DNA of 64,000 nucleotides from Aestuariispira ectoiniformans (GTDB lineage Bacteria > Pseudomonadota > Alphaproteobacteria > UBA8366 > Aestuariispiraceae): assembly GCF_025136295.1 (NCBI RefSeq), contig NZ_CP062788.1:806001-870000 (forward strand), read 5' to 3'. Positions 1 to 64,000 of the stretch are shown in pieces; the stretch's first letter is position 1; every line of letters starts with the position of its first letter. The notes beneath the pieces were generated by a model. It ran no database searches, was not told the origin of the DNA, and saw only the letters and a program-made list of their open reading frames with translations. A program made the position numbers and the translations under genes.

Positions 1-507
1 CGGCCGGTCGGACAGGATCAGGGCGATATCGGCGGTTTCCGCCAGGGTGCTTTTGGCCCGAGAGGTGATCGCCACCATGGGGATCGAAAACCGCCGGGAG
101 AACTGCAGCAGGTCGCTCAATTCCTTGGTCTCGCCGGAATTGGACAGCGCCAGGATTGCATCCTCGGAGGTGATCATGCCCAGGTCACCGTGGCTGGCCT
201 CGGCGGGATGGACGTATTGTGCCGGCGCGCCGGTGGAGGCAAAGGTCGCCGCGATCTTGCTTGCGATATGGCCGCTTTTACCCATGCCGGTGACAATGAT
301 GCGGCCCTTTACCTGGGCAAAAAGCGCGACCGCCCGGGCAAAGTCGCCGTTCAGCTCCCGGCTGAGCTGGCTGATGGCGTCGCTGGCCAGATCCAGAACG
401 CGCCGCCCCGCCTCAACGTCGGTTTGAACCTGACTATTGTCATCGGAAAGCTGCAAAACTTGACTGATCACGCATACGACCCTTGTCGTTGAAGCATCCA
501 CCAACAT
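1..507 (-). CDS. kpsF: KpsF/GutQ-type arabinose-5-phosphate isomerase, partial at the window edge
   Basis: The enzyme interconverts ribulose-5-phosphate and arabinose-5-phosphate, the first step toward KDO for lipopolysaccharide or capsule. The visible 169 residues are the N-terminal SIS sugar-isomerase domain, with GMGKSGHIA (phospho-sugar loop) and SNSGET typical of the family. The C-terminal CBS pair expected for KpsF/KdsD lies beyond the left edge. I place the start at the ATG at 507; an in-frame GTG at 471 is possible, since similarity begins only after it. In related genomes kpsF follows rnd and precedes lptC/lptA, and rnd is indeed just upstream here on the same strand. The family call is firm; the choice between KdsD and KpsF roles cannot be made. 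Confidence 0.88.
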   Translation of the reverse strand, partial: MLVDASTTRVVCVISQVLQLSDDNSQVQTDVEAGRRVLDLASDAISQLSRELNGDFARAVALFAQVKGRIIVTGMGKSGHIASKIAATFASTGAPAQYVHPAEASHGDLGMITSEDAILALSNSGETKELSDLLQFSRRFSIPMVAITSRAKSTLAETADIALILSDRP

Positions 508-671
508 CCGTTAATGGCGCAGAATCATTAGTAAATATCATTCGTGGACAGGGCAATAAAATACGCCTGTCCCGCTGCCTTCGTCAATCTGCTCGGGCAG
601 TTGTTTCTCGCCCAACCTATATGGGTCGCCGTTCCGGCCCTTCAAGCGCGGAAACCTGCGAAAAACCGGGG

Positions 672-1283
672 CTAGTGGGCGAAGATATCCACTTCGTCCC
701 AACCGCAGAGGTCCAGTTCCCCACGTGCGGGGAGAAAATCAAAGCAGGCCTGCGCCAGATGGGTGCGGTTTTCCCGCGCCAGCAGGGTGTCGAATTTCTC
801 TTTCAGGCGGTGCAGATACAAAACGTCGCTGGCGGCATATTCCAGTTGCGCATCGCTCAACTCGTCGGCGGCCCAGTCGGACGACTGCTGTGCCTTGGAC
901 AGGTCCACGCCCAGCATTTCGCGGCACAGAACCGCCAGTCCGTGCCGGTCCGTATAGGTCCGGGTCAGTTTCGCGGCGATTTTGGTGCAATAGATGGGGC
1001 GGGTCTGCACGCCCAGGTATTTCTGCAGGATCGCCACATCGAAACGGGCGAAATGAAACAGTTTCAGCCGATTGGGATCGGTCAGCAGCGCCTTCAGGTT
1101 CGGGGCGTCATACTGGTCGCGCTTGAATTTCACCAGATGGCATTCGCCATCGCCGGCGGAAAGCTGTGCCAGGCACAAGCGGTCGCGATGCGGGTTCAGG
1201 CCCTGGGTCTCGGTGTCGATGGCGATCACATCGCCAAGGTCCAGGCCGTCCGGCAGGTCGTCGTGGTGAAGATGAATATTCAA
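672..1283 (-). CDS. rnd: Ribonuclease D (short alphaproteobacterial form)
   Basis: A DEDDy 3'-5' exoribonuclease of 203 residues acting in tRNA and stable RNA 3' processing. ExoI DxE is DTETQGL (Asp23, Glu25), ExoII is around FARFDVAIL, and ExoIII is YAASDVLYL. The protein lacks the C-terminal HRDC domains of the E. coli enzyme, as is usual for this short class. The reading frame is open far upstream through the tRNA terminator, but the conserved protein begins at a TTG at 1283. That TTG is preceded by GAGGG with 7-nt spacing, so I choose it. It lies upstream of kpsF on the same strand, 164 nt away, so co-transcription is possible but not shown. Confidence 0.9.
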   Translation of the reverse strand: MNIHLHHDDLPDGLDLGDVIAIDTETQGLNPHRDRLCLAQLSAGDGECHLVKFKRDQYDAPNLKALLTDPNRLKLFHFARFDVAILQKYLGVQTRPIYCTKIAAKLTRTYTDRHGLAVLCREMLGVDLSKAQQSSDWAADELSDAQLEYAASDVLYLHRLKEKFDTLLARENRTHLAQACFDFLPARGELDLCGWDEVDIFAH

Positions 1284-1450
1284 GTCTAGGCCCTCTAACG
1301 TCTTGCTCAACCAATCGGGAATGGGCTGTTCATATATAAAAAACGGCACGTCGCCAAGCAACGTGAGCGGCCCGAAGCCTATAGAAACACATGATCTGCG
1401 GCAACTCGGAAATCGGGCGCTGATTTCGGGGTGGCCCGAGACCATCCCGA

Positions 1451-1480
1451 AAACAAAAAAGGACAGCCGATGCTGTCCAT
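1451..1480 (-). terminator. Rho-independent terminator of tRNA-Leu
   Basis: On the minus strand the 7-bp stem GGACAGC/GCTGTCC (1472-1478 with 1461-1467) has a 4-nt loop and is followed by six T residues. It lies 30 nt beyond the 3' end of the tRNA and upstream of rnd, so it should end the tRNA transcript. Confidence 0.85.
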
Positions 1481-1509
1481 TTTGTAAGTGTGTTAAACAC
1501 TTAAAGAAT

Positions 1510-1596
1510 TGGTGCCCAGGAGAAGACTCGAACTTCCACGACCTTTCGGCCACAGGTACCTGAAACCTGCGCGTCTACCAATTCCGCCACCTGGGC
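1510..1596 (-). tRNA. tRNA-Leu, anticodon CAG
   Basis: An 87-nt class II tRNA. Acceptor arm GCCCAGG pairs with CCTGGGC and the 3' CCA is encoded. The D-arm contains the usual TTGGTAGAC stretch. The anticodon stem CAGGT/ACCTG holds loop TTCAGGT, giving CAG at positions 34-36. A long variable arm typical of tRNA-Leu follows, then the T-arm with GTTCGAGTC. The anticodon reads CUG codons, which are frequent in this GC-rich genome. A terminator follows immediately. Confidence 0.97.
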
Positions 1597-1829
1597 TCAA
1601 CGCGGCGCCTTTTTGCGATTTTAGCCCCCCAATGTCAACACGGAAATTCGGCCAAAATGAATTTTTTTTGACCGCCTGCGAAAATTGGTCGCTTTTCCCC
1701 GGTTTGGGCTGCCTCTTGGCGGGGCGGGCGCAATGGGTTATATCCTTGGCCGCAAGAATTTCAGCGGGCGGCACTAGACAGAGCGTGCCCGCGTGAGGAT
1801 CAACAGGTCACAGCATCCAGGGGATTATA

Positions 1830-2780
1830 ATGGGTCCGAAACTCGTTACTGTGTTTGGTGGCTCCGGCTTTGTGGGCCGGCATATCGTTCAGCGCCTTGC
1901 CCATAAGGGTTATGTGGTGCGTGTTGCAGTTCGCGATCCGGAATCGGCCCTTTACCTGAAGCCCATGGGGCGTGTCGGGCAGGTCACGCCGGTTCAGGCA
2001 AGCCTGCGTGACCCGGCATCGGTCCGGGCGGCTATCGACGGGTCCGACATGGTGATCAACCTTGTGGGCATTCTTTATGAAAGCGGCAAGCAGACGTTTG
2101 ATGCCATCCACCGTATCGGTGCGGCAACCGTCGCGAAGGCCGCCAGGGACGCCGGGGTGAAGACGCTGGTCCATATGTCGGCACTGGGTGCGGACAAGGC
2201 GTCGAAGTCGAAATATGCACGCAGCAAGGCGCTTGGCGAAGAGGCCGTGCTTGAGGCTTTCCCGGAAGCGTCCATCATCCGGCCCAGCGTGATCTTCGGC
2301 CCGCATGACGACTTTTTCAACAAATTCGCGGCCATGGCCAAGGTTTCCCCGGCGCTGCCGTTGATTGGCGGTGGTCACACGAAATTCCAGCCGGTCTATG
2401 TGGGTGATGTGGCGGACGCCTTCCTGAAATGCCTCGAAGACAAGACCTGTGCGGGTCATACCTATGATCTGGCCGGGCCGTCGGTTTATACCTTCGAGGA
2501 ATTGATGGAACTGGTCCTGCACGAGATCGGCGCGCATCGCGGCCTGATCCCGCTGCCGTTCCCCTTTGCATCGCTGCTGGCTTCCGTGCTGGAGCTGCTT
2601 CCGGTGCCGCCGCTGACGCGCGATCAGGTCAAGCTCCTGAAAAAGGACAATGTCCTGTCGGGTGACACGCCGGGCCTTGAGGCCTTGGGCATCGAACCGA
2701 CCGCAGCCGAGGTTATCCTACCGACCTATATGGGCATGTACCGCAAGGGCGGACAGTTCAATCCGCTGAAACCGGCATAA
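1830..2780 (+). CDS. NDUFA9-like NAD(P)-binding epimerase/dehydratase family protein
   Basis: A 316-residue atypical SDR of the complex I NDUFA9 group. The Rossmann motif GGSGFVG is at residues 10-16, an LVGIL segment sits near 75, and an S...Y-like region HMSALGAD...SKYARSK spans about 115-135. In mitochondria NDUFA9 is an accessory subunit of NADH dehydrogenase. In bacteria the family role is unsettled, and quinone biosynthesis or complex I association has been proposed. The start ATG follows GGGG-rich sequence and matches the family N-terminus. A terminator-like hairpin follows the stop. The gene converges with the SDR/uppP pair, an arrangement I recall from other Rhodospirillales. Confidence 0.85.
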   Translation: MGPKLVTVFGGSGFVGRHIVQRLAHKGYVVRVAVRDPESALYLKPMGRVGQVTPVQASLRDPASVRAAIDGSDMVINLVGILYESGKQTFDAIHRIGAATVAKAARDAGVKTLVHMSALGADKASKSKYARSKALGEEAVLEAFPEASIIRPSVIFGPHDDFFNKFAAMAKVSPALPLIGGGHTKFQPVYVGDVADAFLKCLEDKTCAGHTYDLAGPSVYTFEELMELVLHEIGAHRGLIPLPFPFASLLASVLELLPVPPLTRDQVKLLKKDNVLSGDTPGLEALGIEPTAAEVILPTYMGMYRKGGQFNPLKPA

Positions 2781-2804
2781 GTCTTGCGGATATTACTTCG
2801 GGAG

Positions 2805-2836
2805 AGGCCCTTGCAGGAATGTGAGGGCCTTTTCTT
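2805..2836 (+). terminator. Terminator after the NDUFA9-like gene
   Basis: AGGCCC (2805-2810) pairs with GGGCCT (2825-2830) across a 14-nt loop and is followed by TTTCTTTT. It sits 25 nt past the stop codon. The loop is long, so strength is uncertain. Confidence 0.6.
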
Positions 2837-2844
2837 TTGCGGGA

Positions 2845-3600
2845 TTACTGTGCCAGCCGTCCGCCGTCGACGGGCAGGTCGATACCGGTGACATAGGCGG
2901 CGGCGTCGCTTGCCAGGAAGGCGACGGCACCGGCCACGTCATCCGGGGATGCCATGCGGCGCAGGGGGGTGCCTGCGCAATACCGTTCCCGGAAGGTCTT
3001 GTCCTGATTGTCTTCCACGCCGCCGGGTGACACCGTGTTCACGCGGATGCCCCGGGGACCGTATTGGCAGGCCAGATAGCGGCTGTGCCCCTGGATACCT
3101 GCCTTGATTGCGGCATAGGGCGGTGGCGTCGGGGTGATCTTCGTGCCGTCGTAAAGGCTGAAATCCGGGCCGACATGGCCGTAGATGGACGACAGGTTCA
3201 CAATGCTGCCGGGGTGCGCGGCGTCGGCCATCTGCCGGGCGACGGTTGCCGAACAAAGGCAATAGCTGTCGAGAAGAAGTTCAACCGCCTTGCGCCAGGC
3301 ATCAGGCGTAATGTGGTCGGGGTCGGCACTATAATAGCCTTCCGGCCGGGGGTAGGCGCAGTTGACCCAGATATCGGCAGTCCCGCAATCCCTGAAAAGG
3401 GCGGAGATAGCGGTCTCCAGACCTTTGCTGTCGGTAATGTCAAAGGGGCGGTGGATGATGCCGCTGTCCCTGTTTCCGACAACATCAAGACTGACGGTTG
3501 TTGCGCCAAGCTCCGCCAGGGTTTTACAGATGGCGCGTCCGATCAGGCCGTTGCCGCCGGTGACATAGGCGGTTTTGCCTTGCAGGGAAAATTGCGCCAT
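2845..3600 (-). CDS. SDR oxidoreductase, PtmA-like
   Basis: A classical short-chain dehydrogenase of 251 residues. The cofactor loop is TGGNGLIG (15-22), the catalytic serine lies in NLSSIYG near 130-140, and the catalytic YxxxK is YAAIK near 165. The usual NNAG segment is replaced by VNCAYPR, with a proline-rich PTPPPYAAIK around the active site. Both are features I associate with flagellin-modification PtmA-type oxidoreductases of nonulosonic acid pathways. It is 21 nt downstream of uppP on the same strand and probably co-transcribed. A leg-type sugar operon lies 30 kb away at 33026-36800. The substrate is unknown; SDR assignment is firm, PtmA affinity is moderate. Confidence 0.8.
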   Translation of the reverse strand: MAQFSLQGKTAYVTGGNGLIGRAICKTLAELGATTVSLDVVGNRDSGIIHRPFDITDSKGLETAISALFRDCGTADIWVNCAYPRPEGYYSADPDHITPDAWRKAVELLLDSYCLCSATVARQMADAAHPGSIVNLSSIYGHVGPDFSLYDGTKITPTPPPYAAIKAGIQGHSRYLACQYGPRGIRVNTVSPGGVEDNQDKTFRERYCAGTPLRRMASPDDVAGAVAFLASDAAAYVTGIDLPVDGGRLAQ

Positions 3601-3621
3601 GGGTCCGGTCCTGTCTGTTGC

Positions 3622-4422
3622 CTAGCCGAGGTAGACCCACGCCAGCAGGCCGCCGCCCAACAGGATACGATAAAGGACGAAGGGTGTGTAGGTGGCGCGT
3701 TTCAACCAGGCCATCAGGGCGAAAATTGACAGGAAGCCTGCAACAAAGGCCAGGGCTGCCGCCAGGATCATGTCATGTTCCAGCGATACATTGTCGCTCT
3801 GCATGATCTCGAGGACGATCAGCATACCTGCCGCGGCGATGGTGGGGATGGACATCAGCATGGAGAAACGTGCGGAATCGGATCGTTCCATTCCGAGGAA
3901 ACGGGCTGCCGTCATCGTGATCCCTGAGCGGCTGGTGCCGGGGATCAGGGCCAGAACCTGCGCGCAGCCGATCAGGAAGGCGCTTTTCAGGGTCAGATGT
4001 TCCACCCGCCAGACGGTCAGGCCGACCTTGTCGGCAATCCACAAAAGAACCCCGAAGCCGATTGTCGCCCAGGCAATCAGCCGGACGTCGCGCAGATGGG
4101 CCTCGATCGTGTCCTGAAGCAGGTAACCGGCGATAACGACGGGGATGGTGGCCACGATCACATTGATCAGCATACGTGTTTCCACGCCCGTACGGCCAAT
4201 GCAAAGCTTGCCGATACCGACCATCATCATCCAGAGATCACGCCAGAAATACAACATCACGGCCAGCAGGGTGCCCAGATGGACGGCCACATCAATGGCC
4301 AGGCCCTGGTCGCTCCACCCCAAAAGCTTGCCGGTGAGGACAAGGTGGCCTGAGGAGCTGATCGGTAGGAATTCGGTGAAGCCCTGGACCAGGGCGAGGA
4401 CGAAAAGGTGGTAAAGAACCAA
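3622..4422 (-). CDS. uppP: Undecaprenyl-diphosphatase
   Basis: An integral inner-membrane phosphatase that recycles undecaprenyl diphosphate to the monophosphate carrier for peptidoglycan and surface glycans; overexpression gives bacitracin resistance. Family signatures are EFLPISSSGHL (17-27) and PGTSRSGITM near 165, with seven or eight hydrophobic helices. From the TTG at 4422 the protein is 266 residues, matching the usual 265-273. The frame is open to an ATG at 4476, but those extra residues are charged and unlike the family. No strong Shine-Dalgarno precedes the TTG (GGGG about 9 nt upstream), so the start is less sure than the gene. It heads a likely operon with the PtmA-like SDR. Confidence 0.93.
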   Translation of the reverse strand: MVLYHLFVLALVQGFTEFLPISSSGHLVLTGKLLGWSDQGLAIDVAVHLGTLLAVMLYFWRDLWMMMVGIGKLCIGRTGVETRMLINVIVATIPVVIAGYLLQDTIEAHLRDVRLIAWATIGFGVLLWIADKVGLTVWRVEHLTLKSAFLIGCAQVLALIPGTSRSGITMTAARFLGMERSDSARFSMLMSIPTIAAAGMLIVLEIMQSDNVSLEHDMILAAALAFVAGFLSIFALMAWLKRATYTPFVLYRILLGGGLLAWVYLG

Positions 4423-4789
4423 GAGTTTTTCCCCGTTTTCAAAAGACCATCGCTTATAGCACCGGAAAAAAATCAATGCATCCCTATCGTTTCATGAAAA
4501 TTAGTACCGAAATGGTACTATTGACGGAGTCGCAAGGGTCGCAAATTTGTTTGTTAAGGTCGGAAAAAGTCCTGTTTTAGCTAAATAGTTCCGTTTTGTT
4601 TACTATCGTGCATTTTTTTCTGGTAATTTGGGGAAAGAGGCAATAAAACAACATCCGAGGCGGCCTAATCGAAAAGGACCTGAGTGCTGCGCGGCGATTG
4701 AACGAAATCGCCCGACCGCTTTGTGTCGATAAAAACGAGCCGGACCAGTAATCGAAGCCTTCTGTAAAGGCGGACAGGAACGACAAGAG
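4423..4789. promoter_or_regulatory. Divergent regulatory region between uppP and gltD
   Basis: These 367 nt contain no convincing gene. Two inverted repeats are visible: TAGTACC (4502-4508) with GGTACTA (4514-4520) around a 5-nt spacer, and GGCGATT (4693-4699) with AATCGCC (4706-4712) in the likely leader of gltD. The stretch around 4500-4630 is AT-rich and could hold both promoters. I see no sigma-54 -24/-12 pair. The operator reading is inference. Confidence 0.45.
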
Positions 4790-6259
4790 ATGACTACTGA
4801 TAAGATGCTGAAATTTGTTTCCCGCGGACGGCAGATGCCGACCAAACGGGATGCGGAAAATCGCCGTCAGGACTTCGGGGAAATCTATGCCGAATTCACG
4901 ACCGACGAAGCGGCATCGCAGGCCGGGCGCTGTTCCCAGTGCGGCGTGCCTTTCTGTCAGGTCCATTGTCCGCTGCACAACAATATCCCCGATTGGCTGA
5001 TGCTGACCGCGGAAGGCCGCCTGCAGGAGGCCTATGAGGTTTCCAGCGCGACCAATACCTTCCCGGAAATCTGCGGCCGTATCTGTCCGCAGGACCGGCT
5101 CTGCGAAGGGTCCTGCGTGATTGAACAGTCCGGTCACGGCACGGTGACCATCGGATCGGTCGAGAAATACATTACCGATACGGCCTGGGAAGAAGGCTGG
5201 GTCGAAACGATTGCCCCCGTGCGTGAGCGTGAGGAATCCGTTGCCATCATCGGGGCGGGCCCCGGTGGCCTGGCTGCTGCCGCCAAGCTGCGCGGCAAGG
5301 GCTATCAGGTGCATGTCTACGACCGTTATGACCGTGTCGGCGGCCTGATGATCTATGGCATCCCGAATTTCAAACTGGACAAGGATATTGTTCAGCGCCG
5401 GACCAAATGGCTGGAAGACAGCGGTGTTCAGTTCCACCTGAACTGCAACATCGGTGAGGATGTTTCCTTCGACGAGTTGCGCGAAAAACATGCATCCATT
5501 CTGATCGCCACCGGTGTCTATAAGGCGCGTGACCTGAAGGCCCCGGGTGTCGGCCTGAAAAACATCGTTCCGGCCATGACTTTCCTGACCGCCAGCAACC
5601 GGACGGGACTGGGCGATACGGTCGAAGAATTCGAAAACGGCCAGTTGAATGCCGACGGCAAGAATGTGGTCGTGATCGGTGGCGGGGATACCGCGATGGA
5701 TTGTGTCCGTACGGCCGTCCGCCAGGGGGCGAAGTCGGTCAAATGCCTGTATCGCCGGGACAAGGCCAACATGCCGGGTTCCATGCGCGAGACCGCCAAT
5801 GCGGAAGAGGAAGGCGTGGAATTCGTCTGGCTGTCCGCACCGGAGGCCTTTGTCGGCAACGACCGGGATGAAGTGACCGGCGTACGTGCGATTTCCATGC
5901 GCCTGGGGACCCCGGATGCGACTGGCCGCCGGACGCCGAAACCGATTGAAGGGTCTGAAACGGTTCATGATGCCGATCTGGTGATTTTCGCCCTGGGCTT
6001 TGAGCCGGAAGAACTGCCGACCTTGTGGAGCCAGCCGGACCTGCCGGTGACCCGCTGGGGCACGGTCAAGGTTGACCATAAGACGGCGATGACCGCGATG
6101 GAGGGTGTCTTTGCCGCCGGTGACATCGTGCGCGGGGCAAGCCTTGTAGTTTGGGCGATCCGCGATGCGCGGGACGCCGCGGACAGCATGCATGACTTTA
6201 TCCAGAACAAGTTGAGCGAAGCGCAGGCCCTGGCCGATGCGCAGGCCGCGGCAGAATAA
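4790..6259 (+). CDS. gltD: NADPH-dependent glutamate synthase, small (beta) subunit
   Basis: GltD passes electrons from NADPH through FAD and Fe-S clusters to GltB, which forms glutamate from glutamine and 2-oxoglutarate in the cytoplasm. The 489-residue protein has the two Cys clusters at 48/51/56/60 and 95/99/105/109, the FAD dinucleotide fold GAGPGG (155-160), and an NADPH-binding fold IGGGDTAMD near 295. Length matches the family. The start ATG is preceded by AAGAG. gltB starts 18 nt downstream, so the two form an operon in the less common order small-then-large. No nearby nitrogen regulator is seen. Confidence 0.96.
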   Translation: MTTDKMLKFVSRGRQMPTKRDAENRRQDFGEIYAEFTTDEAASQAGRCSQCGVPFCQVHCPLHNNIPDWLMLTAEGRLQEAYEVSSATNTFPEICGRICPQDRLCEGSCVIEQSGHGTVTIGSVEKYITDTAWEEGWVETIAPVREREESVAIIGAGPGGLAAAAKLRGKGYQVHVYDRYDRVGGLMIYGIPNFKLDKDIVQRRTKWLEDSGVQFHLNCNIGEDVSFDELREKHASILIATGVYKARDLKAPGVGLKNIVPAMTFLTASNRTGLGDTVEEFENGQLNADGKNVVVIGGGDTAMDCVRTAVRQGAKSVKCLYRRDKANMPGSMRETANAEEEGVEFVWLSAPEAFVGNDRDEVTGVRAISMRLGTPDATGRRTPKPIEGSETVHDADLVIFALGFEPEELPTLWSQPDLPVTRWGTVKVDHKTAMTAMEGVFAAGDIVRGASLVVWAIRDARDAADSMHDFIQNKLSEAQALADAQAAAE

Positions 6260-6277
6260 GTAGTAGGGATCACGATA

Positions 6278-9200
6278 ATGACGGACCGCAGCTTTATCGA
6301 ACGCTATCAGGAAAACGCCAGCCATCTGGCGCAGAACGGGCTTTATCTGCCGGAAACCGAGACCGCCAACTGTGGCGTGGGTCTGGTCGCCAGCATCGAC
6401 GGCACCGCGCGCCGCGACGTGGTTCTGGCCGCAATCGAGGCCCTGGGCCAGATCTGGCACCGTGGCGCGGTTGACGCCGATGGCAAGACCGGCGATGGCG
6501 CCGGTATCCACATCCAGATCCCGCAGGAATTCTTCAAGGATCATATCCGCCGCATGGGGCAGGCCCTCGGCAAGGGCCGTCTGGCTGTCGGTCAGGTCTT
6601 CCTGCCGCGCACCGACCTTGGCAAACAGGAACGCGTGCGCCAGATCATCGAGGCGGAAATCATCGATATGGGTCACCGTATCTACGGCTGGCGTCAGGTG
6701 CCGGTGAATATCGACGTGATCGGTGAAAAGGCCAACTCCACCCGCCCGGAAATCGAACAGATCCTGGTCGAGAACGCGCGCGACGTGGATGACAGCCAGT
6801 TCGAAGTGGACCTCTATATTATCCGTCGCCGGATCGAAAAGGCGGTTCTGTCGGAGAACCTGACCGAGGCCTATATCTGCTCGCTGAGCTGCCGCTCCGT
6901 CATTTATAAGGGGCTGTTCCTGGCCGAACAGCTTCCGGTCTTCTATCCGGACCTGATGGATGAGAAGTTTGAATCCAACTTTGCCATCTATCACCAGCGC
7001 TATTCCACCAATACCTTCCCGTCCTGGCCGCTGGCACAGCCGTTCCGCGTGCTGGCCCACAACGGCGAGATCAACACGCTGCTGGGCAACGTCAACTGGA
7101 TGAAATCCCATGAGACCCGCATGGACGATCCGGTCTTTGGCGAGCATGTGGAAGACATCAAGCCGATCATCCAGCCGTCCAGCTCGGACTCCGCCGCGCT
7201 TGATGCGGTGTTTGAGGTGCTGGTGCGGACCAAACGCGACCTGCCGGAAGTGAAATCGCTGCTGATCCCGGAAGCCTGGGAACAGTCCAACGCGGTGCCG
7301 CAGTCGCACAAGGACTTCTATAAATATGCCAATGGCGTGATGGAACCCTGGGATGGTCCGGCGGCAATCTGCGCCTACGGCGGTCGTTGGGTGCTGGCCG
7401 GTCTCGACCGGAACGGGCTGCGTCCGCTGCGCTATGTGGTGACCGGCGACGGTCTGCTGATCGTCGGTTCAGAGGCGGGCATGGTCAAGGTTGACGAGAA
7501 AAGCGTCATCGAAAAAGGCCGTGTCGGTCCGGGGCAGATGGTGGGTGTGAACCTGCGCACCGGCAAATTCTACAAAGACCCCGAACTGAAGGACTATGTG
7601 GCTGGTCTCGCGCCATTTGGCGAATGGGCGGACAATATCACCACCATCGACAAACTGGGTGGCGGTGGCGCTGGCAAGGTCGGCGAGATGACCCGGGCGG
7701 ACCTGCGCCGCCGGATGGTGGCCGCCGGTTGGTCCATGGAAGACCTGGAGCTGATCCTCCAGCCGATGGTGGAAACCGGCAAGGAAGCGACCGGTTCCAT
7801 GGGCGACGATACGCCGGTGGCGGTGTTGAGCTCGAAATACCGTGGTCTGCACCACTATTTCCGCCAGAATTTCAGCCAGGTAACCAACCCGCCCATCGAC
7901 CCCTTGCGTGAACGCATGGTGATGAGCCTTGCCACCCGTCTGGGCAACCTGGGCAACATCCTGGAAGAAGACGCACGTCAGCTTGAAATTCTGCAGCTTG
8001 ACTCGCCGGTTCTGCTGAATGGCGACTATGAAGCCGTCCGCGAATATATCAAGGACGCAATGGCGGAGATCGACTGTACGTTTGATCCCAGCCGTGGCCC
8101 GTCGGCCATGCGCGAAGCCATCTATGAAATCCAGCGCAAGGCAGAGGATGCCGTGCGCCGCGGGGCGGCCCATCTGGTTTTGACCGATGAATATGCAACG
8201 CCCGAACGGCCTGCGATCCCGATGATCCTGGCGGCAGGTGCGGTACATACCTATCTGGTGAAAAGCCAGCTCCGTACGTTCAGTTCTCTTAACGTACGTA
8301 CGGCAGAGGCGCTGGACGTACACTACTATGCGGTTCTGATCGGTGTCGGCGTGACCAGCATCAACGCCTATCTGGCAACGGAGGCGATTGCCGACCGTCA
8401 CGCCAAGGGCCTGTTTGGCGATCTGGATATCGAGACGGCCATGCGCCGCTATCAGAAGTCCATCAACGACGGACTGTTGAAGATCATGTCCAAGATGGGC
8501 ATCTCGATCGTCAACTCCTATCGCGGTGGCTATAACTTCGAGGCCGTGGGCCTGTCGCGCAGCCTGGTGTCGGAATTCTTCCCCGGCCTGCCGAGCCGTA
8601 TTTCCGGGATCGGTCTGACCGGTATCCAGGGCCAGATCCTGTCCCAGCACAACAAGGCCTATGACGAAAGTGCGGCGGCCCTGCCGGTGGGCGGTTTCTA
8701 CCGCTATCGCAACGGCGGCGAGACCCACGCCTGGGAAGCGAGCCTGATCCATACGCTGCAGAATGCCGTCAGCACCGACAGCTATGCGACCTATAAGAAA
8801 TATGCCGAAGGCACGCGCAAACTGCCGCCGGTGAGCCTGCGTGACCTGCTGGACTTCGATCCCAAGGCAACGCCGGTTTCCGTGGACGAGGTGGAAAGCA
8901 TCACCGAAATCCGTAAGCGCCTCGTCGCGCCGGGGATTTCGCTCGGTGCCTTGAGCCCGGTCGCCCATGAAACGCTCTCCATTGCCATGAACCGGATCGG
9001 TGCACGTTCCGACAGTGGCGAGGGCGGTGAAGACCCGGCGCGTTACAAGCCAAAAGCTAATGGTGACAATGCTTCCAGCGCGATCAAACAGGTGGCAAGT
9101 GGCCGTTTTGGCGTGACGGCGGAATATCTCAATAACTGTAAGGAAATTGAGATCAAGATGGCCCAGGGCGCAAAGCCCGGTGAGGGCGGCCAGCTTCCGG

Positions 9201-10813
9201 GTTTCAAGGTCTCCAGCCTGATTGCCAAGCTGCGTCACGCCACGGAAGGCGTGACCCTGATCAGCCCGCCGCCGCATCACGACATCTATTCGATCGAAGA
9301 CCTGGCGCAGTTGATCTACGACCTGAAGCAGATCAACCCGGAGGCCAAGGTCTGCGTCAAACTGGTGGCCCGCGCCGGTATCGGCACCATTGCCGCCGGC
9401 GTCGCCAAGGCCCATGCGGACACGATCCTGATTTCCGGCCATTCCGGTGGCACGGGGGCAAGCCCGCAGACCTCCATCAAATATGCCGGTCTGCCTTGGG
9501 AAATGGGTCTGGCGGAAGCCCATCAGGTGTTGAGCCTGAACGGTCTGCGCCACAAGGTCCGCCTGCGTACCGACGGTGGCATCAAGACAGGCCGCGATGT
9601 GGTGATCGCTGCGATCCTGGGTGCCGAGGAATTCGGCCTGGGCACAGCCAGCCTGGTTGCCATGGGCTGTATCATGGTGCGTCAGTGCCATTCCAACACC
9701 TGTCCGGTCGGCGTCTGCACGCAGGACCCCAAACTGATCGACAAGTTCGTCGGTTCGCCGGAAAAAGTGGTCAATCTGTTCAGCTTTGTGGCCGAAGAGG
9801 TTCGCGAAATCCTGGCGGAACTGGGTGTCCGGTCGCTGAAGGAAGTTGTTGGGCGGACCGACCTCCTGCAGCAGGTCAGCCGTGGCGCCGCCCATCTGGA
9901 CGACCTCGACCTGAACCCGCTGTTGGCGCGGGCCGATGCCGGAGCCAAGGGTATGGTTTGCTCCATCAAAGGCCGAAACGAGGTGCCGGAAACGCTGGAC
10001 GCGCAGATGATCGAGGATGCCGAGGCGCTGTTCAGCCACGGTGAAAAGATGCAGTTGCAGTATAACATCCGCAACACCGACCGCGCCATTGGCACCAAGA
10101 TCAGTTCCAAGATCACCCGCCAGTTCGGCATGAAGGGTCTGAAACCCGGCCATATCCATGTGCGTATGCGCGGTTCTGCCGGTCAGTCGCTGGGTGCCTT
10201 TGCGGTGCAGGGTCTGAAACTGGAAGTGATTGGCGACAGCAACGACTATGTGGGCAAGGGCCTGTCCGGCGGCACTATCGTGGTGCGCCCGATTGCGACC
10301 AGCCCGCTGGCGAGCAACGCCAATACGATCATCGGCAACACGGTGCTCTATGGTGCGACGGCGGGAACGCTGTTTGCCGCAGGGCAGGCGGGCGAGCGTT
10401 TCGCGGTCCGTAACTCCGGGGCGACGGCGGTGATCGAGGGCTGCGGCTCCAACGGTTGTGAATATATGACCGGCGGCAAGGTTGTGATCCTGGGCGAGAC
10501 CGGCGATAACTTCGGGGCGGGGATGACCGGGGGCATGGCCTTCGTTCTGGACCGGACCGGCAGTTTTGAATCCCGGGTCAACCCGGACACGATCGGGCTT
10601 TACCGCCTGGAAACGGATTACTGGGCCGAAGTGGTGCACAAGCTGATTGCAGAGCATCACGCCGAAACCCACTCGAAATGGGCCGACACGATCCTTAACG
10701 AATGGGACCGCGTGCGCGAGAAATTCTGGCATGTGGTACCGCATGAGATCGTCGGCAAACTGGAACATCCGCTGTCTCTGGACGGCGATGTGGCGGCGGG
10801 GGCCGCCGAGTAA
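6278..10813 (+). CDS. gltB: Glutamate synthase, large (alpha) subunit
   Basis: A 1511-residue glutamine amidotransferase and FMN-dependent synthase. Cys32 in NCGVGL is the expected N-terminal nucleophile after removal of a 31-residue propeptide. An N-terminal GATase type-2 domain (about 32-440) is followed by a central domain, the FMN-binding synthase barrel with SGHSGGTGASP near 1050, and the 3Fe-4S cysteine motif in MGCIMVRQCHSNTC near 1130. The C-terminal GXGXG beta-helix domain occupies about 1250-1480. All expected parts are present and uninterrupted. A good terminator follows. Long open frames on the opposite strand here are codon-bias artefacts. Confidence 0.97.
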   Translation: MTDRSFIERYQENASHLAQNGLYLPETETANCGVGLVASIDGTARRDVVLAAIEALGQIWHRGAVDADGKTGDGAGIHIQIPQEFFKDHIRRMGQALGKGRLAVGQVFLPRTDLGKQERVRQIIEAEIIDMGHRIYGWRQVPVNIDVIGEKANSTRPEIEQILVENARDVDDSQFEVDLYIIRRRIEKAVLSENLTEAYICSLSCRSVIYKGLFLAEQLPVFYPDLMDEKFESNFAIYHQRYSTNTFPSWPLAQPFRVLAHNGEINTLLGNVNWMKSHETRMDDPVFGEHVEDIKPIIQPSSSDSAALDAVFEVLVRTKRDLPEVKSLLIPEAWEQSNAVPQSHKDFYKYANGVMEPWDGPAAICAYGGRWVLAGLDRNGLRPLRYVVTGDGLLIVGSEAGMVKVDEKSVIEKGRVGPGQMVGVNLRTGKFYKDPELKDYVAGLAPFGEWADNITTIDKLGGGGAGKVGEMTRADLRRRMVAAGWSMEDLELILQPMVETGKEATGSMGDDTPVAVLSSKYRGLHHYFRQNFSQVTNPPIDPLRERMVMSLATRLGNLGNILEEDARQLEILQLDSPVLLNGDYEAVREYIKDAMAEIDCTFDPSRGPSAMREAIYEIQRKAEDAVRRGAAHLVLTDEYATPERPAIPMILAAGAVHTYLVKSQLRTFSSLNVRTAEALDVHYYAVLIGVGVTSINAYLATEAIADRHAKGLFGDLDIETAMRRYQKSINDGLLKIMSKMGISIVNSYRGGYNFEAVGLSRSLVSEFFPGLPSRISGIGLTGIQGQILSQHNKAYDESAAALPVGGFYRYRNGGETHAWEASLIHTLQNAVSTDSYATYKKYAEGTRKLPPVSLRDLLDFDPKATPVSVDEVESITEIRKRLVAPGISLGALSPVAHETLSIAMNRIGARSDSGEGGEDPARYKPKANGDNASSAIKQVASGRFGVTAEYLNNCKEIEIKMAQGAKPGEGGQLPGFKVSSLIAKLRHATEGVTLISPPPHHDIYSIEDLAQLIYDLKQINPEAKVCVKLVARAGIGTIAAGVAKAHADTILISGHSGGTGASPQTSIKYAGLPWEMGLAEAHQVLSLNGLRHKVRLRTDGGIKTGRDVVIAAILGAEEFGLGTASLVAMGCIMVRQCHSNTCPVGVCTQDPKLIDKFVGSPEKVVNLFSFVAEEVREILAELGVRSLKEVVGRTDLLQQVSRGAAHLDDLDLNPLLARADAGAKGMVCSIKGRNEVPETLDAQMIEDAEALFSHGEKMQLQYNIRNTDRAIGTKISSKITRQFGMKGLKPGHIHVRMRGSAGQSLGAFAVQGLKLEVIGDSNDYVGKGLSGGTIVVRPIATSPLASNANTIIGNTVLYGATAGTLFAAGQAGERFAVRNSGATAVIEGCGSNGCEYMTGGKVVILGETGDNFGAGMTGGMAFVLDRTGSFESRVNPDTIGLYRLETDYWAEVVHKLIAEHHAETHSKWADTILNEWDRVREKFWHVVPHEIVGKLEHPLSLDGDVAAGAAE

Positions 10814-10848
10814 CCCCCCTAGTACTTTTCCTTATCCCTCGACCTTAC

Positions 10849-10876
10849 ACCCTGGCTTCGGCCAGGGTTTTTTTTG
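10849..10876 (+). terminator. Rho-independent terminator of gltDB
   Basis: CCCTGGC (10850-10856), a TTCG tetraloop and GCCAGGG (10861-10867) are followed by eight T residues. It is 36 nt past the gltB stop. Confidence 0.95.
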
Positions 10877-11021
10877 CCTGCATCCTTTTGTTGCGGGAAT
10901 CGTATCGTTTCGCGCTATTGCGGGTTGTTAATATTAGCGAAAACGGCTTAAATCAGACCTGAAATGCTAATAGAGGCCAGCAACAAGAATAAAAAATTCA
11001 AAGTCAGACAGGGAGATAGAG

Positions 11022-12032
11022 ATGACTTTCATGACCAAAGCCATCCGGGCAGCGGCTGTGGGTGCTGCGATGATCGCCGGAATCGGTGCAACGCAGGCGC
11101 AGGAAATCAACTTCTTTACCATCGGTACGGGCGGGACAGCCTATACCTATTATCCGGTTGGCGGCGTGATCGCCAATGCCATTTCCAATCCGCCGGGGTC
11201 CCGCCCCTGCGAAGAGGGCGGCAGTTGCGGGGTGCCGGGCCTGATTGCCTCTGCGGTTTCCTCCCGGGGATCGGTGGACAATATCAACGCGATCCTGTCG
11301 GGGCTGCGGGACTCCGGTTTTGCACAGTCTGATGTTGCCTATTGGGCGGCGACGGGTACCGGCACGATGGACGGCAAGGAACCGGCGAAGAATCTGCGGA
11401 CGATCGCGGCCCTTTTTGAAGAACATATTCATCTGGTGGCGCTGGCGGACAGTGGCATCAACAGCGTTGCCGATCTGAAAGGCAAACGCGTGTCTCTGGA
11501 TGAGCCGGGCTCAGGCACCTATGTGGATGCCAAGCTGATCCTGGAAGCCAACGGCATGGGCGTCGATGACGTCACCGCCGAGGCACTGAAAGGCAATGCG
11601 GCCTCCGAAGCGCTGCGTAACGGCAAGATCGACGCTTTCTTTGTCGTTGCCGGTTACCCGACGGGCGGCCTGGTTGAACTGGCCTCCGCAGAGGATATCA
11701 AGCTGGTTCCGATTGACGGGGATGCGGCGGCTGCCCTGACCAAGAAATACGGTTTCTTCTCGGCCAGCGAAATCCCCGAAGGCACCTATGAAGGTGTGGG
11801 ATCGGTGAAGACCGTTGCAGTCGGTGCGCAGTGGTTCACCAGCGCCGACAAGGATGAAGAGCTGATCTATCAGATCACCAAGGCGTTGTGGAATGACAAG
11901 ACCCGCAAGCTGCTGGACAACGGTCATGCGAAGGGCAAGGCAATCACGTTGGAAACGGCGCTGAACGGTGTCGGCGTGCCGCTGCACAAAGGGGCGGAAC
12001 GTTTCTATCGTGAAGCAGGTCTGCTGAACTAG
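11022..12032 (+). CDS. TAXI-family TRAP transporter solute-binding protein
   Basis: A 336-residue periplasmic binding protein. A Sec signal peptide spans about 1-27, with cleavage likely after ATQAQ. The mature N-terminus INFFTIGTGGTAYTYYPVGG is diagnostic of the TAXI subfamily of TRAP extracytoplasmic receptors. TAXI receptors are reported to bind glutamate, glutamine or other organic acids; the ligand here cannot be read. The fused-permease gene follows after 76 nt in the same direction, so the pair makes a complete TAXI-TRAP secondary uptake system driven by Na+ or H+. Confidence 0.93.
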   Translation: MTFMTKAIRAAAVGAAMIAGIGATQAQEINFFTIGTGGTAYTYYPVGGVIANAISNPPGSRPCEEGGSCGVPGLIASAVSSRGSVDNINAILSGLRDSGFAQSDVAYWAATGTGTMDGKEPAKNLRTIAALFEEHIHLVALADSGINSVADLKGKRVSLDEPGSGTYVDAKLILEANGMGVDDVTAEALKGNAASEALRNGKIDAFFVVAGYPTGGLVELASAEDIKLVPIDGDAAAALTKKYGFFSASEIPEGTYEGVGSVKTVAVGAQWFTSADKDEELIYQITKALWNDKTRKLLDNGHAKGKAITLETALNGVGVPLHKGAERFYREAGLLN

Positions 12033-12054
12033 GAAATCAGATATCCGACGAACC

Positions 12055-12076
12055 GGGCGTCCCTGGGGCGCCCGGC
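12055..12076 (+). terminator. GC-rich hairpin between the TRAP genes
   Basis: CGGGCG pairs with CGCCCG across a short loop just after the receptor gene and before the permease gene. There is only a weak T-rich tail, so it may be a partial terminator or mRNA-stabilising hairpin that lets the receptor be made in excess over the permease. That role is inference. Confidence 0.4.
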
Positions 12077-12108
12077 TTCTGTTTTGTATTTCTGTCAGGA
12101 GTTCCCCC

Positions 12109-14193
12109 ATGAACGCCGAAAGTCAACGCGCGCTGACGTCGGAAGAACTGGCCCGGATCGAACGTAAATACGATCCCGAACAGGCCTTCCGTCCGACCGG
12201 CCGCAGTCTGGCAATGGTGATAACGGTCGCCCTCGTGGCGATGTCGGTCTATCATTTTTACGCTGCCGGGTTTGCCTTGATCCGCGAGCTGCTGCATCGC
12301 GGCATTCACCTGTCCTTCGTCTTGGGGCTTGTGTTCCTGCTCTTTTCCTGGCGCCGCACCGACAGTGTGGAACCGTTGCGCGGCTGGTTCCGGATATCCG
12401 GTGTTGCCATCCCGGATATCATCTTCAGCCTGTTGGCTGTCGCCGCCGCATTATACCTGCCGCTTCTGCCGCCGGAAATCGTGGCGGGCCGTGTGGGCAA
12501 TCCATCCCAGATGGACGTCCTCATGGGAACGGCGCTGCTGCTTTTGACGTTGGAGGCCTGCCGCCGGTCGGTCGGGCCGACGCTGCCGATCATTGCCCTG
12601 ATTGCCATCGCCTTTGCCATCCTGGGTCCCTATGCGCCAGGTGCGTTGAAGCATGGCGGGACAAGCTGGCTGGGCCTGATCAACCATCTGTATATGACCA
12701 ATCAGGGAATTTACGGCATCGCCATCGGGGTGATGGCGCAATATGTCTTCCTGTTTATCCTGTTCGGGGTTCTGGCGACCCGGATCGGCTTGGGGCAGCT
12801 TTTCATCGACCTCGCCATGGTGGTTGCCGGGCGTTATTCCGGCGGCCCGGCAAAGGTTGCAATTTTCTCATCCGCCCTGATGGGAACGATTTCAGGGTCT
12901 TCTATTGCCAATACGGTGACAACGGGCGCGCTGACGATCCCGGCCATGAAAAAGGTGGGCTATCCCGCCCGTTTTGCCGGTGCGGTCGAGGCGACCTCTT
13001 CCACCGGCGGGCAGATCACGCCGCCAATCCTGGGGGCGGCGGCCTTCATCATGGTGGAATATCTTGAACTGCCGTTGCGTGATGTGCTTGCCGCAGCACT
13101 TTTTCCGGCGCTGCTGCATTATTTCGGCATCTTCATCATGGTCCATCTGGAGGCACGTCGCCTCGGCCTGCGCGGCCTGCGGGCCGAAGAGCTTCCCAAA
13201 CTGGGCCTGGTTCTGCGCCAGCATTGGCTGTCTCTGATTCCGCTGGGCATCCTCGTCTATTTCATCCTGTCCGGCAGGACCCCGGATTTCGCGGCGGTCT
13301 ATGGCATTATCGCCTGCGTGGTTGTCGGCTTTTTGAACCCGGTCAACCGGCTGACCCTGAAAGAGCTGTGGGAATCTCTTGCCTTGGGGGCCAAGGGAAC
13401 CCTGGCTGTCGGGGCGGCTGCGGCGACGGTGGGTATCGTTGTCGGGGTGGTTACCCTGACGGGGGTCGGTTTCCGTCTGGGCTATGTCGTGGTGCAGACC
13501 GCCGGTGACGTGGCCGCCGTGTTCGGCTCCGTCTGGCCGTTGAGTTTCTTTGATGTGGCCAGTTGGACGTTGCTTGTGTCGCTGCTGTTGATTGCGGTGT
13601 CCTGCATCATCATGGGGGCGGGGATTCCGACAACGGCCACATATATCATTCTGGTCGCGGTCGCCGCACCGGCACTGGCGCAGCTTCAGGTGCAGCCGCT
13701 GGTCTCCCATTTCTTTGTTTTCTATTACGGGGTGCTGGCCGATATCACGCCACCGGTGGCGCTTGCGGCCTATGCGGCGGCGGGGATCGCGGGCGCCAAC
13801 CCGTTCAAGACCGGCAATACAGCCTTTCGTCTGGGCATTGCCAAGGCGCTGGTACCCTTTGTCTTTGTCTATTCTCCGGCTTTGCTGCTTGTGGCGGACG
13901 GCTTTACCTGGACCGCATTCGTCGTCACGCTTGCCGGGGCGATGCTGGGTATTGCCGGATTGGGTGTGGCCTTCTCGGGCTTCTGGCTGGCCCCGATGAA
14001 AAAGGTTGAACGCTGGTGGGTCGCCATCGTTTCCTTCCTGTTTATCGCGCCGGGGCTTGAAACCATGGGGCTTGGTCTGCTTGCCATGCTGCCGATGGTT
14101 TATGTGCAGTTTCGCCGCAAACGCCAGATTGCACAGGAGGCAAGCATCGCGACCGTCGCGGATGGGGAAATGATGACTGGCCGTGTTGAATAA
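12109..14193 (+). CDS. TRAP transporter permease, fused 4TM/12TM (DctQM type)
   Basis: A 694-residue membrane protein made of a small 4-TM DctQ-like part (about 30-190) joined to the 12-TM DctM-like part (about 200-690). This fusion is the hallmark of TAXI-TRAP systems. Conserved glycine-rich segments GTISGSSIANTVTTG near 265 and GAGIPTTATYI near 505 fit the DctM core. CAGGAG lies 7 nt before the ATG. It partners with the receptor directly upstream. The cytoplasmic C-terminal tail is short and charged. Confidence 0.93.
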   Translation: MNAESQRALTSEELARIERKYDPEQAFRPTGRSLAMVITVALVAMSVYHFYAAGFALIRELLHRGIHLSFVLGLVFLLFSWRRTDSVEPLRGWFRISGVAIPDIIFSLLAVAAALYLPLLPPEIVAGRVGNPSQMDVLMGTALLLLTLEACRRSVGPTLPIIALIAIAFAILGPYAPGALKHGGTSWLGLINHLYMTNQGIYGIAIGVMAQYVFLFILFGVLATRIGLGQLFIDLAMVVAGRYSGGPAKVAIFSSALMGTISGSSIANTVTTGALTIPAMKKVGYPARFAGAVEATSSTGGQITPPILGAAAFIMVEYLELPLRDVLAAALFPALLHYFGIFIMVHLEARRLGLRGLRAEELPKLGLVLRQHWLSLIPLGILVYFILSGRTPDFAAVYGIIACVVVGFLNPVNRLTLKELWESLALGAKGTLAVGAAAATVGIVVGVVTLTGVGFRLGYVVVQTAGDVAAVFGSVWPLSFFDVASWTLLVSLLLIAVSCIIMGAGIPTTATYIILVAVAAPALAQLQVQPLVSHFFVFYYGVLADITPPVALAAYAAAGIAGANPFKTGNTAFRLGIAKALVPFVFVYSPALLLVADGFTWTAFVVTLAGAMLGIAGLGVAFSGFWLAPMKKVERWWVAIVSFLFIAPGLETMGLGLLAMLPMVYVQFRRKRQIAQEASIATVADGEMMTGRVE

Positions 14194-14221
14194 ACGCAGC
14201 CGTCTTGTATGGGAATGGAGG

Positions 14222-14247
14222 TCCCGGCTTCGGCCGGGATTTTTTTC
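14222..14247 (+). terminator. Rho-independent terminator of the TRAP operon
   Basis: TCCCGGC (14222-14228), TTCG loop and GCCGGGA (14233-14239) precede seven T residues, 28 nt after the permease stop. Confidence 0.93.
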
Positions 14248-14252
14248 TGAAA

Positions 14253-14289
14253 ATATCTTGTATACGAGAGATATGTATGCGAGATATCT
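14253..14289. promoter_or_regulatory. Putative operator of the MarR gene
   Basis: ATATCT (14253-14258) is inverted as AGATAT (14269-14274) with 10 nt between, and a perfect 8-bp palindrome AGATATCT occupies 14282-14289, four nt before the marR start. Repeated AGATAT half-sites over the promoter and ribosome-binding region suggest autoregulation, as is common for MarR genes. Binding is not shown. Confidence 0.5.
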
Positions 14290-14292
14290 ACT

Positions 14293-14712
14293 ATGAAACA
14301 GATTTCGGATTGCATCAGTTATCAGATTGGCGTTGCCGCCAAGCGGATCAGCCGGTCTGCGCGCGATTATCTGGCGGCTTTTGACGTGACGCCAGTTCAA
14401 TACGCGGTGTTGCGGGCCTTGTCTGATCAGGATCGCCAAACCGGGGCGCAGTTGACCGCATTGCTGCACATCGACAGTGCGACGATGACCGGGGTGCTGG
14501 ACAGGCTGGTTCGGCTGGAATTGATTCAACGCGTGCCGCATGAAACGGACCGGCGGGTCAAATGCCTGTCCCTGACGGATTATGGTCGCAGGCGGCTGCC
14601 TGACATGGATGCGGCCATGGAGCGCCTCAATGAAGAGGTAGACAGGTTTCTGGGTGATGACGCAGACGATTTCCGCCGCATCCTGAAACGGGTTGAGAAA
14701 TTGAGCTTGTAA
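14293..14712 (+). CDS. MarR-family transcriptional regulator
   Basis: A 139-residue winged-helix dimeric repressor. The DNA-recognition region runs about 40-95, with the wing near HETDRRVKCLSLTDYG. Residues around QLTALLHIDSATMTGVLDRL fit the helix-turn-helix. It is 10 nt upstream of a DUF2000 gene in the same direction and the two are probably co-transcribed. Direct and inverted AGATAT half-sites lie in its promoter. The ligand is unknown. Confidence 0.88.
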   Translation: MKQISDCISYQIGVAAKRISRSARDYLAAFDVTPVQYAVLRALSDQDRQTGAQLTALLHIDSATMTGVLDRLVRLELIQRVPHETDRRVKCLSLTDYGRRRLPDMDAAMERLNEEVDRFLGDDADDFRRILKRVEKLSL

Positions 14713-14722
14713 AGAGGATGTG

Positions 14723-15130
14723 ATGTTCGACAGTAAAATTTCGATTGTCCTGCGGGATGATCTCGAGAATTGGCAGAAGATGAATGTGGTGGCGTTTTTA
14801 ACCTCCGGCATCGTTGGCCAGAACCCGGAAATCCTGGGTGCGGAATATGAGGACGCCGCAGGCAACCGGTTCAATCCGCTGGCAGTGCAGCCGATGATTG
14901 TTCTGTCAGGCGACGGGACGACCTTGTCCAAAATTCATCAGCGCGCACTGACCCGGAATTTGCGGACATCCGTTTATATCGAGGAGATGTTTTCAACCGG
15001 CCATGACGCCGCGAACCGCGCTGTCTTCAAGGAATACGGCCCGGAGGATGCCAAGATTGTCGGCCTTGCCATCCGCGCCGACAAAAAGGCCGTCGACAAA
15101 GTCACCAAAGGCGCAAAAATGCACAGTTGA
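14723..15130 (+). CDS. DUF2000-family protein
   Basis: A 135-residue soluble protein that looks like a DUF2000 member. No catalytic function is established for that family, although its fold has been related to peptidyl-tRNA hydrolase 2-like proteins. The N-terminus SKISIVLRDDLENWQKMNVVAF and the central NPLAVQPM segment match my recollection of the family. I choose the ATG at 14723, with GAGGA 4 nt upstream, over a GTG at 14720. It follows the MarR gene closely, so it may be the regulated target. Confidence 0.72.
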   Translation: MFDSKISIVLRDDLENWQKMNVVAFLTSGIVGQNPEILGAEYEDAAGNRFNPLAVQPMIVLSGDGTTLSKIHQRALTRNLRTSVYIEEMFSTGHDAANRAVFKEYGPEDAKIVGLAIRADKKAVDKVTKGAKMHS

Positions 15131-15137
15131 GGTGTTC

Positions 15138-15170
15138 AGCGCGTGATGCTGGGCCAGTCGCGCAGGCGTT
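15138..15170. repeat. 33-bp direct repeat, copy 1 (left end of LysE/Lrp insert)
   Basis: Identical over 33 bp to 16451-16483, which is the 3' end of the cNMP-binding protein gene. Read on the minus strand, this copy also encodes the same last residues (RLRDWPSITR) followed by TGA. It therefore looks like the former end of that gene before the intervening 1.3 kb arrived. Confidence 0.9.
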
Positions 15171-15191
15171 ACTCTGCTTTTCTGGAAAGTC

Positions 15192-15812
15192 CTAGAATTC
15201 CGACAGGATCAATGAAACACCGATTGTGAAAACAATCAGCCCGGCGATTTTGCAAATTACATTACCGTTGCGGTGACTCATAAGAAAGTCATGCCCGCTG
15301 CCGGATGCGAAAATGCCAACGGACGAGTAGACCACGAAGCACAAACTGCTCGTAATTGTTCCGAAGATCAGAGCATACAGCCAAAATGGCATTGTTCCGG
15401 GAATGTAAAATTGTGGAAGAAGGGAGAAATAGAAAATAAGACCCTTCGGATTAAGAACGCTGGTAAAGAATCCGTATTTTACGTCATTGACGACTTTTAT
15501 CTGATCTGGTCCGCCAGATGAAAAACTCTGGATGTCAGCCACAAACAGCCGATAGGCGAGATACATCAGATATGCCATGCCCAAGAGCTTGAATCCAAAG
15601 AATACATTTGGATAGGCTTTGAAAACCGCCTCAAGGCCGACAGCAACAAGAAGGGTGAAGACGAGATAGCCGCTTGATATGCCGATGGCGGCTTTGATGC
15701 CAGCATTCCTTCCATCGGCCAGTGACCGGCTTGTGACATAAAGCATGTCCGGCCCGGGAACGATGATAAGACTGAGCACCGTAATTAAAAATAGCGTGAC
15801 GTCCCCTCCCAT
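15192..15812 (-). CDS. LysE/RhtB-family amino-acid exporter
   Basis: A 206-residue inner-membrane efflux protein with about six hydrophobic helices. The LysE signature PGPDMLYVTSRSLADGR near the N-terminus (about 17-35) includes the conserved PGP, and NPKGLIFY lies near 125. These proteins export amino acids such as homoserine, threonine, lysine or arginine. Start is the ATG at 15812 after a strong GGGG; an upstream extension to 15860 is unlikely. The divergent Lrp-type gene beside it is the usual regulator of LysE exporters. Codons are clearly more AT-rich than in the neighbours, and the pair sits between 33-bp direct repeats, so it was probably acquired together. Confidence 0.9.
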   Translation of the reverse strand: MGGDVTLFLITVLSLIIVPGPDMLYVTSRSLADGRNAGIKAAIGISSGYLVFTLLVAVGLEAVFKAYPNVFFGFKLLGMAYLMYLAYRLFVADIQSFSSGGPDQIKVVNDVKYGFFTSVLNPKGLIFYFSLLPQFYIPGTMPFWLYALIFGTITSSLCFVVYSSVGIFASGSGHDFLMSHRNGNVICKIAGLIVFTIGVSLILSEF

Positions 15813-15957
15813 TAACCCTGCCCCTTTCCTGCCAAAGTATCGATTGCCATCTGCGGGCACCTGTTTAAAGACAGCCTCTGGTTGACTGATAAGCTTTTAG
15901 TTGCTGTTTATAGTATACAGATGACTATTTTGCGTTGTGGCGAAAAGGTTGCGAAAT

Positions 15958-16452
15958 ATGAGCGTAATTGGACGGTTAGACAGGACAGATTTTCGTATAT
16001 TAACGATTCTGCAGGAAAATGCGTGGACGTCCACGAAAGAGCTCGCCGCGCGAATTAACCTGTCTCTCTCAGCAACCAGTCAGCGCGTTAAAACGCTCAA
16101 AGATGAAGGGCATTTGATCGCGGCGCATGCGGTCGTCAATGAAAAGACGATGAACATGCGGTTGGAAGCTCTGATTTTAATCCAGTTGGATAAGCATGAT
16201 GGAAGCGTCGTCGAAGAGTTTCTGGAGGAGATAATCGCCATTCCGGAAGTGAAATCCGCTTTTCTGATAACCGGGCGTTACGACATCGTTGTTAATGTCG
16301 GTGTTTGTGACACCGATCATCTCAAACAATTGGCGTTTGAATGCTTCACAAACCGTCCGTATATCACGAAGATTGAGACGTCGTTGGTCTATGATTCAAT
16401 CCATAGTCGGGTGATGACGCCGTTGGTTCCCCGAACGGAAGGAAAAGCCTAG
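15958..16452 (+). CDS. Lrp/AsnC-family transcriptional regulator
   Basis: A 164-residue feast/famine regulator. An N-terminal winged helix-turn-helix (about 5-60; LDRTDFRILTILQENAW and SATSQRVKTL) is followed by an RAM ligand-binding domain (about 70-150). I take the ATG at 15958; a GTG at 15937 is an alternative. It is divergent from the LysE exporter with 145 nt between, which suggests amino-acid-dependent control of export. Its TAG stop overlaps the stop of the convergent cNMP-binding gene by 4 nt and lies on the right-hand repeat junction. Confidence 0.9.
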   Translation: MSVIGRLDRTDFRILTILQENAWTSTKELAARINLSLSATSQRVKTLKDEGHLIAAHAVVNEKTMNMRLEALILIQLDKHDGSVVEEFLEEIIAIPEVKSAFLITGRYDIVVNVGVCDTDHLKQLAFECFTNRPYITKIETSLVYDSIHSRVMTPLVPRTEGKA

Positions 16453-18320
16453 CGCGTGATGCTGGGCCAGTCGCGCAGGCGTTGGCTGAAGATATCGATC
16501 AGGCGGCGCAGGACAGGGTCGAAATCCTGGAGCTTGTCCAGCCGCTTTTTCAATGCCTCGCCGGACAGGGCGGACACCTCCGCTTCCTCCACAGCGCGGG
16601 CGGAGGCCATGCGCGGCATGCTGTTGATCAGGGCCATCTCGCCGGTCACATCACCCCGGCCGATCACGGCAATTACCTGATTGCCCTTTTCCTGCTCCAG
16701 GATGATTTCAACCCGGCCCTTGTGGACGAAATAGGCATTGTCGCCTAATTCCCCCTGCCGGAAGATATAGCTGCCGGCGGGATAGACCAGATGGCCGGTC
16801 TTTGTCTTGCGCGGCTTGTCCCTGTTTTCCTCCAGCGTCAGTTCCGCCTCGTGAAGGTCCGCAGGCAGGGGCTGTTTCTCACCCAGATCGCTTTTGGATA
16901 TTGCTGACAGGGCGATATCGAACAACTGGCGGATCTCCGCCTTGACCTCTTTCGGGGTGACCGACTGGTCGAGGCGCGCGAGAAGGCTGTCTTTGGTCTG
17001 TTCCAGTTTTTGCGGATTGGTGGCGATATCCGAGGGGAAAAGCGGCGGGGTCTTGATCGCCTCGGTCAGGACGTCAATCACCGTGGTGGTGAGAGCATCC
17101 AGATTGCGCCGTCCGAAACGGCTGTAGAGCATGTCGAAGAGATACCCCAGCCGCGCCATCTTGTTGGGCAGAAGGCGGCAGACCTGTTCCAGGCAGCGCA
17201 CCGGCGACAGGTCCTCTTCGTTCTGCGACAGGGCGGACAAGGCACGAAGCGTGAGTGCCTCCGCCATATTCGGGCCGCCGGCAAAGCCCATATCCTGACG
17301 CAGGATACTGGCCAGCAGGGTCAGGGCTGCGGCATCCGTCACCTTGCCGACGCCGATCCGCCCGCTGCGGCGGAAATAGGCGGCGACCCGTTCCATCATG
17401 ACGGTACGGGTATAAGGCAGGATGAAGCGGGTCAGCGCCTTTGCAAGCCGTTCCAGCGCCTTGGTGGTCCAGCGGTCGGTCTCCCAGCGCCCGGTGCAGA
17501 TACCGGCCAGGGTCTGCATGGCGGCAAGCTGGTGTTCATGCGGACCCAGTAAATCCTTCAGGGCTTCTGCATTGTCGCAGATTTCCGCAATGGCCCCGTC
17601 CAGATGTTCCTGCAGGTTGCGGCCATAGTCGCTTTCCAGATGGTCCAGCAGGACAATGAGCTTGTCCTCCCAGCCGCCCTGTTGGCCCAGTTCCTTTGCC
17701 AGCGCGCTCAGGATCGCATATTCGTTGTCGATCTTGCCCTGGGTTTCTTCGGCCAGTTGGGCAAGGGGCGACAGGTCGCTGTCCGTGCCTTTTTTGGAGG
17801 TCGGGTCTGTCTGCCCGGCGCGGTCACAGATTTCCTTGGTGGTTTTATAGAGGAAGTCGACCCGGTCCTGGTAATTCTCTTCGGAAATGCGGGCCTGCAT
17901 GGAGGCAATTTTCTGCACGCCGCGATCATAGAGATCGCTGTTGCGCATCACGAGGCGCAGATGATTGTGATTGAACAACAGTTCCAGCGGCGTCAGAAGC
18001 TCGCGCGCGGTGTAATGGCGCAGCAACCGCCCCAGCGCCAGCCGGGCGTCCACGGCATAGAAATCGTCGATTGTCTTGCAAGGCGGCGCTGTTTCCACCG
18101 TGGCGATGGTGAGCTTGCCTTCCTTGCGCTGGCAGGCCTCTTCAAAAATGACTTCCGGCTTGGCGCGCTTTTCGTCTTCGCGGACAACGCGAATGGCGTC
18201 AAATTGCCCAGCCTGGACCAGGGTGCCGGCAATCTTCAGAGCGCCGCGTTCCTGATCGTGGACGGAATCGATCGTCCAGCGGCCTTCACTTTGCGTCTGC
18301 ACTTCAAAAGAGACTGTCAT
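16449..18320 (-). CDS. Large alpha-helical protein with C-terminal cyclic nucleotide-binding domain
   Basis: A 623-residue cytoplasmic protein. Residues about 1-500 form a mostly helical region I do not recognise. The C-terminal cyclic nucleotide-binding domain (about 508-610) has FRQGELGDNAYFV, the phosphate-binding cassette GEMALINSMPRMASA with Glu and Arg in place, and a helical end. Without a DNA-binding helix it is not a CRP-type regulator. A scaffold or sensor that responds to cAMP or cGMP is plausible. The 3' end has been rebuilt by the adjacent insertion, changing TGA to TAG but keeping the protein end. Similar proteins occur as hypotheticals in Rhodospirillales, to my recollection. 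Confidence 0.82.
   Translation of the reverse strand: MTVSFEVQTQSEGRWTIDSVHDQERGALKIAGTLVQAGQFDAIRVVREDEKRAKPEVIFEEACQRKEGKLTIATVETAPPCKTIDDFYAVDARLALGRLLRHYTARELLTPLELLFNHNHLRLVMRNSDLYDRGVQKIASMQARISEENYQDRVDFLYKTTKEICDRAGQTDPTSKKGTDSDLSPLAQLAEETQGKIDNEYAILSALAKELGQQGGWEDKLIVLLDHLESDYGRNLQEHLDGAIAEICDNAEALKDLLGPHEHQLAAMQTLAGICTGRWETDRWTTKALERLAKALTRFILPYTRTVMMERVAAYFRRSGRIGVGKVTDAAALTLLASILRQDMGFAGGPNMAEALTLRALSALSQNEEDLSPVRCLEQVCRLLPNKMARLGYLFDMLYSRFGRRNLDALTTTVIDVLTEAIKTPPLFPSDIATNPQKLEQTKDSLLARLDQSVTPKEVKAEIRQLFDIALSAISKSDLGEKQPLPADLHEAELTLEENRDKPRKTKTGHLVYPAGSYIFRQGELGDNAYFVHKGRVEIILEQEKGNQVIAVIGRGDVTGEMALINSMPRMASARAVEEAEVSALSGEALKKRLDKLQDFDPVLRRLIDIFSQRLRDWPSITR
16451..16483. repeat. 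33-bp direct repeat, copy 2 (right end of LysE/Lrp insert)
   Basis: Perfect match to 15138-15170. This copy forms the present 3' end of the cNMP-binding gene. The unit from repeat to repeat is 1313 bp. Confidence 0.9.
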
Positions 18321-18477
18321 AACTGCCCATTAGTTCATGTGGTTGCTTATATTGTAGGATTTCGCTTCGCGGGGCAATGCGCTGTGAAAATGGACCATAT
18401 AGCTTTTGAAAAATGGCTCTTTGGTTTCAGTTGGTCCTGTCATAATTGATAGGTCCAATCAATGTCTGGAGCCGCAG

Positions 18478-19206
18478 ATGACCGACTATATCCCCCCATC
18501 CGAACCGAATGAATTTGGCCTGCCGATCGGACTGCCCGTATCGGACTGGAAGGCGGCGAAAACACCGCAACGCGATGTGCTTGCCGGTCGTTTCTGCCGT
18601 GTGGAGGGCCTGACTGCCGACTTGCACGCAGAGGATCTCTTTAACGGCCTTGCCCTGGACGGGGAGGGACGCAACTGGGCCTATCTGATTGCCAGAAAGC
18701 CACGGGACCTGGAGTCATTCCGGGCGTGGATTGCGGAAATCGCCGCTCAGAAGGACCCGCTTTTCTATGCCATCATCGACCTGGCGACAGGCAAGGCGGT
18801 TGGCATGGCGAGCTATATGCGGATCAATCCCGCACATGGGGTGATCGAGGTGGGCAGCATTCTTTATACCCCCCTGTTACAGCGCAAACCTGCCGCGACC
18901 GAGGCCATGTATCTGATGATGCGCCATGTCTTCGAGGACCTGGGGTATCGTCGATATGAATGGAAATGCAATGCCCTGAACGGTCCGTCGCGCCGGGCGG
19001 CGGAACGGCTGGGTTTCACCTATGAGGGAACCTTCCGGCAGAATATGGTGGTCCATGACCGCAACCGCGATACCGCCTGGTTCTCGCTGCTCGATGCAGA
19101 ATGGCCGGACTGCAAGGCAGCGCTGGAGGCTTGGTTGTCACCGGAGAATTTCGATGAACAGGGCCAGCAGCGGCAGAGCCTGGAGAGCCTGCGCAATCAG
19201 GCGTAG
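18478..19206 (+). CDS. GNAT-family N-acetyltransferase (RimJ-like)
   Basis: A 242-residue acetyltransferase of the RimJ/RimL-type GNAT group. The core runs about 60-215, with a GxxSY beta strand near VGMASYMRI, the acetyl-CoA loop region after VGSILYTPLLQ, and WKCNALNGPSRRAAERLGFTYEG matching the conserved N-xxSxxxxxxLGF motif. I choose the ATG at 18478 with GGAG 6 nt upstream over earlier in-frame starts. Substrate is unknown; members acetylate protein N-termini, antibiotics or small metabolites. It converges with the AstE-like gene and overlaps its end by 10 nt. Confidence 0.87.
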   Translation: MTDYIPPSEPNEFGLPIGLPVSDWKAAKTPQRDVLAGRFCRVEGLTADLHAEDLFNGLALDGEGRNWAYLIARKPRDLESFRAWIAEIAAQKDPLFYAIIDLATGKAVGMASYMRINPAHGVIEVGSILYTPLLQRKPAATEAMYLMMRHVFEDLGYRRYEWKCNALNGPSRRAAERLGFTYEGTFRQNMVVHDRNRDTAWFSLLDAEWPDCKAALEAWLSPENFDEQGQQRQSLESLRNQA

Positions 19207-20240
19207 GGATCGCTGTCGTCGGCCTCCATTTCCTCGTCGATCAGGTCCTTGAAGCTTTCGATGGTTTCAGTGGCCTGATCGCCATCGTCGACCTTGGCGA
19301 TATGGACGATCGCATCGCCCTGGTTCACCATCGGCAGGTTCAGCCGCCCGATGATCAGGCCGCTGTGGCCCGCAATCACGGGTTCCTCGAATTCGCCAAA
19401 GGGATCGGAGATCTGGCCCAGCACGTCACCCTCTTTGACATAGGCCCCGAGGCGGCAGCCGCTGCGCAGGATGCCGCCGAAAGGCGCGCGGGTCCAGGCG
19501 CTGGCGGATGCGGTAACCGGGGTGATCGGCGACTTGGGCCGCCAGCGTTTGCTGATCATGCCCAGATGATGGAGGACGCGTAACACGCCTTTCAGCCCCG
19601 CCTGGATGCTGACCTCGTCGAAGCGCAGGGCCTCGCCCGCCTCATAGACAATGACCTTGGCGTCCGTCTCGTCAGCGGCCTGACGCAGCGAACCGGGGAT
19701 GATGGCCTTGTGCAGGATGACCGGCGCGCCAAAGGCATGGGCGATATCACTGAGGCCCTCCAGGTCCATATCCGCGCGGATTTGCGGCAGGTTTTCCCGG
19801 TGGACGGCGGCGGTATGCAGGTCGATGCCATAGTCGCAATGCCGGACCACCTCATTCATCAGGATATGGGCAAGCTGTGAGGCGAGCGATCCGCCGGTGG
19901 TGCCGGGGAAGCTGCGGTTCAGGTCCCGCCGGTCGGGCAGATAGCGGGTGTGGTTCACAAAGCCGAAGACATTGACGATGGGTACCGCCAGCAGCGTGCC
20001 GCGCAAAGACTTGAGGGCGGGGGAGCGGGACAGCCTGCGGATGATCTCCACGCCGTTGACCTCATCCCCGTGCAACGCCCCGGAGACGAAAACCGTCGGG
20101 CCGTCCTTCCGTCCGTGGAAGACCTGCACCGGCAGGGCCATGGGCGCATGGTTGGACAGCAGGCTGATCGGCAGGTCGATGGCATGGCGTTCGCCAGGGG
20201 CCACCTTCTTGCCGCCGATTACAAAAGGCGCGCGGGCCAC
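19197..20240 (-). CDS. AstE/aspartoacylase-family zinc hydrolase of the rimK operon
   Basis: A 347-residue M14-like zinc carboxypeptidase-fold protein. The zinc-binding GALHGDEVNG is near 55-65, with a downstream DLHTAAVHRENLPQ near 140 supplying a His and substrate contacts. A C-terminal lipoyl-like beta domain follows. It is the last gene of RimB-RimK-AstE-like, starting immediately after the rimK stop. In alphaproteobacteria this trio recurs, which suggests that the hydrolase trims or releases amide-linked amino acids such as glutamate. That link is inference; the family call is firm. Confidence 0.88.
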   Translation of the reverse strand: MARAPFVIGGKKVAPGERHAIDLPISLLSNHAPMALPVQVFHGRKDGPTVFVSGALHGDEVNGVEIIRRLSRSPALKSLRGTLLAVPIVNVFGFVNHTRYLPDRRDLNRSFPGTTGGSLASQLAHILMNEVVRHCDYGIDLHTAAVHRENLPQIRADMDLEGLSDIAHAFGAPVILHKAIIPGSLRQAADETDAKVIVYEAGEALRFDEVSIQAGLKGVLRVLHHLGMISKRWRPKSPITPVTASASAWTRAPFGGILRSGCRLGAYVKEGDVLGQISDPFGEFEEPVIAGHSGLIIGRLNLPMVNQGDAIVHIAKVDDGDQATETIESFKDLIDEEMEADDSDPYA

Positions 20241-21146
20241 CTATCCGCGCCCTCTTGTGCGGGTCTTGCCCGGTTTCGCATTGGTTTCGATGAACTGGAT
20301 GATCTGTCCGGCGATATCCTTGCCCGTTGCGTTTTCAATGCCTTCCAGCCCGGGGGTGGAGTTTACCTCCATGACCACCGGCCCGTGGTTGGAGCGCAGC
20401 ATGTCCACCCCGGCGACGTTGAGGCCCATGGTCTTGGCGGCGCGCACGGCAGTCGAGCGTTCCTCCGGCGTGATCTTGATGGTGCTGGCGGTGCCGCCGC
20501 GATGTAGATTGGACCGGAAACTGTCCTTCGGGCCCTGGCGTTTCATGGCGGCGACGACCTTGTCGCCGATCACCAGACAGCGCAGGTCCGCGCCTTTGGC
20601 CTCCTTGATATATTCCTGCACCAGGATATGCACCTTGGCGCCGCGAAAGGCCTCGATGATGCTTTTCAGCGAGTCATGGGTTTCCCCCAGCACCACGCCA
20701 ACGCCCTGTGTGCCTTCCAGCAGCTTGACGACTGCAGGCGCACCACCAACCATCTCGATCAGGTCGTCGGAATGTTTGGACGAATGGGCAAAGCCGGTGA
20801 TCGGCAGGCCGATCCCCTTGCGGGCCAGCAATTGCAGGCTGCGCAGCTTGTCCCGGGACCGGCTGATGGCGACCGATTCATTCAGCGGCCAGACATTCAT
20901 CATCTCGAACTGCCGCAGCACCGCGGTTCCGAAAAAGGTGATGGATGCGCCGATCCGGGGGATAACGGCATCAAATCCGTCAAGCACCCGCCCCTGATAG
21001 CGGATTTCAGGCTTGTGCGACGTGATATTGATATAGACCTTCAGCGTATCGATGATCTCGATCTCGTGGCCTCGTTCCTCAGCGGCTTCTACCAGACGTC
21101 TATGGGAATAAAGGTTCGGGTTTCTGGCGAGCATCGCTATTTTCAT
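20241..21146 (-). CDS. rimK: RimK, ribosomal protein S6 glutamate ligase
   Basis: A 301-residue ATP-grasp ligase that adds glutamate residues to the C-terminus of ribosomal protein S6 (RpsF) and can make poly-glutamate in vitro. The N-terminal preATP-grasp domain (about 1-95) precedes the ATP-grasp core with [28 protein letters not shown], and the Mg-binding [12 protein letters not shown] near 270-282. The length equals E. coli RimK. Its ATG overlaps the TGA of the upstream RimB-like gene, so they are translationally coupled. Confidence 0.95.
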
Positions 21147-21646
21147 GGTTGCCCCTCATCTGTGTTCGATGGTCTGTCTTTTTTGTTTGTTTTACGTTTG
21201 CGGTTTCGGTTTCGGCCCAGCACGTAGGATTTATCCGGGGCCACAAAGACCCTCTCCTGCAGGGCGGTCCGGCCCAACAGCATACGGAACCCCATCTGGT
21301 CCCGATTGGTCAGGTTGACCTCGATCGGCCAATGGTGATGCCCTATGACCACATCCACCTGGATGAAGAAACGGTCTTCGCGGGTGCCGCCCGAATTGGT
21401 CACGGGCCGCTGGTCGACGATCTTTGCCCGTCCCGACACCACGACGGCGTCATTCCGTTGGAAGGGGTGCAGGTTAAAGCGCACCCAGTCCTCGCCATCC
21501 TGGCGAAATGGTTCGATATCCCAGGCATGCAGGGCCGAACTGCGGGCGCCGGTATCGATTTTCGCCTTGATGCGGTCGATACCGAAATCGGGCAGGGACA
21601 CCCATTCACGCCAGCCAATAAGTTCCCTGTCTGAGAATTCCGTCAT
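21143..21646 (-). CDS. rimB: RimB-like retropepsin-fold protease (ATP-dependent zinc protease family)
   Basis: A 167-residue protein of the PF05618 family, often labelled ATP-dependent zinc protease. [13 protein letters not shown] (about 31-43) has the D-T-G-A motif of pepsin/retropepsin-type aspartic proteases, so the zinc label may mislead. LLGRTALQ near 125 is also characteristic. In Pseudomonas, RimB removes glutamates added by RimK. The basic C-terminal tail is unusual. It is the first gene of the rimBK-AstE-like operon and overlaps rimK by 4 nt. Confidence 0.85.
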
Positions 21647-21814
21647 TAATCGTGTATCCCAGCTATATATCCACTGTATTACAGTGCCGAAACCGGATCA
21701 TTAGGAATTTAATATTGTTACGTAATTATGGCCCTTTGTCATCAGGGCAGGCGCAAAAGCCACCGGCCGCCATGGGCGATGGCTCAAGTCCTGATGGAAT
21801 TGTGGAACGCGGCG

Positions 21815-22207
21815 TTAGCCGTCGGTCAGGCCGTCCCAGAAATCGGCGACGCCCTCTTTGGTGCCTTCCCAGGCATCGGCGGCGGCGGATTTCAGGCTGC
21901 TGAACCAGTCGCCTGCTTCATCCGAGGCCTCACCGGCCTGTTCCTTGGCCGCAGCAGTGCCGTCGGCGGCTGCATCGGTTGCACTGTCCCAGCCTTCCTT
22001 CGCACCCTCCTTGACGTCGTTGTAGACCTCACCGGCCTTGTCGGCGACGTTGGAGGAGGTTTCAACCGCGAAATCCTTGACCGACTTCGCGGCTTCGGAA
22101 ATTTCCTTTCCGGCTTGCTTGGCGGTGCTGTCCTCGGCCAGGGCCGGTGCGCCAGCAATCAGGGATGCGAAAAGAAGGGTGGCGGGAATAACAGCTTTCA
22201 AGGACAT
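21815..22207 (-). CDS. Secreted alanine-rich helical protein
   Basis: A 130-residue protein. The signal peptide is about 1-23 (SLKAVIPATLLFASLIAG, cleavage near APALA). The mature part is a run of amphipathic helices rich in Ala, Lys, Asp and Glu with periodic Trp and Phe, resembling LEA-like or apolipoprotein-like helical proteins. No catalytic motif is visible. I start at the internal ATG at 22207, directly before the signal peptide. It stands alone between the rim operon and the HD gene. Function is unknown; a periplasmic stress or envelope role is only a guess. Confidence 0.72.
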   Translation of the reverse strand: MSLKAVIPATLLFASLIAGAPALAEDSTAKQAGKEISEAAKSVKDFAVETSSNVADKAGEVYNDVKEGAKEGWDSATDAAADGTAAAKEQAGEASDEAGDWFSSLKSAAADAWEGTKEGVADFWDGLTDG

Positions 22208-22287
22208 GGAGTATGGTACCGGGTTAATGCTCAAAGTTGGCGATACCATACTCTGTCGCCTATGAAATTGACAGCATTATGGCAGCG

Positions 22288-22887
22288 TCAAAGATGCCGT
22301 TTCAGGATATTGGGGTCAAAGGCCTTGCGGGCGAAGATTTCCCGGACCATCGGGGCAAAGAATTCCAGGTTTTCACTGTCATAGGCCGGGTCGAAGGACG
22401 ATTGGTCATAGACTTCACAAAAGTGCGCACAGGCATCGAAATAGGGGTTATCCCTGAACTTGTCGCGCTCATCCTTGTTACCGCCGATGTGATGGGCGTA
22501 ATAGAATTTCTGGAAGGTATCGTGATGGTTCACCACCCACCAGCATTCTTCCCGCACAAAGGGTTTCAGGATGGTTGCGGCGTATTCCGCATGATTATGC
22601 GGGGCCAGAAGGTCGCCGATATCATGCAACAGGGCCGAGACCACCATATCCACATCCGCACCGTCGCGATGGGCGCGCGTGGCCGATTGCAGGGAATGTT
22701 CCAGCCGGTCCACCTGATAGCAACTGAAGGTATCCTTCAGTTTTTTCAGTTCCGCCAGAACGCGGTCCGCCGTGCCTTCCGCATGGACGACCTCATTGGC
22801 AAAAACCAGCTTCGTGTCCTCCGGCGTGCCGTCCTTCATCTGGGTGAAGGAAACCGTGCCGCCCGTCCATTCGCGATGTTCCGTCAT
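22288..22887 (-). CDS. HD-domain protein, PhnZ-like
   Basis: A 199-residue HD-superfamily protein close to the diiron oxygenase PhnZ, which cleaves 2-amino-1-hydroxyethylphosphonate. Shared features are RLEHSLQSA (Glu63, His64), ALLHDIGD (His88, Asp89) and distal metal ligands HH121-122 and Asp161 in CEVYDQSS. PhnZ has HDLGH, whereas here the last His is Asp92, so the substrate may differ. It is divergent from a LysR regulator 104 nt away. No other phosphonate gene is in the window. HD assignment is secure, PhnZ-type chemistry is an inference. Confidence 0.8.
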   Translation of the reverse strand: MTEHREWTGGTVSFTQMKDGTPEDTKLVFANEVVHAEGTADRVLAELKKLKDTFSCYQVDRLEHSLQSATRAHRDGADVDMVVSALLHDIGDLLAPHNHAEYAATILKPFVREECWWVVNHHDTFQKFYYAHHIGGNKDERDKFRDNPYFDACAHFCEVYDQSSFDPAYDSENLEFFAPMVREIFARKAFDPNILKRHL

Positions 22888-22978
22888 GATGCCCGATCCT
22901 CAAGCTGGGTTATTTTTCTCCTGCGCAGAATGCCGGTATGGCGGGGTCAGTTAAAGATTGAAAATGCTGGGCCACTGC

Positions 22979-22993
22979 ATAACATCAAGTTAT
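22979..22993. promoter_or_regulatory. LysR-type box over the lysR start codon
   Basis: ATAAC-ATCAA-GTTAT is a perfect inverted repeat fitting the T-N11-A LysR consensus. It overlaps the lysR ATG at 22992, which would favour autorepression. Confidence 0.5.
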
Positions 22994-23900
22994 GAAAACC
23001 CTGTGTGATCTTCAGCCCCTGATGAATGCCCTGGCCGCCTTTGAATGTGCGGGCCGTCACGGCAGCTTTACCAGGGCATCAAAGGAACTTGGCACCTCGC
23101 AACCGGCTGTCAGCCGCCATATCGCCAATCTGGAGGATCACCTGAACAGCGCATTATTCGAGCGCCATCATAACAGAATTGAATTAACGCCTGCGGGGCG
23201 GCGCCTCTATGATGCAGTCAATCTGGGGCTCAGCCATATCCAGGCGGTGTTTCAGGAAATCCGGCGGACCCGTCAGGATCGGGCGCTCAGCATCGGTTGC
23301 AGTTATGACCTGGCCCATCTTTATGTGATGCCGCGTTTTGCCGCCCTGCAGGATGCCTTCGAGGATCGCGAAATCCGCATTGTGACAACCAATTCCTATC
23401 GTGAACTGGACCGGGCGGATGTGGATTATTCAATCCGTTTCGGGACCGGGCACTGGCCGGGCATGGCGGCGGTGAAACTGTTCGATGAGGTGGTTTTCCC
23501 GATCTGCTCACCCGCCTTTCTGGATGGGCATCCGGCGTTGAAATCGGATGGGGGCTGGCATGCGTTGCCGGAAATGCCGCTGTTGCATCTGGACGAGGGC
23601 GGGCAGGGCTGGCTCACCTGGGAAGACTGGCTGACCCGTATGGGGCTGCCTTCTGGGCGGGGAAGAAGCAGCCATAAGTCCATGCTGCGCCATTACACCT
23701 TCCTGCTGCAGGCGGTGACCGAAGGGCGCGGTGTCGGCCTCGGCTGGGGCACGCAGATTGGCCCGGCGCTGGAAGCCGGGCAGGTGGTGCGGGTCGGCCC
23801 GGAAATCCGCACCGGCCGCGGTTACTATCTGGTCTGCGGGGAAAGGCGCGGCGACAGTCCGGAGACGGCTGTGCTGCAGACCGTTCTGGCGGCGGGCTAA
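22992..23900 (+). CDS. LysR-family transcriptional regulator (GcvA-like)
   Basis: A 302-residue regulator. The N-terminal winged helix-turn-helix (about 8-66) has FTRASKELGTSQPAVSRHI and LFERHHNRIELTPAG. The rest is a periplasmic-binding-protein-like effector domain of the GcvA group (IRFGTGHWPG near 145). It is divergent from the PhnZ-like gene, its probable target. Its end overlaps the convergent exonuclease gene by 4 nt. Confidence 0.92.
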   Translation: MKTLCDLQPLMNALAAFECAGRHGSFTRASKELGTSQPAVSRHIANLEDHLNSALFERHHNRIELTPAGRRLYDAVNLGLSHIQAVFQEIRRTRQDRALSIGCSYDLAHLYVMPRFAALQDAFEDREIRIVTTNSYRELDRADVDYSIRFGTGHWPGMAAVKLFDEVVFPICSPAFLDGHPALKSDGGWHALPEMPLLHLDEGGQGWLTWEDWLTRMGLPSGRGRSSHKSMLRHYTFLLQAVTEGRGVGLGWGTQIGPALEAGQVVRVGPEIRTGRGYYLVCGERRGDSPETAVLQTVLAAG

Positions 23901-24727
23901 AACGCCGACATGGTGCCACCGGAGGCGTCCTGCCAGGCCTTCAGGAAGTTCTGATAGGCGGGGGTCTCTGCCGCGCGTTCCTCGATCTCGCCCAGCAGAA
24001 GAAGACGGCTGTGGTTGTAGCCGTCCACATCGGTGATGCCCGCGTGCAGCGCATAGCGCAGATAAACCAGGAAGGTGTTCAGCACATCCGTTTCGCAATA
24101 GTCACGGATATCCTTGATCTTGCCCGCGTCGAACAATTCCATCACGTCGCCGCCGTCGGTGCCGGTCTTGCCCGGCAGGCCCCAGGCCGCACAAACCTCG
24201 TTCAGCTTCAGTCGCGCCGATGCGCCATAGTCCGACAGGACCTCCAGCAGGTCGCAATGCCAGTCCTTGGCATAACGCTGCTGGTAGTTCTCCCATTTAT
24301 TGGCGCCCTTGTGCAGCCACTCGCCGGAGATGCCGTATTTCATCGCGCGATATTTCAGCACCGGCATGTCAAAGCCCCGGCCATTGAAACTGACCAGGCG
24401 CGGCAGGTGGCGGCCGCAATAATGGAAAAAGCCTTTGATCAACTCCTGCTCGTCGGATTCCTCTGTTCCGCCAGAGCGGATTTCCTCGATCTGATAGGCC
24501 TCATAGGGGCCGTCGCGCAGGATGCTGGCGCGCAGGAAGCTGATCGCCACGACGCGGTGGAAACACTGGCGCGGAAAGGCATTGCGACCGGCGGTCACCT
24601 CCAGGTGATAGTCCTCCAGCGCCTTGCGGCGGGTGGGGATATCCTCATCCGTCACACCGGTCAGAAGCGGGACTGCATCGGTGTCGGGAATGGTCTCAAT
24701 ATCGAAGACAAAAATCTGGTCGAGCAT
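23897..24727 (-). CDS. Predicted 3'-5' exonuclease, PolB-exonuclease-like
   Basis: A 276-residue stand-alone DEDDy exonuclease related to the proofreading domain of B-family polymerases. FVFDIETIPD (7-16) supplies the first Asp and Glu, SFNGRGFDMPVLKYR near 115 the second motif, and YCETDVLNTFLVYLR near 225 the third. Family members are widespread in alphaproteobacteria without a defined substrate. Start ATG at 24727. It is monocistronic by position. Confidence 0.88.
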   Translation of the reverse strand: MLDQIFVFDIETIPDTDAVPLLTGVTDEDIPTRRKALEDYHLEVTAGRNAFPRQCFHRVVAISFLRASILRDGPYEAYQIEEIRSGGTEESDEQELIKGFFHYCGRHLPRLVSFNGRGFDMPVLKYRAMKYGISGEWLHKGANKWENYQQRYAKDWHCDLLEVLSDYGASARLKLNEVCAAWGLPGKTGTDGGDVMELFDAGKIKDIRDYCETDVLNTFLVYLRYALHAGITDVDGYNHSRLLLLGEIEERAAETPAYQNFLKAWQDASGGTMSAF

Positions 24728-24831
24728 GAAAAGAGACTAGCCTGAGTCGGGAAAGGGGTGCAATTGCCGTGTCACTTGGGTAATCTGCGGCCCGCTATAC
24801 AGACCATTCAAGACTTGGGAAAGGGATTCTC

Positions 24832-25395
24832 ATGGCCTTCTTTTCTTCGCGGTTACTCCGTTCCGTTGCCCTGGTGGCAGGCATGACCTTGTCCGCCGGC
24901 GGTGCGGCACAGGCGCAGGACCTGGAAAACACGCTTTATATGGAACTCAAGGATGGGCGTGTCGTTATCGAACTGCGTCCGGATCTGGCACCCAACCACG
25001 TGGCCCGGATCAAGGAACTGACGCGGGAAGGCTTTTACGACGGGGTCGTCTTCCACCGTGTGATCGCCGGTTTCATGGCGCAGACCGGTGACCCGACCGG
25101 CACCGGCATGGGCGGCTCCGACAAGCCGGACCTGAAGGCGGAATTCACCCGCGAACCGCATAAACGCGGCACGCTTTCCATGGCGCGCACCGCAGACCCG
25201 AACAGCGCCAACAGCCAGTTCTTCATCTGCTTCCAGGATGCCCCGCATCTGGACGGCCAGTATACCGTCTGGGGTCAGGTGGTCGACGGCATGGAATATG
25301 TCGACATGATCAAGAAAGGCTCTCCCGGCAGCGGCGCGGTTGATGATCCGGACAAGATCATCTCCCTGAAAGTTGCCTCGGACGTGGAAGGTTAA
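24832..25395 (+). CDS. Periplasmic peptidyl-prolyl cis-trans isomerase (cyclophilin)
   Basis: A 187-residue cyclophilin with a Sec signal peptide (about 1-29, cleavage after AAQAQ). FHRVIAGFMAQTGDP (catalytic Arg and Phe) and NSQFFICF are the family active-site segments, and GQYTVWGQVVDGM closes the barrel. It speeds proline isomerisation during folding in the periplasm, like E. coli PpiA. A strong terminator follows. Confidence 0.94.
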   Translation: MAFFSSRLLRSVALVAGMTLSAGGAAQAQDLENTLYMELKDGRVVIELRPDLAPNHVARIKELTREGFYDGVVFHRVIAGFMAQTGDPTGTGMGGSDKPDLKAEFTREPHKRGTLSMARTADPNSANSQFFICFQDAPHLDGQYTVWGQVVDGMEYVDMIKKGSPGSGAVDDPDKIISLKVASDVEG

Positions 25396-25401
25396 GTCAG
25401 G

Positions 25402-25430
25402 ACGGGGAGGCTGCGGCCTCCCCGTTTTTC
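25402..25430 (+). terminator. Rho-independent terminator of the cyclophilin gene
   Basis: ACGGGGAGG (25402-25410) pairs with CCTCCCCGT (25417-25425), followed by T residues. It begins 7 nt past the stop. Confidence 0.92.
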
Positions 25431-25465
25431 TTTGACAGCAAAGGATGTTGCAGGGGAGGGGAAGC

Positions 25466-25858
25466 ATGGAACATTTCACGGGAGGGTGCCTTTGCGGGGC
25501 CGTCCGCCTCACGGCGACAGGACAGCCCTATCGCGTCGGGCTTTGCCACTGCCTTGATTGCCGCAAGCATCACGGGGCGCTGTTTCATGCCTCTGCGATC
25601 TTCCCGGAGGCGGCGGTAACTGTGGAGGGCGAAACCGGCGACTATGCCGGGCGGCATTTCTGCCCGCGCTGCGGCTCTTCCGTCTATTCGCAAACAGATG
25701 ACGAGATCGAGGTCAATCTGGGCTCGCTCGACGCCCCCGACCAACTGGCCCCCAGCTACGAACTCTGGACCATCCGCCGCGAAAGCTGGCTGCCACCCTT
25801 CCCCCTAAAACACCACTACGACCGCGACCGCGACGACACAGGCCGGTCGGAGGACTAG
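25466..25858 (+). CDS. GFA-family (glutathione-dependent formaldehyde-activating-like) zinc protein, first copy
   Basis: A 130-residue protein of the GFA/CENP-V fold. Zinc ligands are visible as GGCLCGAVR, CHCLDCRK and FCPRCGSSVY. The founding member accelerates S-hydroxymethylglutathione formation, but most homologues have no proven activity. The ATG at 25466 follows GGGGAGGGG. A second, distinct GFA gene lies 1 kb away on the other strand. Confidence 0.9.
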   Translation: MEHFTGGCLCGAVRLTATGQPYRVGLCHCLDCRKHHGALFHASAIFPEAAVTVEGETGDYAGRHFCPRCGSSVYSQTDDEIEVNLGSLDAPDQLAPSYELWTIRRESWLPPFPLKHHYDRDRDDTGRSED

Positions 25859-25881
25859 GGCAGTCCCAAACCATCCTCCGC

Positions 25882-25907
25882 TCATTCCCGCGAAGGCGGG
25901 GGTGACG
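25882..25907. repeat. Dispersed palindromic repeat, single copy here
   Basis: TCATTCCCGCGAAGGCGGGGGTGACGA-like sequence contains CCCGC-GAAG-GCGGG. This motif recurs between genes in many alphaproteobacterial genomes. I find no second copy in the window. Confidence 0.5.
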
Positions 25908-25992
25908 ATCTATTGAGGCCTTCCAACAAACAACGGCAATCTCGTGCTCGATACAGGGAACTGCGGTTAGGCTGACGGGTGGGGCTTAACCT

Positions 25993-26682
25993 CTATTGAT
26001 GTTTCTTGTTGGGCTTTATTGGCTTTCCGGCTGCAAAGGTTCGGAAGGATTCCGCTATCTCCGTGGTGTCTAATACGTCTGAACAAACAATGGTATGCTT
26101 ACTTATTTTCCCCAGGTGTTTTTCTATTGTCCTGGCTATATCAATGAGTTGGTCGCCGCTTGGCTTGGAGAAAATACCGCGTAAACCGGAGAACTGAGAT
26201 ATATCGATATTTTGAACTGATTGATGTTCCTTTCCATCTAGACCCTTATAACTGATCTTAACCTTAAAGGGTTTAAGCATTTCGTGACTGCTATTCTCAT
26301 TTCCCTGAACCAAAACGTACCCAATTCCAAAGAGTGACACTAATCGCTCGCCTTGTGGGAGAACCGAAAGTGCCGCGCGGTTCTCATGATTACGAAGCAG
26401 CACATTGTGCTGTTCAAAATCGTCTTCGTTGCATTCAAATTTGAAGTTAACCTCTCTCGCTGGCCCTTGGCCAATATTGGCAATAATAAAATCTATACCG
26501 CCGCTGCCATTGGGTGTCGGAGTAAGATATGCTACAATCTCAGGTTCAGTTCCTGCTTTCCGTAGAAGTCTGTTTTCCTTTGCCAAGTAAAAGCTTAGAA
26601 ATGCAATCGCGACTGTCGCAATGGCGGTGATGCCAGCCGAGTATTGGTTCAGGTATTGGAGAAACTCTGTAATTTTATCCAC
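25993..26682 (-). CDS. Membrane-anchored orphan protein, AT-rich
   Basis: A 229-residue protein with one N-terminal membrane helix (about 15-34, GITAIATVAIAFLSFYLA) and a cytoplasmic or periplasmic beta-rich part. Residues about 50-150 (VAYLTPTPNG, DFIIANIGQGPAREVNF) resemble the domain of small membrane proteins with an Ig-like sandwich seen in many hypothetical proteins. A helical, basic tail follows. I do not recognise the family. GC content and codon use are well below the neighbours, pointing to acquisition. It is isolated between two GFA genes. Confidence 0.65.
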   Translation of the reverse strand: MDKITEFLQYLNQYSAGITAIATVAIAFLSFYLAKENRLLRKAGTEPEIVAYLTPTPNGSGGIDFIIANIGQGPAREVNFKFECNEDDFEQHNVLLRNHENRAALSVLPQGERLVSLFGIGYVLVQGNENSSHEMLKPFKVKISYKGLDGKEHQSVQNIDISQFSGLRGIFSKPSGDQLIDIARTIEKHLGKISKHTIVCSDVLDTTEIAESFRTFAAGKPIKPNKKHQ

Positions 26683-26777
26683 CGAGGTTGTCCTTTCCCC
26701 TTACAAAATATTAGCAACCTCATAAAAAGGCGCTAATGTAAGCGATGCTTTATTCCAAAAGCCCTTAATCGTCTCCG

Positions 26778-27161
26778 TCAATACTTCTCAATCTGTGGCT
26801 TGCCATCCCCGATGTCGTAATAGTCGCCCTTGTCTTTGACGAAGATGTGTTTTTCGACCGTCATGCCGGTGGGGCTGTCGAGGCATCCGGCGGCGATGCC
26901 GATGCCGTCCTCGTCATTCATGCGGTAGAAGAGGCTGGAGCCGCAGAATTTGCAGAAGCCGCGTTTGGCGTAGTCGGAGGAGGCATACCATTCGAGCCCC
27001 TCTTCGCTGGTGAAATGAAGCTTGTCAAAGGGCGCATGGGTGGCGGCCCAGAGATGGCCGCTTGTCCGGCGGCATTGGCTGCAGTGACAGACCGTCACCG
27101 ATTTGCGGGCGTCTTCCACTTCGAAACTGACCTTGCCGCAGTCACAGCGTCCTTTGAGCAT
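26778..27161 (-). CDS. GFA-family zinc protein, second copy
   Basis: A 127-residue GFA/CENP-V fold protein. Zinc sites are CDCGKV near the start, CHCSQCRR and FCKFCGSSLFY. It differs from the copy at 25466 by far more than a recent duplicate would. I choose the ATG at 27161 with AGGGG 9 nt upstream over an ATG at 27167 that sits too close to it. Substrate is unknown. Confidence 0.88.
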   Translation of the reverse strand: MLKGRCDCGKVSFEVEDARKSVTVCHCSQCRRTSGHLWAATHAPFDKLHFTSEEGLEWYASSDYAKRGFCKFCGSSLFYRMNDEDGIGIAAGCLDSPTGMTVEKHIFVKDKGDYYDIGDGKPQIEKY

Positions 27162-27353
27162 ATTCATTTCCCCTTGGCTGCCAAATAACGCCAAAGACGA
27201 TACACCCCGATTTACCCTGCGCAAAGATAGGCAAAAAATAATTTGATTTTGGAACTTTCGCCGCATCTGCCCGTCGATTGAGTAAGCGGGCTTGTCGTGC
27301 AGAGCCCATTTTGAGTGTCACAGCAGGTATCGACAGATGCCGGAAGGATTTCC

Positions 27354-27755
27354 ATGACTGACTTACGTATAACTTTTCTGCGCCCGCCGTTTCTCGTTCT
27401 GGCCGCACTTGGCGTCGCGATTGCTCTGATCGTTGCGGGGCCGATGGCGAAGGCCCAGACACAACCAACGGCGCCGTCGGCGCCACAGACTATTCCTGAC
27501 GATAAATTGCAGGCCTTTGCCGTGGCGAGCCTTGATGTTCAGCAGATTGCGAAATCATATCAGGAACAGGTGAAGGCCACGGAAAGCACCGAAAAGCAGG
27601 AGGCCCTGAAGCAACAGCGGATGGAAGAGATGATTTCGGCGGTCCAGGCCGCAGGTTTGCAGGTGGCGGAGTATAATGCCATCCAGCAGGCCTATTCCCA
27701 GGACAAGCAGCTTCGGGCGCTGGTCGACAACTATATTGAACAAATACAGAAATGA
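27354..27755 (+). CDS. DUF4168-family secreted protein
   Basis: A 133-residue protein with an N-terminal hydrophobic segment (about 12-33) ending in AKAQT, likely a signal peptide. The helical C-terminal half (FAVASLDVQQI ... EYNAIQQAYSQDKQLRALVDNYI) fits DUF4168, a domain of unknown function found in exported proteins. Start ATG at 27354 after GGAAGGA. A bidirectional terminator follows. Confidence 0.78.
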   Translation: MTDLRITFLRPPFLVLAALGVAIALIVAGPMAKAQTQPTAPSAPQTIPDDKLQAFAVASLDVQQIAKSYQEQVKATESTEKQEALKQQRMEEMISAVQAAGLQVAEYNAIQQAYSQDKQLRALVDNYIEQIQK

Positions 27756-27780
27756 CCTGGCGAGCATGGCATCTGGATAA

Positions 27781-27814
27781 CAAAGCCCCCGCATAAGGCG
27801 GGGGCTTTGATTTT
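27781..27814. terminator. Bidirectional terminator between DUF4168 and VOC genes
   Basis: A 12-bp perfect stem (27781-27792 with 27798-27809) with a 5-nt loop has an ATTTTC tail on the plus side. It lies between convergent genes. Confidence 0.85.
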
Positions 27815-27839
27815 CAGGCGGTAGAAACCGGCGTTAGGC

Positions 27840-28316
27840 TTACCCGCATTCCATCATGACGGATTTGGCCCGTTCGATGATTTCCTCTTCGCTAAAGTTC
27901 TTTTGCGGGGTGGCAATGGACCAGCTATGGCCGAAGGGGTCCTTGACCACAGCGTAACGGTCGCCCCAGAACATGTCGTCCGGTGCCGCGACCTCAACGG
28001 CCCCGGCGTCGATGGCGCGGTCAAAGGCGCTGTCCGTGTCTTCCACGATCAGGTGCAACGTGACGGGGGAGCCGCCCAGTGCCTGGGGAGAGACGGCACC
28101 CATTTCCGGAAAGGCGTCCATCACGATGACGGTGGACCCGTTGATCCACAGGCAGGCGTGCATCAGTCTCCCGTCGGGTGCCGGTATGCGCATCATTTCT
28201 TCTGCACCGAAGGCTTTCTTGTAGAAATCAACGGCGGCGGCGGCACCCTCGCAGACCAGATGAGGCGAAAGGCTGTGCATACATCTGGCCGGGGCGGCGT
28301 TTTCATGTTTACTCAT
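27840..28316 (-). CDS. VOC-family protein (PhnB/glyoxalase-like)
   Basis: A 158-residue vicinal-oxygen-chelate protein of the PhnB group. Conserved are LSPHLVCEGAAAAVDFY near the start and DPFGHSWSIATP near 130. The repeated beta-alpha-beta modules are present. I use the ATG at 28316 with AGGAGA 6 nt upstream; a long open upstream extension would run across the promoter of the divergent marR gene. Activity is unknown, as for most PhnB-like proteins. It is paired divergently with MarR. Confidence 0.87.
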   Translation of the reverse strand: MSKHENAAPARCMHSLSPHLVCEGAAAAVDFYKKAFGAEEMMRIPAPDGRLMHACLWINGSTVIVMDAFPEMGAVSPQALGGSPVTLHLIVEDTDSAFDRAIDAGAVEVAAPDDMFWGDRYAVVKDPFGHSWSIATPQKNFSEEEIIERAKSVMMECG

Positions 28317-28443
28317 ATGCAGTCTCCTTATAGGACGGCCTGAAGGACGTGGTATCGTCCCTGTTCGGAATTCGTTTTGTCGCAGGGCCATGCAATCATG
28401 GGTAGATTTCATGGCGGCAAATTTTGTATAACTTGATAAATAC

Positions 28444-28455
28444 GTTGATGTCAAC
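28444..28455. promoter_or_regulatory. Putative MarR operator GTTGATGTCAAC
   Basis: A near-perfect palindrome with TTGA/TCAA arms lies 3 nt before the marR start in the 142-nt divergent region. Position and symmetry suggest the regulator binds here and controls itself and the VOC gene. Confidence 0.55.
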
Positions 28456-28458
28456 ATA

Positions 28459-28923
28459 ATGGTAGGTATGACAGAAGAAGCCACTCTTCCCTATGGGGTG
28501 ACGATCGAGGTGCGGGACGCCTGCCTGTGCCTGCACCTACAGCGGGCGGCGCGGGCCATGGCGCGTTATTTCGACGACCTGTTGAGGCCGTTTGAACTGA
28601 CCAACGGGCAGTTTTCCCTGCTGATGTCCTTGAACCGGCCGGAACCGCCAGCCATCAGCAGCGTGGCAACACTGCTTGCCATGGACCGGACAACCCTGAC
28701 CGCCAACCTGAAGCCGTTACAACGGCGCGGTCTGTTGACGGTTGCGCCGGATAAAAAGGATAAACGCACACGGCGATTGCTCCTGACTGACGAAGGGCGG
28801 GACCTGCTGGCGCGTGCGGTGCCGGTCTGGCGTGAGGCCCATGCGGCCCTGGAAAAATCATTACCCGACAGGAATGCCGATGACCTGCGCGCAGACCTGC
28901 TTGCGTTGTCTGTGGACAGGTAG
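28459..28923 (+). CDS. MarR-family transcriptional regulator
   Basis: A 154-residue winged-helix regulator. SSVATLLAMDRTTLTANLKPLQRRGLL is the recognition region and DKKDKRTRRLLLTDEG the wing. The N-terminus LCLHLQRAARAMARYFDDLLRPFELTNGQFSLL is characteristic of a subgroup controlling small oxidoreductase-like genes. Either the ATG at 28459 or that at 28468 could be the start. It faces away from the VOC gene. Confidence 0.88.
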   Translation: MVGMTEEATLPYGVTIEVRDACLCLHLQRAARAMARYFDDLLRPFELTNGQFSLLMSLNRPEPPAISSVATLLAMDRTTLTANLKPLQRRGLLTVAPDKKDKRTRRLLLTDEGRDLLARAVPVWREAHAALEKSLPDRNADDLRADLLALSVDR

Positions 28924-29060
28924 ATCGCCTTCTAATTGTATTTTCCCTGGCGCATGTGTTTTCGATTTGTTAACCTCTGTCCGATACCAATGAGGTTTCA
29001 CAGGTCCGAGGCAGAAAGCACGGACGGAAAAAGGAGCGGTCAGAAAGACCAGATGAAGTC

Positions 29061-29246
29061 ATGAGTGATGTTGCCGTAGCAAGCGCCGCCGTCAGTGCCA
29101 TGAACCGTCAGGGAATGTCCCTGGCGAGTTTGAAGCAGATGCTGAAGGGTGAGCAGCAGATCGCCGACATGGTCGCGGAAGTGACCGACAATGCGCCGAA
29201 GCTGAACAGCAGCGGGCGCGGCCAGTTGGTGAATACTTACGCGTAA
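29061..29246 (+). CDS. Small YjfB-like putative motility protein
   Basis: A 61-residue protein resembling the YjfB putative motility family: an alanine-rich amphipathic first helix (VAVASAAVSAMN), then a second helix ending in TDNAPKLNSSGRGQLVNTYA. Family members often lie near flagellar or chemotaxis genes and have no proven function. No flagellar gene is in the window. A weak hairpin at 29306-29327 follows. Confidence 0.72.
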   Translation: MSDVAVASAAVSAMNRQGMSLASLKQMLKGEQQIADMVAEVTDNAPKLNSSGRGQLVNTYA

Positions 29247-29305
29247 AGACGTCCGGTTGGGCCGTCGTTTGAAGACGCGATAATCCTGTGATTTAGGGAT
29301 TTTTC

Positions 29306-29332
29306 AGCCTCCGTGGAAACGGGGGCTTTCGG
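29306..29332 (+). terminator. Possible terminator after the YjfB-like gene
   Basis: AGCCTCCGT (29306-29314) pairs, with one G-T, to ACGGGGGCT (29319-29327). The T tail is poor. Confidence 0.4.
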
Positions 29333-29453
29333 TGTTTCTGAAACGGTTTTGTTTGTTCCCGATGCGTTATCCGGGATGACCCAAATCATCCACGCCTCTT
29401 GCGTGCTGTGATACCCTTCCGGGCAAATCGTCGATTAGAACAGGTTTGCGCCA

Positions 29454-30881
29454 ATGCCCACCGATGCACCCCAACACCCTTTGCAGGCTTTGCACCCGCG
29501 TTCGCTGAAGCATATGAGCGACCGGCTGACCATCCTCATGCGTGGTCGGTTGTGGCTGCAGGTACTGGTCGGGCTTGTGTTGGGAATTGGGGCGGGGCTT
29601 GTGATGGGCCCAACCGCGGGGTGGCTCTCACCCCAGACCACGGCGGTGTTGAGCAGTTGGGTGGCGCTGCCGGGTCATCTGTTCCTGGCGCTGATCCAGA
29701 TGATTGTCATGCCGCTGGTCTTTGCCTCCATCATCCGTGGGCTGGCGGCGTCGGAAAGTGCTGACCAGCTACGCAGCATGGGGCTGCGCGTTGTTGCCTA
29801 TTTCATTACCACCACGACCATGGCCATTGTGATCGGCCTGGCGCTGGCGCTTGTGATCAAGCCCGGCCTCTATATCGACAGCAGTCTGCTGACCGCGACC
29901 CTGGGCCAGGAAATCCCGGCGGCGGAGGCGGCCCAGGGCTTGCCCGCCCTCAAGGATGTGCCGCAGATGCTGTTGGGGGTCCTGCCGACCAACCCGCTGA
30001 ATTCCATGGCGGACAGCGATATGCTGCGCGTGGTGATCTTTGCCGTCGTGGTCGGGCTGGCGCTGGTGCTGATGCCGGCCGCACAGGCAAAGGCGCTGCT
30101 CGACCTGCTGGGATCGCTGCAAGGGGTCTGTATGACGGTGGTGCGCTGGGCCATGTTTCTGGCCCCGCTTGCGGTTTTCGGCCTGATCGCGCAGCTGACG
30201 GCGCGCACCGGGCTGGAGGCACTGGTCGGCATGGGGGTTTATGTGCTGACCGTGCTGGCGGGGCTGCTGCTGTTGTTCTGTGCCTACCTGCTCATCGTGA
30301 CGCTGGTGGCGCGCTATAACCCGATCACCTTCATACGCGGCATCAGGGAACTGATGCTGCTGGCCTTTTCCACCTCCAGCTCTGCCGCGGTGATGCCGCT
30401 GTCGATCCGCACGGCGGAGGAAAAACTGAAGGTCCGCCCTTCCATCAGCCAGTTCATCGTGCCGATCGGGGCGACCATCAATATGGACGGCACTGCGCTT
30501 TATCAGGGCGTGGCCGCGATATTCCTGACGCAGGTTTTCGGGATCGATGTGGGCATGGACGGGCTGTTGCTGATTGTAGTGACCTCGGTGGGCGCGTCTA
30601 TCGGCGCGCCGTCAACGCCGGGCGTGGGCATTATCATCCTCGCGACCGTGCTGAGCACGGTGGGGGTCCCATCCTCCGGAATCGCCCTGATCCTGGGCGT
30701 CGACCGTATCCTGGACATGAGCCGCACGACGCTGAATGTGACCGGGGATATGGTGGCATCCCTGGTCATGAACCGCTGGGTCGGCGGCGAGCGGCCCCTG
30801 CGCATGGAACTGGCGGCGGAGGCGCGGCGCGAGGAAATCCGCGACCGCACCGATCAGGATACGTTGGTCAATCACAAGTAA
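29454..30881 (+). CDS. Dicarboxylate/amino acid:cation symporter (DAACS family)
   Basis: A 475-residue inner-membrane transporter of the glutamate/C4-dicarboxylate symporter fold. The serine-rich HP1 motif STSSSAAVMPLSIR lies near 305-320 and NMDGTALYQGVAAIF (the NMDGT motif) near 345. Helices run from about 30 to 440. It couples uptake of dicarboxylates or amino acids to Na+ or H+. The start ATG at 29454 gives a 20-residue cytosolic leader; a later ATG at 29514 would also work. It stands alone. Confidence 0.92.
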   Translation: MPTDAPQHPLQALHPRSLKHMSDRLTILMRGRLWLQVLVGLVLGIGAGLVMGPTAGWLSPQTTAVLSSWVALPGHLFLALIQMIVMPLVFASIIRGLAASESADQLRSMGLRVVAYFITTTTMAIVIGLALALVIKPGLYIDSSLLTATLGQEIPAAEAAQGLPALKDVPQMLLGVLPTNPLNSMADSDMLRVVIFAVVVGLALVLMPAAQAKALLDLLGSLQGVCMTVVRWAMFLAPLAVFGLIAQLTARTGLEALVGMGVYVLTVLAGLLLLFCAYLLIVTLVARYNPITFIRGIRELMLLAFSTSSSAAVMPLSIRTAEEKLKVRPSISQFIVPIGATINMDGTALYQGVAAIFLTQVFGIDVGMDGLLLIVVTSVGASIGAPSTPGVGIIILATVLSTVGVPSSGIALILGVDRILDMSRTTLNVTGDMVASLVMNRWVGGERPLRMELAAEARREEIRDRTDQDTLVNHK

Positions 30882-30917
30882 GCGGGCGGCTTCTGCCCAA
30901 ATACAGACGTCGCCGCT

Positions 30918-31853
30918 CTAATATCCGGCCTTGCGGTCCACCAGTCCGGGCAGGTCTTCGGCCTTTTCACCACTCATCAGGCGTTTGAGGTTCTGCTCCA
31001 CCACGGGCAGGGCGGTTGAGATGCGGGTCACGCTGGCAATATGCGGCGTCACCGTCACGCGAGGATGCGTCCAATAAGGGTGATCGGCGGGCAGGGGTTC
31101 TTCCCGGAAGACGTCCAGTGTGGCCCCGGCGATATGGCCGCTGTCCAAGGCCGCGATCAGGTCCTCATCGACGATCAGCTCCCCCCGGCCCGCGTTGATG
31201 ATGCAGGCCCCTTCGGGCATGGCATTCAGGGTCGTGCTGTCGATCAGGTTTTCGGTTTCCGGCGTGCGTGGCAAAAGGCAGATCAGGATTTCCACCTGTT
31301 CCAGCAGGTCGAACAACCCGTCGTCACCGTGATGGCAGGTCACCCCGTCGAGGGTCTTGGGGCGGCGGCTCCAGCCATGGACCTGAAAGCCGAGATCGGC
31401 CATCCGTTTTGCCGCATCCGATCCCAATACGCCCAGTCCAAGCACGCCCACCTTGCGCTCGCTTGCCAGCGGCGGGGTGCGAGGCTGCCAGTTGCCTTGC
31501 TGTTGTTGCAGGTCGAATTCATGGGCCAGCATGTGATAGCGTTGCGCATGCATGGTGACATATTCGGTCATGCCGCCGGTCAGGCCCGGGTCGATCATAC
31601 GCAGGATGGGGACGGTCGGGTCCAGGTCCTTGTCGCAGGTGATATGTTCGATCCCCGCCCAGAGCGACTGCACGGCCTTCAGGTTGGGAAGCGACGGCAA
31701 GACGCCCAGCGGCGGATGGGCGACAATGGCATAGTCGATCTCTGTCAGGTCACCGGCGTCGGGCCAGACGCGCAGGTCAATCCCGGAAAGGCTGCGCAGG
31801 GCCTCCGCCCAATCGTCGACGGACTCGGATGTGCTGCAAAGCAAGACGGCCAT
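30918..31853 (-). CDS. ghrA: Glyoxylate/hydroxypyruvate reductase A-type D-2-hydroxyacid dehydrogenase
   Basis: A 311-residue NAD(P)H-dependent dehydrogenase. The NAD loop GLGVLGSDAA lies near 140, the conserved Arg in NAGRGELIVDEDL near 225, and the catalytic His in HIASVTR near 272, with Glu in REEPLP before it. The GhrA group reduces glyoxylate and hydroxypyruvate. It lies 20 nt after the alpha/beta hydrolase on the same strand and may share its transcript. Confidence 0.88.
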   Translation of the reverse strand: MAVLLCSTSESVDDWAEALRSLSGIDLRVWPDAGDLTEIDYAIVAHPPLGVLPSLPNLKAVQSLWAGIEHITCDKDLDPTVPILRMIDPGLTGGMTEYVTMHAQRYHMLAHEFDLQQQQGNWQPRTPPLASERKVGVLGLGVLGSDAAKRMADLGFQVHGWSRRPKTLDGVTCHHGDDGLFDLLEQVEILICLLPRTPETENLIDSTTLNAMPEGACIINAGRGELIVDEDLIAALDSGHIAGATLDVFREEPLPADHPYWTHPRVTVTPHIASVTRISTALPVVEQNLKRLMSGEKAEDLPGLVDRKAGY

Positions 31854-31873
31854 GGTTTCCTCTCCCCCTTCGC

Positions 31874-33001
31874 TTAATCTTTCAGAATTTTCAGAATTTG
31901 TTCAATGGACCAGTCGGATATCTTGTGTTCCGCATGGGTCTCGTCCAGAAGGACCTGGAAATGACCACCCGCATTCACCTTGGTGACGGCGTCGGCCACG
32001 TCCTTTTCGTAGAGTTTGCCATAGCGGTTGCGATAGCAGCAGCGGTCATAGCGGTTGAATATCTGGGTATAGCTCCGCTCCGCGCCGCTGGCGGCTGCCA
32101 CGAAGGCATCCAGATAGTTGGTGGTCTGCAACAGGGGCGGATAATAATGCACCCGTGGCCGCTCGTTACCGAAGGCATGGGGGCGCACATACATCGGATA
32201 GACGCCCGCAATGGAAATGGTTTTCGTCAGCCTCGTATCGGCGGCGGCGGTCAGGGTCGCCACCCAGCCCCCGGCAGAGAAACCGATCAGGTCGACCTCC
32301 TTCACATCACCCTGCTTGAGAAGGTAATTGTTGGCTGCGAAAACCGGCTGCAGATAGATACGCAGCGCATGGTCGATGAAATCCATCTGGGCGTCAAAGC
32401 CCAGCGAGATCGGGCCGAAGCGGTCATGAGTGAACTGTGACGGGAACTGCTCCCCATAGCCCGGGAAGTTATGGGCGACAACGCCGTAGCCTTGCTTGAG
32501 CAATTGACGGATCAGTTTGGTCTGAGCGCCGATATTGCTGGCATAGCCGTTGTTATATTGCACGGCGCGCCCGTTCCAGTTCTTCGGGCGGAAATGGAAA
32601 TAGACGGCGCGATAGTTGGGGGTGCCCGGCAGCTCGATTTCCGTTTCCAGCCGCTCCACCAGCGCCAGGTCCTGCCCCGTGGCGATACCGTAGGGGTCGG
32701 TTTCCACCTGTTTCACCACCGGCAGGCTTGTCATCAGGGTCCGCGCATCGCGGAAATAAAGGGCGGCCAGCCTGGCGCGGCGTTCCGCGACCGCCTGTTG
32801 GCTGGTCAGCGAGATCAGTTTGCTGGCGTCAACCTTGGCGATGGCGGGGGGAATTTCGTCAAAGACATATTTGTTGTCCGCCTTCATCCGTTTGTACCAG
32901 ATCCGGCCCGGCGGATAGTAATGGGTATAGGCATATCCGGCGTAGGCAAGGCCGCCCAATACGACAAGGGTCAGCAGGGCAAAGGCAAGCAGACGTTTCA
33001 T
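31874..33001 (-). CDS. Membrane-anchored alpha/beta hydrolase
   Basis: A 375-residue hydrolase with an N-terminal membrane anchor (about 4-24). The nucleophile elbow is GFSAGGW near 240, and HAEHKISDW near the end supplies a likely catalytic His. The substrate is not evident; similarity is to lipase/esterase-like proteins. It begins 24 nt after legB on the same strand and could be the last gene but one of the leg operon, possibly acting on acyl groups of surface glycans. That role is speculative. Confidence 0.78.
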   Translation of the reverse strand: MKRLLAFALLTLVVLGGLAYAGYAYTHYYPPGRIWYKRMKADNKYVFDEIPPAIAKVDASKLISLTSQQAVAERRARLAALYFRDARTLMTSLPVVKQVETDPYGIATGQDLALVERLETEIELPGTPNYRAVYFHFRPKNWNGRAVQYNNGYASNIGAQTKLIRQLLKQGYGVVAHNFPGYGEQFPSQFTHDRFGPISLGFDAQMDFIDHALRIYLQPVFAANNYLLKQGDVKEVDLIGFSAGGWVATLTAAADTRLTKTISIAGVYPMYVRPHAFGNERPRVHYYPPLLQTTNYLDAFVAAASGAERSYTQIFNRYDRCCYRNRYGKLYEKDVADAVTKVNAGGHFQVLLDETHAEHKISDWSIEQILKILKD

Positions 33002-33025
33002 GGATGAAGACTTTCCGGCAGGTGG

Positions 33026-34027
33026 TCAGGTCGCGTAATCCGTATCGCGGCGCAGCTTACCCTGCGTGATCTGCTTTTGCCACCAGGCAATTGTCTGTTC
33101 CAGTCCCTTTGCCAGAGATGTTTCGGGCCGCCAGCCGGTGGCTGTCGTCAGGCGGCTGTGGTCGGCCTGCAGAAGCCGCACTTCCGACTTGGAGGGGCGC
33201 TGGCGCCGACTGTCGGTGACGACCGGCTTGTCACCGCCGCATTGCTTGCGGATTTCGTCCAGCACATCCCCGATATTCACCGTATGGCCGGTGCCTGCGT
33301 TATAGGGGCGGCCAAAGTCGATGCCCTCTGCCCCTGCCAGGGCAAGGAAGGCCCCGGCGGTATCGGTGACGAAGGTAAAATCCCGTTTTGGCGTCAGGTC
33401 GCCGATCCGGATTTCCGCGCAATCCGGGTCCAGGGCCTGACGGATAATGGTCGGGATCACCGCCCGTTCGCTTTGCCGGGGGCCATAGGTATTGAAAGGC
33501 CGCAGGATCGCCACCGGCAGGTCGAAGCTGCGCGCGAAGGATTCCGCCATCATGTCCGCGCCGATCTTGCTGGCCGAATAGGGCGACTGCCCCTGCAGGG
33601 GGTGGTCCTCGGTGATCGGCGAGAATTGCGCCGTGCCATAGACCTCGCTGGTGGAGGTATGCACCACGCGGGCGATGCCCCAATGGCGGGCGGCCTCCAG
33701 AATATTCAGGGTGCCCTGGATGTTCACATCCACATAGGACTGTGGCGCGGCATAGGAATAGGGGATGGCAATCAGGGCGGCCAGATGCAGGATGATATCC
33801 TGGCCCTGTGCCTCACGCAGGATGAAGCCACTGTCGCGGATATCGCCCCGGACAATTTTGACCTCCCGGCGGATATCGTCCTCCAGGTCGTCCAGCCAGC
33901 CGTTGGTGCCGAAAGAGTTATAGGCGGCCAGTGCGGTGACCTGCGCGCCTGCCTTCACGGCGGCCTCGGTTACATGGCTGCCGATAAAGCCGTCCGCGCC
34001 GGTGATGAATATCTTGCGGTTCTGCAT
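33026..34027 (-). CDS. legB: LegB-type NAD-dependent sugar 4,6-dehydratase
   Basis: A 333-residue extended SDR. The Rossmann motif is TGADGFIGSH (9-18), the active-site STSEVYGT near 130 and the YSASK catalytic pair near 155. The YNSFGTNGWLD segment near 42 is distinctive of LegB, which makes the 4-keto-6-deoxy sugar from GDP-GlcNAc in legionaminic acid synthesis. It follows ptmE by 13 nt. LegC, LegH and PtmE lie upstream in the same operon, supporting the call. Confidence 0.87.
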   Translation of the reverse strand: MQNRKIFITGADGFIGSHVTEAAVKAGAQVTALAAYNSFGTNGWLDDLEDDIRREVKIVRGDIRDSGFILREAQGQDIILHLAALIAIPYSYAAPQSYVDVNIQGTLNILEAARHWGIARVVHTSTSEVYGTAQFSPITEDHPLQGQSPYSASKIGADMMAESFARSFDLPVAILRPFNTYGPRQSERAVIPTIIRQALDPDCAEIRIGDLTPKRDFTFVTDTAGAFLALAGAEGIDFGRPYNAGTGHTVNIGDVLDEIRKQCGGDKPVVTDSRRQRPSKSEVRLLQADHSRLTTATGWRPETSLAKGLEQTIAWWQKQITQGKLRRDTDYAT

Positions 34028-34040
34028 GCTGCCTGTCCTG

Positions 34041-35081
34041 CTAGCGTTGGATGTCGATCCCGGCGGCCTGCAGGTCGGCGGGGCGGCCGATATCGCGCCA
34101 GTATTCGTGGATGGGGAACAGGCCGATCTTCTTGCCTGCGGCGGCGGCCTGATTCAGAAGGTCCGGCATGTCGATGGATTGTTTCTCCGGCACCATTTCG
34201 AGGATTTCGGGGGCCAGATAGTAAATGCCCGCGGCGACGAAATGGGTCAGCACCGGCTTTTCCTCGATGTTGTCCAGCGTACCGTCCTCCTGCTGGCGGA
34301 TGATGCCAAAGGGGATTTCCGTGTCATGCACGGTAACTCCGATGGTGGCGTCATAGCCATGGGCATCGTGGAAATCCTTGAGCGCCTGATAGTTGGTGTC
34401 GGTCAGGACGTCACCGTTGATCACAAGGATGGGCGCGTCCGGCACCTTCGGCAGCAGGCCAAGCGCACCGGCAGTGCCCAGCTTTTCCCTTTCGTGGATC
34501 AGTTCCAGGTCGATGTCGCCCTGCCATTGGCTGGCAAATTGCTCGAACTGTTCCGACAGGTAGTGCACGGACAGATAGGCATGGGCGATATTGGCCGCTT
34601 CCAACCCGTCCAGAATATGCGACAGGATTGGCCGGTCACCCAGTTTGACCAGCGGTTTGGGTACGGTTGCCGTCAGTGGGGCCAGGCGTTTGCCGTAACC
34701 GCCCGCCATGATCATGCAATGCCGGATTTCATTGCCCGCACCTTCCTGCCAGATCGCCAGAGCCTTCAGGCGGTGGCTCTCATCCACAAGAGGCAGGAAT
34801 TCAAAGGCCCGCAAACGCCTTTTGGGAATTTTGCCGCCGAAGGGAACGGTCTTGAAGTCGGTGAACATACAGGCGCTGATCGGGTTGTCGATCGTATTGC
34901 CCGCCAGGATGCCGCGCCGGATATCGCCGTCGGTAACCGTGCCCTGGATCACGCCCTGATCGTCACAAACCACCATGAAGACATGCGGGGCCAGCCCGTT
35001 CATCCGTTCCAGCACCTCGCGGATGCTGGCCTCCGGATTACAGCAATGGCGCTTTATATCGGTTTCGACGAGGTGTGACAT
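34041..35081 (-). CDS. ptmE: CBS-domain sugar-1-phosphate nucleotidyltransferase, PtmE-like
   Basis: A 346-residue protein. An N-terminal CBS pair (about 8-115, VTDGDIRRG) is fused to an NTP_transferase domain (about 120-346) with the signature GGYGKRLAPLT...PKPLVKLGDRPIL. In Campylobacter PtmE is a glucosamine-1-phosphate guanylyltransferase that feeds the GDP-linked legionaminic acid route. CBS domains may bind nucleotides to regulate activity. It sits between legH (20 nt) and legB (13 nt). The fusion and context make PtmE the best reading; the sugar is not proven. Confidence 0.85.
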   Translation of the reverse strand: MSHLVETDIKRHCCNPEASIREVLERMNGLAPHVFMVVCDDQGVIQGTVTDGDIRRGILAGNTIDNPISACMFTDFKTVPFGGKIPKRRLRAFEFLPLVDESHRLKALAIWQEGAGNEIRHCMIMAGGYGKRLAPLTATVPKPLVKLGDRPILSHILDGLEAANIAHAYLSVHYLSEQFEQFASQWQGDIDLELIHEREKLGTAGALGLLPKVPDAPILVINGDVLTDTNYQALKDFHDAHGYDATIGVTVHDTEIPFGIIRQQEDGTLDNIEEKPVLTHFVAAGIYYLAPEILEMVPEKQSIDMPDLLNQAAAAGKKIGLFPIHEYWRDIGRPADLQAAGIDIQR

Positions 35082-35101
35082 GCCGTTCAGTCCGCTGTTT
35101 C

Positions 35102-35674
35102 CTATGTGTCTGCCGCCAGACGTTTACCGGCGCTGACCATGCCCTGGTCGGGAACCTCGGCACCGGGCAGGATGATGGCCCCTGCGCCGATCATCGCGCA
35201 ACGGCCAATCCGGCATCCGCCCAGGACAATCGCACCCGGTGCGATATGCGCGCCGTCGCCGATTATACAGTCATGTTCGATGATTGCGCCGGTATTGATG
35301 ATTGCGCCCATGCCGATCTTTGCCGCGGCCTGAATGGAAACCCCCATCATGATGGTGCTGCCGGTGCCGATATCGGCGGACCCGGCGATGATGGCATGGG
35401 GGCTTACGATTGGCGGTGCGGTGTGGCCTTGTTGTTGATGATAGTCCAGAAGGTCCAGCCGACGGGTCAGGCCTTCCGGCGTTACCCCGCCCAGGCCAAG
35501 CGCCACAAAGGAACCCGCAGGGATTTCCGTATCCTTGTCACCGCCCAGATAGGTCCAGGGGGAACCGGGCGTTTTTTCAAGCGCCAGGTAACCGGCAATG
35601 GTCTGCCCGCGCAGCGCCAGCATATCCGCCACGGCCTTGGCATGGCCGCCGCCTCCGATCAAAATCCATCGCAT
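35102..35674 (-). CDS. legH: LegH/PglD/NeuD-type sugar O- or N-acyltransferase
   Basis: A 190-residue protein. The N-terminal PglD-type Rossmann part has GGGGHAKAVAD (about 7-17). A left-handed beta-helix hexapeptide domain follows (about 90-180; IIAGSADIGTGS, IGDGAHIAPGAIV), with His in EHDCIIGDG as the likely base. These enzymes transfer acetyl to the 4-amino sugar made by the aminotransferase. Start ATG at 35674 with AAGGGTGA upstream, 4 nt after legC ends. The wider open frame to 35740 overlaps legC. Confidence 0.83.
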   Translation of the reverse strand: MRWILIGGGGHAKAVADMLALRGQTIAGYLALEKTPGSPWTYLGGDKDTEIPAGSFVALGLGGVTPEGLTRRLDLLDYHQQQGHTAPPIVSPHAIIAGSADIGTGSTIMMGVSIQAAAKIGMGAIINTGAIIEHDCIIGDGAHIAPGAIVLGGCRIGRCAMIGAGAIILPGAEVPDQGMVSAGKRLAADT

Positions 35675-35678
35675 ATCG

Positions 35679-36800
35679 TCACCCTTCCTTGGCCTTGGCG
35701 TGAACTTTGACAGCGTCAATAACCCGTGTCTGGTCGCCATGGTTCAACCCCGTACTGCTGGGCAGGCTGACCACCGTCCCGGAAAGTGCGGCGGCGGCAC
35801 CTGTTAAAACTCTAGTATAGCGCGAATAGGGTTGCTGATTGCTTAAGGCGGTCCAGAAGGGGCGGGCCGTGATGTGATGATCCTCCAGATGACGGACAAG
35901 GGCATCGGCGTCGTCGCGGTGGGGCAGGCGGATACAGGCCATCCAGCCGTTGCCGACGGTCCCGAGGCGAAGGGGTTGAATTTCTACACCGGGCAGCGCG
36001 GCCAGCTCCCTGTTATACCGGCTCCATATTTCCTGCCGCCGGGAGAGCGTCTGGTCAAAGCGGTCCAGTTGCGCGATGCCGATGGCGGCGTTGACCGCGG
36101 CCATGCGGCAGTTGTAGCCGACGGCGTCATAATGATAGTCCGCCCCGACGCGCGCCTGCCTGCCCAGATGCCTGGCCTGCTCTGCAAGATGTTCATCATC
36201 GGTCAGGATCGCGCCGCCCGCCCCGGTGGTCATGATCTTGTTGCCGTTGAAACTGACAATGGCGGCATGGGCGAGGCTGCCTGCGGGCCTTCCATCCCAT
36301 GTGGTGCCAAGCGCGCCTGCCGCATCCTCGATCAGCAGGACCCCATGCCGGTCGGCGATCGCTTTCAGGGTGCTGAAATCAGCCGTGCCGTTGGGCGGGT
36401 CGACGGCAATTATGGCCTTGATACCGTGGTCGGGCTGGCTGAGGCAGTCCTCAACCAGGGCACAATCGAGACCCCAATAGCTGTCCACATCCAGAAAGAC
36501 GGGCTCCGCACCTGCATGAATCACCGCGTTGGCTGTTGCGGCAAAGGTCCAGTCGGGCAGGATGATCTTGTCGCCCGGCCCGATCCCGGCGGCAATCAAC
36601 AGAAGATGCAGGGCGGCGGTGCCGCTGGCGGTGCTGACCGCATGGCTGACGCCACAGCGCCGGGCGAGGGCGCTTTCAAAGCGTTCCACGAAGGGGCCGG
36701 CGGAAGAGACCCAGTTTTCCAAAAGGCATTGGTCCACCATCCGGCGCTCTTCTTCGCCGATATCGGGTTCCAAAAGGGGAATTCTGGTCTGCTCGCTCAA
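35679..36800 (-). CDS. legC: LegC-type DegT/DnrJ aminotransferase
   Basis: A 373-residue PLP-dependent sugar aminotransferase. The PLP pocket TASGTAALH is near 60-70, the EDAAGALGTTW Asp near 165 and the Schiff-base lysine in SFNGNKIMTTGAGG near 193-207. LegC converts the 4-keto sugar to its 4-amino form. It heads legC-legH-ptmE-legB, tightly spaced on the minus strand. Other DegT family sugar aminotransferases would look alike; the neighbours point to LegC. Confidence 0.85.
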   Translation of the reverse strand: MSEQTRIPLLEPDIGEEERRMVDQCLLENWVSSAGPFVERFESALARRCGVSHAVSTASGTAALHLLLIAAGIGPGDKIILPDWTFAATANAVIHAGAEPVFLDVDSYWGLDCALVEDCLSQPDHGIKAIIAVDPPNGTADFSTLKAIADRHGVLLIEDAAGALGTTWDGRPAGSLAHAAIVSFNGNKIMTTGAGGAILTDDEHLAEQARHLGRQARVGADYHYDAVGYNCRMAAVNAAIGIAQLDRFDQTLSRRQEIWSRYNRELAALPGVEIQPLRLGTVGNGWMACIRLPHRDDADALVRHLEDHHITARPFWTALSNQQPYSRYTRVLTGAAAALSGTVVSLPSSTGLNHGDQTRVIDAVKVHAKAKEG

Positions 36801-36985
36801 ACGCGGTTTGCTCCTCCGGCACGGGTGATCCGGCTATAATATCAATATTTCTCAACCCTTTAAGGAAATACTGCAGCCGGGCATCGCGGGAAAGGGCTGT
36901 GGACACATTTTTTCCCTCTTTCCTGCATATTCCCGGCTTGATCTGTTGGGACACTCCTGCCTGTGCTTATGAACAGGAGGGTGTT

Positions 36986-37822
36986 GTGAGGATTGGACAT
37001 CATTATCGTAAACTGGTTTGTCTGGCGGTTCTGACCTTGCCGTTGGGGGCCTGTCTGACGACGGATTTGAAAGATGTAGAGACGGCGCAGGCGACAGGCA
37101 GTGCCTTTGACAAGGCGCTGACCGAGGAATACCGCCGTCTGGCGCTGTTTGAATCGAAACAGATGTATGACTGGCCGGATGCCAGGACTTTTGCGCGCAA
37201 GGGCCTTGCGGCAGCGGCAGGTAAACGCCCCTTGCCCGAACGGGCGGCTGACTGGGATTTGGCCTATGGTCGGCAGCGGTTGGACGATGCGCGTAAACGC
37301 CTGTCCGCCCTGATGGCGCGCGGCGCGGCGGAAACCCATCCCCGGCAGGCAGCCAAGGCGCAGGCGGCTTATGACTGCTGGATGGAACAGTTGGAGGAAG
37401 GCTGGCAGATGGATCACATCGCCGCCTGTCATGACGCCTTCCAGACGGCGGTGTTGCGGTTGGAGCGGCAGTTGAGCGATCCCTATCGGATATCCTTTGC
37501 CTTTAACGATTACCAGTTGAATTCCGCCGATCAGGCGATTGTTCGCCAACTGGGGCAGGAGGCGATGCGCCGGGATGCACCGGTGGCCTCCGTCGTTGGC
37601 TATGCCGATCGCAGCGGCCGACCGGAATATAATATGGCGCTGTCGTTGAAACGAGCGGATGCGGTTCGCGATCAACTGATTGCCGCCGGTCTGCCGGGTG
37701 ACCGGATTGCCGTCAGCGCCTATGGAGAGGACCGTCCGCTTCTGGCGACGGCGGACAGCGTTCCTGCCGGGTTGAACCGGCGGGTGGAGGTATTATTCTA
37801 CCCGGCGGGTGACGACGGCTAA
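36986..37822 (+). CDS. OmpA-family outer-membrane lipoprotein
   Basis: A 278-residue lipoprotein. The GTG at 36986 follows AGGAGGG and gives a signal peptide with the lipobox LPLGAC, so Cys is about 22. A helical middle (about 30-160) precedes a C-terminal OmpA/MotB peptidoglycan-binding domain (about 165-275) with VVGYADRSGRPEYNMALSLKRADAV and NRRVEV. It should tether the outer membrane to peptidoglycan. An ATG at 36899 would put a non-signal leader in front and is less likely. It is divergent from the leg operon. Confidence 0.87.
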   Translation: MRIGHHYRKLVCLAVLTLPLGACLTTDLKDVETAQATGSAFDKALTEEYRRLALFESKQMYDWPDARTFARKGLAAAAGKRPLPERAADWDLAYGRQRLDDARKRLSALMARGAAETHPRQAAKAQAAYDCWMEQLEEGWQMDHIAACHDAFQTAVLRLERQLSDPYRISFAFNDYQLNSADQAIVRQLGQEAMRRDAPVASVVGYADRSGRPEYNMALSLKRADAVRDQLIAAGLPGDRIAVSAYGEDRPLLATADSVPAGLNRRVEVLFYPAGDDG

Positions 37823-38022
37823 GGCCGCGCTGACGCAGGGTTTTTCGCTTTGCCGGGCAAAAGGCGCATAATCAATTATAGTGGACGCGCATATGGGAAA
37901 CCCCATATTAGTGATGTGCCATTGTCCCGGCGAATGGCGATTGGCCGCTTGCCATTTCGTCTACCGTTGGTTAGGGAGCAGGGAGGTTTTTGCAATCGAG
38001 CCCGAAAGAGACGTTAGTCCCG

Positions 38023-38415
38023 ATGTATGAGGAAACCACAAACGGCGTAAAGGTCATCGTCGAACCGATCTATCTGGAAGACCAGTCGTCCCCGGAAGAC
38101 GGCCATTACGTCTGGGCGTATAATGTCCGCATCGAAAACCACGGTGATTTTCAGGTGCAGCTAATCAACCGTCACTGGATGATCACCGATGCCATGGGGC
38201 GCAATCAGGAAGTGCGCGGGCCGGGCGTGGTTGGTGAACAACCGGTCTTGAAACCGGGTGACAGCTTCGAATATACCAGCGGAACCCCGCTGACGACGCC
38301 GTCCGGCTTCATGGGCGGCGAATATGAGATGGAAACGGCTGACGGTGGGCGGTTCGAGGTGCAGATCCCGACCTTTTCCCTGGACAGCCCACACCAGCCG
38401 CAACAACTGCATTGA
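38023..38415 (+). CDS. apaG: ApaG-family protein
   Basis: A 130-residue beta-sandwich protein of the ApaG/F-box-associated type. YLEDQSSPEDGHYVWAY near 15-30, NRHWMITDA, GPGVVGEQPVL and GGEYEM are the family blocks. ApaG has been tied to Co2+ resistance and Mg2+ efflux, but its mechanism is unresolved. I choose the ATG at 38023; a TTG at 37990 is possible. folE follows 66 nt later in the same direction. Confidence 0.93.
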   Translation: MYEETTNGVKVIVEPIYLEDQSSPEDGHYVWAYNVRIENHGDFQVQLINRHWMITDAMGRNQEVRGPGVVGEQPVLKPGDSFEYTSGTPLTTPSGFMGGEYEMETADGGRFEVQIPTFSLDSPHQPQQLH

Positions 38416-38481
38416 TGGGTGGGTCGTGAATGTCCTTCGGGGCCATGCGGCAAGAGACGAAAGCTAAGGAAAGAGCGTGTT

Positions 38482-39099
38482 ATGAGCAAGGATAACCAAA
38501 ACCCTGGCGGTGTTTCGCGGGATGAGGCTGAAGCCGCCGTACGGGTCCTGCTGCGTTGGGCGGGCGACGATCCCGATCGTGAGGGCCTGCTTGATACGCC
38601 GGGCCGCGTCGTGCGTGCCTTCGAAGAATATTTTGCCGGTTATGCCGAAGATCCGGACAAGATGCTGACCCGGACCTTCGAGGAAACCGACGGCTATGAC
38701 GAAATGGTTGTCCTGAAGGACATTACCTTTGAAAGTCATTGCGAACATCACCTGGCGCCGATCCTGGGTAAGGTCCATGTGGCTTATATGCCGGACCAGC
38801 GCGTTGTCGGCATCTCCAAACTGGCCCGCGTCGTGGAAATCTATGCCAAGCGTCTTCAGATCCAGGAAAAGATGACGGCCCAGATCGCCAATGCCATCAC
38901 CACGGCCCTGCAACCGAAGGGCGTTGCGGTGATCGTCAACGCACAGCACCAGTGCATGACCTGCCGTGGCGTTCACAAACCGGGCGTGGATATGGTGACC
39001 AGCTATATGACCGGCCTGTTCCGCGACGACCCGCGCACGCGCGGCGAATTCCTGTCGCTGGTGGGTGGCCGCAAGCAGATGAAGCCGCATAATATCTGA
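38482..39099 (+). CDS. folE: GTP cyclohydrolase I
   Basis: A 205-residue zinc enzyme that converts GTP to dihydroneopterin triphosphate, the first step to folate and other pterins. Zinc ligands are Cys87 and nearby His in SHCEHHLAP, and Cys158 in HQCMTCRG. The family helix [18 protein letters not shown] is intact. Start is the ATG after AAGGAA. Length matches the type IA enzymes. A 9-bp hairpin lies 43 nt past the stop. Confidence 0.96.
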
Positions 39100-39141
39100 C
39101 CGAATAAACCTTGCCTGACCTTGTTCAGGATATGCTATCGT

Positions 39142-39164
39142 CTGGGCCGCTTTTTGCGGCCCAG
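39142..39164 (+). terminator. Hairpin after folE
   Basis: A perfect 9-bp stem CTGGGCCGC/GCGGCCCAG with a TTTTT loop follows folE. There is no T tract after the stem, so it may stabilise the message or terminate with Rho rather than act alone. Confidence 0.5.
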
Positions 39165-39232
39165 CGCATTTCAGATGACTGACGGGGCCGTTCGGCGGGA
39201 ACGATCAGGGATAAAAGTGGGGTAGTCGGCCG

Positions 39233-40681
39233 TTGTTGGACTTTCGACCGATTTTTTTTGTGCTGGGAATGCTTCTGAGCATGTTGTCGGTGGCGATGAT
39301 GCTGCCTGCGCTGGTCGATGCGGCTGTCTATGATGCGGATTGGGAAGTCTTTACCATGTCCGCGGGCTTTACCCTTTTTGTCGGGATAACCCTGATCCTG
39401 ACGACGCGAACCAACGCCAACCTGCTGAATGTGCGGCAGGCGTTCATCCTGACCGCCCTGTCCTGGGTGGTGCTTTCCGGTTTTGGCGCTTTACCCCTGA
39501 TGTTTTCGGATTTGCAGCTCAGCTATACCGATGCCTATTTCGAGGCGATGTCGGCGCTGTCGACGACCGGGTCCACCGTGATCGTCGGTCTGGACAATGC
39601 GCCGCCCGGTATTCTTCTCTGGCGGTCCATCCTGCAATGGCTGGGCGGGATCGGTGTCGTTGTGATGGCGGTCTCCGTCCTGCCGATCCTTCAGGTGGGG
39701 GGCATGCAGATCTTCCGCATGGAATTTGCGGAGCGGATTGAAAAGGCCTTGCCCCGCGCCGCGCAGATCGGTGCCTGGATCAGTATCATCTATGTCACGC
39801 TGACGGCGGCCTGCGCCCTGCTTTATGTCTGGGCGGGTATGTCCGGCTTCGATGCGGTCAATCATGCCATGACCACCGTGGCGACCGGTGGCCATTCGAC
39901 CCATGATGCCTCGCTTGGCGTGTTCGATGATCCCTGGATCGAGATCATCGCCACGGCCTTCATGATCCTGGGCTCCTTGCCCTTCCTGCTGTATTTCCAG
40001 GCCGTCCGCGGGGACTGGCGTCCACTGGTCAGCGACAATCAGGTCCGCGGCTTTTTTGTCATCCTGGGGGCAGCCACCCTGCTGGTCATGATCAATGTGA
40101 TGCAGCAGCACGACCTGTCCATGTGGCTGGCTCTGCGTCACGCGGTTTTCAACGTCACCTCGATCATGACGGGGACCGGCTATGCCACGACCGACTACAG
40201 CGCCTGGGGAACCTTCGCCAATCCGCTGTTTTTCGTGGTGATGTTTATCGGGGGCTGCGCCGGGTCGACTACCTGCGGGATCAAGATTTTCCGCGTGCAG
40301 GTCCTGTTCGAGACAACCCTGGTACAGTTGAAACGCCTGCTGCGCCCGCATGGCGTCTTCATTGCCTATTACAACCGCAAGCCGATCCCGGAAAGCGTGT
40401 CGGAATCCGTGATGGCCTTCTTCTTCCTGTTCGGGGTGATCTTCGCCATTCTGGCGACTGTTCTGGGGGTGCTGGGCCTGGATTTCATCACAGCGACCAG
40501 TTCGGCGGCAACCGCGCTTGCCAATGTGGGGCCGGGGCTGGGGCCGATTGTCGGGCCGTCGGGCAATTTTGCCTCACTGCCGGATGCCGCGAAATGGGTC
40601 ATGGCGGTCGGTATGCTGTTGGGGCGGCTGGAGATTTTCACCGTTCTGGTGTTGCTGACGCCGACCTTCTGGAAAAACTGA
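39233..40681 (+). CDS. trkH: TrkH-family potassium uptake protein
   Basis: A 482-residue inner-membrane K+ translocation subunit. Four pore-type segments are visible: MSALSTTGSTVI near 103, MTTVATGGHSTHDA near 217, SIMTGTGYATTDYS near 315 and TALANVGPGLGPIVG near 430, each with the selectivity glycine. It normally works with the NAD-binding TrkA, which is not in this window. The start is a TTG at 39233 that directly precedes the conserved N-terminus. A terminator follows. Confidence 0.93.
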   Translation: MLDFRPIFFVLGMLLSMLSVAMMLPALVDAAVYDADWEVFTMSAGFTLFVGITLILTTRTNANLLNVRQAFILTALSWVVLSGFGALPLMFSDLQLSYTDAYFEAMSALSTTGSTVIVGLDNAPPGILLWRSILQWLGGIGVVVMAVSVLPILQVGGMQIFRMEFAERIEKALPRAAQIGAWISIIYVTLTAACALLYVWAGMSGFDAVNHAMTTVATGGHSTHDASLGVFDDPWIEIIATAFMILGSLPFLLYFQAVRGDWRPLVSDNQVRGFFVILGAATLLVMINVMQQHDLSMWLALRHAVFNVTSIMTGTGYATTDYSAWGTFANPLFFVVMFIGGCAGSTTCGIKIFRVQVLFETTLVQLKRLLRPHGVFIAYYNRKPIPESVSESVMAFFFLFGVIFAILATVLGVLGLDFITATSSAATALANVGPGLGPIVGPSGNFASLPDAAKWVMAVGMLLGRLEIFTVLVLLTPTFWKN

Positions 40682-40688
40682 AAAGCAT

Positions 40689-40714
40689 AAGGGACCGCAC
40701 AAGCGGTCCCTTTA
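40689..40714 (+). terminator. Rho-independent terminator of trkH
   Basis: GGGACCGC (40691-40698), ACAA loop and GCGGTCCC (40703-40710) precede three T residues, 9 nt after the stop. Confidence 0.8.
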
Positions 40715-40763
40715 CCGGGGCTTGGCGGTTTAGTGACTGCCGTGTTGTCTTCGCCTGGCTGGC

Positions 40764-41750
40764 CTATGCGGCGCTCGCCGCGACCGTGATGCCTGTCATT
40801 TCTTCGCTGAGGCGCCAGAGACGGTCGGCGAGGGCCGGGTCACGCGCCCAGGGACGTACACCGCTGAGGGTGGCGGAATCGGCTTCTTCGGCGACGGCGA
40901 TATTGCAATCCTCGCAATAGACCCCGCCTTTGTTGTCAAGCTGGGGGCTGACCGCACACCAGAGGGTGGTGGCCGCACCCTGGGCGATGGTCTTCATCCC
41001 TTTCTCAGGATCGACGATTGATTGGCCGTCGGCAGCGCGAAAGCCGGACGCCTCGATTTCAGCCTCGGACATATGGCGGCTGATATTGGTGTCCAGAATT
41101 CCACCCGGATGGACTGAAACGGCCCGGATACCCCGGTCCGCCCCACGCCGGTCGAGCGCGACGGCAAACAGTGCATTGGCGGTTTTTGACTGGCCATAGG
41201 CCTCCCATCGGTCATAGGGCCGGTTTTTGAAGTTTGGATCGTCAAAATCGACCTGGCCGCGCCTATGGGCTCGCGAGGACATTGCGATCACTCGGGCGCC
41301 ATGGGCCTTGGTCAAGGCTGTCCACAATCCGGCGGTCAATTGAAAATGGCCGAGATGGTTGGTCGCAAAATGCGCTTCGAAGCCGCGCGCGTCACGGGTG
41401 AGAGGGCAGGCCATCACCGCAGCATTGTTGATCAGCAGATGCAATGCCGCGCCGCCCGCGACTATGCGGTCGCAAAATGCGCCCACCGATGCCGGGTCCA
41501 TCAGGTCCATCTCTTCGATCTCGATTGCCGGAAATGGCATCAGGGCCTTGCGTGCTTTTTCCAGGTTGCGGGCCGGTACGATTACCCTGGCACCGGCCTC
41601 CGACAGAAGGCGGGCGGCCTCCAGGCCAATCCCGGAATAACCGCCGGTCACGATGGCAAGCTTGCCACCAAGGTCATGTCCGGCGATCACATCGGCGGCA
41701 GTCGAGGCCGCGCCAAACTCACTTTCCAAAGGTGCCTGTCGGGTATTCAT
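40764..41750 (-). CDS. SDR-family oxidoreductase (retinol dehydrogenase-like)
   Basis: A 328-residue short-chain dehydrogenase. The cofactor loop TGGYSGIG is near 35-42, NNAAVMA near 107, catalytic Ser in MSSRAHR near 155 and the catalytic YGQSK near 183. It resembles the human RDH/WWOX-like group with a C-terminal extension. It diverges from an AraC-type regulator 92 nt away, probably its controller. The substrate is unknown. Confidence 0.88.
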   Translation of the reverse strand: MNTRQAPLESEFGAASTAADVIAGHDLGGKLAIVTGGYSGIGLEAARLLSEAGARVIVPARNLEKARKALMPFPAIEIEEMDLMDPASVGAFCDRIVAGGAALHLLINNAAVMACPLTRDARGFEAHFATNHLGHFQLTAGLWTALTKAHGARVIAMSSRAHRRGQVDFDDPNFKNRPYDRWEAYGQSKTANALFAVALDRRGADRGIRAVSVHPGGILDTNISRHMSEAEIEASGFRAADGQSIVDPEKGMKTIAQGAATTLWCAVSPQLDNKGGVYCEDCNIAVAEEADSATLSGVRPWARDPALADRLWRLSEEMTGITVAASAA

Positions 41751-41794
41751 TTAGTCCTCCATGCTGATGATGGCCCTTTATACAGGCATGAAAC

Positions 41795-41819
41795 CGGACT
41801 ATTAATACGTATCAGTCCG
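41795..41819. promoter_or_regulatory. Operator-like inverted repeat between SDR and AraC genes
   Basis: CGGACT (41795-41800) is inverted as AGTCCG (41814-41819) around 13 nt that contain the palindrome ATACGTAT. It lies in the 92-nt divergent region, so a regulator bound here could act on both genes. Assignment is inference. Confidence 0.5.
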
Positions 41820-41842
41820 CAATATCTTGGTGATCGTACGAA

Positions 41843-42814
41843 ATGACAAGTGACCCTCTCTCCGATACCCTGACCCTGGTCGAAGCGGTTGCTGTGACCT
41901 CAGGCGGGCTGCGTGCCGGCGGGGTCTGGGCTTTGCGCTTTCCTGCTACCGACAGGTTGAAATTCATCGCCGCCATCAAGGGCGAATGCCTGCTGCAATT
42001 TGACGGGGAGACTGCGCCGCAGGTCATGGGTGAAGGCGATGTTGTCCTTTTGAACTGCCCCCCGGGCTTTGTCCTTGCCAGTGATCTTTCGGCCCCTGTG
42101 CAGAAGGCAGGTGACTATGGTCCCGCCATGCGTGTCGACAATGTTGCGACAATCGGTGATGGCTCGGTATTTTATGCCGTTGGCGGCCACATTGACTTGA
42201 ACGACGCCGGTAAGGGGCTGCTGCTTGATGTGCTGCCACGCAGTCTCCATGTTCACAGCGATGCCCGTGAGGCCGTCACGATTGCCTGGCTTCTTGAACA
42301 GTTGGTGCAGGAAAAAAGTCTGAATAGGGCCGGGGGGCGCCTGACCTGCGCCCAACTGGCCCAACTGATATTCGTGCAAATCCTGCGCGCCCATCTCGAC
42401 CGGGGCGAGGCCCTGCCACTTGGCTGGTTGCGTGGTCTGGCCGATCCCAAGATCGGCCATGCCCTGCAGCTTATTCACGAAAACCCCGCCCGGAGCTGGC
42501 AGCTTGCCGAATTGGCGCGCGCCGTCGGTATGTCCCGCACCAGCTTCGCCGCCCGTTTTCGTGCGGTGGTCGGTGTGGCGCCACTGGGGTATCTTCGCAC
42601 ATGGCGGATGCGCCTGGCCGAACGGGCATTGCGTGACGGTCGGGACAGTATCGCGGAAATCGCCTTGTCGCTGGGCTATACATCGGAAAGTGCTTTCAGC
42701 ACCGCCTTCAAGCAAGTGATCGGGCTGGCACCACGCAATTATCGCAGCTCTCATCAGCCCGTCCACGCATCCCGGGTGGCTTCCCATGACATCGAAACAG
42801 GGGTGCCGCTTTAG
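41843..42814 (+). CDS. AraC-family transcriptional regulator (cupin_6 sensor)
   Basis: A 323-residue regulator. The N-terminal cupin_6-type sensing domain (about 5-190) is followed by a double helix-turn-helix AraC domain (about 210-305) with RTSFAARFRAVVGVAPLGYL and IAEIALSLGYTSESAFSTAFKQVIG. It is divergent from the SDR gene. Regulators of this group often control an adjacent dehydrogenase in response to a toxic or aromatic substrate; the inducer here is unknown. Confidence 0.92.
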   Translation: MTSDPLSDTLTLVEAVAVTSGGLRAGGVWALRFPATDRLKFIAAIKGECLLQFDGETAPQVMGEGDVVLLNCPPGFVLASDLSAPVQKAGDYGPAMRVDNVATIGDGSVFYAVGGHIDLNDAGKGLLLDVLPRSLHVHSDAREAVTIAWLLEQLVQEKSLNRAGGRLTCAQLAQLIFVQILRAHLDRGEALPLGWLRGLADPKIGHALQLIHENPARSWQLAELARAVGMSRTSFAARFRAVVGVAPLGYLRTWRMRLAERALRDGRDSIAEIALSLGYTSESAFSTAFKQVIGLAPRNYRSSHQPVHASRVASHDIETGVPL

Positions 42815-42856
42815 GCTTTTGGCATCGCTTCTGAAATCGCGTTATCTTCCACCTTT

Positions 42857-43897
42857 TCAGACCGGTTTTTCGAGCACCCACAGCGTGGAGAAGAAAGCCC
42901 GTTCCTTTTCTTTCATTCGCAATCCCGTCTCGTGGAACAGCCCGTCTATGTCGTCACGGATATAGCTGCGGTAATAGGGCTCGTGGAAGGCATAGGGGAA
43001 ACGGTCCAGCAGCGCATCATAGGGCGCATGGTCGCCCAACTGGATTGAATCCATGAATATCAACCGCCCGCCGGGACGCAGAACCCGCGCCATTTCCCGG
43101 GCGACCTTGCGCCGGATGGTCTCGGGCAGTTCGTGGAACAGATAGATGCAGGTGACGATATCCACGCTTTCATCGGCCAGGGGAATGTCTTCTGCGTTGG
43201 CGTGAAGGAAATCGACATGCTCCGCCTTGGCAAGCTGGCGTTCCGCATGGTGCAGATAGTCCGGGCTCAGGTCCAGTCCGATCATCGCCAGATTGGGCCA
43301 GTTGTGCCAGATGCTGCGCAGGTAACAGCCTGTCCCGCAGGCAACGTCCAGCAGGACAGGCGTGGGCCTTGTCCGGTCGATCAGGGCCTGTCGGATGGCA
43401 GGCAAGGTCTGTCGGCGCATGGCGTCCGCCCCGCCGGTAAACAGCACCTCCACCTGATAGTCGTAGAGGTCGGCGGAATGGTCGCTGAGATAGCCGTCCG
43501 ACTGGAAGTGGAAGTTCTGGGTGTAATAGTCGGGATACCCGGCGGCCTCCTCTTCCTGCAGTTTGATCGGGCTGCGGCCCCGGCGGCGCTGGTTGATCGC
43601 AGGCAGGTCGCGCAGGAACTGGAGAGACTGTTTCGCCACATGCAGCGGGTTCGGGATCAGGTCTTCCGGTGCCTTGTAAAGGTCCTGGTCGATATTTTGC
43701 CAGTCCTGCAGCAGCAGTTGGTTCAGGTCCTGGCGGATCGCGGCCCACCCCGGCATGCTGCCGGGTTCCGGGATCGGTGCATCCAAAGGCGGGGCGAGCA
43801 ACTGGGCCAGCGCATACTGGCTGCCGAACCAGTTGATGCGCGCCTGCTGGCTGACGTCATAGAGAGCCTTGCCGACGGCCTGTCCAAGAGATCGCAT
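42857..43897 (-). CDS. Class I SAM-dependent methyltransferase with N-terminal extension
   Basis: A 346-residue protein. Residues about 1-170 are an extension I do not recognise. The methyltransferase core (about 175-320) has LLDVACGTGCYLR (SAM motif I), LDLSPDYL and VTCIYLFHELP. The substrate is unknown; it resembles UbiE/COQ5-like fold enzymes. It lies 54 nt downstream of the isoprenylcysteine methyltransferase-like gene on the same strand. Confidence 0.85.
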   Translation of the reverse strand: MRSLGQAVGKALYDVSQQARINWFGSQYALAQLLAPPLDAPIPEPGSMPGWAAIRQDLNQLLLQDWQNIDQDLYKAPEDLIPNPLHVAKQSLQFLRDLPAINQRRRGRSPIKLQEEEAAGYPDYYTQNFHFQSDGYLSDHSADLYDYQVEVLFTGGADAMRRQTLPAIRQALIDRTRPTPVLLDVACGTGCYLRSIWHNWPNLAMIGLDLSPDYLHHAERQLAKAEHVDFLHANAEDIPLADESVDIVTCIYLFHELPETIRRKVAREMARVLRPGGRLIFMDSIQLGDHAPYDALLDRFPYAFHEPYYRSYIRDDIDGLFHETGLRMKEKERAFFSTLWVLEKPV

Positions 43898-43951
43898 GCC
43901 ATCCTCCTGTCCTGTTTGTCTAACGATAACAGAATTCAGGTGATTTGCGTA

Positions 43952-44449
43952 TCAAAGCCAGCGCCGGACCTTCTGTTTATAGGCACGGTAACTGTCGGCG
44001 AATTTGGCCTCCAGATAGGCTTCTTCGCGCTTGATCACGCCAAAATGCATGACAAACAACACTGGCACGGCCATGACCAGAATCCACAGACTGTTCAACG
44101 CCAGCGAAATGCCGACGAGGGCAACCGTCATGCCCAGATAGATCGGGTTTCTGGATAAGGCAAAGATGCCGTTTGTCACTACGGCCGTACTGGGTTTCAT
44201 CGAGTCCACGGTCGTTTTTGCCCGACGAAACTGAATAAAAGCCGTCATGATCACGATGGCCGCCAGTGCAATCAGGCCGATGCCTGTCACCAGCCCGTGT
44301 TCGGCCGTTATAAGCCTGTCCGGAATATTCCAGGGCATAGCCATATGCATGATCACCGCCATGATCACGGCGGTACCGTAGATATAGGGTGGCCGCGTAA
44401 CATTGTCGGGACGGTCTACACTTAAAACATCGCTTTGTTTATCAGTCAT
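43952..44449 (-). CDS. Isoprenylcysteine carboxyl methyltransferase-like membrane protein
   Basis: A 165-residue integral membrane protein with about four helices. The ICMT/PEMT signature FALSRNPIYLGMTVALVG near 95-112 and the C-terminal block FGVIKREEAYLEAKFADSYRAYKQKVRRWL (read as spaced EExYLxxxFxxxYxxYxxxVxRW) are clear. Bacterial homologues methylate lipids or small molecules, mostly undefined. The first of two minus-strand methyltransferase genes here. Confidence 0.88.
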   Translation of the reverse strand: MTDKQSDVLSVDRPDNVTRPPYIYGTAVIMAVIMHMAMPWNIPDRLITAEHGLVTGIGLIALAAIVIMTAFIQFRRAKTTVDSMKPSTAVVTNGIFALSRNPIYLGMTVALVGISLALNSLWILVMAVPVLFVMHFGVIKREEAYLEAKFADSYRAYKQKVRRWL

Positions 44450-44696
44450 AATGCCCCCGCCATCTTGATTGATGTTTCATATAATATGATAGGGTGGCGG
44501 AGGAAATTCAATTAATGCGAGAAATTTTCTCTCTGACGATAGGGATTCCGGGAATTATACTGGTGACAGACCTGGCAGATGTCCACGAATGGATTGCGCA
44601 TCGTCACGGTCGATATGTGATAAAGTGCCAGTCCGGGTAGAAGAGTTTCTTTGTCCTGGCGAAAGGTCCCGAAGCGGGGGTGAAGGCGGAAGCAGA
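44450..44696. other. Intergenic region between ICMT-like and Lrp genes
   Basis: These 247 nt are AT-rich near 44470-44530 and carry promoters for the divergent genes by position. I see no RNA gene or strong repeat. Confidence 0.4.
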
Positions 44697-45188
44697 ATGA
44701 GGAAGATTGCACTCGATGCCGCGGATATCCGCATCCTGTCTGCCGTGCAGCAGAACGGACAGCTCAGCAAAACCCGGTTGTCCGAACTTGTGAACCTTTC
44801 CGCGACGCCATGTTGGGCGCGTTTCAACAGGTTGAAGAATGCCGGTCTTATCCGTGGATACCATGGGGAAATCGCCCTGAATAAAATCACGGACTTCGTG
44901 ACGGTCATCGTGACGGTTTCGCTTAAGGAACACCGCAAATCGGATTTTGACCGTTTTGAAAATCATATCCGTCAACTGGACCAGATTGTTGAATGCATCG
45001 CGACGGGCGGCGGTATGGATTATGTCCTGAAGGTAGTCTCGCCCAATCTGTCCGTTTTTCAGGACGTGATGGACGACCTTCTGGCGGAGGAATTCCAGAT
45101 TGCCCGTTACATGACATACATTGTCACCCGGGAGATCAAATCGGCCCAGCCCAACCTTGCCCGGCTGGTGGCAGACCCTGAAAACTGA
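44697..45188 (+). CDS. Lrp/AsnC-family transcriptional regulator
   Basis: A 163-residue regulator. The winged helix-turn-helix (about 5-55; DAADIRILSAVQQNG, LSATPCWARFNRLKNAGLI) and RAM ligand-binding domain (about 70-150; ATGGGMDYVLKVVS) are complete. Start ATG at 44697. It is 185 nt upstream of the DmdA-like gene in the same direction, so control of that cluster by an amino acid or related ligand is likely. Confidence 0.91.
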   Translation: MRKIALDAADIRILSAVQQNGQLSKTRLSELVNLSATPCWARFNRLKNAGLIRGYHGEIALNKITDFVTVIVTVSLKEHRKSDFDRFENHIRQLDQIVECIATGGGMDYVLKVVSPNLSVFQDVMDDLLAEEFQIARYMTYIVTREIKSAQPNLARLVADPEN

Positions 45189-45373
45189 ACCGGCGCGGAC
45201 CCAGATGACACGGGTTGGACCAAACGGTCCGACTACAGAGGATTTTTGGGCCATTCGGTCTGCGGAAGCACCAATTTTGGTCCGCTTTGCAATCTCCGGT
45301 TCGGCTATCATTCGCCCGACTTCGGAAGAGTTCGTGTGGTGTCTTGAACACCCTGCCGGGAAAGGTAACCAGA

Positions 45374-46519
45374 ATGGCACAAACAGACGACTTCGGCTTT
45401 GGCACACAGATCAGGAAATCCCCCTATTTTGACGCAACGGTTCGTTGGGGGGCGACGGCATTTTCCGTCTACAACCACATGTATATTCCCCGTGCTTTTG
45501 GCGATCCGGAACAGAATTTCTGGAACCTCGTGAATGAGGCGATCCTTTGTGATGTCGCTGCGGAACGGCAGGTGGAAATCACCGGGCCGGATGCCGCGAA
45601 ATTCGTGCAGAAGCTGACGCCGCGCGATCTGTCGAATATGGCCGTAGGGCAGTGCAAATACATCCTGATCACCAATACGGAAGGCGGCATTCTGAACGAC
45701 CCGATCCTTCTTCGTCTGGCCGAAAACCACTTCTGGATCTCGCTGGCGGACAGCGACGTCCTGTTGTGGGCGCAGGGCGTTGCGGTTCATTCCGGAATGG
45801 ATATCGAAATTCGCGAGCCTGATGTCTCGCCGCTGCAGTTGCAGGGGCCGAAATCGGGCGAGGTGATGAAGGCGCTGTTCGGCGATAAGATCATGGACCT
45901 GCGTTACTACTGGCTGCGCGAGGTTGAATTGGACGGTATCCCCCTGATTGTCTCCCGGACCGGCTGGTCCAGCGAACTGGGGTATGAGCTGTATCTGCGT
46001 GACGGTGCCTGTGGCGATGTGCTGTGGGAAAAAATCATGGCTGCCGGTGCGCCCTATGGACTGAAACCCGGCCATACCTCGTCGATCCGCCGGATTGAAG
46101 GCGGGATGCTCTCCTACCATGCTGATGCCGACATCCACACCAACCCCTACGAGCTTGGGATGGATCGCCTGGTAAGCCCGGATATGGAGGCGGATTTTAT
46201 CGGAAAGATTGCGCTGCGGCGCATCCGTGACAAGGGCGTCAAACGCAAACAGGTCGGGCTGCGCCTCGACTGTGCCCCGCTCAAAGGGCCGAACACGTCA
46301 TTCTGGCCGATCACCAAGGGCAGGGATACCGTCGGCAAGGTAACCTCCGCGGTCTATTCGCCGCGACTGGAACAGAATATTGCGCTTGCCATGGTGTCGG
46401 CAGAAGATGCCGAAATCGGTACTGAGTTGAACGTTGAGACCGTGTTTGGTCCCGCCCGGGCCGTTGTCGTAGAAAAGCCGTTTTTCGATCCCAAAAAGAA
46501 GATTGCGATAGCGGCGTAA
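45374..46519 (+). CDS. DmdA-like folate-dependent methyltransferase (GcvT family)
   Basis: A 381-residue aminomethyltransferase-fold protein. NTEGGILNDP (101-110), SRTGWSSELGYELYL (194-208) and RRIEGGMLSY (239-248) are the family blocks. The SYxxDxxxxxNPYELGM segment after 246 and the length resemble DMSP demethylase DmdA more than GcvT. DmdA transfers a methyl from dimethylsulfoniopropionate to tetrahydrofolate. Paralogues with other substrates are common, so the substrate stays open. The ATG at 45374 follows GGGAAAGG. It opens a four-gene run with OsmC, ECHDC3-like and acyl-CoA ligase genes. Confidence 0.8.
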   Translation: MAQTDDFGFGTQIRKSPYFDATVRWGATAFSVYNHMYIPRAFGDPEQNFWNLVNEAILCDVAAERQVEITGPDAAKFVQKLTPRDLSNMAVGQCKYILITNTEGGILNDPILLRLAENHFWISLADSDVLLWAQGVAVHSGMDIEIREPDVSPLQLQGPKSGEVMKALFGDKIMDLRYYWLREVELDGIPLIVSRTGWSSELGYELYLRDGACGDVLWEKIMAAGAPYGLKPGHTSSIRRIEGGMLSYHADADIHTNPYELGMDRLVSPDMEADFIGKIALRRIRDKGVKRKQVGLRLDCAPLKGPNTSFWPITKGRDTVGKVTSAVYSPRLEQNIALAMVSAEDAEIGTELNVETVFGPARAVVVEKPFFDPKKKIAIAA

Positions 46520-46548
46520 CCATAACCCCATCATGCGAGGCGACTGTG

Positions 46549-46998
46549 ATGTCTGATCTTAAGGTTGAACTTGACTGGACGCGTTCCGAGCCGGATTTTC
46601 GCCCCGGCCAGTATTCCAACGCCCATACCGTGCGGTTTACCGAGGACATCACGCTGGACGTGGATGTGGCCCCGGACTGGGGTGGCGATGCGGCGAATAC
46701 CAACCCTGAACAGGCTTTGGCGGCTGCGTTGTCCAGTTGCCATATGATGACCTTTCTGGCGCTTGCCGCCAAAGCCGGTTGGCCGGTGGCAAGCTTTCAG
46801 GATCATGCAATTGCCCATCTGGGAAAAAACCACAAAGGCCAGACGACGGTGACCCGGATAGACCTGCATCCCGTCGTCCGGTTTGATAAAGGCTTCACTG
46901 TTGCGACAGAGGAACTGGACAAAATGCAGGATCGTGCGCATCGTTACTGCTTTATAGCCAATGCCTTATCGGAAAATGTCGAAGTCAACATTCTCTAA
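46549..46998 (+). CDS. OsmC-family protein
   Basis: A 149-residue OsmC/Ohr-like protein. The two redox cysteines are in ALSSCHMMTF near 63 and HRYCFIANAL near 137. OsmC proteins reduce organic or fatty hydroperoxides through a thiol mechanism. The start ATG at 46549 sits 30 nt after the DmdA-like gene, so the protein may protect against, or act on, a reactive sulfur or peroxide product of the pathway. That is inference. Confidence 0.9.
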   Translation: MSDLKVELDWTRSEPDFRPGQYSNAHTVRFTEDITLDVDVAPDWGGDAANTNPEQALAAALSSCHMMTFLALAAKAGWPVASFQDHAIAHLGKNHKGQTTVTRIDLHPVVRFDKGFTVATEELDKMQDRAHRYCFIANALSENVEVNIL

Positions 46999-47020
46999 TA
47001 TGACGGGAAGGGATTAAGGA

Positions 47021-47827
47021 ATGTCCAATTCAGGGGCGGATATTTTACTCAGTGAGAAGGATGCGAACGGCGTTCTGCGTCTGACGATGAATGACGTCAA
47101 ACGCCGCAACGCTTTGTCCGAAGCGATGCTGACGCGGCTGGGGGATGCATTTTCTGATGCCGCCACGGACAAGTCGGTTCGGGTGATTGTCCTGGCCGGG
47201 AACGGTCCTGCTTTCTGTGCCGGTCATGACCTGAAGGAAATGACAGCAGGCCGCAACGCCCCTGATCGCGGACAGGCCTATTTCCAATCGGTGATGGCGA
47301 TGTGTTCGGGCGTGATGCAGGCCATTGTCGCCTGCCCGAAACCGGTTATCGCAGAGGTGAACGGGGTTGCGACGGCAGCCGGCTGTCAGCTTGTTGCCAG
47401 CTGCGACCTGGCCGTGGTCTCCAACACCGCGCGCTTCAGCACACCCGGGGTGCATATCGGCCTTTTCTGTTCCACGCCGATGGTGGCCTTGTCGCGTAAT
47501 GTTTCCAACAAACATGCGATGGAAATGCTGTTGACCGGCGATATGATCTCTGCCGCGCGCGCCGCCGAAATGGGGCTGGTCAACCGCGTTGTCGAACCGG
47601 CAGAACTGCAGGAGGCCACGACGGCCCTGGCACATAAGATCGCAGCCAAATCCAGCTTTACGCTGGCTGTCGGCAAACGTGCCTTTTACGAACAGCGTGA
47701 AATGACGCTGCGGCATGCCTATGACTATGCATCAAATGTGATGGTGGAAAACATGCTCGCACATGATGCGGAGGAAGGCATCGGTGCCTTCATCGAAAAA
47801 CGTGACCCGGAATGGCGAGATGAGTAG
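47021..47827 (+). CDS. Crotonase-fold protein, ECHDC3-like, lacking catalytic glutamates
   Basis: A 268-residue crotonase-superfamily protein. The oxyanion-hole segments FCAGHDLKEM (65-74) and NGVATAAGCQL (114-124) are present. The two catalytic glutamates of enoyl-CoA hydratase are replaced by Gln123 and by Gly in TPGVHIG, as in the ECHDC3 group. Classical hydratase activity, and DmdD-type methylthioacryloyl-CoA hydrolysis, are therefore unlikely. It lies 22 nt after the OsmC gene and overlaps or abuts the ligase start. Confidence 0.88.
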   Translation: MSNSGADILLSEKDANGVLRLTMNDVKRRNALSEAMLTRLGDAFSDAATDKSVRVIVLAGNGPAFCAGHDLKEMTAGRNAPDRGQAYFQSVMAMCSGVMQAIVACPKPVIAEVNGVATAAGCQLVASCDLAVVSNTARFSTPGVHIGLFCSTPMVALSRNVSNKHAMEMLLTGDMISAARAAEMGLVNRVVEPAELQEATTALAHKIAAKSSFTLAVGKRAFYEQREMTLRHAYDYASNVMVENMLAHDAEEGIGAFIEKRDPEWRDE

Positions 47828-47834
47828 ATCTGAC

Positions 47835-49472
47835 ATGGCAAACCCCTATAACACCGGCCTTGATCGCAATGATGCCAACTATCAGCCCCTGACCCCGCTG
47901 ACATTCCTGGAGCGGGCGGCCAGCGTCTATCCGGATCAAACGGCGATCATTCATGGGGCGCTGCGCCGAAATTATGGCGAATTCTACGCCCGCTCGCGGC
48001 GTCTTGCCTCCGTCCTGAGCCAGCATGGCATCGGTCGCGGTGATACGGTTTCGGCACTTTTGTTAAACACGCCTGCCATGCTGGAATGCCATTATGGCGT
48101 GCCGATGTGCGGGGGCGTGCTGCATTCGATCAACACGCGACTGGATGCGGAGGCGATTGCCTTCCAGCTGGACCACGCAGGGGCCAAGGTTGTCATCGTC
48201 GATCGTGAGTTCATGCCGCTTCTTCAGGAGGCCCTTGCGCTGGCAACGGTAAACCCGCTTCTGGTGCAGTATGACGATCCGGAGTTTCACGGCGCGCAAT
48301 CGACTGTCGATGTTACCGATTACGAAGACTTCCTGTTGCAGGGAGACCCGGATTTCGACTGGCTGATGCCCGAAGATGAATGGGACGCCATTTCGATCAA
48401 CTATACATCCGGCACAACCGGGAACCCCAAGGGCGTCGTCTCCCATCACCGGGGTGCCTATCTGCTGGCGCAGGGGAATGCCCTGACGACATCAATGGCA
48501 AAATATGCGGTCTATCTCTGGACCCTGCCGATGTTCCATTGCAATGGCTGGTGTTTCCCCTGGACGCTTTCGGCCATTGCCGGGACCCATGTCTGCCTTC
48601 GGCAGGTGCGGGCCGAACCGATCTGGAATGCGCTGGCCGATCATGGCGTCACGCATATGTGCGGGGCCCCGATTGTCATGTCGTTGATGATCGGCGCGCC
48701 CGATCAGGAGAAACGTGCCCTTGATCACACCGTCCAGTTTTTCACGGCTGCTGCCCCGCCGCCGCAGAAACTGCTGGCGGATATGCAGGAAGCCGGTTTT
48801 GAAGTCACACATCTCTACGGTCTGACCGAAACATACGGGCCTGCCGTGGTGAATGACTGGCACCGGGACTGGTCAAACCTGCCGGTGGACGAGCAGGCGG
48901 CATTAAAAGCACGCCAGGGCGTTCGATACCTGCCGCTGGAAGGGCTTGAGGTGCGCGATCCGGAAACCATGGACCCCGTGCCCCATGACGGCGAAACCCT
49001 GGGCGAGGTCATGTTCCGGGGCAATGTGGTCATGAAAGGATACTTCCGCAATCCGGAGGCAACACAGGAAGCCTTTGCGGGCGGCTGGTTCCATTCCGGC
49101 GACCTGGGGGTGGTTCATCCCGACGGCTATATCCAGCTCAAGGACAGGTCGAAGGACGTCATTATTTCGGGTGGGGAGAATATTTCCTCAATCGAGGTGG
49201 AGGAGGCCCTTTACCGGCACCCTGCGGTGTCGGTCGCCGCCGTTGTCGCGATGCCTCATCAAAAATGGGGCGAAACGCCCTGTGCTTTCGTCGAGCTTGC
49301 CGATGCCCAGGAGATGAGCGCCGACACTCTGCGGCAATGGTGCCGCGAGCATCTGGCGTCTTACAAGGTCCCGAGCAAATTCATCTTTGCGGAAATCCCA
49401 AGGACATCCACGGGAAAAATCCAGAAGTTTCATCTCAGGAACCGCGCTGCGGAATTGTGTGGCGACGAGTAG
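47835..49472 (+). CDS. Acyl-CoA synthetase, DmdB-like AMP-binding enzyme
   Basis: A 545-residue ANL-superfamily ligase that makes an acyl-adenylate and then the CoA thioester. The ATP P-loop-like YTSGTTGNPKG lies near 195, LYGLTETYGP near 330, GWFHSGDLG near 420, and the C-terminal catalytic Lys in TSTGKIQK near 527. The type is that of DmdB (3-methylmercaptopropionate-CoA ligase) and related medium-chain ligases, so substrate is not fixed. Homologues begin with NPYxxGLDxNxANY, which favours the ATG at 47835; an ATG at 47820 overlaps the upstream stop. A terminator follows. Confidence 0.9.
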   Translation: MANPYNTGLDRNDANYQPLTPLTFLERAASVYPDQTAIIHGALRRNYGEFYARSRRLASVLSQHGIGRGDTVSALLLNTPAMLECHYGVPMCGGVLHSINTRLDAEAIAFQLDHAGAKVVIVDREFMPLLQEALALATVNPLLVQYDDPEFHGAQSTVDVTDYEDFLLQGDPDFDWLMPEDEWDAISINYTSGTTGNPKGVVSHHRGAYLLAQGNALTTSMAKYAVYLWTLPMFHCNGWCFPWTLSAIAGTHVCLRQVRAEPIWNALADHGVTHMCGAPIVMSLMIGAPDQEKRALDHTVQFFTAAAPPPQKLLADMQEAGFEVTHLYGLTETYGPAVVNDWHRDWSNLPVDEQAALKARQGVRYLPLEGLEVRDPETMDPVPHDGETLGEVMFRGNVVMKGYFRNPEATQEAFAGGWFHSGDLGVVHPDGYIQLKDRSKDVIISGGENISSIEVEEALYRHPAVSVAAVVAMPHQKWGETPCAFVELADAQEMSADTLRQWCREHLASYKVPSKFIFAEIPRTSTGKIQKFHLRNRAAELCGDE

Positions 49473-49486
49473 GCGGATTCGGATCG

Positions 49487-49539
49487 GGATGCCTGCGGGC
49501 GGGATTTCGCCCGGTCGGGCGGAAATCCGCCCGGCATCC
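49487..49539. repeat. Palindromic element forming a three-way junction
   Basis: Two adjacent hairpins, CGGGCG/CGCCCG (49496-49501 with 49508-49513) and CGGGCGGA/TCCGCCCG (49516-49523 with 49526-49533), are closed by the outer stem GGATGC/GCATCC (49487-49492 with 49534-49539). The layout looks like a cloverleaf and follows the acyl-CoA ligase stop. Confidence 0.6.
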
Positions 49540-49603
49540 GCAAAGGGAATTTCTGCTCTCAACGTAAAGTTCCAAATAAAACAGGGTCTTACCCGCTTAC
49601 CCG

Positions 49604-49628
49604 AAAAACGGGAAAAAGCCGTTTTTTC
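49604..49628 (+). terminator. Terminator of the DmdA-like operon
   Basis: AAAAACGG pairs with CCGTTTTT (49604-49611 with 49619-49626) around a 7-nt loop and ends in a T run. Three G-C pairs make it modest. Confidence 0.65.
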
Positions 49629-49697
49629 CTGAGATTCTGCACAAAGCCTTCCGGCAGGGTTGAAGCCATCGCTTTATCTTTCCGGGGGAATGCTTTG

Positions 49698-51062
49698 ATG
49701 GTGCCATCCGACGCCGTTGAATTGCGGGGCAGCGGCAGCTACCTGCTGATCGGCCGCCGTTTGAGCTTTGGCCAGTTGTCCTCGCGTGGTCATCGCATGC
49801 CGGGGGTGGTTGGCGATCCGCACCGTCTGGCGGACCTCATGCGCCGCTATCTTCAGCAATCCGGTAATGAAGGAAAGCTGAGGGCTTTCTGGTGGCGTGT
49901 GGCCGGTGGCATGAACACGCCCTGGCGGGTTCAGGACCTGATCGCCGAAGTCGTGCGCTATGTCAGCGCCGGGCACTGGCTCGCCCTTGAGGTCCAGGAG
50001 GAAAGGCGTGGCGCGGTCAGTCTTGAGCAGGAACGCAGACAGGCGGATATCCGGCCAGCGGTGATCGGCCCCTGCTCCGGGGATATCGGCAGCCTCAGCC
50101 TGGAAGAGAAATTCTCGATTGCCTTCAGGAAAGTGCCCGATCATCTGGAGGAGGGTTTTCGCGACAGTTTCCGCAACCTTATATCACCTGCCGCGATCGG
50201 GTTTACGGTGGCGACGACGGTGGCGATTGCGGGCGTGTCGGTCGCCAGTGGCGGCACGGCGGTGCCGGTCATCATTGCGATTGGTTATGCGTTGGTGGGC
50301 TGGGCGATCTTCAACGCCGTGGGGGAGCTGATCGATACCTTCCTGCTGGTCTATAACGCGACCGATGAACGGGATCTGGACCGGGCGGCGACCAAACTGG
50401 CCAGCGCCGCCGCCGAGCTTACCGTCGGTGTGCTCATCACCCTGCTCACCCGCGGCGCCGGACGCCTCGGCGTCGGCGGCAAAAGCCGGGTAAGGACTAA
50501 TCAAACAAACGACTTTGAAACCGTCCCGCCCAGCCGGGAACGCTTTGAAGCGCCCAGGGAAGTGGAAACTCCTCGGACGGTCCGGGAGACAGAGACCTCT
50601 AACCGGACTGCAACGACGGAACAGGCGGACAATACCGTAAGCCGTGACGTTTACGACAACGCAGTCAGCGATAAAGGCAGACAGTCAAAAGTTATAGAAC
50701 TGGATGAAAGACTTAAAAACGAGCTTAAAGTGCATGGGGTAAAGCATACGCCAGAAGACATCGTTGCTATTAGAAAGTTGGATGATGGACGTATCGTTTT
50801 CATTGAAAATGGTAATGAAAGTGCAGGGTTGGAGCATATCCTGAGGCATGGAGATGACTTCAGAAAAAAAGGAATATCAGATGATATGGTCGCCGATTTC
50901 ATCATGAAGAATTTAGACAATGGAAAAATTGTAGGGTACCAGGGGAAGGGAAAAGGTAGGCCGATATATGAACTCATTTATAATGGACAAAAACATCATA
51001 CAGCCATTACGACCGGTAATAACGGATTTGTGGTTGGCGCTAATCCTGTGAGTATAAAATGA
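49698..51062 (+). CDS. Polymorphic toxin with C-terminal RNase-like (BECR-type) domain
   Basis: A 454-residue effector-like protein. The N-terminal part (about 1-160) is unrecognised; a membrane segment pair with glycine-rich helices covers about 163-255, and a low-complexity linker covers 262-325. The last 120 residues contain GLEHILRHGDDF and GRPIYELIYNG...TGNNGFVVGANP, like BECR-fold RNase tips of CdiA and other polymorphic toxins. GC content falls sharply from about 50490, so the tip was swapped in. Start ATG at 49698 after GGGGGAA; a TTG lies 3 nt before. The immunity gene overlaps its stop. No secretion genes are nearby, so the export route is unknown. Confidence 0.78.
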   Translation: MVPSDAVELRGSGSYLLIGRRLSFGQLSSRGHRMPGVVGDPHRLADLMRRYLQQSGNEGKLRAFWWRVAGGMNTPWRVQDLIAEVVRYVSAGHWLALEVQEERRGAVSLEQERRQADIRPAVIGPCSGDIGSLSLEEKFSIAFRKVPDHLEEGFRDSFRNLISPAAIGFTVATTVAIAGVSVASGGTAVPVIIAIGYALVGWAIFNAVGELIDTFLLVYNATDERDLDRAATKLASAAAELTVGVLITLLTRGAGRLGVGGKSRVRTNQTNDFETVPPSRERFEAPREVETPRTVRETETSNRTATTEQADNTVSRDVYDNAVSDKGRQSKVIELDERLKNELKVHGVKHTPEDIVAIRKLDDGRIVFIENGNESAGLEHILRHGDDFRKKGISDDMVADFIMKNLDNGKIVGYQGKGKGRPIYELIYNGQKHHTAITTGNNGFVVGANPVSIK

Positions 51063-51379
51063 GAAAAATAATAATAATGTCAGAGTATAACAGTTACCCT
51101 CTTTGGGAAGCAAAAGAGGATGGGCTGTCTAATTTTGCGGCTTATGAGCTAAACATACCTTTTCCATTGGCACAGAAAATAGAAGATTGGGGCGATCAGT
51201 TCGAAGCAACATTTGTACCTGATGACCCCGCATCATCGGGTTTTGAAAATGCCAATGATCGGGAAAGGTTCATCGAAGCAGGGAAAAGCCTCTTGCAAGA
51301 GCTCGAAATGGCTCTTGGGGAAGGGTATGAGTTAGAATACCGCATGCTTGGAGGAGAAAGGCTCAAGGCACAAAGTTGA
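51059..51379 (+). CDS. Probable cognate immunity protein
   Basis: A 106-residue acidic, soluble protein of no family I recognise. It overlaps the toxin stop by 4 nt (ATGA), has the same AT-rich composition as the toxin tip and is the right size for an immunity protein. Translational coupling would ensure protection before the toxin builds up. An internal ATG at 51077 is an alternative start. The role rests on position and size, not similarity. Confidence 0.68.
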   Translation: MRKIIIMSEYNSYPLWEAKEDGLSNFAAYELNIPFPLAQKIEDWGDQFEATFVPDDPASSGFENANDRERFIEAGKSLLQELEMALGEGYELEYRMLGGERLKAQS

Positions 51380-51540
51380 TGAGCCAATACTAAGCACAAC
51401 AAACACGGTAATTACCTAACACCGGTCACTCCGGGTTAGGACTGGATTGGGTTGCCGGTCAGGCGAGAGTTGCCGTTCTTCGTTTTTGAAACGCTTGAAA
51501 CCCCAAGCCACGTTTGGTGTGGCCCGGGGCCTTTCGTCAG
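51380..51540. other. Intergenic region after the immunity gene
   Basis: Holds a likely gshA-side hairpin: CCCC..GCCAC with GTGGC..GGGG around 51501-51530. The stretch returns to normal GC content toward gshA. No gene is visible. Confidence 0.4.
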
Positions 51541-52911
51541 TTAGTAGCTGTATTCCCGATAGACCTGGGTGATGTCGCCGTTCCAGTCATATTGGAAGCG
51601 CTCCGCCAGAAGCTGGGCCTGGGTGCGGCCGCTGTCGGCCACGCGATGCAGCGTGTTGAGGTAATATTCCTCCGTCTCGCCATCCCAGTTCAGCTTGTTG
51701 CGGCGGGCCAGCCCGCCTTGGGCGATGGCGAGCACGTCGCGGGCCACATCCTGCAGGCTGCGCCCCTGGACCGTGGCGTTGAGGCCCTGCTCGGGGGCAT
51801 CGTCGCGCATCTTGCTGATTTCATCAATCGACCAGTCGCCGATCAGGGCTTCCGCCTCGTTCAGGGCCTGGCTGTCATAAAGCAGGCCGACCCAGAAGGC
51901 GGGCAGGGCGCAAAGGTTGCGCCAGGGGCCACCGTCGGCGCCGCGCATTTCGATAAAGCTTTTCAGCCGCACTTCCGGGAAGGCGGTGGTCATATGGTCG
52001 TTCCAGTCGGCAAGCGTCGGCAGCTGGCCTTCAAACCCTTCCAACTCGCCCTTCATATAGTCGCGGAAGCTTTTGCCCGAGACGTCATGATAGATGCCAT
52101 CGCGGTAGACGAAATACATCGGCACGTCGAGCATATAGTCGACCCAGCGTTCAAAGCCGAAACCCTCTTCGAAGACGAAGGGAAGCATGCCACAACGGTC
52201 CGGGTCGGTATCGGTCCAGACATGGCTACGCAGGCTTTGAAAGCCGGTCAGTTTGCCTTCCTTGAAGGGGGAGTTGGCGAAAAGCGCGGTGGCGAGCGGC
52301 TGCAGGGCCAGCGACACCTGCATCTTGCGCACCATGTCGCGTTCGCTTTCGAAATCCAGGTTCACCTGCACGGTACAGGTGCGGATCATCATATCCAGGC
52401 CCATGCTGCCCTTCTTGGGCATGTATTCGCGCATGATCTTGTAGCGGCCCTTGGGCATCCAGGGAACGTCGTCGCGTGTCCATTGCGGGTCAAAGCCGAG
52501 CCCGATCATGCCCGCGCCGATCTTACCGCAGACCTCCTTGGCCTGTTTCAGGTGACGGTTCACCTCTGCGCAGGTCTGGTGGATGGTCTCCAGCGGTGCG
52601 CCGGACAGTTCCACCTGCCCGCCGGGTTCCAGGCTGACGGAGGCACCGGATTTGCATTTCAGCGCGATGATATTCCCGCCTTCCAGCACCGGTTCCCAGT
52701 CGCCATAACCAGCCAGGCTTTCCAGAAGCTGTTTGATCCCCGGTTCACCGTTATAGGGCAGGCGCCGGAAATCCTTCTGATCATAGGCGAACTTCTCGTG
52801 TTCGGTGCCGATGCGCCAGTCTTCCGGCGGCTTGTTGCCTGCCTCCAGCGTCGCAATCAATTGCGCCTTGGATTCGATCGTCTGGGTATTTGGTGCCGAT
52901 GGTCCCGACAT
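51541..52911 (-). CDS. gshA: Glutamate-cysteine ligase (GCS2/plant-type)
   Basis: A 456-residue ATP-dependent ligase that joins glutamate and cysteine, the first step of glutathione synthesis. It belongs to the group shared by plants and alphaproteobacteria. IGTEHEKFAY near 35-44 supplies active-site Glu residues, and MIRTCTVQVNLDFE near 175-188 the conserved TxxxQVNxD block. Start is the ATG at 52911 with AGGGAAG upstream. It is 22 nt after rsmE on the same strand and should be co-transcribed with it. Confidence 0.93.
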   Translation of the reverse strand: MSGPSAPNTQTIESKAQLIATLEAGNKPPEDWRIGTEHEKFAYDQKDFRRLPYNGEPGIKQLLESLAGYGDWEPVLEGGNIIALKCKSGASVSLEPGGQVELSGAPLETIHQTCAEVNRHLKQAKEVCGKIGAGMIGLGFDPQWTRDDVPWMPKGRYKIMREYMPKKGSMGLDMMIRTCTVQVNLDFESERDMVRKMQVSLALQPLATALFANSPFKEGKLTGFQSLRSHVWTDTDPDRCGMLPFVFEEGFGFERWVDYMLDVPMYFVYRDGIYHDVSGKSFRDYMKGELEGFEGQLPTLADWNDHMTTAFPEVRLKSFIEMRGADGGPWRNLCALPAFWVGLLYDSQALNEAEALIGDWSIDEISKMRDDAPEQGLNATVQGRSLQDVARDVLAIAQGGLARRNKLNWDGETEEYYLNTLHRVADSGRTQAQLLAERFQYDWNGDITQVYREYSY

Positions 52912-52933
52912 GGCAGGCTTCCCTAATTTGTGT

Positions 52934-53704
52934 TTATGACCCTGTTCCACGGTGCGGCGGACGGTTGCGCCAATCGCCGCAAATCGCCTGCCAGCAGGTC
53001 AGCCCGGCCAGTGCAGCGGTTTCGGCCCGCAGAACACGGGGGCCAAGACTGATGGGGGTAATAAAAGAATGATCGTTCAAAAATTCAAGCTCTCTTTGCG
53101 AAAAGCCGCCCTCCGGCCCGGTCAAAATTGCACTGGGGCTGGATTTTTCGGCTTTGGCAAACACTTCTGACGCGGGGTCAGCAATCCCGGCCTCTGCACA
53201 GACGTAGAGATGGCGGCTTTCGTCCCAGGCGTCGATGACGTCGGTCAATTTGGCCGGTTTGGCAATCTCCGGAATGTCCAGACGTTCACATTGTTCGGCG
53301 GCCTCGACCACGGTGGCGACGGCGCGTTCCAGTTTCAGGCGTTCGGTATTGGTGCGTTCACTGGTGACCGGCAGGATGCGGCTGGCCCCCAGTTCGGTCG
53401 CCTTCTGGAAAACCAGATCGGTGGCGGATCGTTTCAGTGGTGAGAACAACAGCCACAAATCCGGGCTGTCGGCCTGATCGCGCAGCTTTTCCGTCAGGCT
53501 GATGGATGCCCAGCCCTTGCCCAGCCCGTCGATATGGCCCAGCCATTCACCGTCTGCCCCGTTGAACAGGGTCACCGGATTACCCGGCTGCAGCCGCAGG
53601 ACGGAGCGCAGATAGTGGGCCTGCGGCGGGGTCACGCCGACGACGGCGTCCGCCTGCAGGGCGTCGGAGACGAAAAGACGGGTCTTGGAAACAATGTTCA
53701 TCAA
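52934..53704 (-). CDS. rsmE: 16S rRNA m3U1498 methyltransferase
   Basis: A 256-residue SPOUT-class methyltransferase that modifies U1498 of 16S rRNA in the assembled 30S subunit. An N-terminal PUA-like domain (about 8-80) is followed by the knotted SAM-binding domain with LTGPEGGFSQREL near 195 and SLGPRVLRAETA near 221. It precedes gshA. ubiA diverges on the other side after 83 nt. Confidence 0.94.
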   Translation of the reverse strand: MMNIVSKTRLFVSDALQADAVVGVTPPQAHYLRSVLRLQPGNPVTLFNGADGEWLGHIDGLGKGWASISLTEKLRDQADSPDLWLLFSPLKRSATDLVFQKATELGASRILPVTSERTNTERLKLERAVATVVEAAEQCERLDIPEIAKPAKLTDVIDAWDESRHLYVCAEAGIADPASEVFAKAEKSSPSAILTGPEGGFSQRELEFLNDHSFITPISLGPRVLRAETAALAGLTCWQAICGDWRNRPPHRGTGS

Positions 53705-53787
53705 TAAACTCTGGCGTATAGCCCTTGGCCGAAAGCGCGCGATTGGTTAAACCAGACCTAGTGTAATGCACAAGGGTAAATTCATCC

Positions 53788-54708
53788 ATGCGTCAAGAAG
53801 CAAGCGATATTCCGGTCCAAAGTTGGGTAACGCGTTTCCTTCCCTCTTTTGCCCAGCCCTATGCCCGGCTGGCGCGGTTCGACCGGCCGATTGGCACCTG
53901 GTTGCTGTTGATGCCCGGCTGGTGGGCGCTGGCCATAGCGGCCTCGTCGCTGCATCCGGCGATGGCCTATCCCAATCTCTATTACATGGCGCTTTTCGGT
54001 ATCGGTGCCTTGGTCATGCGCGGCGCGGGCTGTGTCTGGAACGACATCACTGATCGGGATTTCGATGGCCGTGTGGCGCGCACGGCCGACCGTCCGATCC
54101 CGGCGGGCGACGTTTCGGTTAAACAGGCCCTCGCATTCATGGCGCTGTTGCTGTTGATCGGGCTGACGGTGCTTTTGCAGTTCAACCATTTTGCCTGGAT
54201 GGTCGGGGCGGCCTCGCTGGCGCTGGTTGTGACCTATCCTTTCATGAAGCGGATTACCTACTGGCCGCAGGCCTGGCTGGGCCTGACCTTCAACTGGGGC
54301 GCGCTGCTCGGCTGGGCGGCGATGGAAGGGGAGATCGCCCTGCCGGCGGTGCTGATGTATGCGGCGGGTTTCTTCTGGACCCTGGGCTATGACACGATCT
54401 ACGCCCATCAGGACAAGGAAGACGATGCCCTGATCGGGGTGAAATCCACGGCCCTGAAACTGGGTCGGGCCACGCCCTATTGGGTGATCGGCTTTTACGG
54501 AATGACCCTGATCCTGCTGGGGGCGGCGGCAGCGGTCGCACAGCTTTCGCTTTATTTCTGGCCGATCTACTTCGTGGCGGCGGTGCATCTGGGCTGGCAG
54601 GTACGCAGTCTTAATATCGACAATCACAAGCTGTGTCTTAAACTGTTCAGGTCGAACCGGCATTTCGGCCTGATCGTGGCGGTGGCGATGATTGCCGGTG
54701 GGTTCTGA
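53788..54708 (+). CDS. ubiA: 4-hydroxybenzoate polyprenyltransferase
   Basis: A 306-residue integral membrane enzyme that prenylates 4-hydroxybenzoate in ubiquinone synthesis. The two aspartate motifs that bind Mg-prenyl diphosphate are NDITDRDFDGRVARTADRP near 88-106 and YDTIYAHQDKEDD near 212-224. Several other helices match the family. Start is the ATG at 53788. A methyltransferase gene follows after 3 nt. Confidence 0.95.
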   Translation: MRQEASDIPVQSWVTRFLPSFAQPYARLARFDRPIGTWLLLMPGWWALAIAASSLHPAMAYPNLYYMALFGIGALVMRGAGCVWNDITDRDFDGRVARTADRPIPAGDVSVKQALAFMALLLLIGLTVLLQFNHFAWMVGAASLALVVTYPFMKRITYWPQAWLGLTFNWGALLGWAAMEGEIALPAVLMYAAGFFWTLGYDTIYAHQDKEDDALIGVKSTALKLGRATPYWVIGFYGMTLILLGAAAAVAQLSLYFWPIYFVAAVHLGWQVRSLNIDNHKLCLKLFRSNRHFGLIVAVAMIAGGF

Positions 54709-54711
54709 TCC

Positions 54712-55389
54712 ATGGACAAACTCAAACAACTGATCCTCGAGAATACCCGTTTGGAATCCCCGCGCTTCCTGCCGGAGATGAAGCTTTATCTGGCCGTGGA
54801 TGACCTGCCGCTTTGGCGGATGGGTGAGGATGGGTTGAAGGAACATGGGCTGGGCACGCCTTTCTGGGCCTTCGCCTGGGCGGGCGGGCAGGCGCTGAGC
54901 CGCTTTATCCTGGAAAACCCGGAAACGGTGCGGGGGAAACGCGTGCTGGATTTCGGGTCCGGTTCCGGCATGGTCGGCATTGCGGCGATGAAGGCCGGTG
55001 CGCGGGAAGTGGTCGCCACCGATATTGATCCGGTGGCCGAACTGGTCATGGGGCTGAATGCCGCCGCCAACGAGGTCGATCTCACGATCTCTACGGAGGA
55101 TGTGGTGGGGCAGGACGGGTCCGATTGGGATATCCTGCTGGTCGGCGATGTCTGTTATGATAAGGAAACGGCGGATGCGGTCCTGCCCTGGATTCGTCAG
55201 TTGGCGGCCAATGGCAAGGATGTGCTGATCGGCGACCCCGGGCGTTTCTATCTGCCCAAGATGGGGCTGCGGCGCATTGCCAAATATCACGCGCCTACCA
55301 CCAGCCTGATGGAAGACAGCGACCTGCGCAACGCCCAGGTCTGGACGATTGATGTGGAAAGCATGGGGGGTGCCGGATGTCAGGCCTGA
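54712..55389 (+). CDS. ETF-beta-type lysine methyltransferase (METTL20-like)
   Basis: A 225-residue class I SAM methyltransferase. TPFWAFAWAGGQALSRFIL near 50-68, VLDFGSGSGMVGIAA near 82 (SAM motif I) and LLVGDVCYD near 145 match bacterial homologues of mammalian ETFBKMT. An Agrobacterium homologue methylates ETF-beta and ribosomal L7/L12. It sits between ubiA and iadA with 3-nt spacing and a 13-nt overlap, so all three are likely one transcript. The substrate here is inferred. Confidence 0.85.
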   Translation: MDKLKQLILENTRLESPRFLPEMKLYLAVDDLPLWRMGEDGLKEHGLGTPFWAFAWAGGQALSRFILENPETVRGKRVLDFGSGSGMVGIAAMKAGAREVVATDIDPVAELVMGLNAAANEVDLTISTEDVVGQDGSDWDILLVGDVCYDKETADAVLPWIRQLAANGKDVLIGDPGRFYLPKMGLRRIAKYHAPTTSLMEDSDLRNAQVWTIDVESMGGAGCQA

Positions 55390-56549
55390 TCCTTATCCGG
55401 AATGCGGATGTCTATGCGCCGGAGGCCCTGGGGCGGAAAGACGTATTGATTGCCGGCGGCAAAATCCAGGCGATTGCCAGTTCGCTGGAAGAACCGGTTG
55501 GTGTGGAATGCCGGATCATTGATGCCGATGGCATGAAGCTGATGCCCGGTCTGATCGACGGCCATGTGCATATCGCAGGCGCAGGTGGCGACGGCGGCCC
55601 TGCGACCCGCACGCCAGAGGTACAGTTAAAGCAACTGGTACGTGGCGGGATCACGACCGTGATCGGCTGTCTGGGCACGGACGGGATCACGCGCAGTGTC
55701 GGCAGCCTTGTCATGAAGGCCAAGGCAATCCGGGCCCAGGGCCTGTCGGCCTATGTCTATACCGGCTCCTATCAGGTGCCCGCGCCGACCCTGACGGGGG
55801 AGGTTTCCTCCGACCTGGCCTATATCGAAGAGATCGTGGGGGTGGGCGAAACTGCCGTGGCGGACCGGCGATCCTCCTCGCCGACGGTGGAAGAGCTGAT
55901 CAAACTGGCCAAGGCGACGCTGGTGGGCGGTTTGCTGGGCGGCAAGGCCGGTGTGGTCCATCTGCATATGGGTGACAGCGACAATCCCTTTGCCCTGATC
56001 TATGAAGCCGTGGAGAAAAGCGACCTGCCGATCACGCGCTTTTACCCGACCCATGTGAACCGCAACTCGCAAATCCTGAAGGATGCGGTGGAGCTGGGCA
56101 AGCTGACCGCCATTGATATCACGGCGGCGGTCGACCCAATGGAACCGCTCTGGGGCAAGGAAATCCGCCCTGTGGAGGCCATGCGGCAACTGGTGGATGG
56201 CGGTGTGCCGCTCGACAATATCACCATGACGTCGGACGGCTGCGGCTCATTGCCCGAATTCGACGAGAACGGCCATATCATTGGCGCCAAGATCGGCGAA
56301 CCCTCGGCGCTTTACGCCAATATGGCCGATATCGTGCGCCAGGACGTGCTGCCGTTGGAAAAGGCGCTTAAAACAGTGACCGAAAACCCGGCCCGTATCC
56401 TGCGTCTGAAGGATAAAGGCCGGATCGCCATCGGCGCCGATGCGGACCTGCTGCTCGCCCATGACAACCTGAGCCTTAGCTGGGTCGTCGCCGCTGGGCA
56501 GTCCTGGATGGAAAATGGCGAACAGGTCCGCAAGGGGAGTTTTGAGTAG
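55377..56549 (+). CDS. iadA: Beta-aspartyl dipeptidase
   Basis: A 390-residue zinc amidohydrolase that splits isoaspartyl dipeptides left when proteins containing damaged Asn or Asp are degraded. Metal ligands are visible as GLIDGHVHIAGAGGDGG near 60, the carboxylated Lys in LLGGKAGVVHLHMG near 186-199, His in YPTHVNR near 225 and Asp in MTSDGCGS near 285. The length equals E. coli IadA. It overlaps the preceding methyltransferase by 13 nt. Confidence 0.93.
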   Translation: MSGLILIRNADVYAPEALGRKDVLIAGGKIQAIASSLEEPVGVECRIIDADGMKLMPGLIDGHVHIAGAGGDGGPATRTPEVQLKQLVRGGITTVIGCLGTDGITRSVGSLVMKAKAIRAQGLSAYVYTGSYQVPAPTLTGEVSSDLAYIEEIVGVGETAVADRRSSSPTVEELIKLAKATLVGGLLGGKAGVVHLHMGDSDNPFALIYEAVEKSDLPITRFYPTHVNRNSQILKDAVELGKLTAIDITAAVDPMEPLWGKEIRPVEAMRQLVDGGVPLDNITMTSDGCGSLPEFDENGHIIGAKIGEPSALYANMADIVRQDVLPLEKALKTVTENPARILRLKDKGRIAIGADADLLLAHDNLSLSWVVAAGQSWMENGEQVRKGSFE

Positions 56550-56630
56550 ATAAAGATCCTCACATGCATATATTACTGATTTTGAATGATACAATAGTGT
56601 GTAGAGATTGACTTCTTCAGGGGGGAAAGA

Positions 56631-57287
56631 ATGAAGAAACTAGTCCTGACATTTATTTTGGCAGTGTTCCTGTCCGGGTGCATCGCGAACGTTCGGTCAG
56701 ATGTCACGCGGTTTCATACTTTGGGGACGAACACGGCACATAAAACTTTCGTGGTGGTGCCGTATGAAGACCAAGAGGGAAGTCTGGAATTTAAAGCATA
56801 TGCCGCAGTTGTCGCAGAGAAATTGAGTGCATTTGGCTATCAGCTTGCAGATAGCTGGGAAAACGCGGATTACGCAGTCTTTTTCCAGTATGGGATTGAT
56901 AATGGAACGACTGTTGTGTCATCCAACCCGATCTACGGTCAGACCGGAGGTGGAACAACCTACACCTCAGGATCTCTGAACTCTTTAGATGGCAGTGCGA
57001 CCTATTCCGGGACGAGCTATACCTCGCCGAGCTTTGGTGTTGTTGGGACGTCAACTTCAACAAAAACCGTATATCGGCGTCGTTTCACATTGAATATCAC
57101 TGACATTAAACAATCCACACAAGATAATGTTGTGGATGTTTTTCAGGGTAAAGTGACAAGCGACGGAAGCAGTAATACATTTGCAACGGTCAGTGATTGT
57201 CTAATAGATGCCATGTTCAAGGATTTTCCCGGCGAAAGCGGAAAAACGACCACAGTGAATACGCTATCCGGCGAATGTAAGAAGTGA
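56631..57287 (+). CDS. DUF4136-family lipoprotein
   Basis: A 218-residue lipoprotein. The signal peptide ends in the lipobox LSGC, so Cys is residue 17. The mature part carries a DUF4136-like fold (KTFVVVPYEDQEGS, SFGYQLADSWENADYAVFFQYG) with a Ser/Thr/Gly-rich middle insertion (about 95-145). GC content is lower than that of its neighbours. A GGGGGAAAG ribosome site precedes the ATG. The function is unknown. Confidence 0.78.
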   Translation: MKKLVLTFILAVFLSGCIANVRSDVTRFHTLGTNTAHKTFVVVPYEDQEGSLEFKAYAAVVAEKLSAFGYQLADSWENADYAVFFQYGIDNGTTVVSSNPIYGQTGGGTTYTSGSLNSLDGSATYSGTSYTSPSFGVVGTSTSTKTVYRRRFTLNITDIKQSTQDNVVDVFQGKVTSDGSSNTFATVSDCLIDAMFKDFPGESGKTTTVNTLSGECKK

Positions 57288-57304
57288 TCTAGTTCTTATA
57301 CCAG

Positions 57305-57769
57305 CTAGCTGGCCTGAAGTGCCTTCCGCATAAACAAACTCAACGGATCAGGCTGATAATCCGCGAAGGGTTCGCATTCCTCATAGCCGGAGCGGCGGTA
57401 GAGGCTGATCGCTTCGGGTTGGGAAATGCCGGTTTCAAGGCCGATCCAGGCGAGGTCCCTGGATGCCGCTTCGGCTTCCAGGGCGGCCATCAGTTTGTGG
57501 GAAATGCCATTGCCGCGGGCGTCCGGGTGGACAAACATGCGTTTGATCTCCCCGAAACCGCCATGATTTTTCAGCGCCGCACAGCCGACGGCTTTACAGT
57601 CCAGCCGGGCGACAAAGAAGCTGATATCGGGTTGTTTCAGGCTGTCGATATCCAGCAGATGATTGCTCTCTGCCGGATAAAGGGCCTCCTGATAACGGTC
57701 CAATGCCTCGATCAGCGCGAGGATTTCGGGCTGATCGGGCGCTTCGCCTGCAATTGTTACCGTGGTCAT
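57305..57769 (-). CDS. GNAT-family N-acetyltransferase
   Basis: A 154-residue acetyltransferase. The acetyl-CoA motif [19 protein letters not shown] lies near 82-100 and [11 protein letters not shown] near 128. The N-terminal [22 protein letters not shown] resembles the PA/YafP-type subgroup. The start overlaps the methylmalonyl-CoA mutase stop by 4 nt. Whether it acetylates the mutase or merely shares its transcript is unknown. Confidence 0.9.
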
Positions 57770-59934
57770 TCAGCAGCTTTGGGCGTCTGTGCGTTGATCA
57801 TGTCGATGATCTCTGCTGCCGCCGTCGGGATGTTGGTGCCGGGGCCATAGATGGCGGCCGCACCGGATGCACGCAGGAAGTCGTAATCCTGCGGCGGGAT
57901 CACGCCGCCACATACGACGAGGATATCCTCCGCGCCTTCTTTCTTCAGCGCCTCGATCAACTGCGGCACCAGCGTCTTGTGGCCTGCGGCCTGGGAGGAT
58001 ACGCCGATCACATGCACGTCTGCCTCGATGGCTTGCTGGGCGGCTTCTTCCGGGGTCTGGAACAGCGGTCCCACATCCACGTCGAAACCGATATCGGCAA
58101 AGGCGGTGGCGATCACTTTCGCGCCGCGATCATGACCGTCCTGACCCATCTTGACCACCAGCATACGCGGGCGGCGGCCATGGACCTCGGCGAATTTATC
58201 AATATCCATCTTGATCTTCTGGAACCCTTCGTCACCGTCATAGGCGGAACCATAGACACCTGTGATAGAACGGATTACAGCACGATGGCGGGTGAATTCT
58301 TTCTCTAGGGCGTCGGAAATTTCACCCACGGTTGCCCGTCGGCGGGTGGCCTCCACGGCCAGCTCCAGCAGGTTGCCTGTTCCCGATTTGGCGGCTGATG
58401 TCAGGGCATCCAGTGCCTGCTGGCAGGCGGCCTCGTCGCGGGAGCTGCGGATTTTCTCAAGCCGGGCGACCTGCTGTTCGCGCACCTTGGTGTTGTCGAT
58501 GTCGAGGATGTCGATGGCCTCATCGCCTTCGACCTTGTATTTATTGACGCCGACGATGACTTCCTCGCCGCGGTCGATGCGCGCCTGTTTGCGGGCCGCG
58601 GCCTCTTCGATGCGCAGTTTGGGCATTCCGGCTTCGACCGCCTTGGTCATGCCGCCCATTTCCTCCACCTCGTCGATCAGCTTTCCGGCCTCCGCAATCA
58701 GGGAGGCGGTCAGGCTTTCTACATAATAGCTGCCAGCCAGCGGGTCGACGGTCTTGGTGATGCCGGTCTCTTCCTGTAACACCAGTTGCGTGTTACGCGC
58801 GATCCGGGCGGAGAAATCGGTGGGCAGGCCGACGGCCTCATCGAGGGCATTGGTATGCAGGGACTGTGTGCCGCCGAGCGCGGCGGCCATAGCCTCGACC
58901 GTGGTGCGGATCACGTTGTTATACGGGTCCTGTTCGGTCAGCGACACGCCGCTGGTCTGGCAGTGTGTGCGCAGCATCAGCGATTTGTCATCCTTGGGAT
59001 CGAAATGCTTTTTCATCAGCGTCGACCAGAGATAGCGCGCGGCGCGCAGCTTGGCGACTTCCATGAAGAAGTTCATGCCGATGCAGAAGAAGAAACTGAG
59101 GCGCGGGGCGAATTTGTCCACGTCCAGGCCGCTGTCGATGGCGGCGCGTACGTATTCCAGTCCGTCGGCAATGGTAAACGCCAGTTCCTGCACCTGGGTC
59201 GCGCCCGCTTCCTGCATGTGATAGCCGGAAATGGAGATAGAGTTGAAGCGCGGCATATGACTGGCCGTGTAGCCGATGATGTCGGAGATGATCCGCATGG
59301 AGGGTTCCGGCGGATAGATATAGGTGTTGCGGACCATGAATTCCTTCAGAATGTCGTTCTGAATGGTGCCCGAAAGCTTGTCCTGGGAAACGCCCTGTTC
59401 TTCCGCCGCCACGATATAGCCCGCCATCACCGGCAGGACCGCGCCGTTCATGGTCATGGAGACCGACATCTTGTCCAGCGGGATACCGTCGAAGAGGATT
59501 TTCATATCCTCCACGCTGTCGATGGCGACACCGGCCTTGCCCACATCACCGACGACACGCGGATGGTCGCTGTCATACCCGCGGTGGGTGGCAAGGTCGA
59601 AGGCGACCGACAGGCCCATCTGACCGGCGGCCAGGTTGCGGCGGTAAAAGGCGTTGGAGTCTTCCGCCGTGGAGAAACCGGCATATTGGCGCACCGTCCA
59701 GGGGCGGCCGGTATACATGGTGGCACGCGGGCCGCGCAGGAAAGGCGCAAAGCCGGGCATCATGCCGCCGTTTTGCATATGCTCCAGGTTTTCCAGATCG
59801 GCGGCGGTGTAAAGCGGCCTGACGTCGATCCCTTCCGGGGTCTCCCAGGTCAAACTATCGGCCGTGCGGCCCTTCAGTTCTTTTTCCGCCTGCGCGTTCC
59901 AGTCTTCCACCGACTTTTTTTCGAACTCCGCCAT
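57766..59934 (-). CDS. scpA: Methylmalonyl-CoA mutase (B12-dependent, large catalytic type)
   Basis: A 722-residue enzyme converting (R)-methylmalonyl-CoA and succinyl-CoA, used when propionyl-CoA from odd-chain fats, amino acids or polymers is oxidised. The TIM-barrel domain (about 30-560) has the substrate-binding [14 protein letters not shown] near 83 and [15 protein letters not shown] near 118. The C-terminal B12 domain has [10 protein letters not shown] with the coenzyme ligand His (about 610). The ATG at 59934 follows GGGAG; the frame continues upstream to 60000 without family similarity. No mutase chaperone or epimerase is adjacent. Confidence 0.95.
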
Positions 59935-60094
59935 GACGTGCTGCTCCCAAGGTTTTCTTTGTTCGATGCTAAAATACGCGGGCTTGCCGGAATTGTCCAT
60001 ACGCTACCGTATGGTGGCAATGCAGCATCGTTAGATGCTTGAACAAAATCAGGAAATCCGCGATTCTTTAGTCTGTTCAAGATGGGGAAAGAAT

Positions 60095-60340
60095 GTGTCC
60101 GACGTCAAGAAGTTGATCGCACAGGCGATAAAAGGCGCTGATAAATCCTGGTTCAACGAGGATTATGTGAAGCAGGCCGAAGCTGTGATCCGGGGGTTGA
60201 AGGCCAAAGGGTTCGTGGTGGTTGAGGAAAAACCGACGGAAAAGCAGGTGGAGGCGGGCAAGGATGCCCTGCAGTCGGGACGCTATCGCCCGTCGGATGT
60301 TGTTACTGTCCTGTATCAGGCAATGGTTCGCGCGCGCTGA
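60095..60340 (+). CDS. Small charged protein of unknown function
   Basis: An 81-residue protein from a GTG at 60095 with GGGGAAAGA upstream. The N-terminal half is helical (KLIAQAIKGADKSWFNEDYVKQAEAVI) and the C-terminal half has ALQSGRYRPSDVVTVLYQAMV. I recall similar short orphan proteins in Rhodospirillales but no function. Its last 38 nt overlap the convergent lipase-like gene. Possibly a nucleic-acid-associated or regulatory peptide; that is a guess. Confidence 0.65.
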   Translation: MSDVKKLIAQAIKGADKSWFNEDYVKQAEAVIRGLKAKGFVVVEEKPTEKQVEAGKDALQSGRYRPSDVVTVLYQAMVRAR

Positions 60341-61322
60341 TCCTGCCATCCTTGTCGACCGTCGCCCGAAGGGCAGGGGCCGCGCCGGTCAGGGCATAGT
60401 CTGCGATATCCTCCCAGACCCGTTTGGCGTTCAGGTCCCGCATCAGCATGTGAAAGCCGTCCTCATATTCGATCAGGGACCAATGCCGTTCCGGCCCCTT
60501 GGGAAGGCTCCCCAGAAAATGCTGGCGGGATTCATCCGGGATCAGTTCCTCGTCCTGGCCGTAGAGGATCAGGGCGGGCTCTGAAAGAAGCGGGGCGGCC
60601 TGCTGGGCCTCTGTCATCAGGTTCAACAGGCCCCAGGCGCTGTCGAGGCGGGTCTTCTTGATGATCAGCGGGTCCCTGCCCAGCGCGCGCAGCATTTCGA
60701 TATTGTCGGAAGGCCTTAAATGGGTGCGCGGCTGCATCTTGGCCCAGGGGATCAGATGGACGATCACCCAGGCCGCCCCCTCCTGTAGCCAGGGTAGTTG
60801 CTGACGTCCCCAGACCGCCGGGGCGCTCAGGATGATGCGGTCGCTTTCAGGGCGTGCGCCGAAGGCTTCCGCCGTGGCAATCACCGCGCCTCCCATGCTT
60901 TCACCCAGCAGGATCAGCGGCACGTCGGGGTGTTTTCGGCGCAGCAGATGGGCGGCCTCGCGCAGGTCTGCCCGCAGGGTATCGCCGCCAGGCCAGAGGC
61001 CGTGCTGTTCGGTTTCGCCAAAGCCGCGCTGGTCATAGGCATAGGTCCAGATGCCCCGTGTTGCCCAATAGGCCGCCGGGTCGGAATAGGATTTGGAATA
61101 GTCGTTGAAACCGTGCAGCGCCAGAATAACGGCTTTCGGGGGCAGTCCCGTCTCGTCGCGCCAAAGCCGGTAGGGCAGTTTGTTGCCGTCCGGCATGACG
61201 AAATTTTCAGCCGTCAGGATGGCATTCTGAATGGTGGGCCCGGCATGTTCCACGCGCGGCGCACAAGCGCCCAGCAACAACAAACAAAGCAACGGAATGG
61301 CGAGCCTTGCAGACCGGATCAT
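60303..61322 (-). CDS. Alpha/beta hydrolase lipoprotein (monoacylglycerol lipase-like)
   Basis: A 339-residue hydrolase of the Hydrolase_4 / lysophospholipase group. The signal sequence ends in the lipobox LLLLGAC, so Cys is about 20. The nucleophile elbow GESMGG lies near 140, Asp in LILYGQDEELIP near 255 and the His in EDGFHMLMRD near 290. It is the third gene of an operon with the membrane protein and MarR, its start overlapping the MarR stop by 4 nt. Confidence 0.9.
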   Translation of the reverse strand: MIRSARLAIPLLCLLLLGACAPRVEHAGPTIQNAILTAENFVMPDGNKLPYRLWRDETGLPPKAVILALHGFNDYSKSYSDPAAYWATRGIWTYAYDQRGFGETEQHGLWPGGDTLRADLREAAHLLRRKHPDVPLILLGESMGGAVIATAEAFGARPESDRIILSAPAVWGRQQLPWLQEGAAWVIVHLIPWAKMQPRTHLRPSDNIEMLRALGRDPLIIKKTRLDSAWGLLNLMTEAQQAAPLLSEPALILYGQDEELIPDESRQHFLGSLPKGPERHWSLIEYEDGFHMLMRDLNAKRVWEDIADYALTGAAPALRATVDKDGRISAREPLPDTGQ

Positions 61323-61780
61323 TCCCCCTCCTGTTCCTGAGAGTCGACCATATCGGTGAGATTTCCAATCATATGATCAATCAGGCTCAGGGCCAGGGCT
61401 TTTTGGTCCGGGGACAGGCCGGTTGTCGCCGTGTCATTCACGGCCATCGCATTGGTGATCACTGTCTTGGCGACATTGCGGGCCTTGTCTGTCAGGAAGA
61501 TAAAGCTTTGCCTTTTGTCCGCCGGGTCCGGGTGGCGTTCGATCAGGCTGTCCCGTTCCATCCGGTTGAGGGTGTTGGCCAGCGTCGGCTGTTCCACCTG
61601 GATGCGTTCCCTCAGAACCTTTTGTGTCAGTCCGTCTTCCTCCAGAAGCGCGAGCAGGGTCGGCATCTGGCCCGGCATGACGCCGACAGCGGCATTGCGC
61701 ATGGCAATGGCGCGGGCAAACAGGCGGGCCAGATGGTTGACCTGATAACCGAAGGATTTATTGCGCGGCAGGACTGTCAC
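61319..61780 (-). CDS. MarR-family transcriptional regulator
   Basis: A 153-residue winged-helix regulator. GLTQKVLRERIQVEQPTLANTLNRMERDSLI is the recognition region and DPADKRQSFIFLTDKA the wing. The start is a GTG at 61780 inside the end of the upstream gene. It is central in a three-gene operon whose promoter holds a 47-bp palindrome, a plausible binding site. Confidence 0.9.
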   Translation of the reverse strand: MTVLPRNKSFGYQVNHLARLFARAIAMRNAAVGVMPGQMPTLLALLEEDGLTQKVLRERIQVEQPTLANTLNRMERDSLIERHPDPADKRQSFIFLTDKARNVAKTVITNAMAVNDTATTGLSPDQKALALSLIDHMIGNLTDMVDSQEQEGE

Positions 61781-62267
61781 TTTTGAGGATACGCCTTTTA
61801 AAGAATTTCAGGGTTGGCTTGTAGCATGCCATAACAACCACAAGGAGAACCATGGCTAGATTAATCGTTCCGGCAATATCTTCATAGACCCTGAATGTCC
61901 AATATTCTGCACTGAAACCGCCATCGCCCACGGCCTGCTTCGCCAGCCGAGCCAGTTTTCCCACAATCGGGGTCAGGATGAAAATGCCGTTGATGGTGAC
62001 AAGGACACTCACCGCGATCTTCACGCGCAGCCAGTTCGCGCGCAACATCCGACTGTGTTTCAGAACCATATAAAGCCCCGACAGCCACAGCAACCCGATG
62101 CCGGGCAGTGTCAGATAACGGACCGATAAATCCAGACCCGTCCGCAGGACTGCGATCTGTGCCAGATCCATCATGCTGTCAGCCAGACTGCTGAACAGGA
62201 TATGTCCGCCAATGCTGCCCACGAACAGGGACAGCCCGACGATATGCAGGAATTTGCCAAACCGCAT
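61758..62267 (-). CDS. Four-helix inner-membrane protein (DUF2269-like)
   Basis: A 169-residue integral membrane protein with about four hydrophobic helices (FGKFLHIVGLSLFVGSIGGH, YLTLPGIGLLWLSGLYMV, WLRVKIAVSVLVTINGIFIL and INLAMVLLVVVMACY). It resembles the DUF2269/DUF2214-type group with a possible haem- or quinone-related role; none is shown. The ATG at 62267 has GGAGG 6 nt upstream. An extension to 62324 would run through the operator palindrome. The MarR gene overlaps its end by 23 nt. Confidence 0.75.
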   Translation of the reverse strand: MRFGKFLHIVGLSLFVGSIGGHILFSSLADSMMDLAQIAVLRTGLDLSVRYLTLPGIGLLWLSGLYMVLKHSRMLRANWLRVKIAVSVLVTINGIFILTPIVGKLARLAKQAVGDGGFSAEYWTFRVYEDIAGTINLAMVLLVVVMACYKPTLKFFKRRILKSDSPAAQ

Positions 62268-62285
62268 ATTAACCTCCATCAAAAT

Positions 62286-62332
62286 AATATTGCTTGCTAT
62301 ATATTTAGAATTTATATATAGCAAGCAATATT
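62286..62332. promoter_or_regulatory. 47-bp perfect palindrome, likely MarR operator
   Basis: Arms of 19 bp (62286-62304 with 62314-62332) are exact reverse complements around a 9-nt spacer. Each carries ATTGCTTGC. On the minus strand TTGCTT and AATATA could form a -35 and -10 with 17-nt spacing inside the palindrome, so a bound repressor would block the operon promoter. Confidence 0.7.
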
Positions 62333-62549
62333 TATTGAATGGAGGTCTTCAGGATTTTCTCCGGGTGACGATTCACCGCTCGAATCCAGGGGGTTGCGGC
62401 AGGGGCTTGCCTTTGGCTGGTAATTTGGTCAGATTGCCGCGAACCGACCTTGAACATCGCTTGCAGACTATGCCGCGGATCGGTTCCCCTTGAGACAGAA
62501 CCAGCGGGCCGTGAAGGACCCGGCACAGACATCCGAAGGACCAGGATCG

Positions 62550-63074
62550 ATGACCACCACCGTGCGCACTCTTTTTGAAGAAGCCACCATTCACGACCGC
62601 GTTGCCGAAATGGCGGCGGAGATTGCCAAATCGATGCCGAAGGATGTGGTTGTGATCGGCCTGCTGAAAGGGGCATTCGTTTTCACCGCAGACCTCTATC
62701 GCGCGCTGGACCGGGTGGGCTTGGAGCCGCAGGTGGAATTCCTGCGCCTGTCGTCCTACGGCAGTTCCAAGGAAAGCAGCGGCGAAATCCTGGTGTCCGG
62801 CAACATCCCCAACAATATCGAAGGCAAGCATGTGCTGGTCGTAGACGACATTCTCGACACCGGCCGGTCGCTCACCTTTGCCAAGAAGACCTTCGAGGAA
62901 CGCGGCGCTGCTGCGGTCACGACTGCCGTCCTGCTGGACAAGCCCAGCCGCCGCGAAGTGAATATCACCGCCGATTATACCGGTTTTGAAATCGACGACC
63001 TGTTCGTGGTCGGCTACGGCATCGACTATGCCGAAAGCTATCGCCATCTGCCCTATGTCGGGACGGTGGATTAA
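62550..63074 (+). CDS. hpt: Hypoxanthine phosphoribosyltransferase
   Basis: A 174-residue PRTase that salvages hypoxanthine (and guanine) to IMP and GMP using PRPP. The PRPP loop is VLVVDDILDTGRSL near 95-108, with the LKGAFVF loop near 39 and YGSSKESSGE near 70 as the flexible region. The start ATG at 62550 is preceded by AGGACCAGGA. A strong bidirectional terminator follows. Confidence 0.93.
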   Translation: MTTTVRTLFEEATIHDRVAEMAAEIAKSMPKDVVVIGLLKGAFVFTADLYRALDRVGLEPQVEFLRLSSYGSSKESSGEILVSGNIPNNIEGKHVLVVDDILDTGRSLTFAKKTFEERGAAAVTTAVLLDKPSRREVNITADYTGFEIDDLFVVGYGIDYAESYRHLPYVGTVD

Positions 63075-63100
63075 GCATCAAGACATATCAAGATATGACA

Positions 63101-63130
63101 AAAGGGGCCGACAGGATCGGCCCCTTTCTT
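63101..63130. terminator. Bidirectional terminator between hpt and the PEP-CTERM gene
   Basis: AAAGGGGCCGA (63101-63111) pairs with TCGGCCCCTTT (63117-63127) around a 5-nt loop, with A and T tracts on both sides. Confidence 0.92.
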
Positions 63131-63147
63131 GTTTGTCAGTGCAAGTC

Positions 63148-63729
63148 TCAGGCGTAGCGGCGGCGCAGGCCAATAACCAGCAGACCCAGACCCAGCAGGC
63201 CGAGGGCGCCGGGTACCGGCACATTCTGGGATGTGATGTTGAATTCCAGATTTTGCGGGGTCGTCCACCCCTGTTGAGCCAGAGAGGTCGTTGCGGATGA
63301 CCCGTCGCTGTAGACAAGGGTCATAAACGCGTTAGCAAGGCTGGTTCCTACCATATCAAGTATACTGCCAGTGACGGAAAGCGGTGACAGGGTTTCGATC
63401 AGGTCGATATCCAGCCCGCCAAAATTGAAGGTCGCCCCCGGTGCGATGGACAGGCCGAGGAAGGATATCGTCTGGAAATGTTTCCCGTCTGACAGGAAGT
63501 CGGACGCAATGCCGCCACCTGTGTTGGTGTCCCAGGTTGCGATGCCATCACCGGCACTTCCCAGACTGTAGACCACCTGCGTGATATTTGCCGTTGCAGA
63601 GGCGCTGTTGGTAACTGCTCCATTCTGAATAAAGCCCGAAAGGGTGGCGGTTGCGATCGGCGTGGCCGATGCCAGGCCAGGCAGACAGAGACCAAGGACT
63701 GTGACCGCAATGGCCAGGAACTTTTGCAT
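63148..63729 (-). CDS. Secreted protein with PEP-CTERM-like sorting tail
   Basis: A 193-residue exported protein. A signal peptide (about 1-22, GLASA) is followed by a Ser/Thr/Gly/Asn-rich, Cys-poor beta body (about 25-165), then VPVPGALGLLGLGLLVIGLRRRYA as a final anchor: a VPxPG signal, one membrane helix and a basic tail. That is the PEP-CTERM/VPLPA sorting architecture handled by exosortase. No exosortase is in the window. It may form part of an extracellular matrix or surface layer. Confidence 0.82.
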   Translation of the reverse strand: MQKFLAIAVTVLGLCLPGLASATPIATATLSGFIQNGAVTNSASATANITQVVYSLGSAGDGIATWDTNTGGGIASDFLSDGKHFQTISFLGLSIAPGATFNFGGLDIDLIETLSPLSVTGSILDMVGTSLANAFMTLVYSDGSSATTSLAQQGWTTPQNLEFNITSQNVPVPGALGLLGLGLLVIGLRRRYA

Positions 63730-63901
63730 AGGTATGACCCCCCAATTTGCATTTTGATTGCCAGGGCGTCATTACGCAGGCTTCATGCCAAGAAAATAAG
63801 CTATTGATAAATAATAATATGTGCTGACTTTTCGGAAGGCTTTCGGCGTATCTGTAAAATATGCCGACACTCCTGTCAGGGACGGCGGCCCGACCTAGGG
63901 C

Positions 63902-64000
63902 CTATGCCGCCTGTGCCTTTGTCTTCGGCGCGCCGTTGCCCTTCGACGAGGTCAACTGCAGGAAGATGTCTTCCAGGTCGGTTTCTTCCGTCACCAGATC
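63902..64000 (-). CDS. C-terminal end of an ABC transporter ATP-binding protein, partial
   Basis: The last 32 residues of a minus-strand gene that runs off the right edge. VTEETDLEDIFLQLT matches the C-terminus of ABC-2-type exporter ATPases of the NatA/GldA group. The remaining part, including Walker motifs, is outside the window, so substrate and partner are unknown. Confidence 0.6.
   Translation of the reverse strand, partial: DLVTEETDLEDIFLQLTSSKGNGAPKTKAQAA

Follow-up and report, generated by a model that had tools for sequence, protein, structure and literature searches.

A LysE/Lrp gene pair between two copies of a gene tail in Aestuariispira ectoiniformans, and two constructions like it on the same chromosome

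The repeat-flanked insert E1

The window analysed here is a 64-kb stretch of the Aestuariispira ectoiniformans chromosome. Sequence comparison within it identified an exact 33-bp direct repeat at 15138–15170 and 16451–16483, the longest in the window (the runner-up measures 19 bp). None of 100 shuffled windows matched this repeat pattern, and the 33-mer has only two copies in the 4.36-Mb chromosome, even with up to three mismatches allowed. The copies enclose an insert of 1,280 bp, E1 (15171–16450), in which no recombinase gene was recognised. Its GC content is 46.9%, versus 57.5% in the sampled chromosome, where approximately 1.3% of 1-kb windows are as GC-low. E1 encodes a LysE-family exporter of 206 aa (15192–15812, minus strand; PF01810, E 4.5e-26) and, divergent from it, an Lrp/AsnC regulator of 164 aa (15958–16452, plus strand). 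Pfam confirmed both assignments. The perfect repeat around an AT-richer LysE/Lrp pair described in an earlier, sequence-only reading of this DNA is borne out. The lysE stop lies 21 bp from the left repeat and the lrp stop at the right one.

The gene affected (16449–18320, minus strand) is intact and encodes a 623-aa protein with a C-terminal cNMP-binding domain. Read on the minus strand, the repeat consists of the last 10 codons of this gene (...RLRDWPSITR) plus the first T of its stop codon. The gene-attached copy (16451–16483) ends in T|AG, the AG coming from the insert, and thereby acquires the present stop TAG at 16449–16451. The distal copy (15138–15170), taken as the original gene end and now only a fragment, ends in T|GA, with the former stop TGA at 15136–15138. 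The sequence-only reading had likewise seen the last residues of the cNMP gene in both copies, with TGA on one and TAG on the other. A detail absent from it is that the right junction reads CT|AG, where the TAG stops of lrp (plus strand) and of the cNMP gene (minus strand) overlap (CTAG, 16449–16452). Across the insert lies a convergent DUF2000 gene (14720–15130, plus strand); in an empty site, the cNMP and DUF2000 genes would be convergent with their stops 5 bp apart. Folding of the 33-mer gave a z of −0.33.

From the RLR motif to the C-terminus, the cNMP protein of the window has seven residues, and four homologues (the second genes of the tandem pairs in L082 and L085, and those of L083 and L086) have five to eight. 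Because these homologues end at a similar distance from the same motif, the gene appears to be full length. The first tandem copies of L082 and L085 have ends that differ from this type, and in L084 the frame continues into the next gene. That E1 went in at the 3′ terminus of a protein gene and left that gene intact is well supported.

Full-length cNMP homologues were only 29–33% identical among the 98 genomes searched, which included the genome itself and no member of the same genus. A scan of genome contigs, which may omit records very close to the window, retrieved no relatives of the cNMP protein. Relatives of the DUF2000 and MarR proteins were absent across 29 relative cNMP loci (L004–L032). 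In five larger cNMP stretches, no other window neighbour was found at an orthologous place, and a short-chain-dehydrogenase-like window protein matched paralogues only. An E1-free cNMP site with a single tail ending in TGA, which the sequence-only reading had expected in close relatives, was seen in none of these searches.

Origin of the LysE/Lrp cargo

Among 385 genomes of the class (own included), the only LysE match at E 1e-28 was that of the window itself. Seven of the 10 LysE loci retrieved from genome contigs belong to Pseudovibrio, with LysE identities of 53–62%, and each of the seven has an Lrp gene nearby (51–61% identity). The two genes are adjacent in six of these loci, while in P. 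stylochi one radical-SAM-like gene lies between them. In both the LysE and the Lrp tree the window proteins group with Pseudovibrio, P. stylochi being nearest. Judging from these comparisons, the pair is foreign and horizontally acquired, and the Pseudovibrio pairs are the nearest kin found. On plasmids, no relative of LysE or Lrp reached 60% identity. Around the Pseudovibrio pairs, the four loci examined for flanking repeats had only short, imperfect two-copy matches, and a tail scan of the ten LysE loci (L068–L077) detected no duplicated tails.

Two further cases on the chromosome

A scan for duplicated gene tails covering 56% of the chromosome, which as a positive control recovers e14 at icd, retrieved two more constructions, E2 and E3, which by their sequence organization are built like E1. 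E2 (1.0 kb) lies 3′ of polA, whose 53-bp tail is repeated exactly (53/53); its cargo includes a 188-aa ORF. E3 (1.9 kb) lies 3′ of a coiled-coil gene and carries an anti-phage dCTP deaminase gene. The identity of the tail copies stops inside the stop codon in E1 and E2, and one base past it in E3. No motif common to the three tails was visible by eye. The three sites fall within 177 kb, at 0.69–0.88 Mb; three positions drawn at random from the sampled 56% would do so with P 0.014, a post hoc figure with E1 as the starting point. Set aside from the scan were 33 rows in the block 2,840,001–2,900,000 (repeated paralogous ORFs), 12 rows at 1,308–1,313 kb (a repetitive region) and seven rows at 3,443–3,464 kb (a duplicated gene). 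A listing over 2.024 Mb, from which the block 2,840,001–2,900,000 was omitted, also contained other exact repeats, at 445 kb (80 bp), 3,423 kb (25 bp), 3,710 kb (27 bp) and 3,318 kb (24 bp).

Within the 1.5 kb or less of downstream sequence covered, a second tail was found at none of 29 relative polA loci and at none of 19 relative loci of the E3 target. No further copies of E2 were detected in the genome, and Rfam gave two matches for its region, one of them below the gathering score and located outside the insert, the other no better than chance. The E3 deaminase had no relatives among viral contigs; its plasmid relatives comprised 63 records, two of them at 60–80% identity. In the nearest relative examined, E3 is absent, and 61 bp separate the coiled-coil target gene from gluQ, which is convergent with it. 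That relative also lacks a 145-codon ORF located beyond E3, and the region thus differs by more than E3.

The tail copies of E3 differ at six of 62 nt, all silent, and their first 28 nt are exact; this count excludes a seventh difference, which falls at the margin of the tail and may already belong to the insert. The chance of all differences being silent is 2.5e-4 if every change was free, and 0.004 if, once E3 was in place, the gene-attached copy was open to silent changes only. Since the two tails differ at six bases, all of them silent, the coding version now attached to the target gene probably arrived with E3. The identical copies of E1 and E2 are compatible with either an element-supplied tail or a plain duplication.

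Recombinase and attachment-site searches

Searches with Pfam, NCBIfam, PADLOC and PHROGs found no integrase, excisionase or relaxase among LysE, Lrp and the 188-aa ORF of E2. The sequence-only reading had noted that the 1.3 kb of E1 contain no integrase, and the LysE and Lrp scans agree with it in giving no recombinase. The E3 deaminase had no such match in NCBIfam, PADLOC or PHROGs, nor did two short cargo ORFs in the one or two libraries used for them. Four Phage_integrase matches were detected in the genome, all outside E1–E3. Palindromes resembling a recombinase core were not significant with 8-bp arms (p 0.05 for E2, 0.09 for the exact 28 bp of E3, 0.43 for its whole tail and 0.56 for E1) or with 9-bp arms in the tails (p 0.12–0.69). 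The 33-bp site with other cargo, and a larger integrase-bearing element at the cNMP site, had both been put forward as things to look for; neither was found, the 33-mer occurring only at E1.

Proposed origin of the elements

We favour, with moderate confidence, a reading in which E1, a two-gene cassette of 1.28 kb, came in by horizontal transfer and joined the chromosome through tail–tail recombination at the cNMP gene's 3′ end, with a recombinase acting in trans or since lost. The element would have arrived, most likely as a circle, with a copy of the cNMP gene tail, and exchange would have taken place between this copy and the chromosomal gene end. The full coding end of the cNMP gene would then come at least partly from the element, with the original end left past the cargo as the second repeat. 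E1 itself would carry cargo only, the recombinase being provided in trans or lost together with all else that a larger element once contained. The circle, the recombinase, its source and the mechanism are what we infer. The earlier comparison with integrative elements gains from E2 and E3, which render such a process likelier than a one-off accident; as no recombinase was recognised in E1–E3, it stays at the level of interpretation.

One variant, a sub-case of tail–tail recombination whose likelihood overlaps with it, would have larger integrase-bearing elements at gene ends reduced to cargo and attachment sites. CIMEs by definition lack integration and transfer genes yet keep attL and attR (PMC5704250), and a classical-looking tRNA-Ser island with a 120-bp repeat, 10 kb long and with an integrase match inside, exists in the same chromosome. 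We nevertheless consider such decay unlikely: E1–E3 are all 1–2 kb, the genes of E1 fit tightly between its repeats, and nothing recognisable as a piece of a recombinase was seen. In E1 (33/33) and E2 (53/53), moreover, the noncoding tail still matches the gene-attached one at every base, so there would have been little time for decay after insertion.

Equally unlikely in our view is homologous import, in which DNA of a relative already bearing tail, cargo and tail copy would have entered through transformation, transduction or a gene transfer agent and been exchanged across long flanks. The gene-attached tail of E3 departs from the downstream copy at silent sites only, as donor DNA would, and the location of E1–E3 within 177 kb (the post hoc P of 0.014) would fit as well. 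However, import accounts for the spread of such constructions and not for the first joining of tail and cargo, and a donor of this kind would be needed for each of three unrelated target genes.

Somewhat less credible is host-driven recombination at short repeats, in which a circle forms and integrates by RecA-independent exchange, as reported for the microcin H47 island, with no dedicated recombinase. This would suit elements in which no recombinase was recognised and whose repeat is different in each case, but alone it leaves unexplained why all three repeats are gene tails ending at a stop codon. Least probable is the capture of foreign DNA at a staggered break with fill-in duplication of 33 bp of target, which the identical copies of E1 and E2 would allow, but against which stand the six silent and zero replacement differences of E3 (probability about 0.004 under duplication and drift), duplications that stop at the stop codon, the failure to find a Ku gene in the genome and E1 ends that form terminal inverted repeats no better than shuffles (p 0.11). 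As far as sequence can tell, the tails favour recombination at gene ends, in the manner of e14 at icd, over target-site duplication.

Taken together, E1–E3 suggest that a type of mobile DNA of very small size has been overlooked. More speculatively, bacterial chromosomes may harbour a hitherto unrecognised class of integrase-free cassettes of 1–2 kb, each dedicated to a single protein gene whose 3′ tail it carries as attachment site, each with a small payload (an exporter, a regulator or an anti-phage enzyme), and all relying on one common recombination system for mobilisation in trans. Lone foreign genes, including anti-phage genes, are often found in chromosomes without a visible vehicle, and mini-cassettes flanked by gene tails, if general, would provide one. 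They would also be simple to search for, by the final codons and stop of a gene recurring a few kb downstream, a pattern that the e14 control indicates is easily detected. Which system supplies the recombinase would become directly testable through circles and empty sites.

Comparison with known systems

A transposon with target-site duplication would have terminal inverted repeats, which the E1 ends do not match (p 0.11). Its duplicated target copies would be identical at birth; those of E1 and E2 are identical now, and those of E3 differ at six silent sites only. In the manner of CIMEs (PMC5704250), E1–E3 have att-like repeats and no recognised integration or transfer genes, their repeats being att sites only putatively; a CIME is a decayed ICE or IME, whereas E1–E3 show no such ancestor or relic in their 1–2 kb. 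The microcin H47 island of E. coli, 13 kb long and bordered by direct repeats, has no recombinase of its own, and both its excision and its integration have been detected (PMC3191183, PMC5426353). Of 16 K-12 site-specific recombinases, none was apparently involved in its excision (PMC5426353). E1–E3, in which no recombinase was recognised, resemble it as cargo between direct repeats, but its mobility was tested, whereas E1–E3 are known from sequence alone.

The tRNA-Ser island mentioned above (G000:C1:201490-211706) is likewise a span of DNA flanked by a duplicated gene end, but differs in its tRNA target, longer repeat, greater size and internal integrase match. In fungal mitochondria, endonuclease-bearing elements bring a replacement carboxy terminus. 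There too the incoming DNA carries its own gene tail; those elements encode an endonuclease, whereas none was recognised in E1–E3. A close parallel in construction is prophage e14 of E. coli K-12, inserted at the icd 3′ end, where a duplicated gene end also surrounds the element in two mostly silently different versions: over 165 bp, the icd tail and icdC differ at 12 nt and two aa, and identity stops one base past the stop. However, e14 measures 15.2 kb with intE and xisE annotated, compared with 1.0–1.9 kb and no recognised recombinase for E1–E3.

E1, a LysE/Lrp insert behind a cNMP-binding-domain gene

The E1 insert (15171-16450; 1,280 bp) lies between two exact direct copies of a 33-bp sequence (15138-15170 and 16451-16483), the only exact direct repeat of at least 20 bp in the window. 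None of 100 shuffled windows matched this pattern. At 46.9% GC, E1 is more AT-rich than the sampled chromosome (57.5%). It encodes a LysE exporter and, in divergent orientation, an Lrp/AsnC regulator; 21 bp separate the LysE stop from the left repeat. On the minus strand, the repeat spells the final ten codons (RLRDWPSITR) of a gene plus the T that opens its stop; the product, 623 aa long, has a cNMP-binding domain at its C terminus. The gene-attached copy ends in TAG, with AG supplied by the insert, and this stop overlaps that of the Lrp/AsnC gene within a single CTAG (16449-16452). The distal copy is a bare gene fragment ending in TGA, with GA supplied by the old flank. Removing the insert and one repeat copy in thought would leave the cNMP and DUF2000 genes convergent, with stops 5 bp apart.

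The repeat, its two stops and the base composition were as the sequence-only reading had described them, and no integrase was recognised in the insert. The search it proposed for the 33-bp site with other cargo gave nothing in this genome: the 33-mer occurs only twice in the whole 4.36-Mb chromosome at up to three mismatches. Among 98 genomes (own included, with no congener), full-length relatives of the cNMP gene were only 29–33% identical, and no empty E1 site was seen.

Two further inserts at gene ends

While other long direct repeats were sought in stretches of the same chromosome, a second insert, E2, was met about 52 kb from E1 (L088 4136-5243; G000:C1:874136-875243). The final 53 bp of polA, through the TA of the stop, are repeated 1,055 bp downstream. 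The 1,002 bp between the repeats (44.4% GC) contain a 188-codon coiled-coil ORF with no match at E 1e-4 in 288 other genomes of the class, and a partly GC-rich noncoding stretch with no Rfam match above threshold.

A third insert, E3, lies at 696.7 kb (L108 10733-12799; G000:C1:696733-698799), where the tail of a gene for a 1,068-aa coiled-coil protein is repeated 2,005 bp downstream. In the intervening 1,943 bp (39.5% GC) lie the gene for an anti-phage dCTP deaminase (PADLOC dCTPase, E 6.5e-167; NCBIfam NF041025, 474.5 bits, cut-off 400) and a 65-codon ORF that matched nothing. Members of the deaminase family are sporadic in the class: with the window's genome counted, 17 of 385 genomes have one at E 1e-20, and 13 of these exceed the cut-off.

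A gene-tail scan, looking for the last 8 or 10 codons and the stop recurring within 25 kb with at most one mismatch, covered 2.424 of 4.362 Mb. It returned E1, E2 and E3, together with 52 rows in three places of repeated paralogous sequence, which were set aside. All three inserts fall inside 177 kb (P 0.014 for three sites placed at random in the portion sampled, a post hoc value, E1 having been the starting point). Exact direct repeats of 25–80 bp, 1.1–2.2 kb apart and unflagged by the scan, were also seen at G000:C1:445053/446121, 3423049/3424526 and 3709800/3711954.

Aligned over 62 bases, the two E3 tails show six differences, every one silent and none in the first 28 bases. Random changes would be silent about one time in four; the chance of no replacement is 2.5e-4 if all changes are free, and about 0.004 if silent change alone is allowed in the gene-attached copy. 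Since the downstream copy would be free to decay, differences arising after insertion should include replacements. The simpler reading of these substitutions is that E3 formerly stood behind the same gene elsewhere and brought along a tail that had evolved there as coding sequence.

In the nearest relative compared, G003 (polA 83% identical; coiled-coil gene 54% across its final 400 aa), the coiled-coil gene and gluQ are convergent and 61 bp apart; this gluQ shares 74% identity with the one beyond E3. Neither E3 nor a second tail is present. G003 also lacks a 145-codon ORF found beyond E3, so the loci differ by more than E3. No second tail was found behind polA in 29 loci of relatives (0.7–1.5 kb downstream covered) or behind the coiled-coil gene in 19 (1.5 kb, or 0.12 kb in two), these being best-matching loci, in which a second tail beyond a larger insert would escape notice.

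Origin of the LysE/Lrp pair

LysE-family proteins occur in 64 of 98 genomes (own included), the best match outside the window's own genome having E 6e-27 and 31% identity. Across the class (385 genomes, own included), the window's gene alone passed 1e-28. The window's genome has 17 LysE-family matches, and a tandem pair of paralogues lies at L091 14480-15784. A scan with each species represented by one genome gave ten LysE loci, seven in Pseudovibrio (53–62% identity) and three at 25–31%. All seven Pseudovibrio loci have a nearby Lrp gene (51–61%), adjacent and divergent in six. In P. stylochi the two are separated by a radical-SAM-like gene (L068 4544-5983), which we take to be radical-SAM/B12-binding-like, a possible hint that a modified product is what the exporter handles.

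In trees, LysE and Lrp both group with Pseudovibrio, P. stylochi being nearest (61% and 63% identical). Support is full for the LysE group, 90/80 for the Lrp group and 93/88 for Lrp with P. stylochi, the long-branch warning in the Lrp tree applying to parts other than this grouping. Judged by this distribution and these trees, the E1 cargo is foreign. The Pseudovibrio pair occupies two different genomic places, indicating that it moves over evolutionary time. In six Pseudovibrio loci (L069–L074, about 4.9–5.4 kb), a similar 168-aa protein is encoded convergently with Lrp; that of L069, the one locus compared, is 29% identical to the window's cNMP domain over 92 aa. Lrp is convergent with a cNMP-domain gene in the window as well, a likeness possibly due to chance.

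Mode of insertion and comparison with known systems

An integrative-like insertion that rebuilds the gene end, as the sequence-only reading proposed, has support in its main lines, and the siblings E2 and E3 add to it. The three inserts most likely work in the manner of elements that integrate at the 3' end of a gene and bring a replacement end, such as e14 at icd. No recombinase was detected in LysE, Lrp or the E2 ORF (Pfam, NCBIfam, PADLOC and PHROGs), in the E3 deaminase (NCBIfam, PADLOC and PHROGs) or in two short cargo ORFs (one or two of these libraries), and the genome's four Phage_integrase matches all lie outside E1–E3. An array of paralogous ORFs, dense in exact repeats of 50–300 bp (G000:C1:2846000-2862000; L120/L121), adjoins an integrase match at 2862254.

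We infer that E1–E3 are mobile. Since cargo genes alone are recognised, either a helper recombinase acts in trans, or these are decayed larger elements, or the exchange may proceed by host short-repeat recombination, as has been reported for the microcin H47 island. Palindromes of the recombinase-core kind did not reach significance in the tails, so a helper is not claimed. Target-site duplication as the source of the tail repeats is compatible with E1 and E2 but fits E3 poorly, and no Ku gene was found in the genome. The microcin H47 island and cis-mobilizable elements (CIMEs) are integrase-free precedents; an open-access search by titles and abstract starts found no description of gene-tail cassettes of 1–2 kb.

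The same genome has a 20-kb stretch at 41.8% GC (G000:C1:2200001-2220000; L098) vs 57.5% for the genome, perhaps a large island. A classical-looking island of 10 kb (G000:C1:201490-211706; L118/L119), with a 120-bp repeat overlapping a tRNA-Ser gene and an integrase match inside (202575), serves as the in-genome comparison for E1–E3. The e14 prophage at icd in E. coli K-12 was recovered by the same tail scan, with a 165-bp tail carrying 12 differences and two changed residues. Its repeat identity stops one base after the stop codon, similar to E1–E3, in which it stops inside the stop or one base past it. Unlike e14-type elements, E1–E3 have only their cargo recognised.
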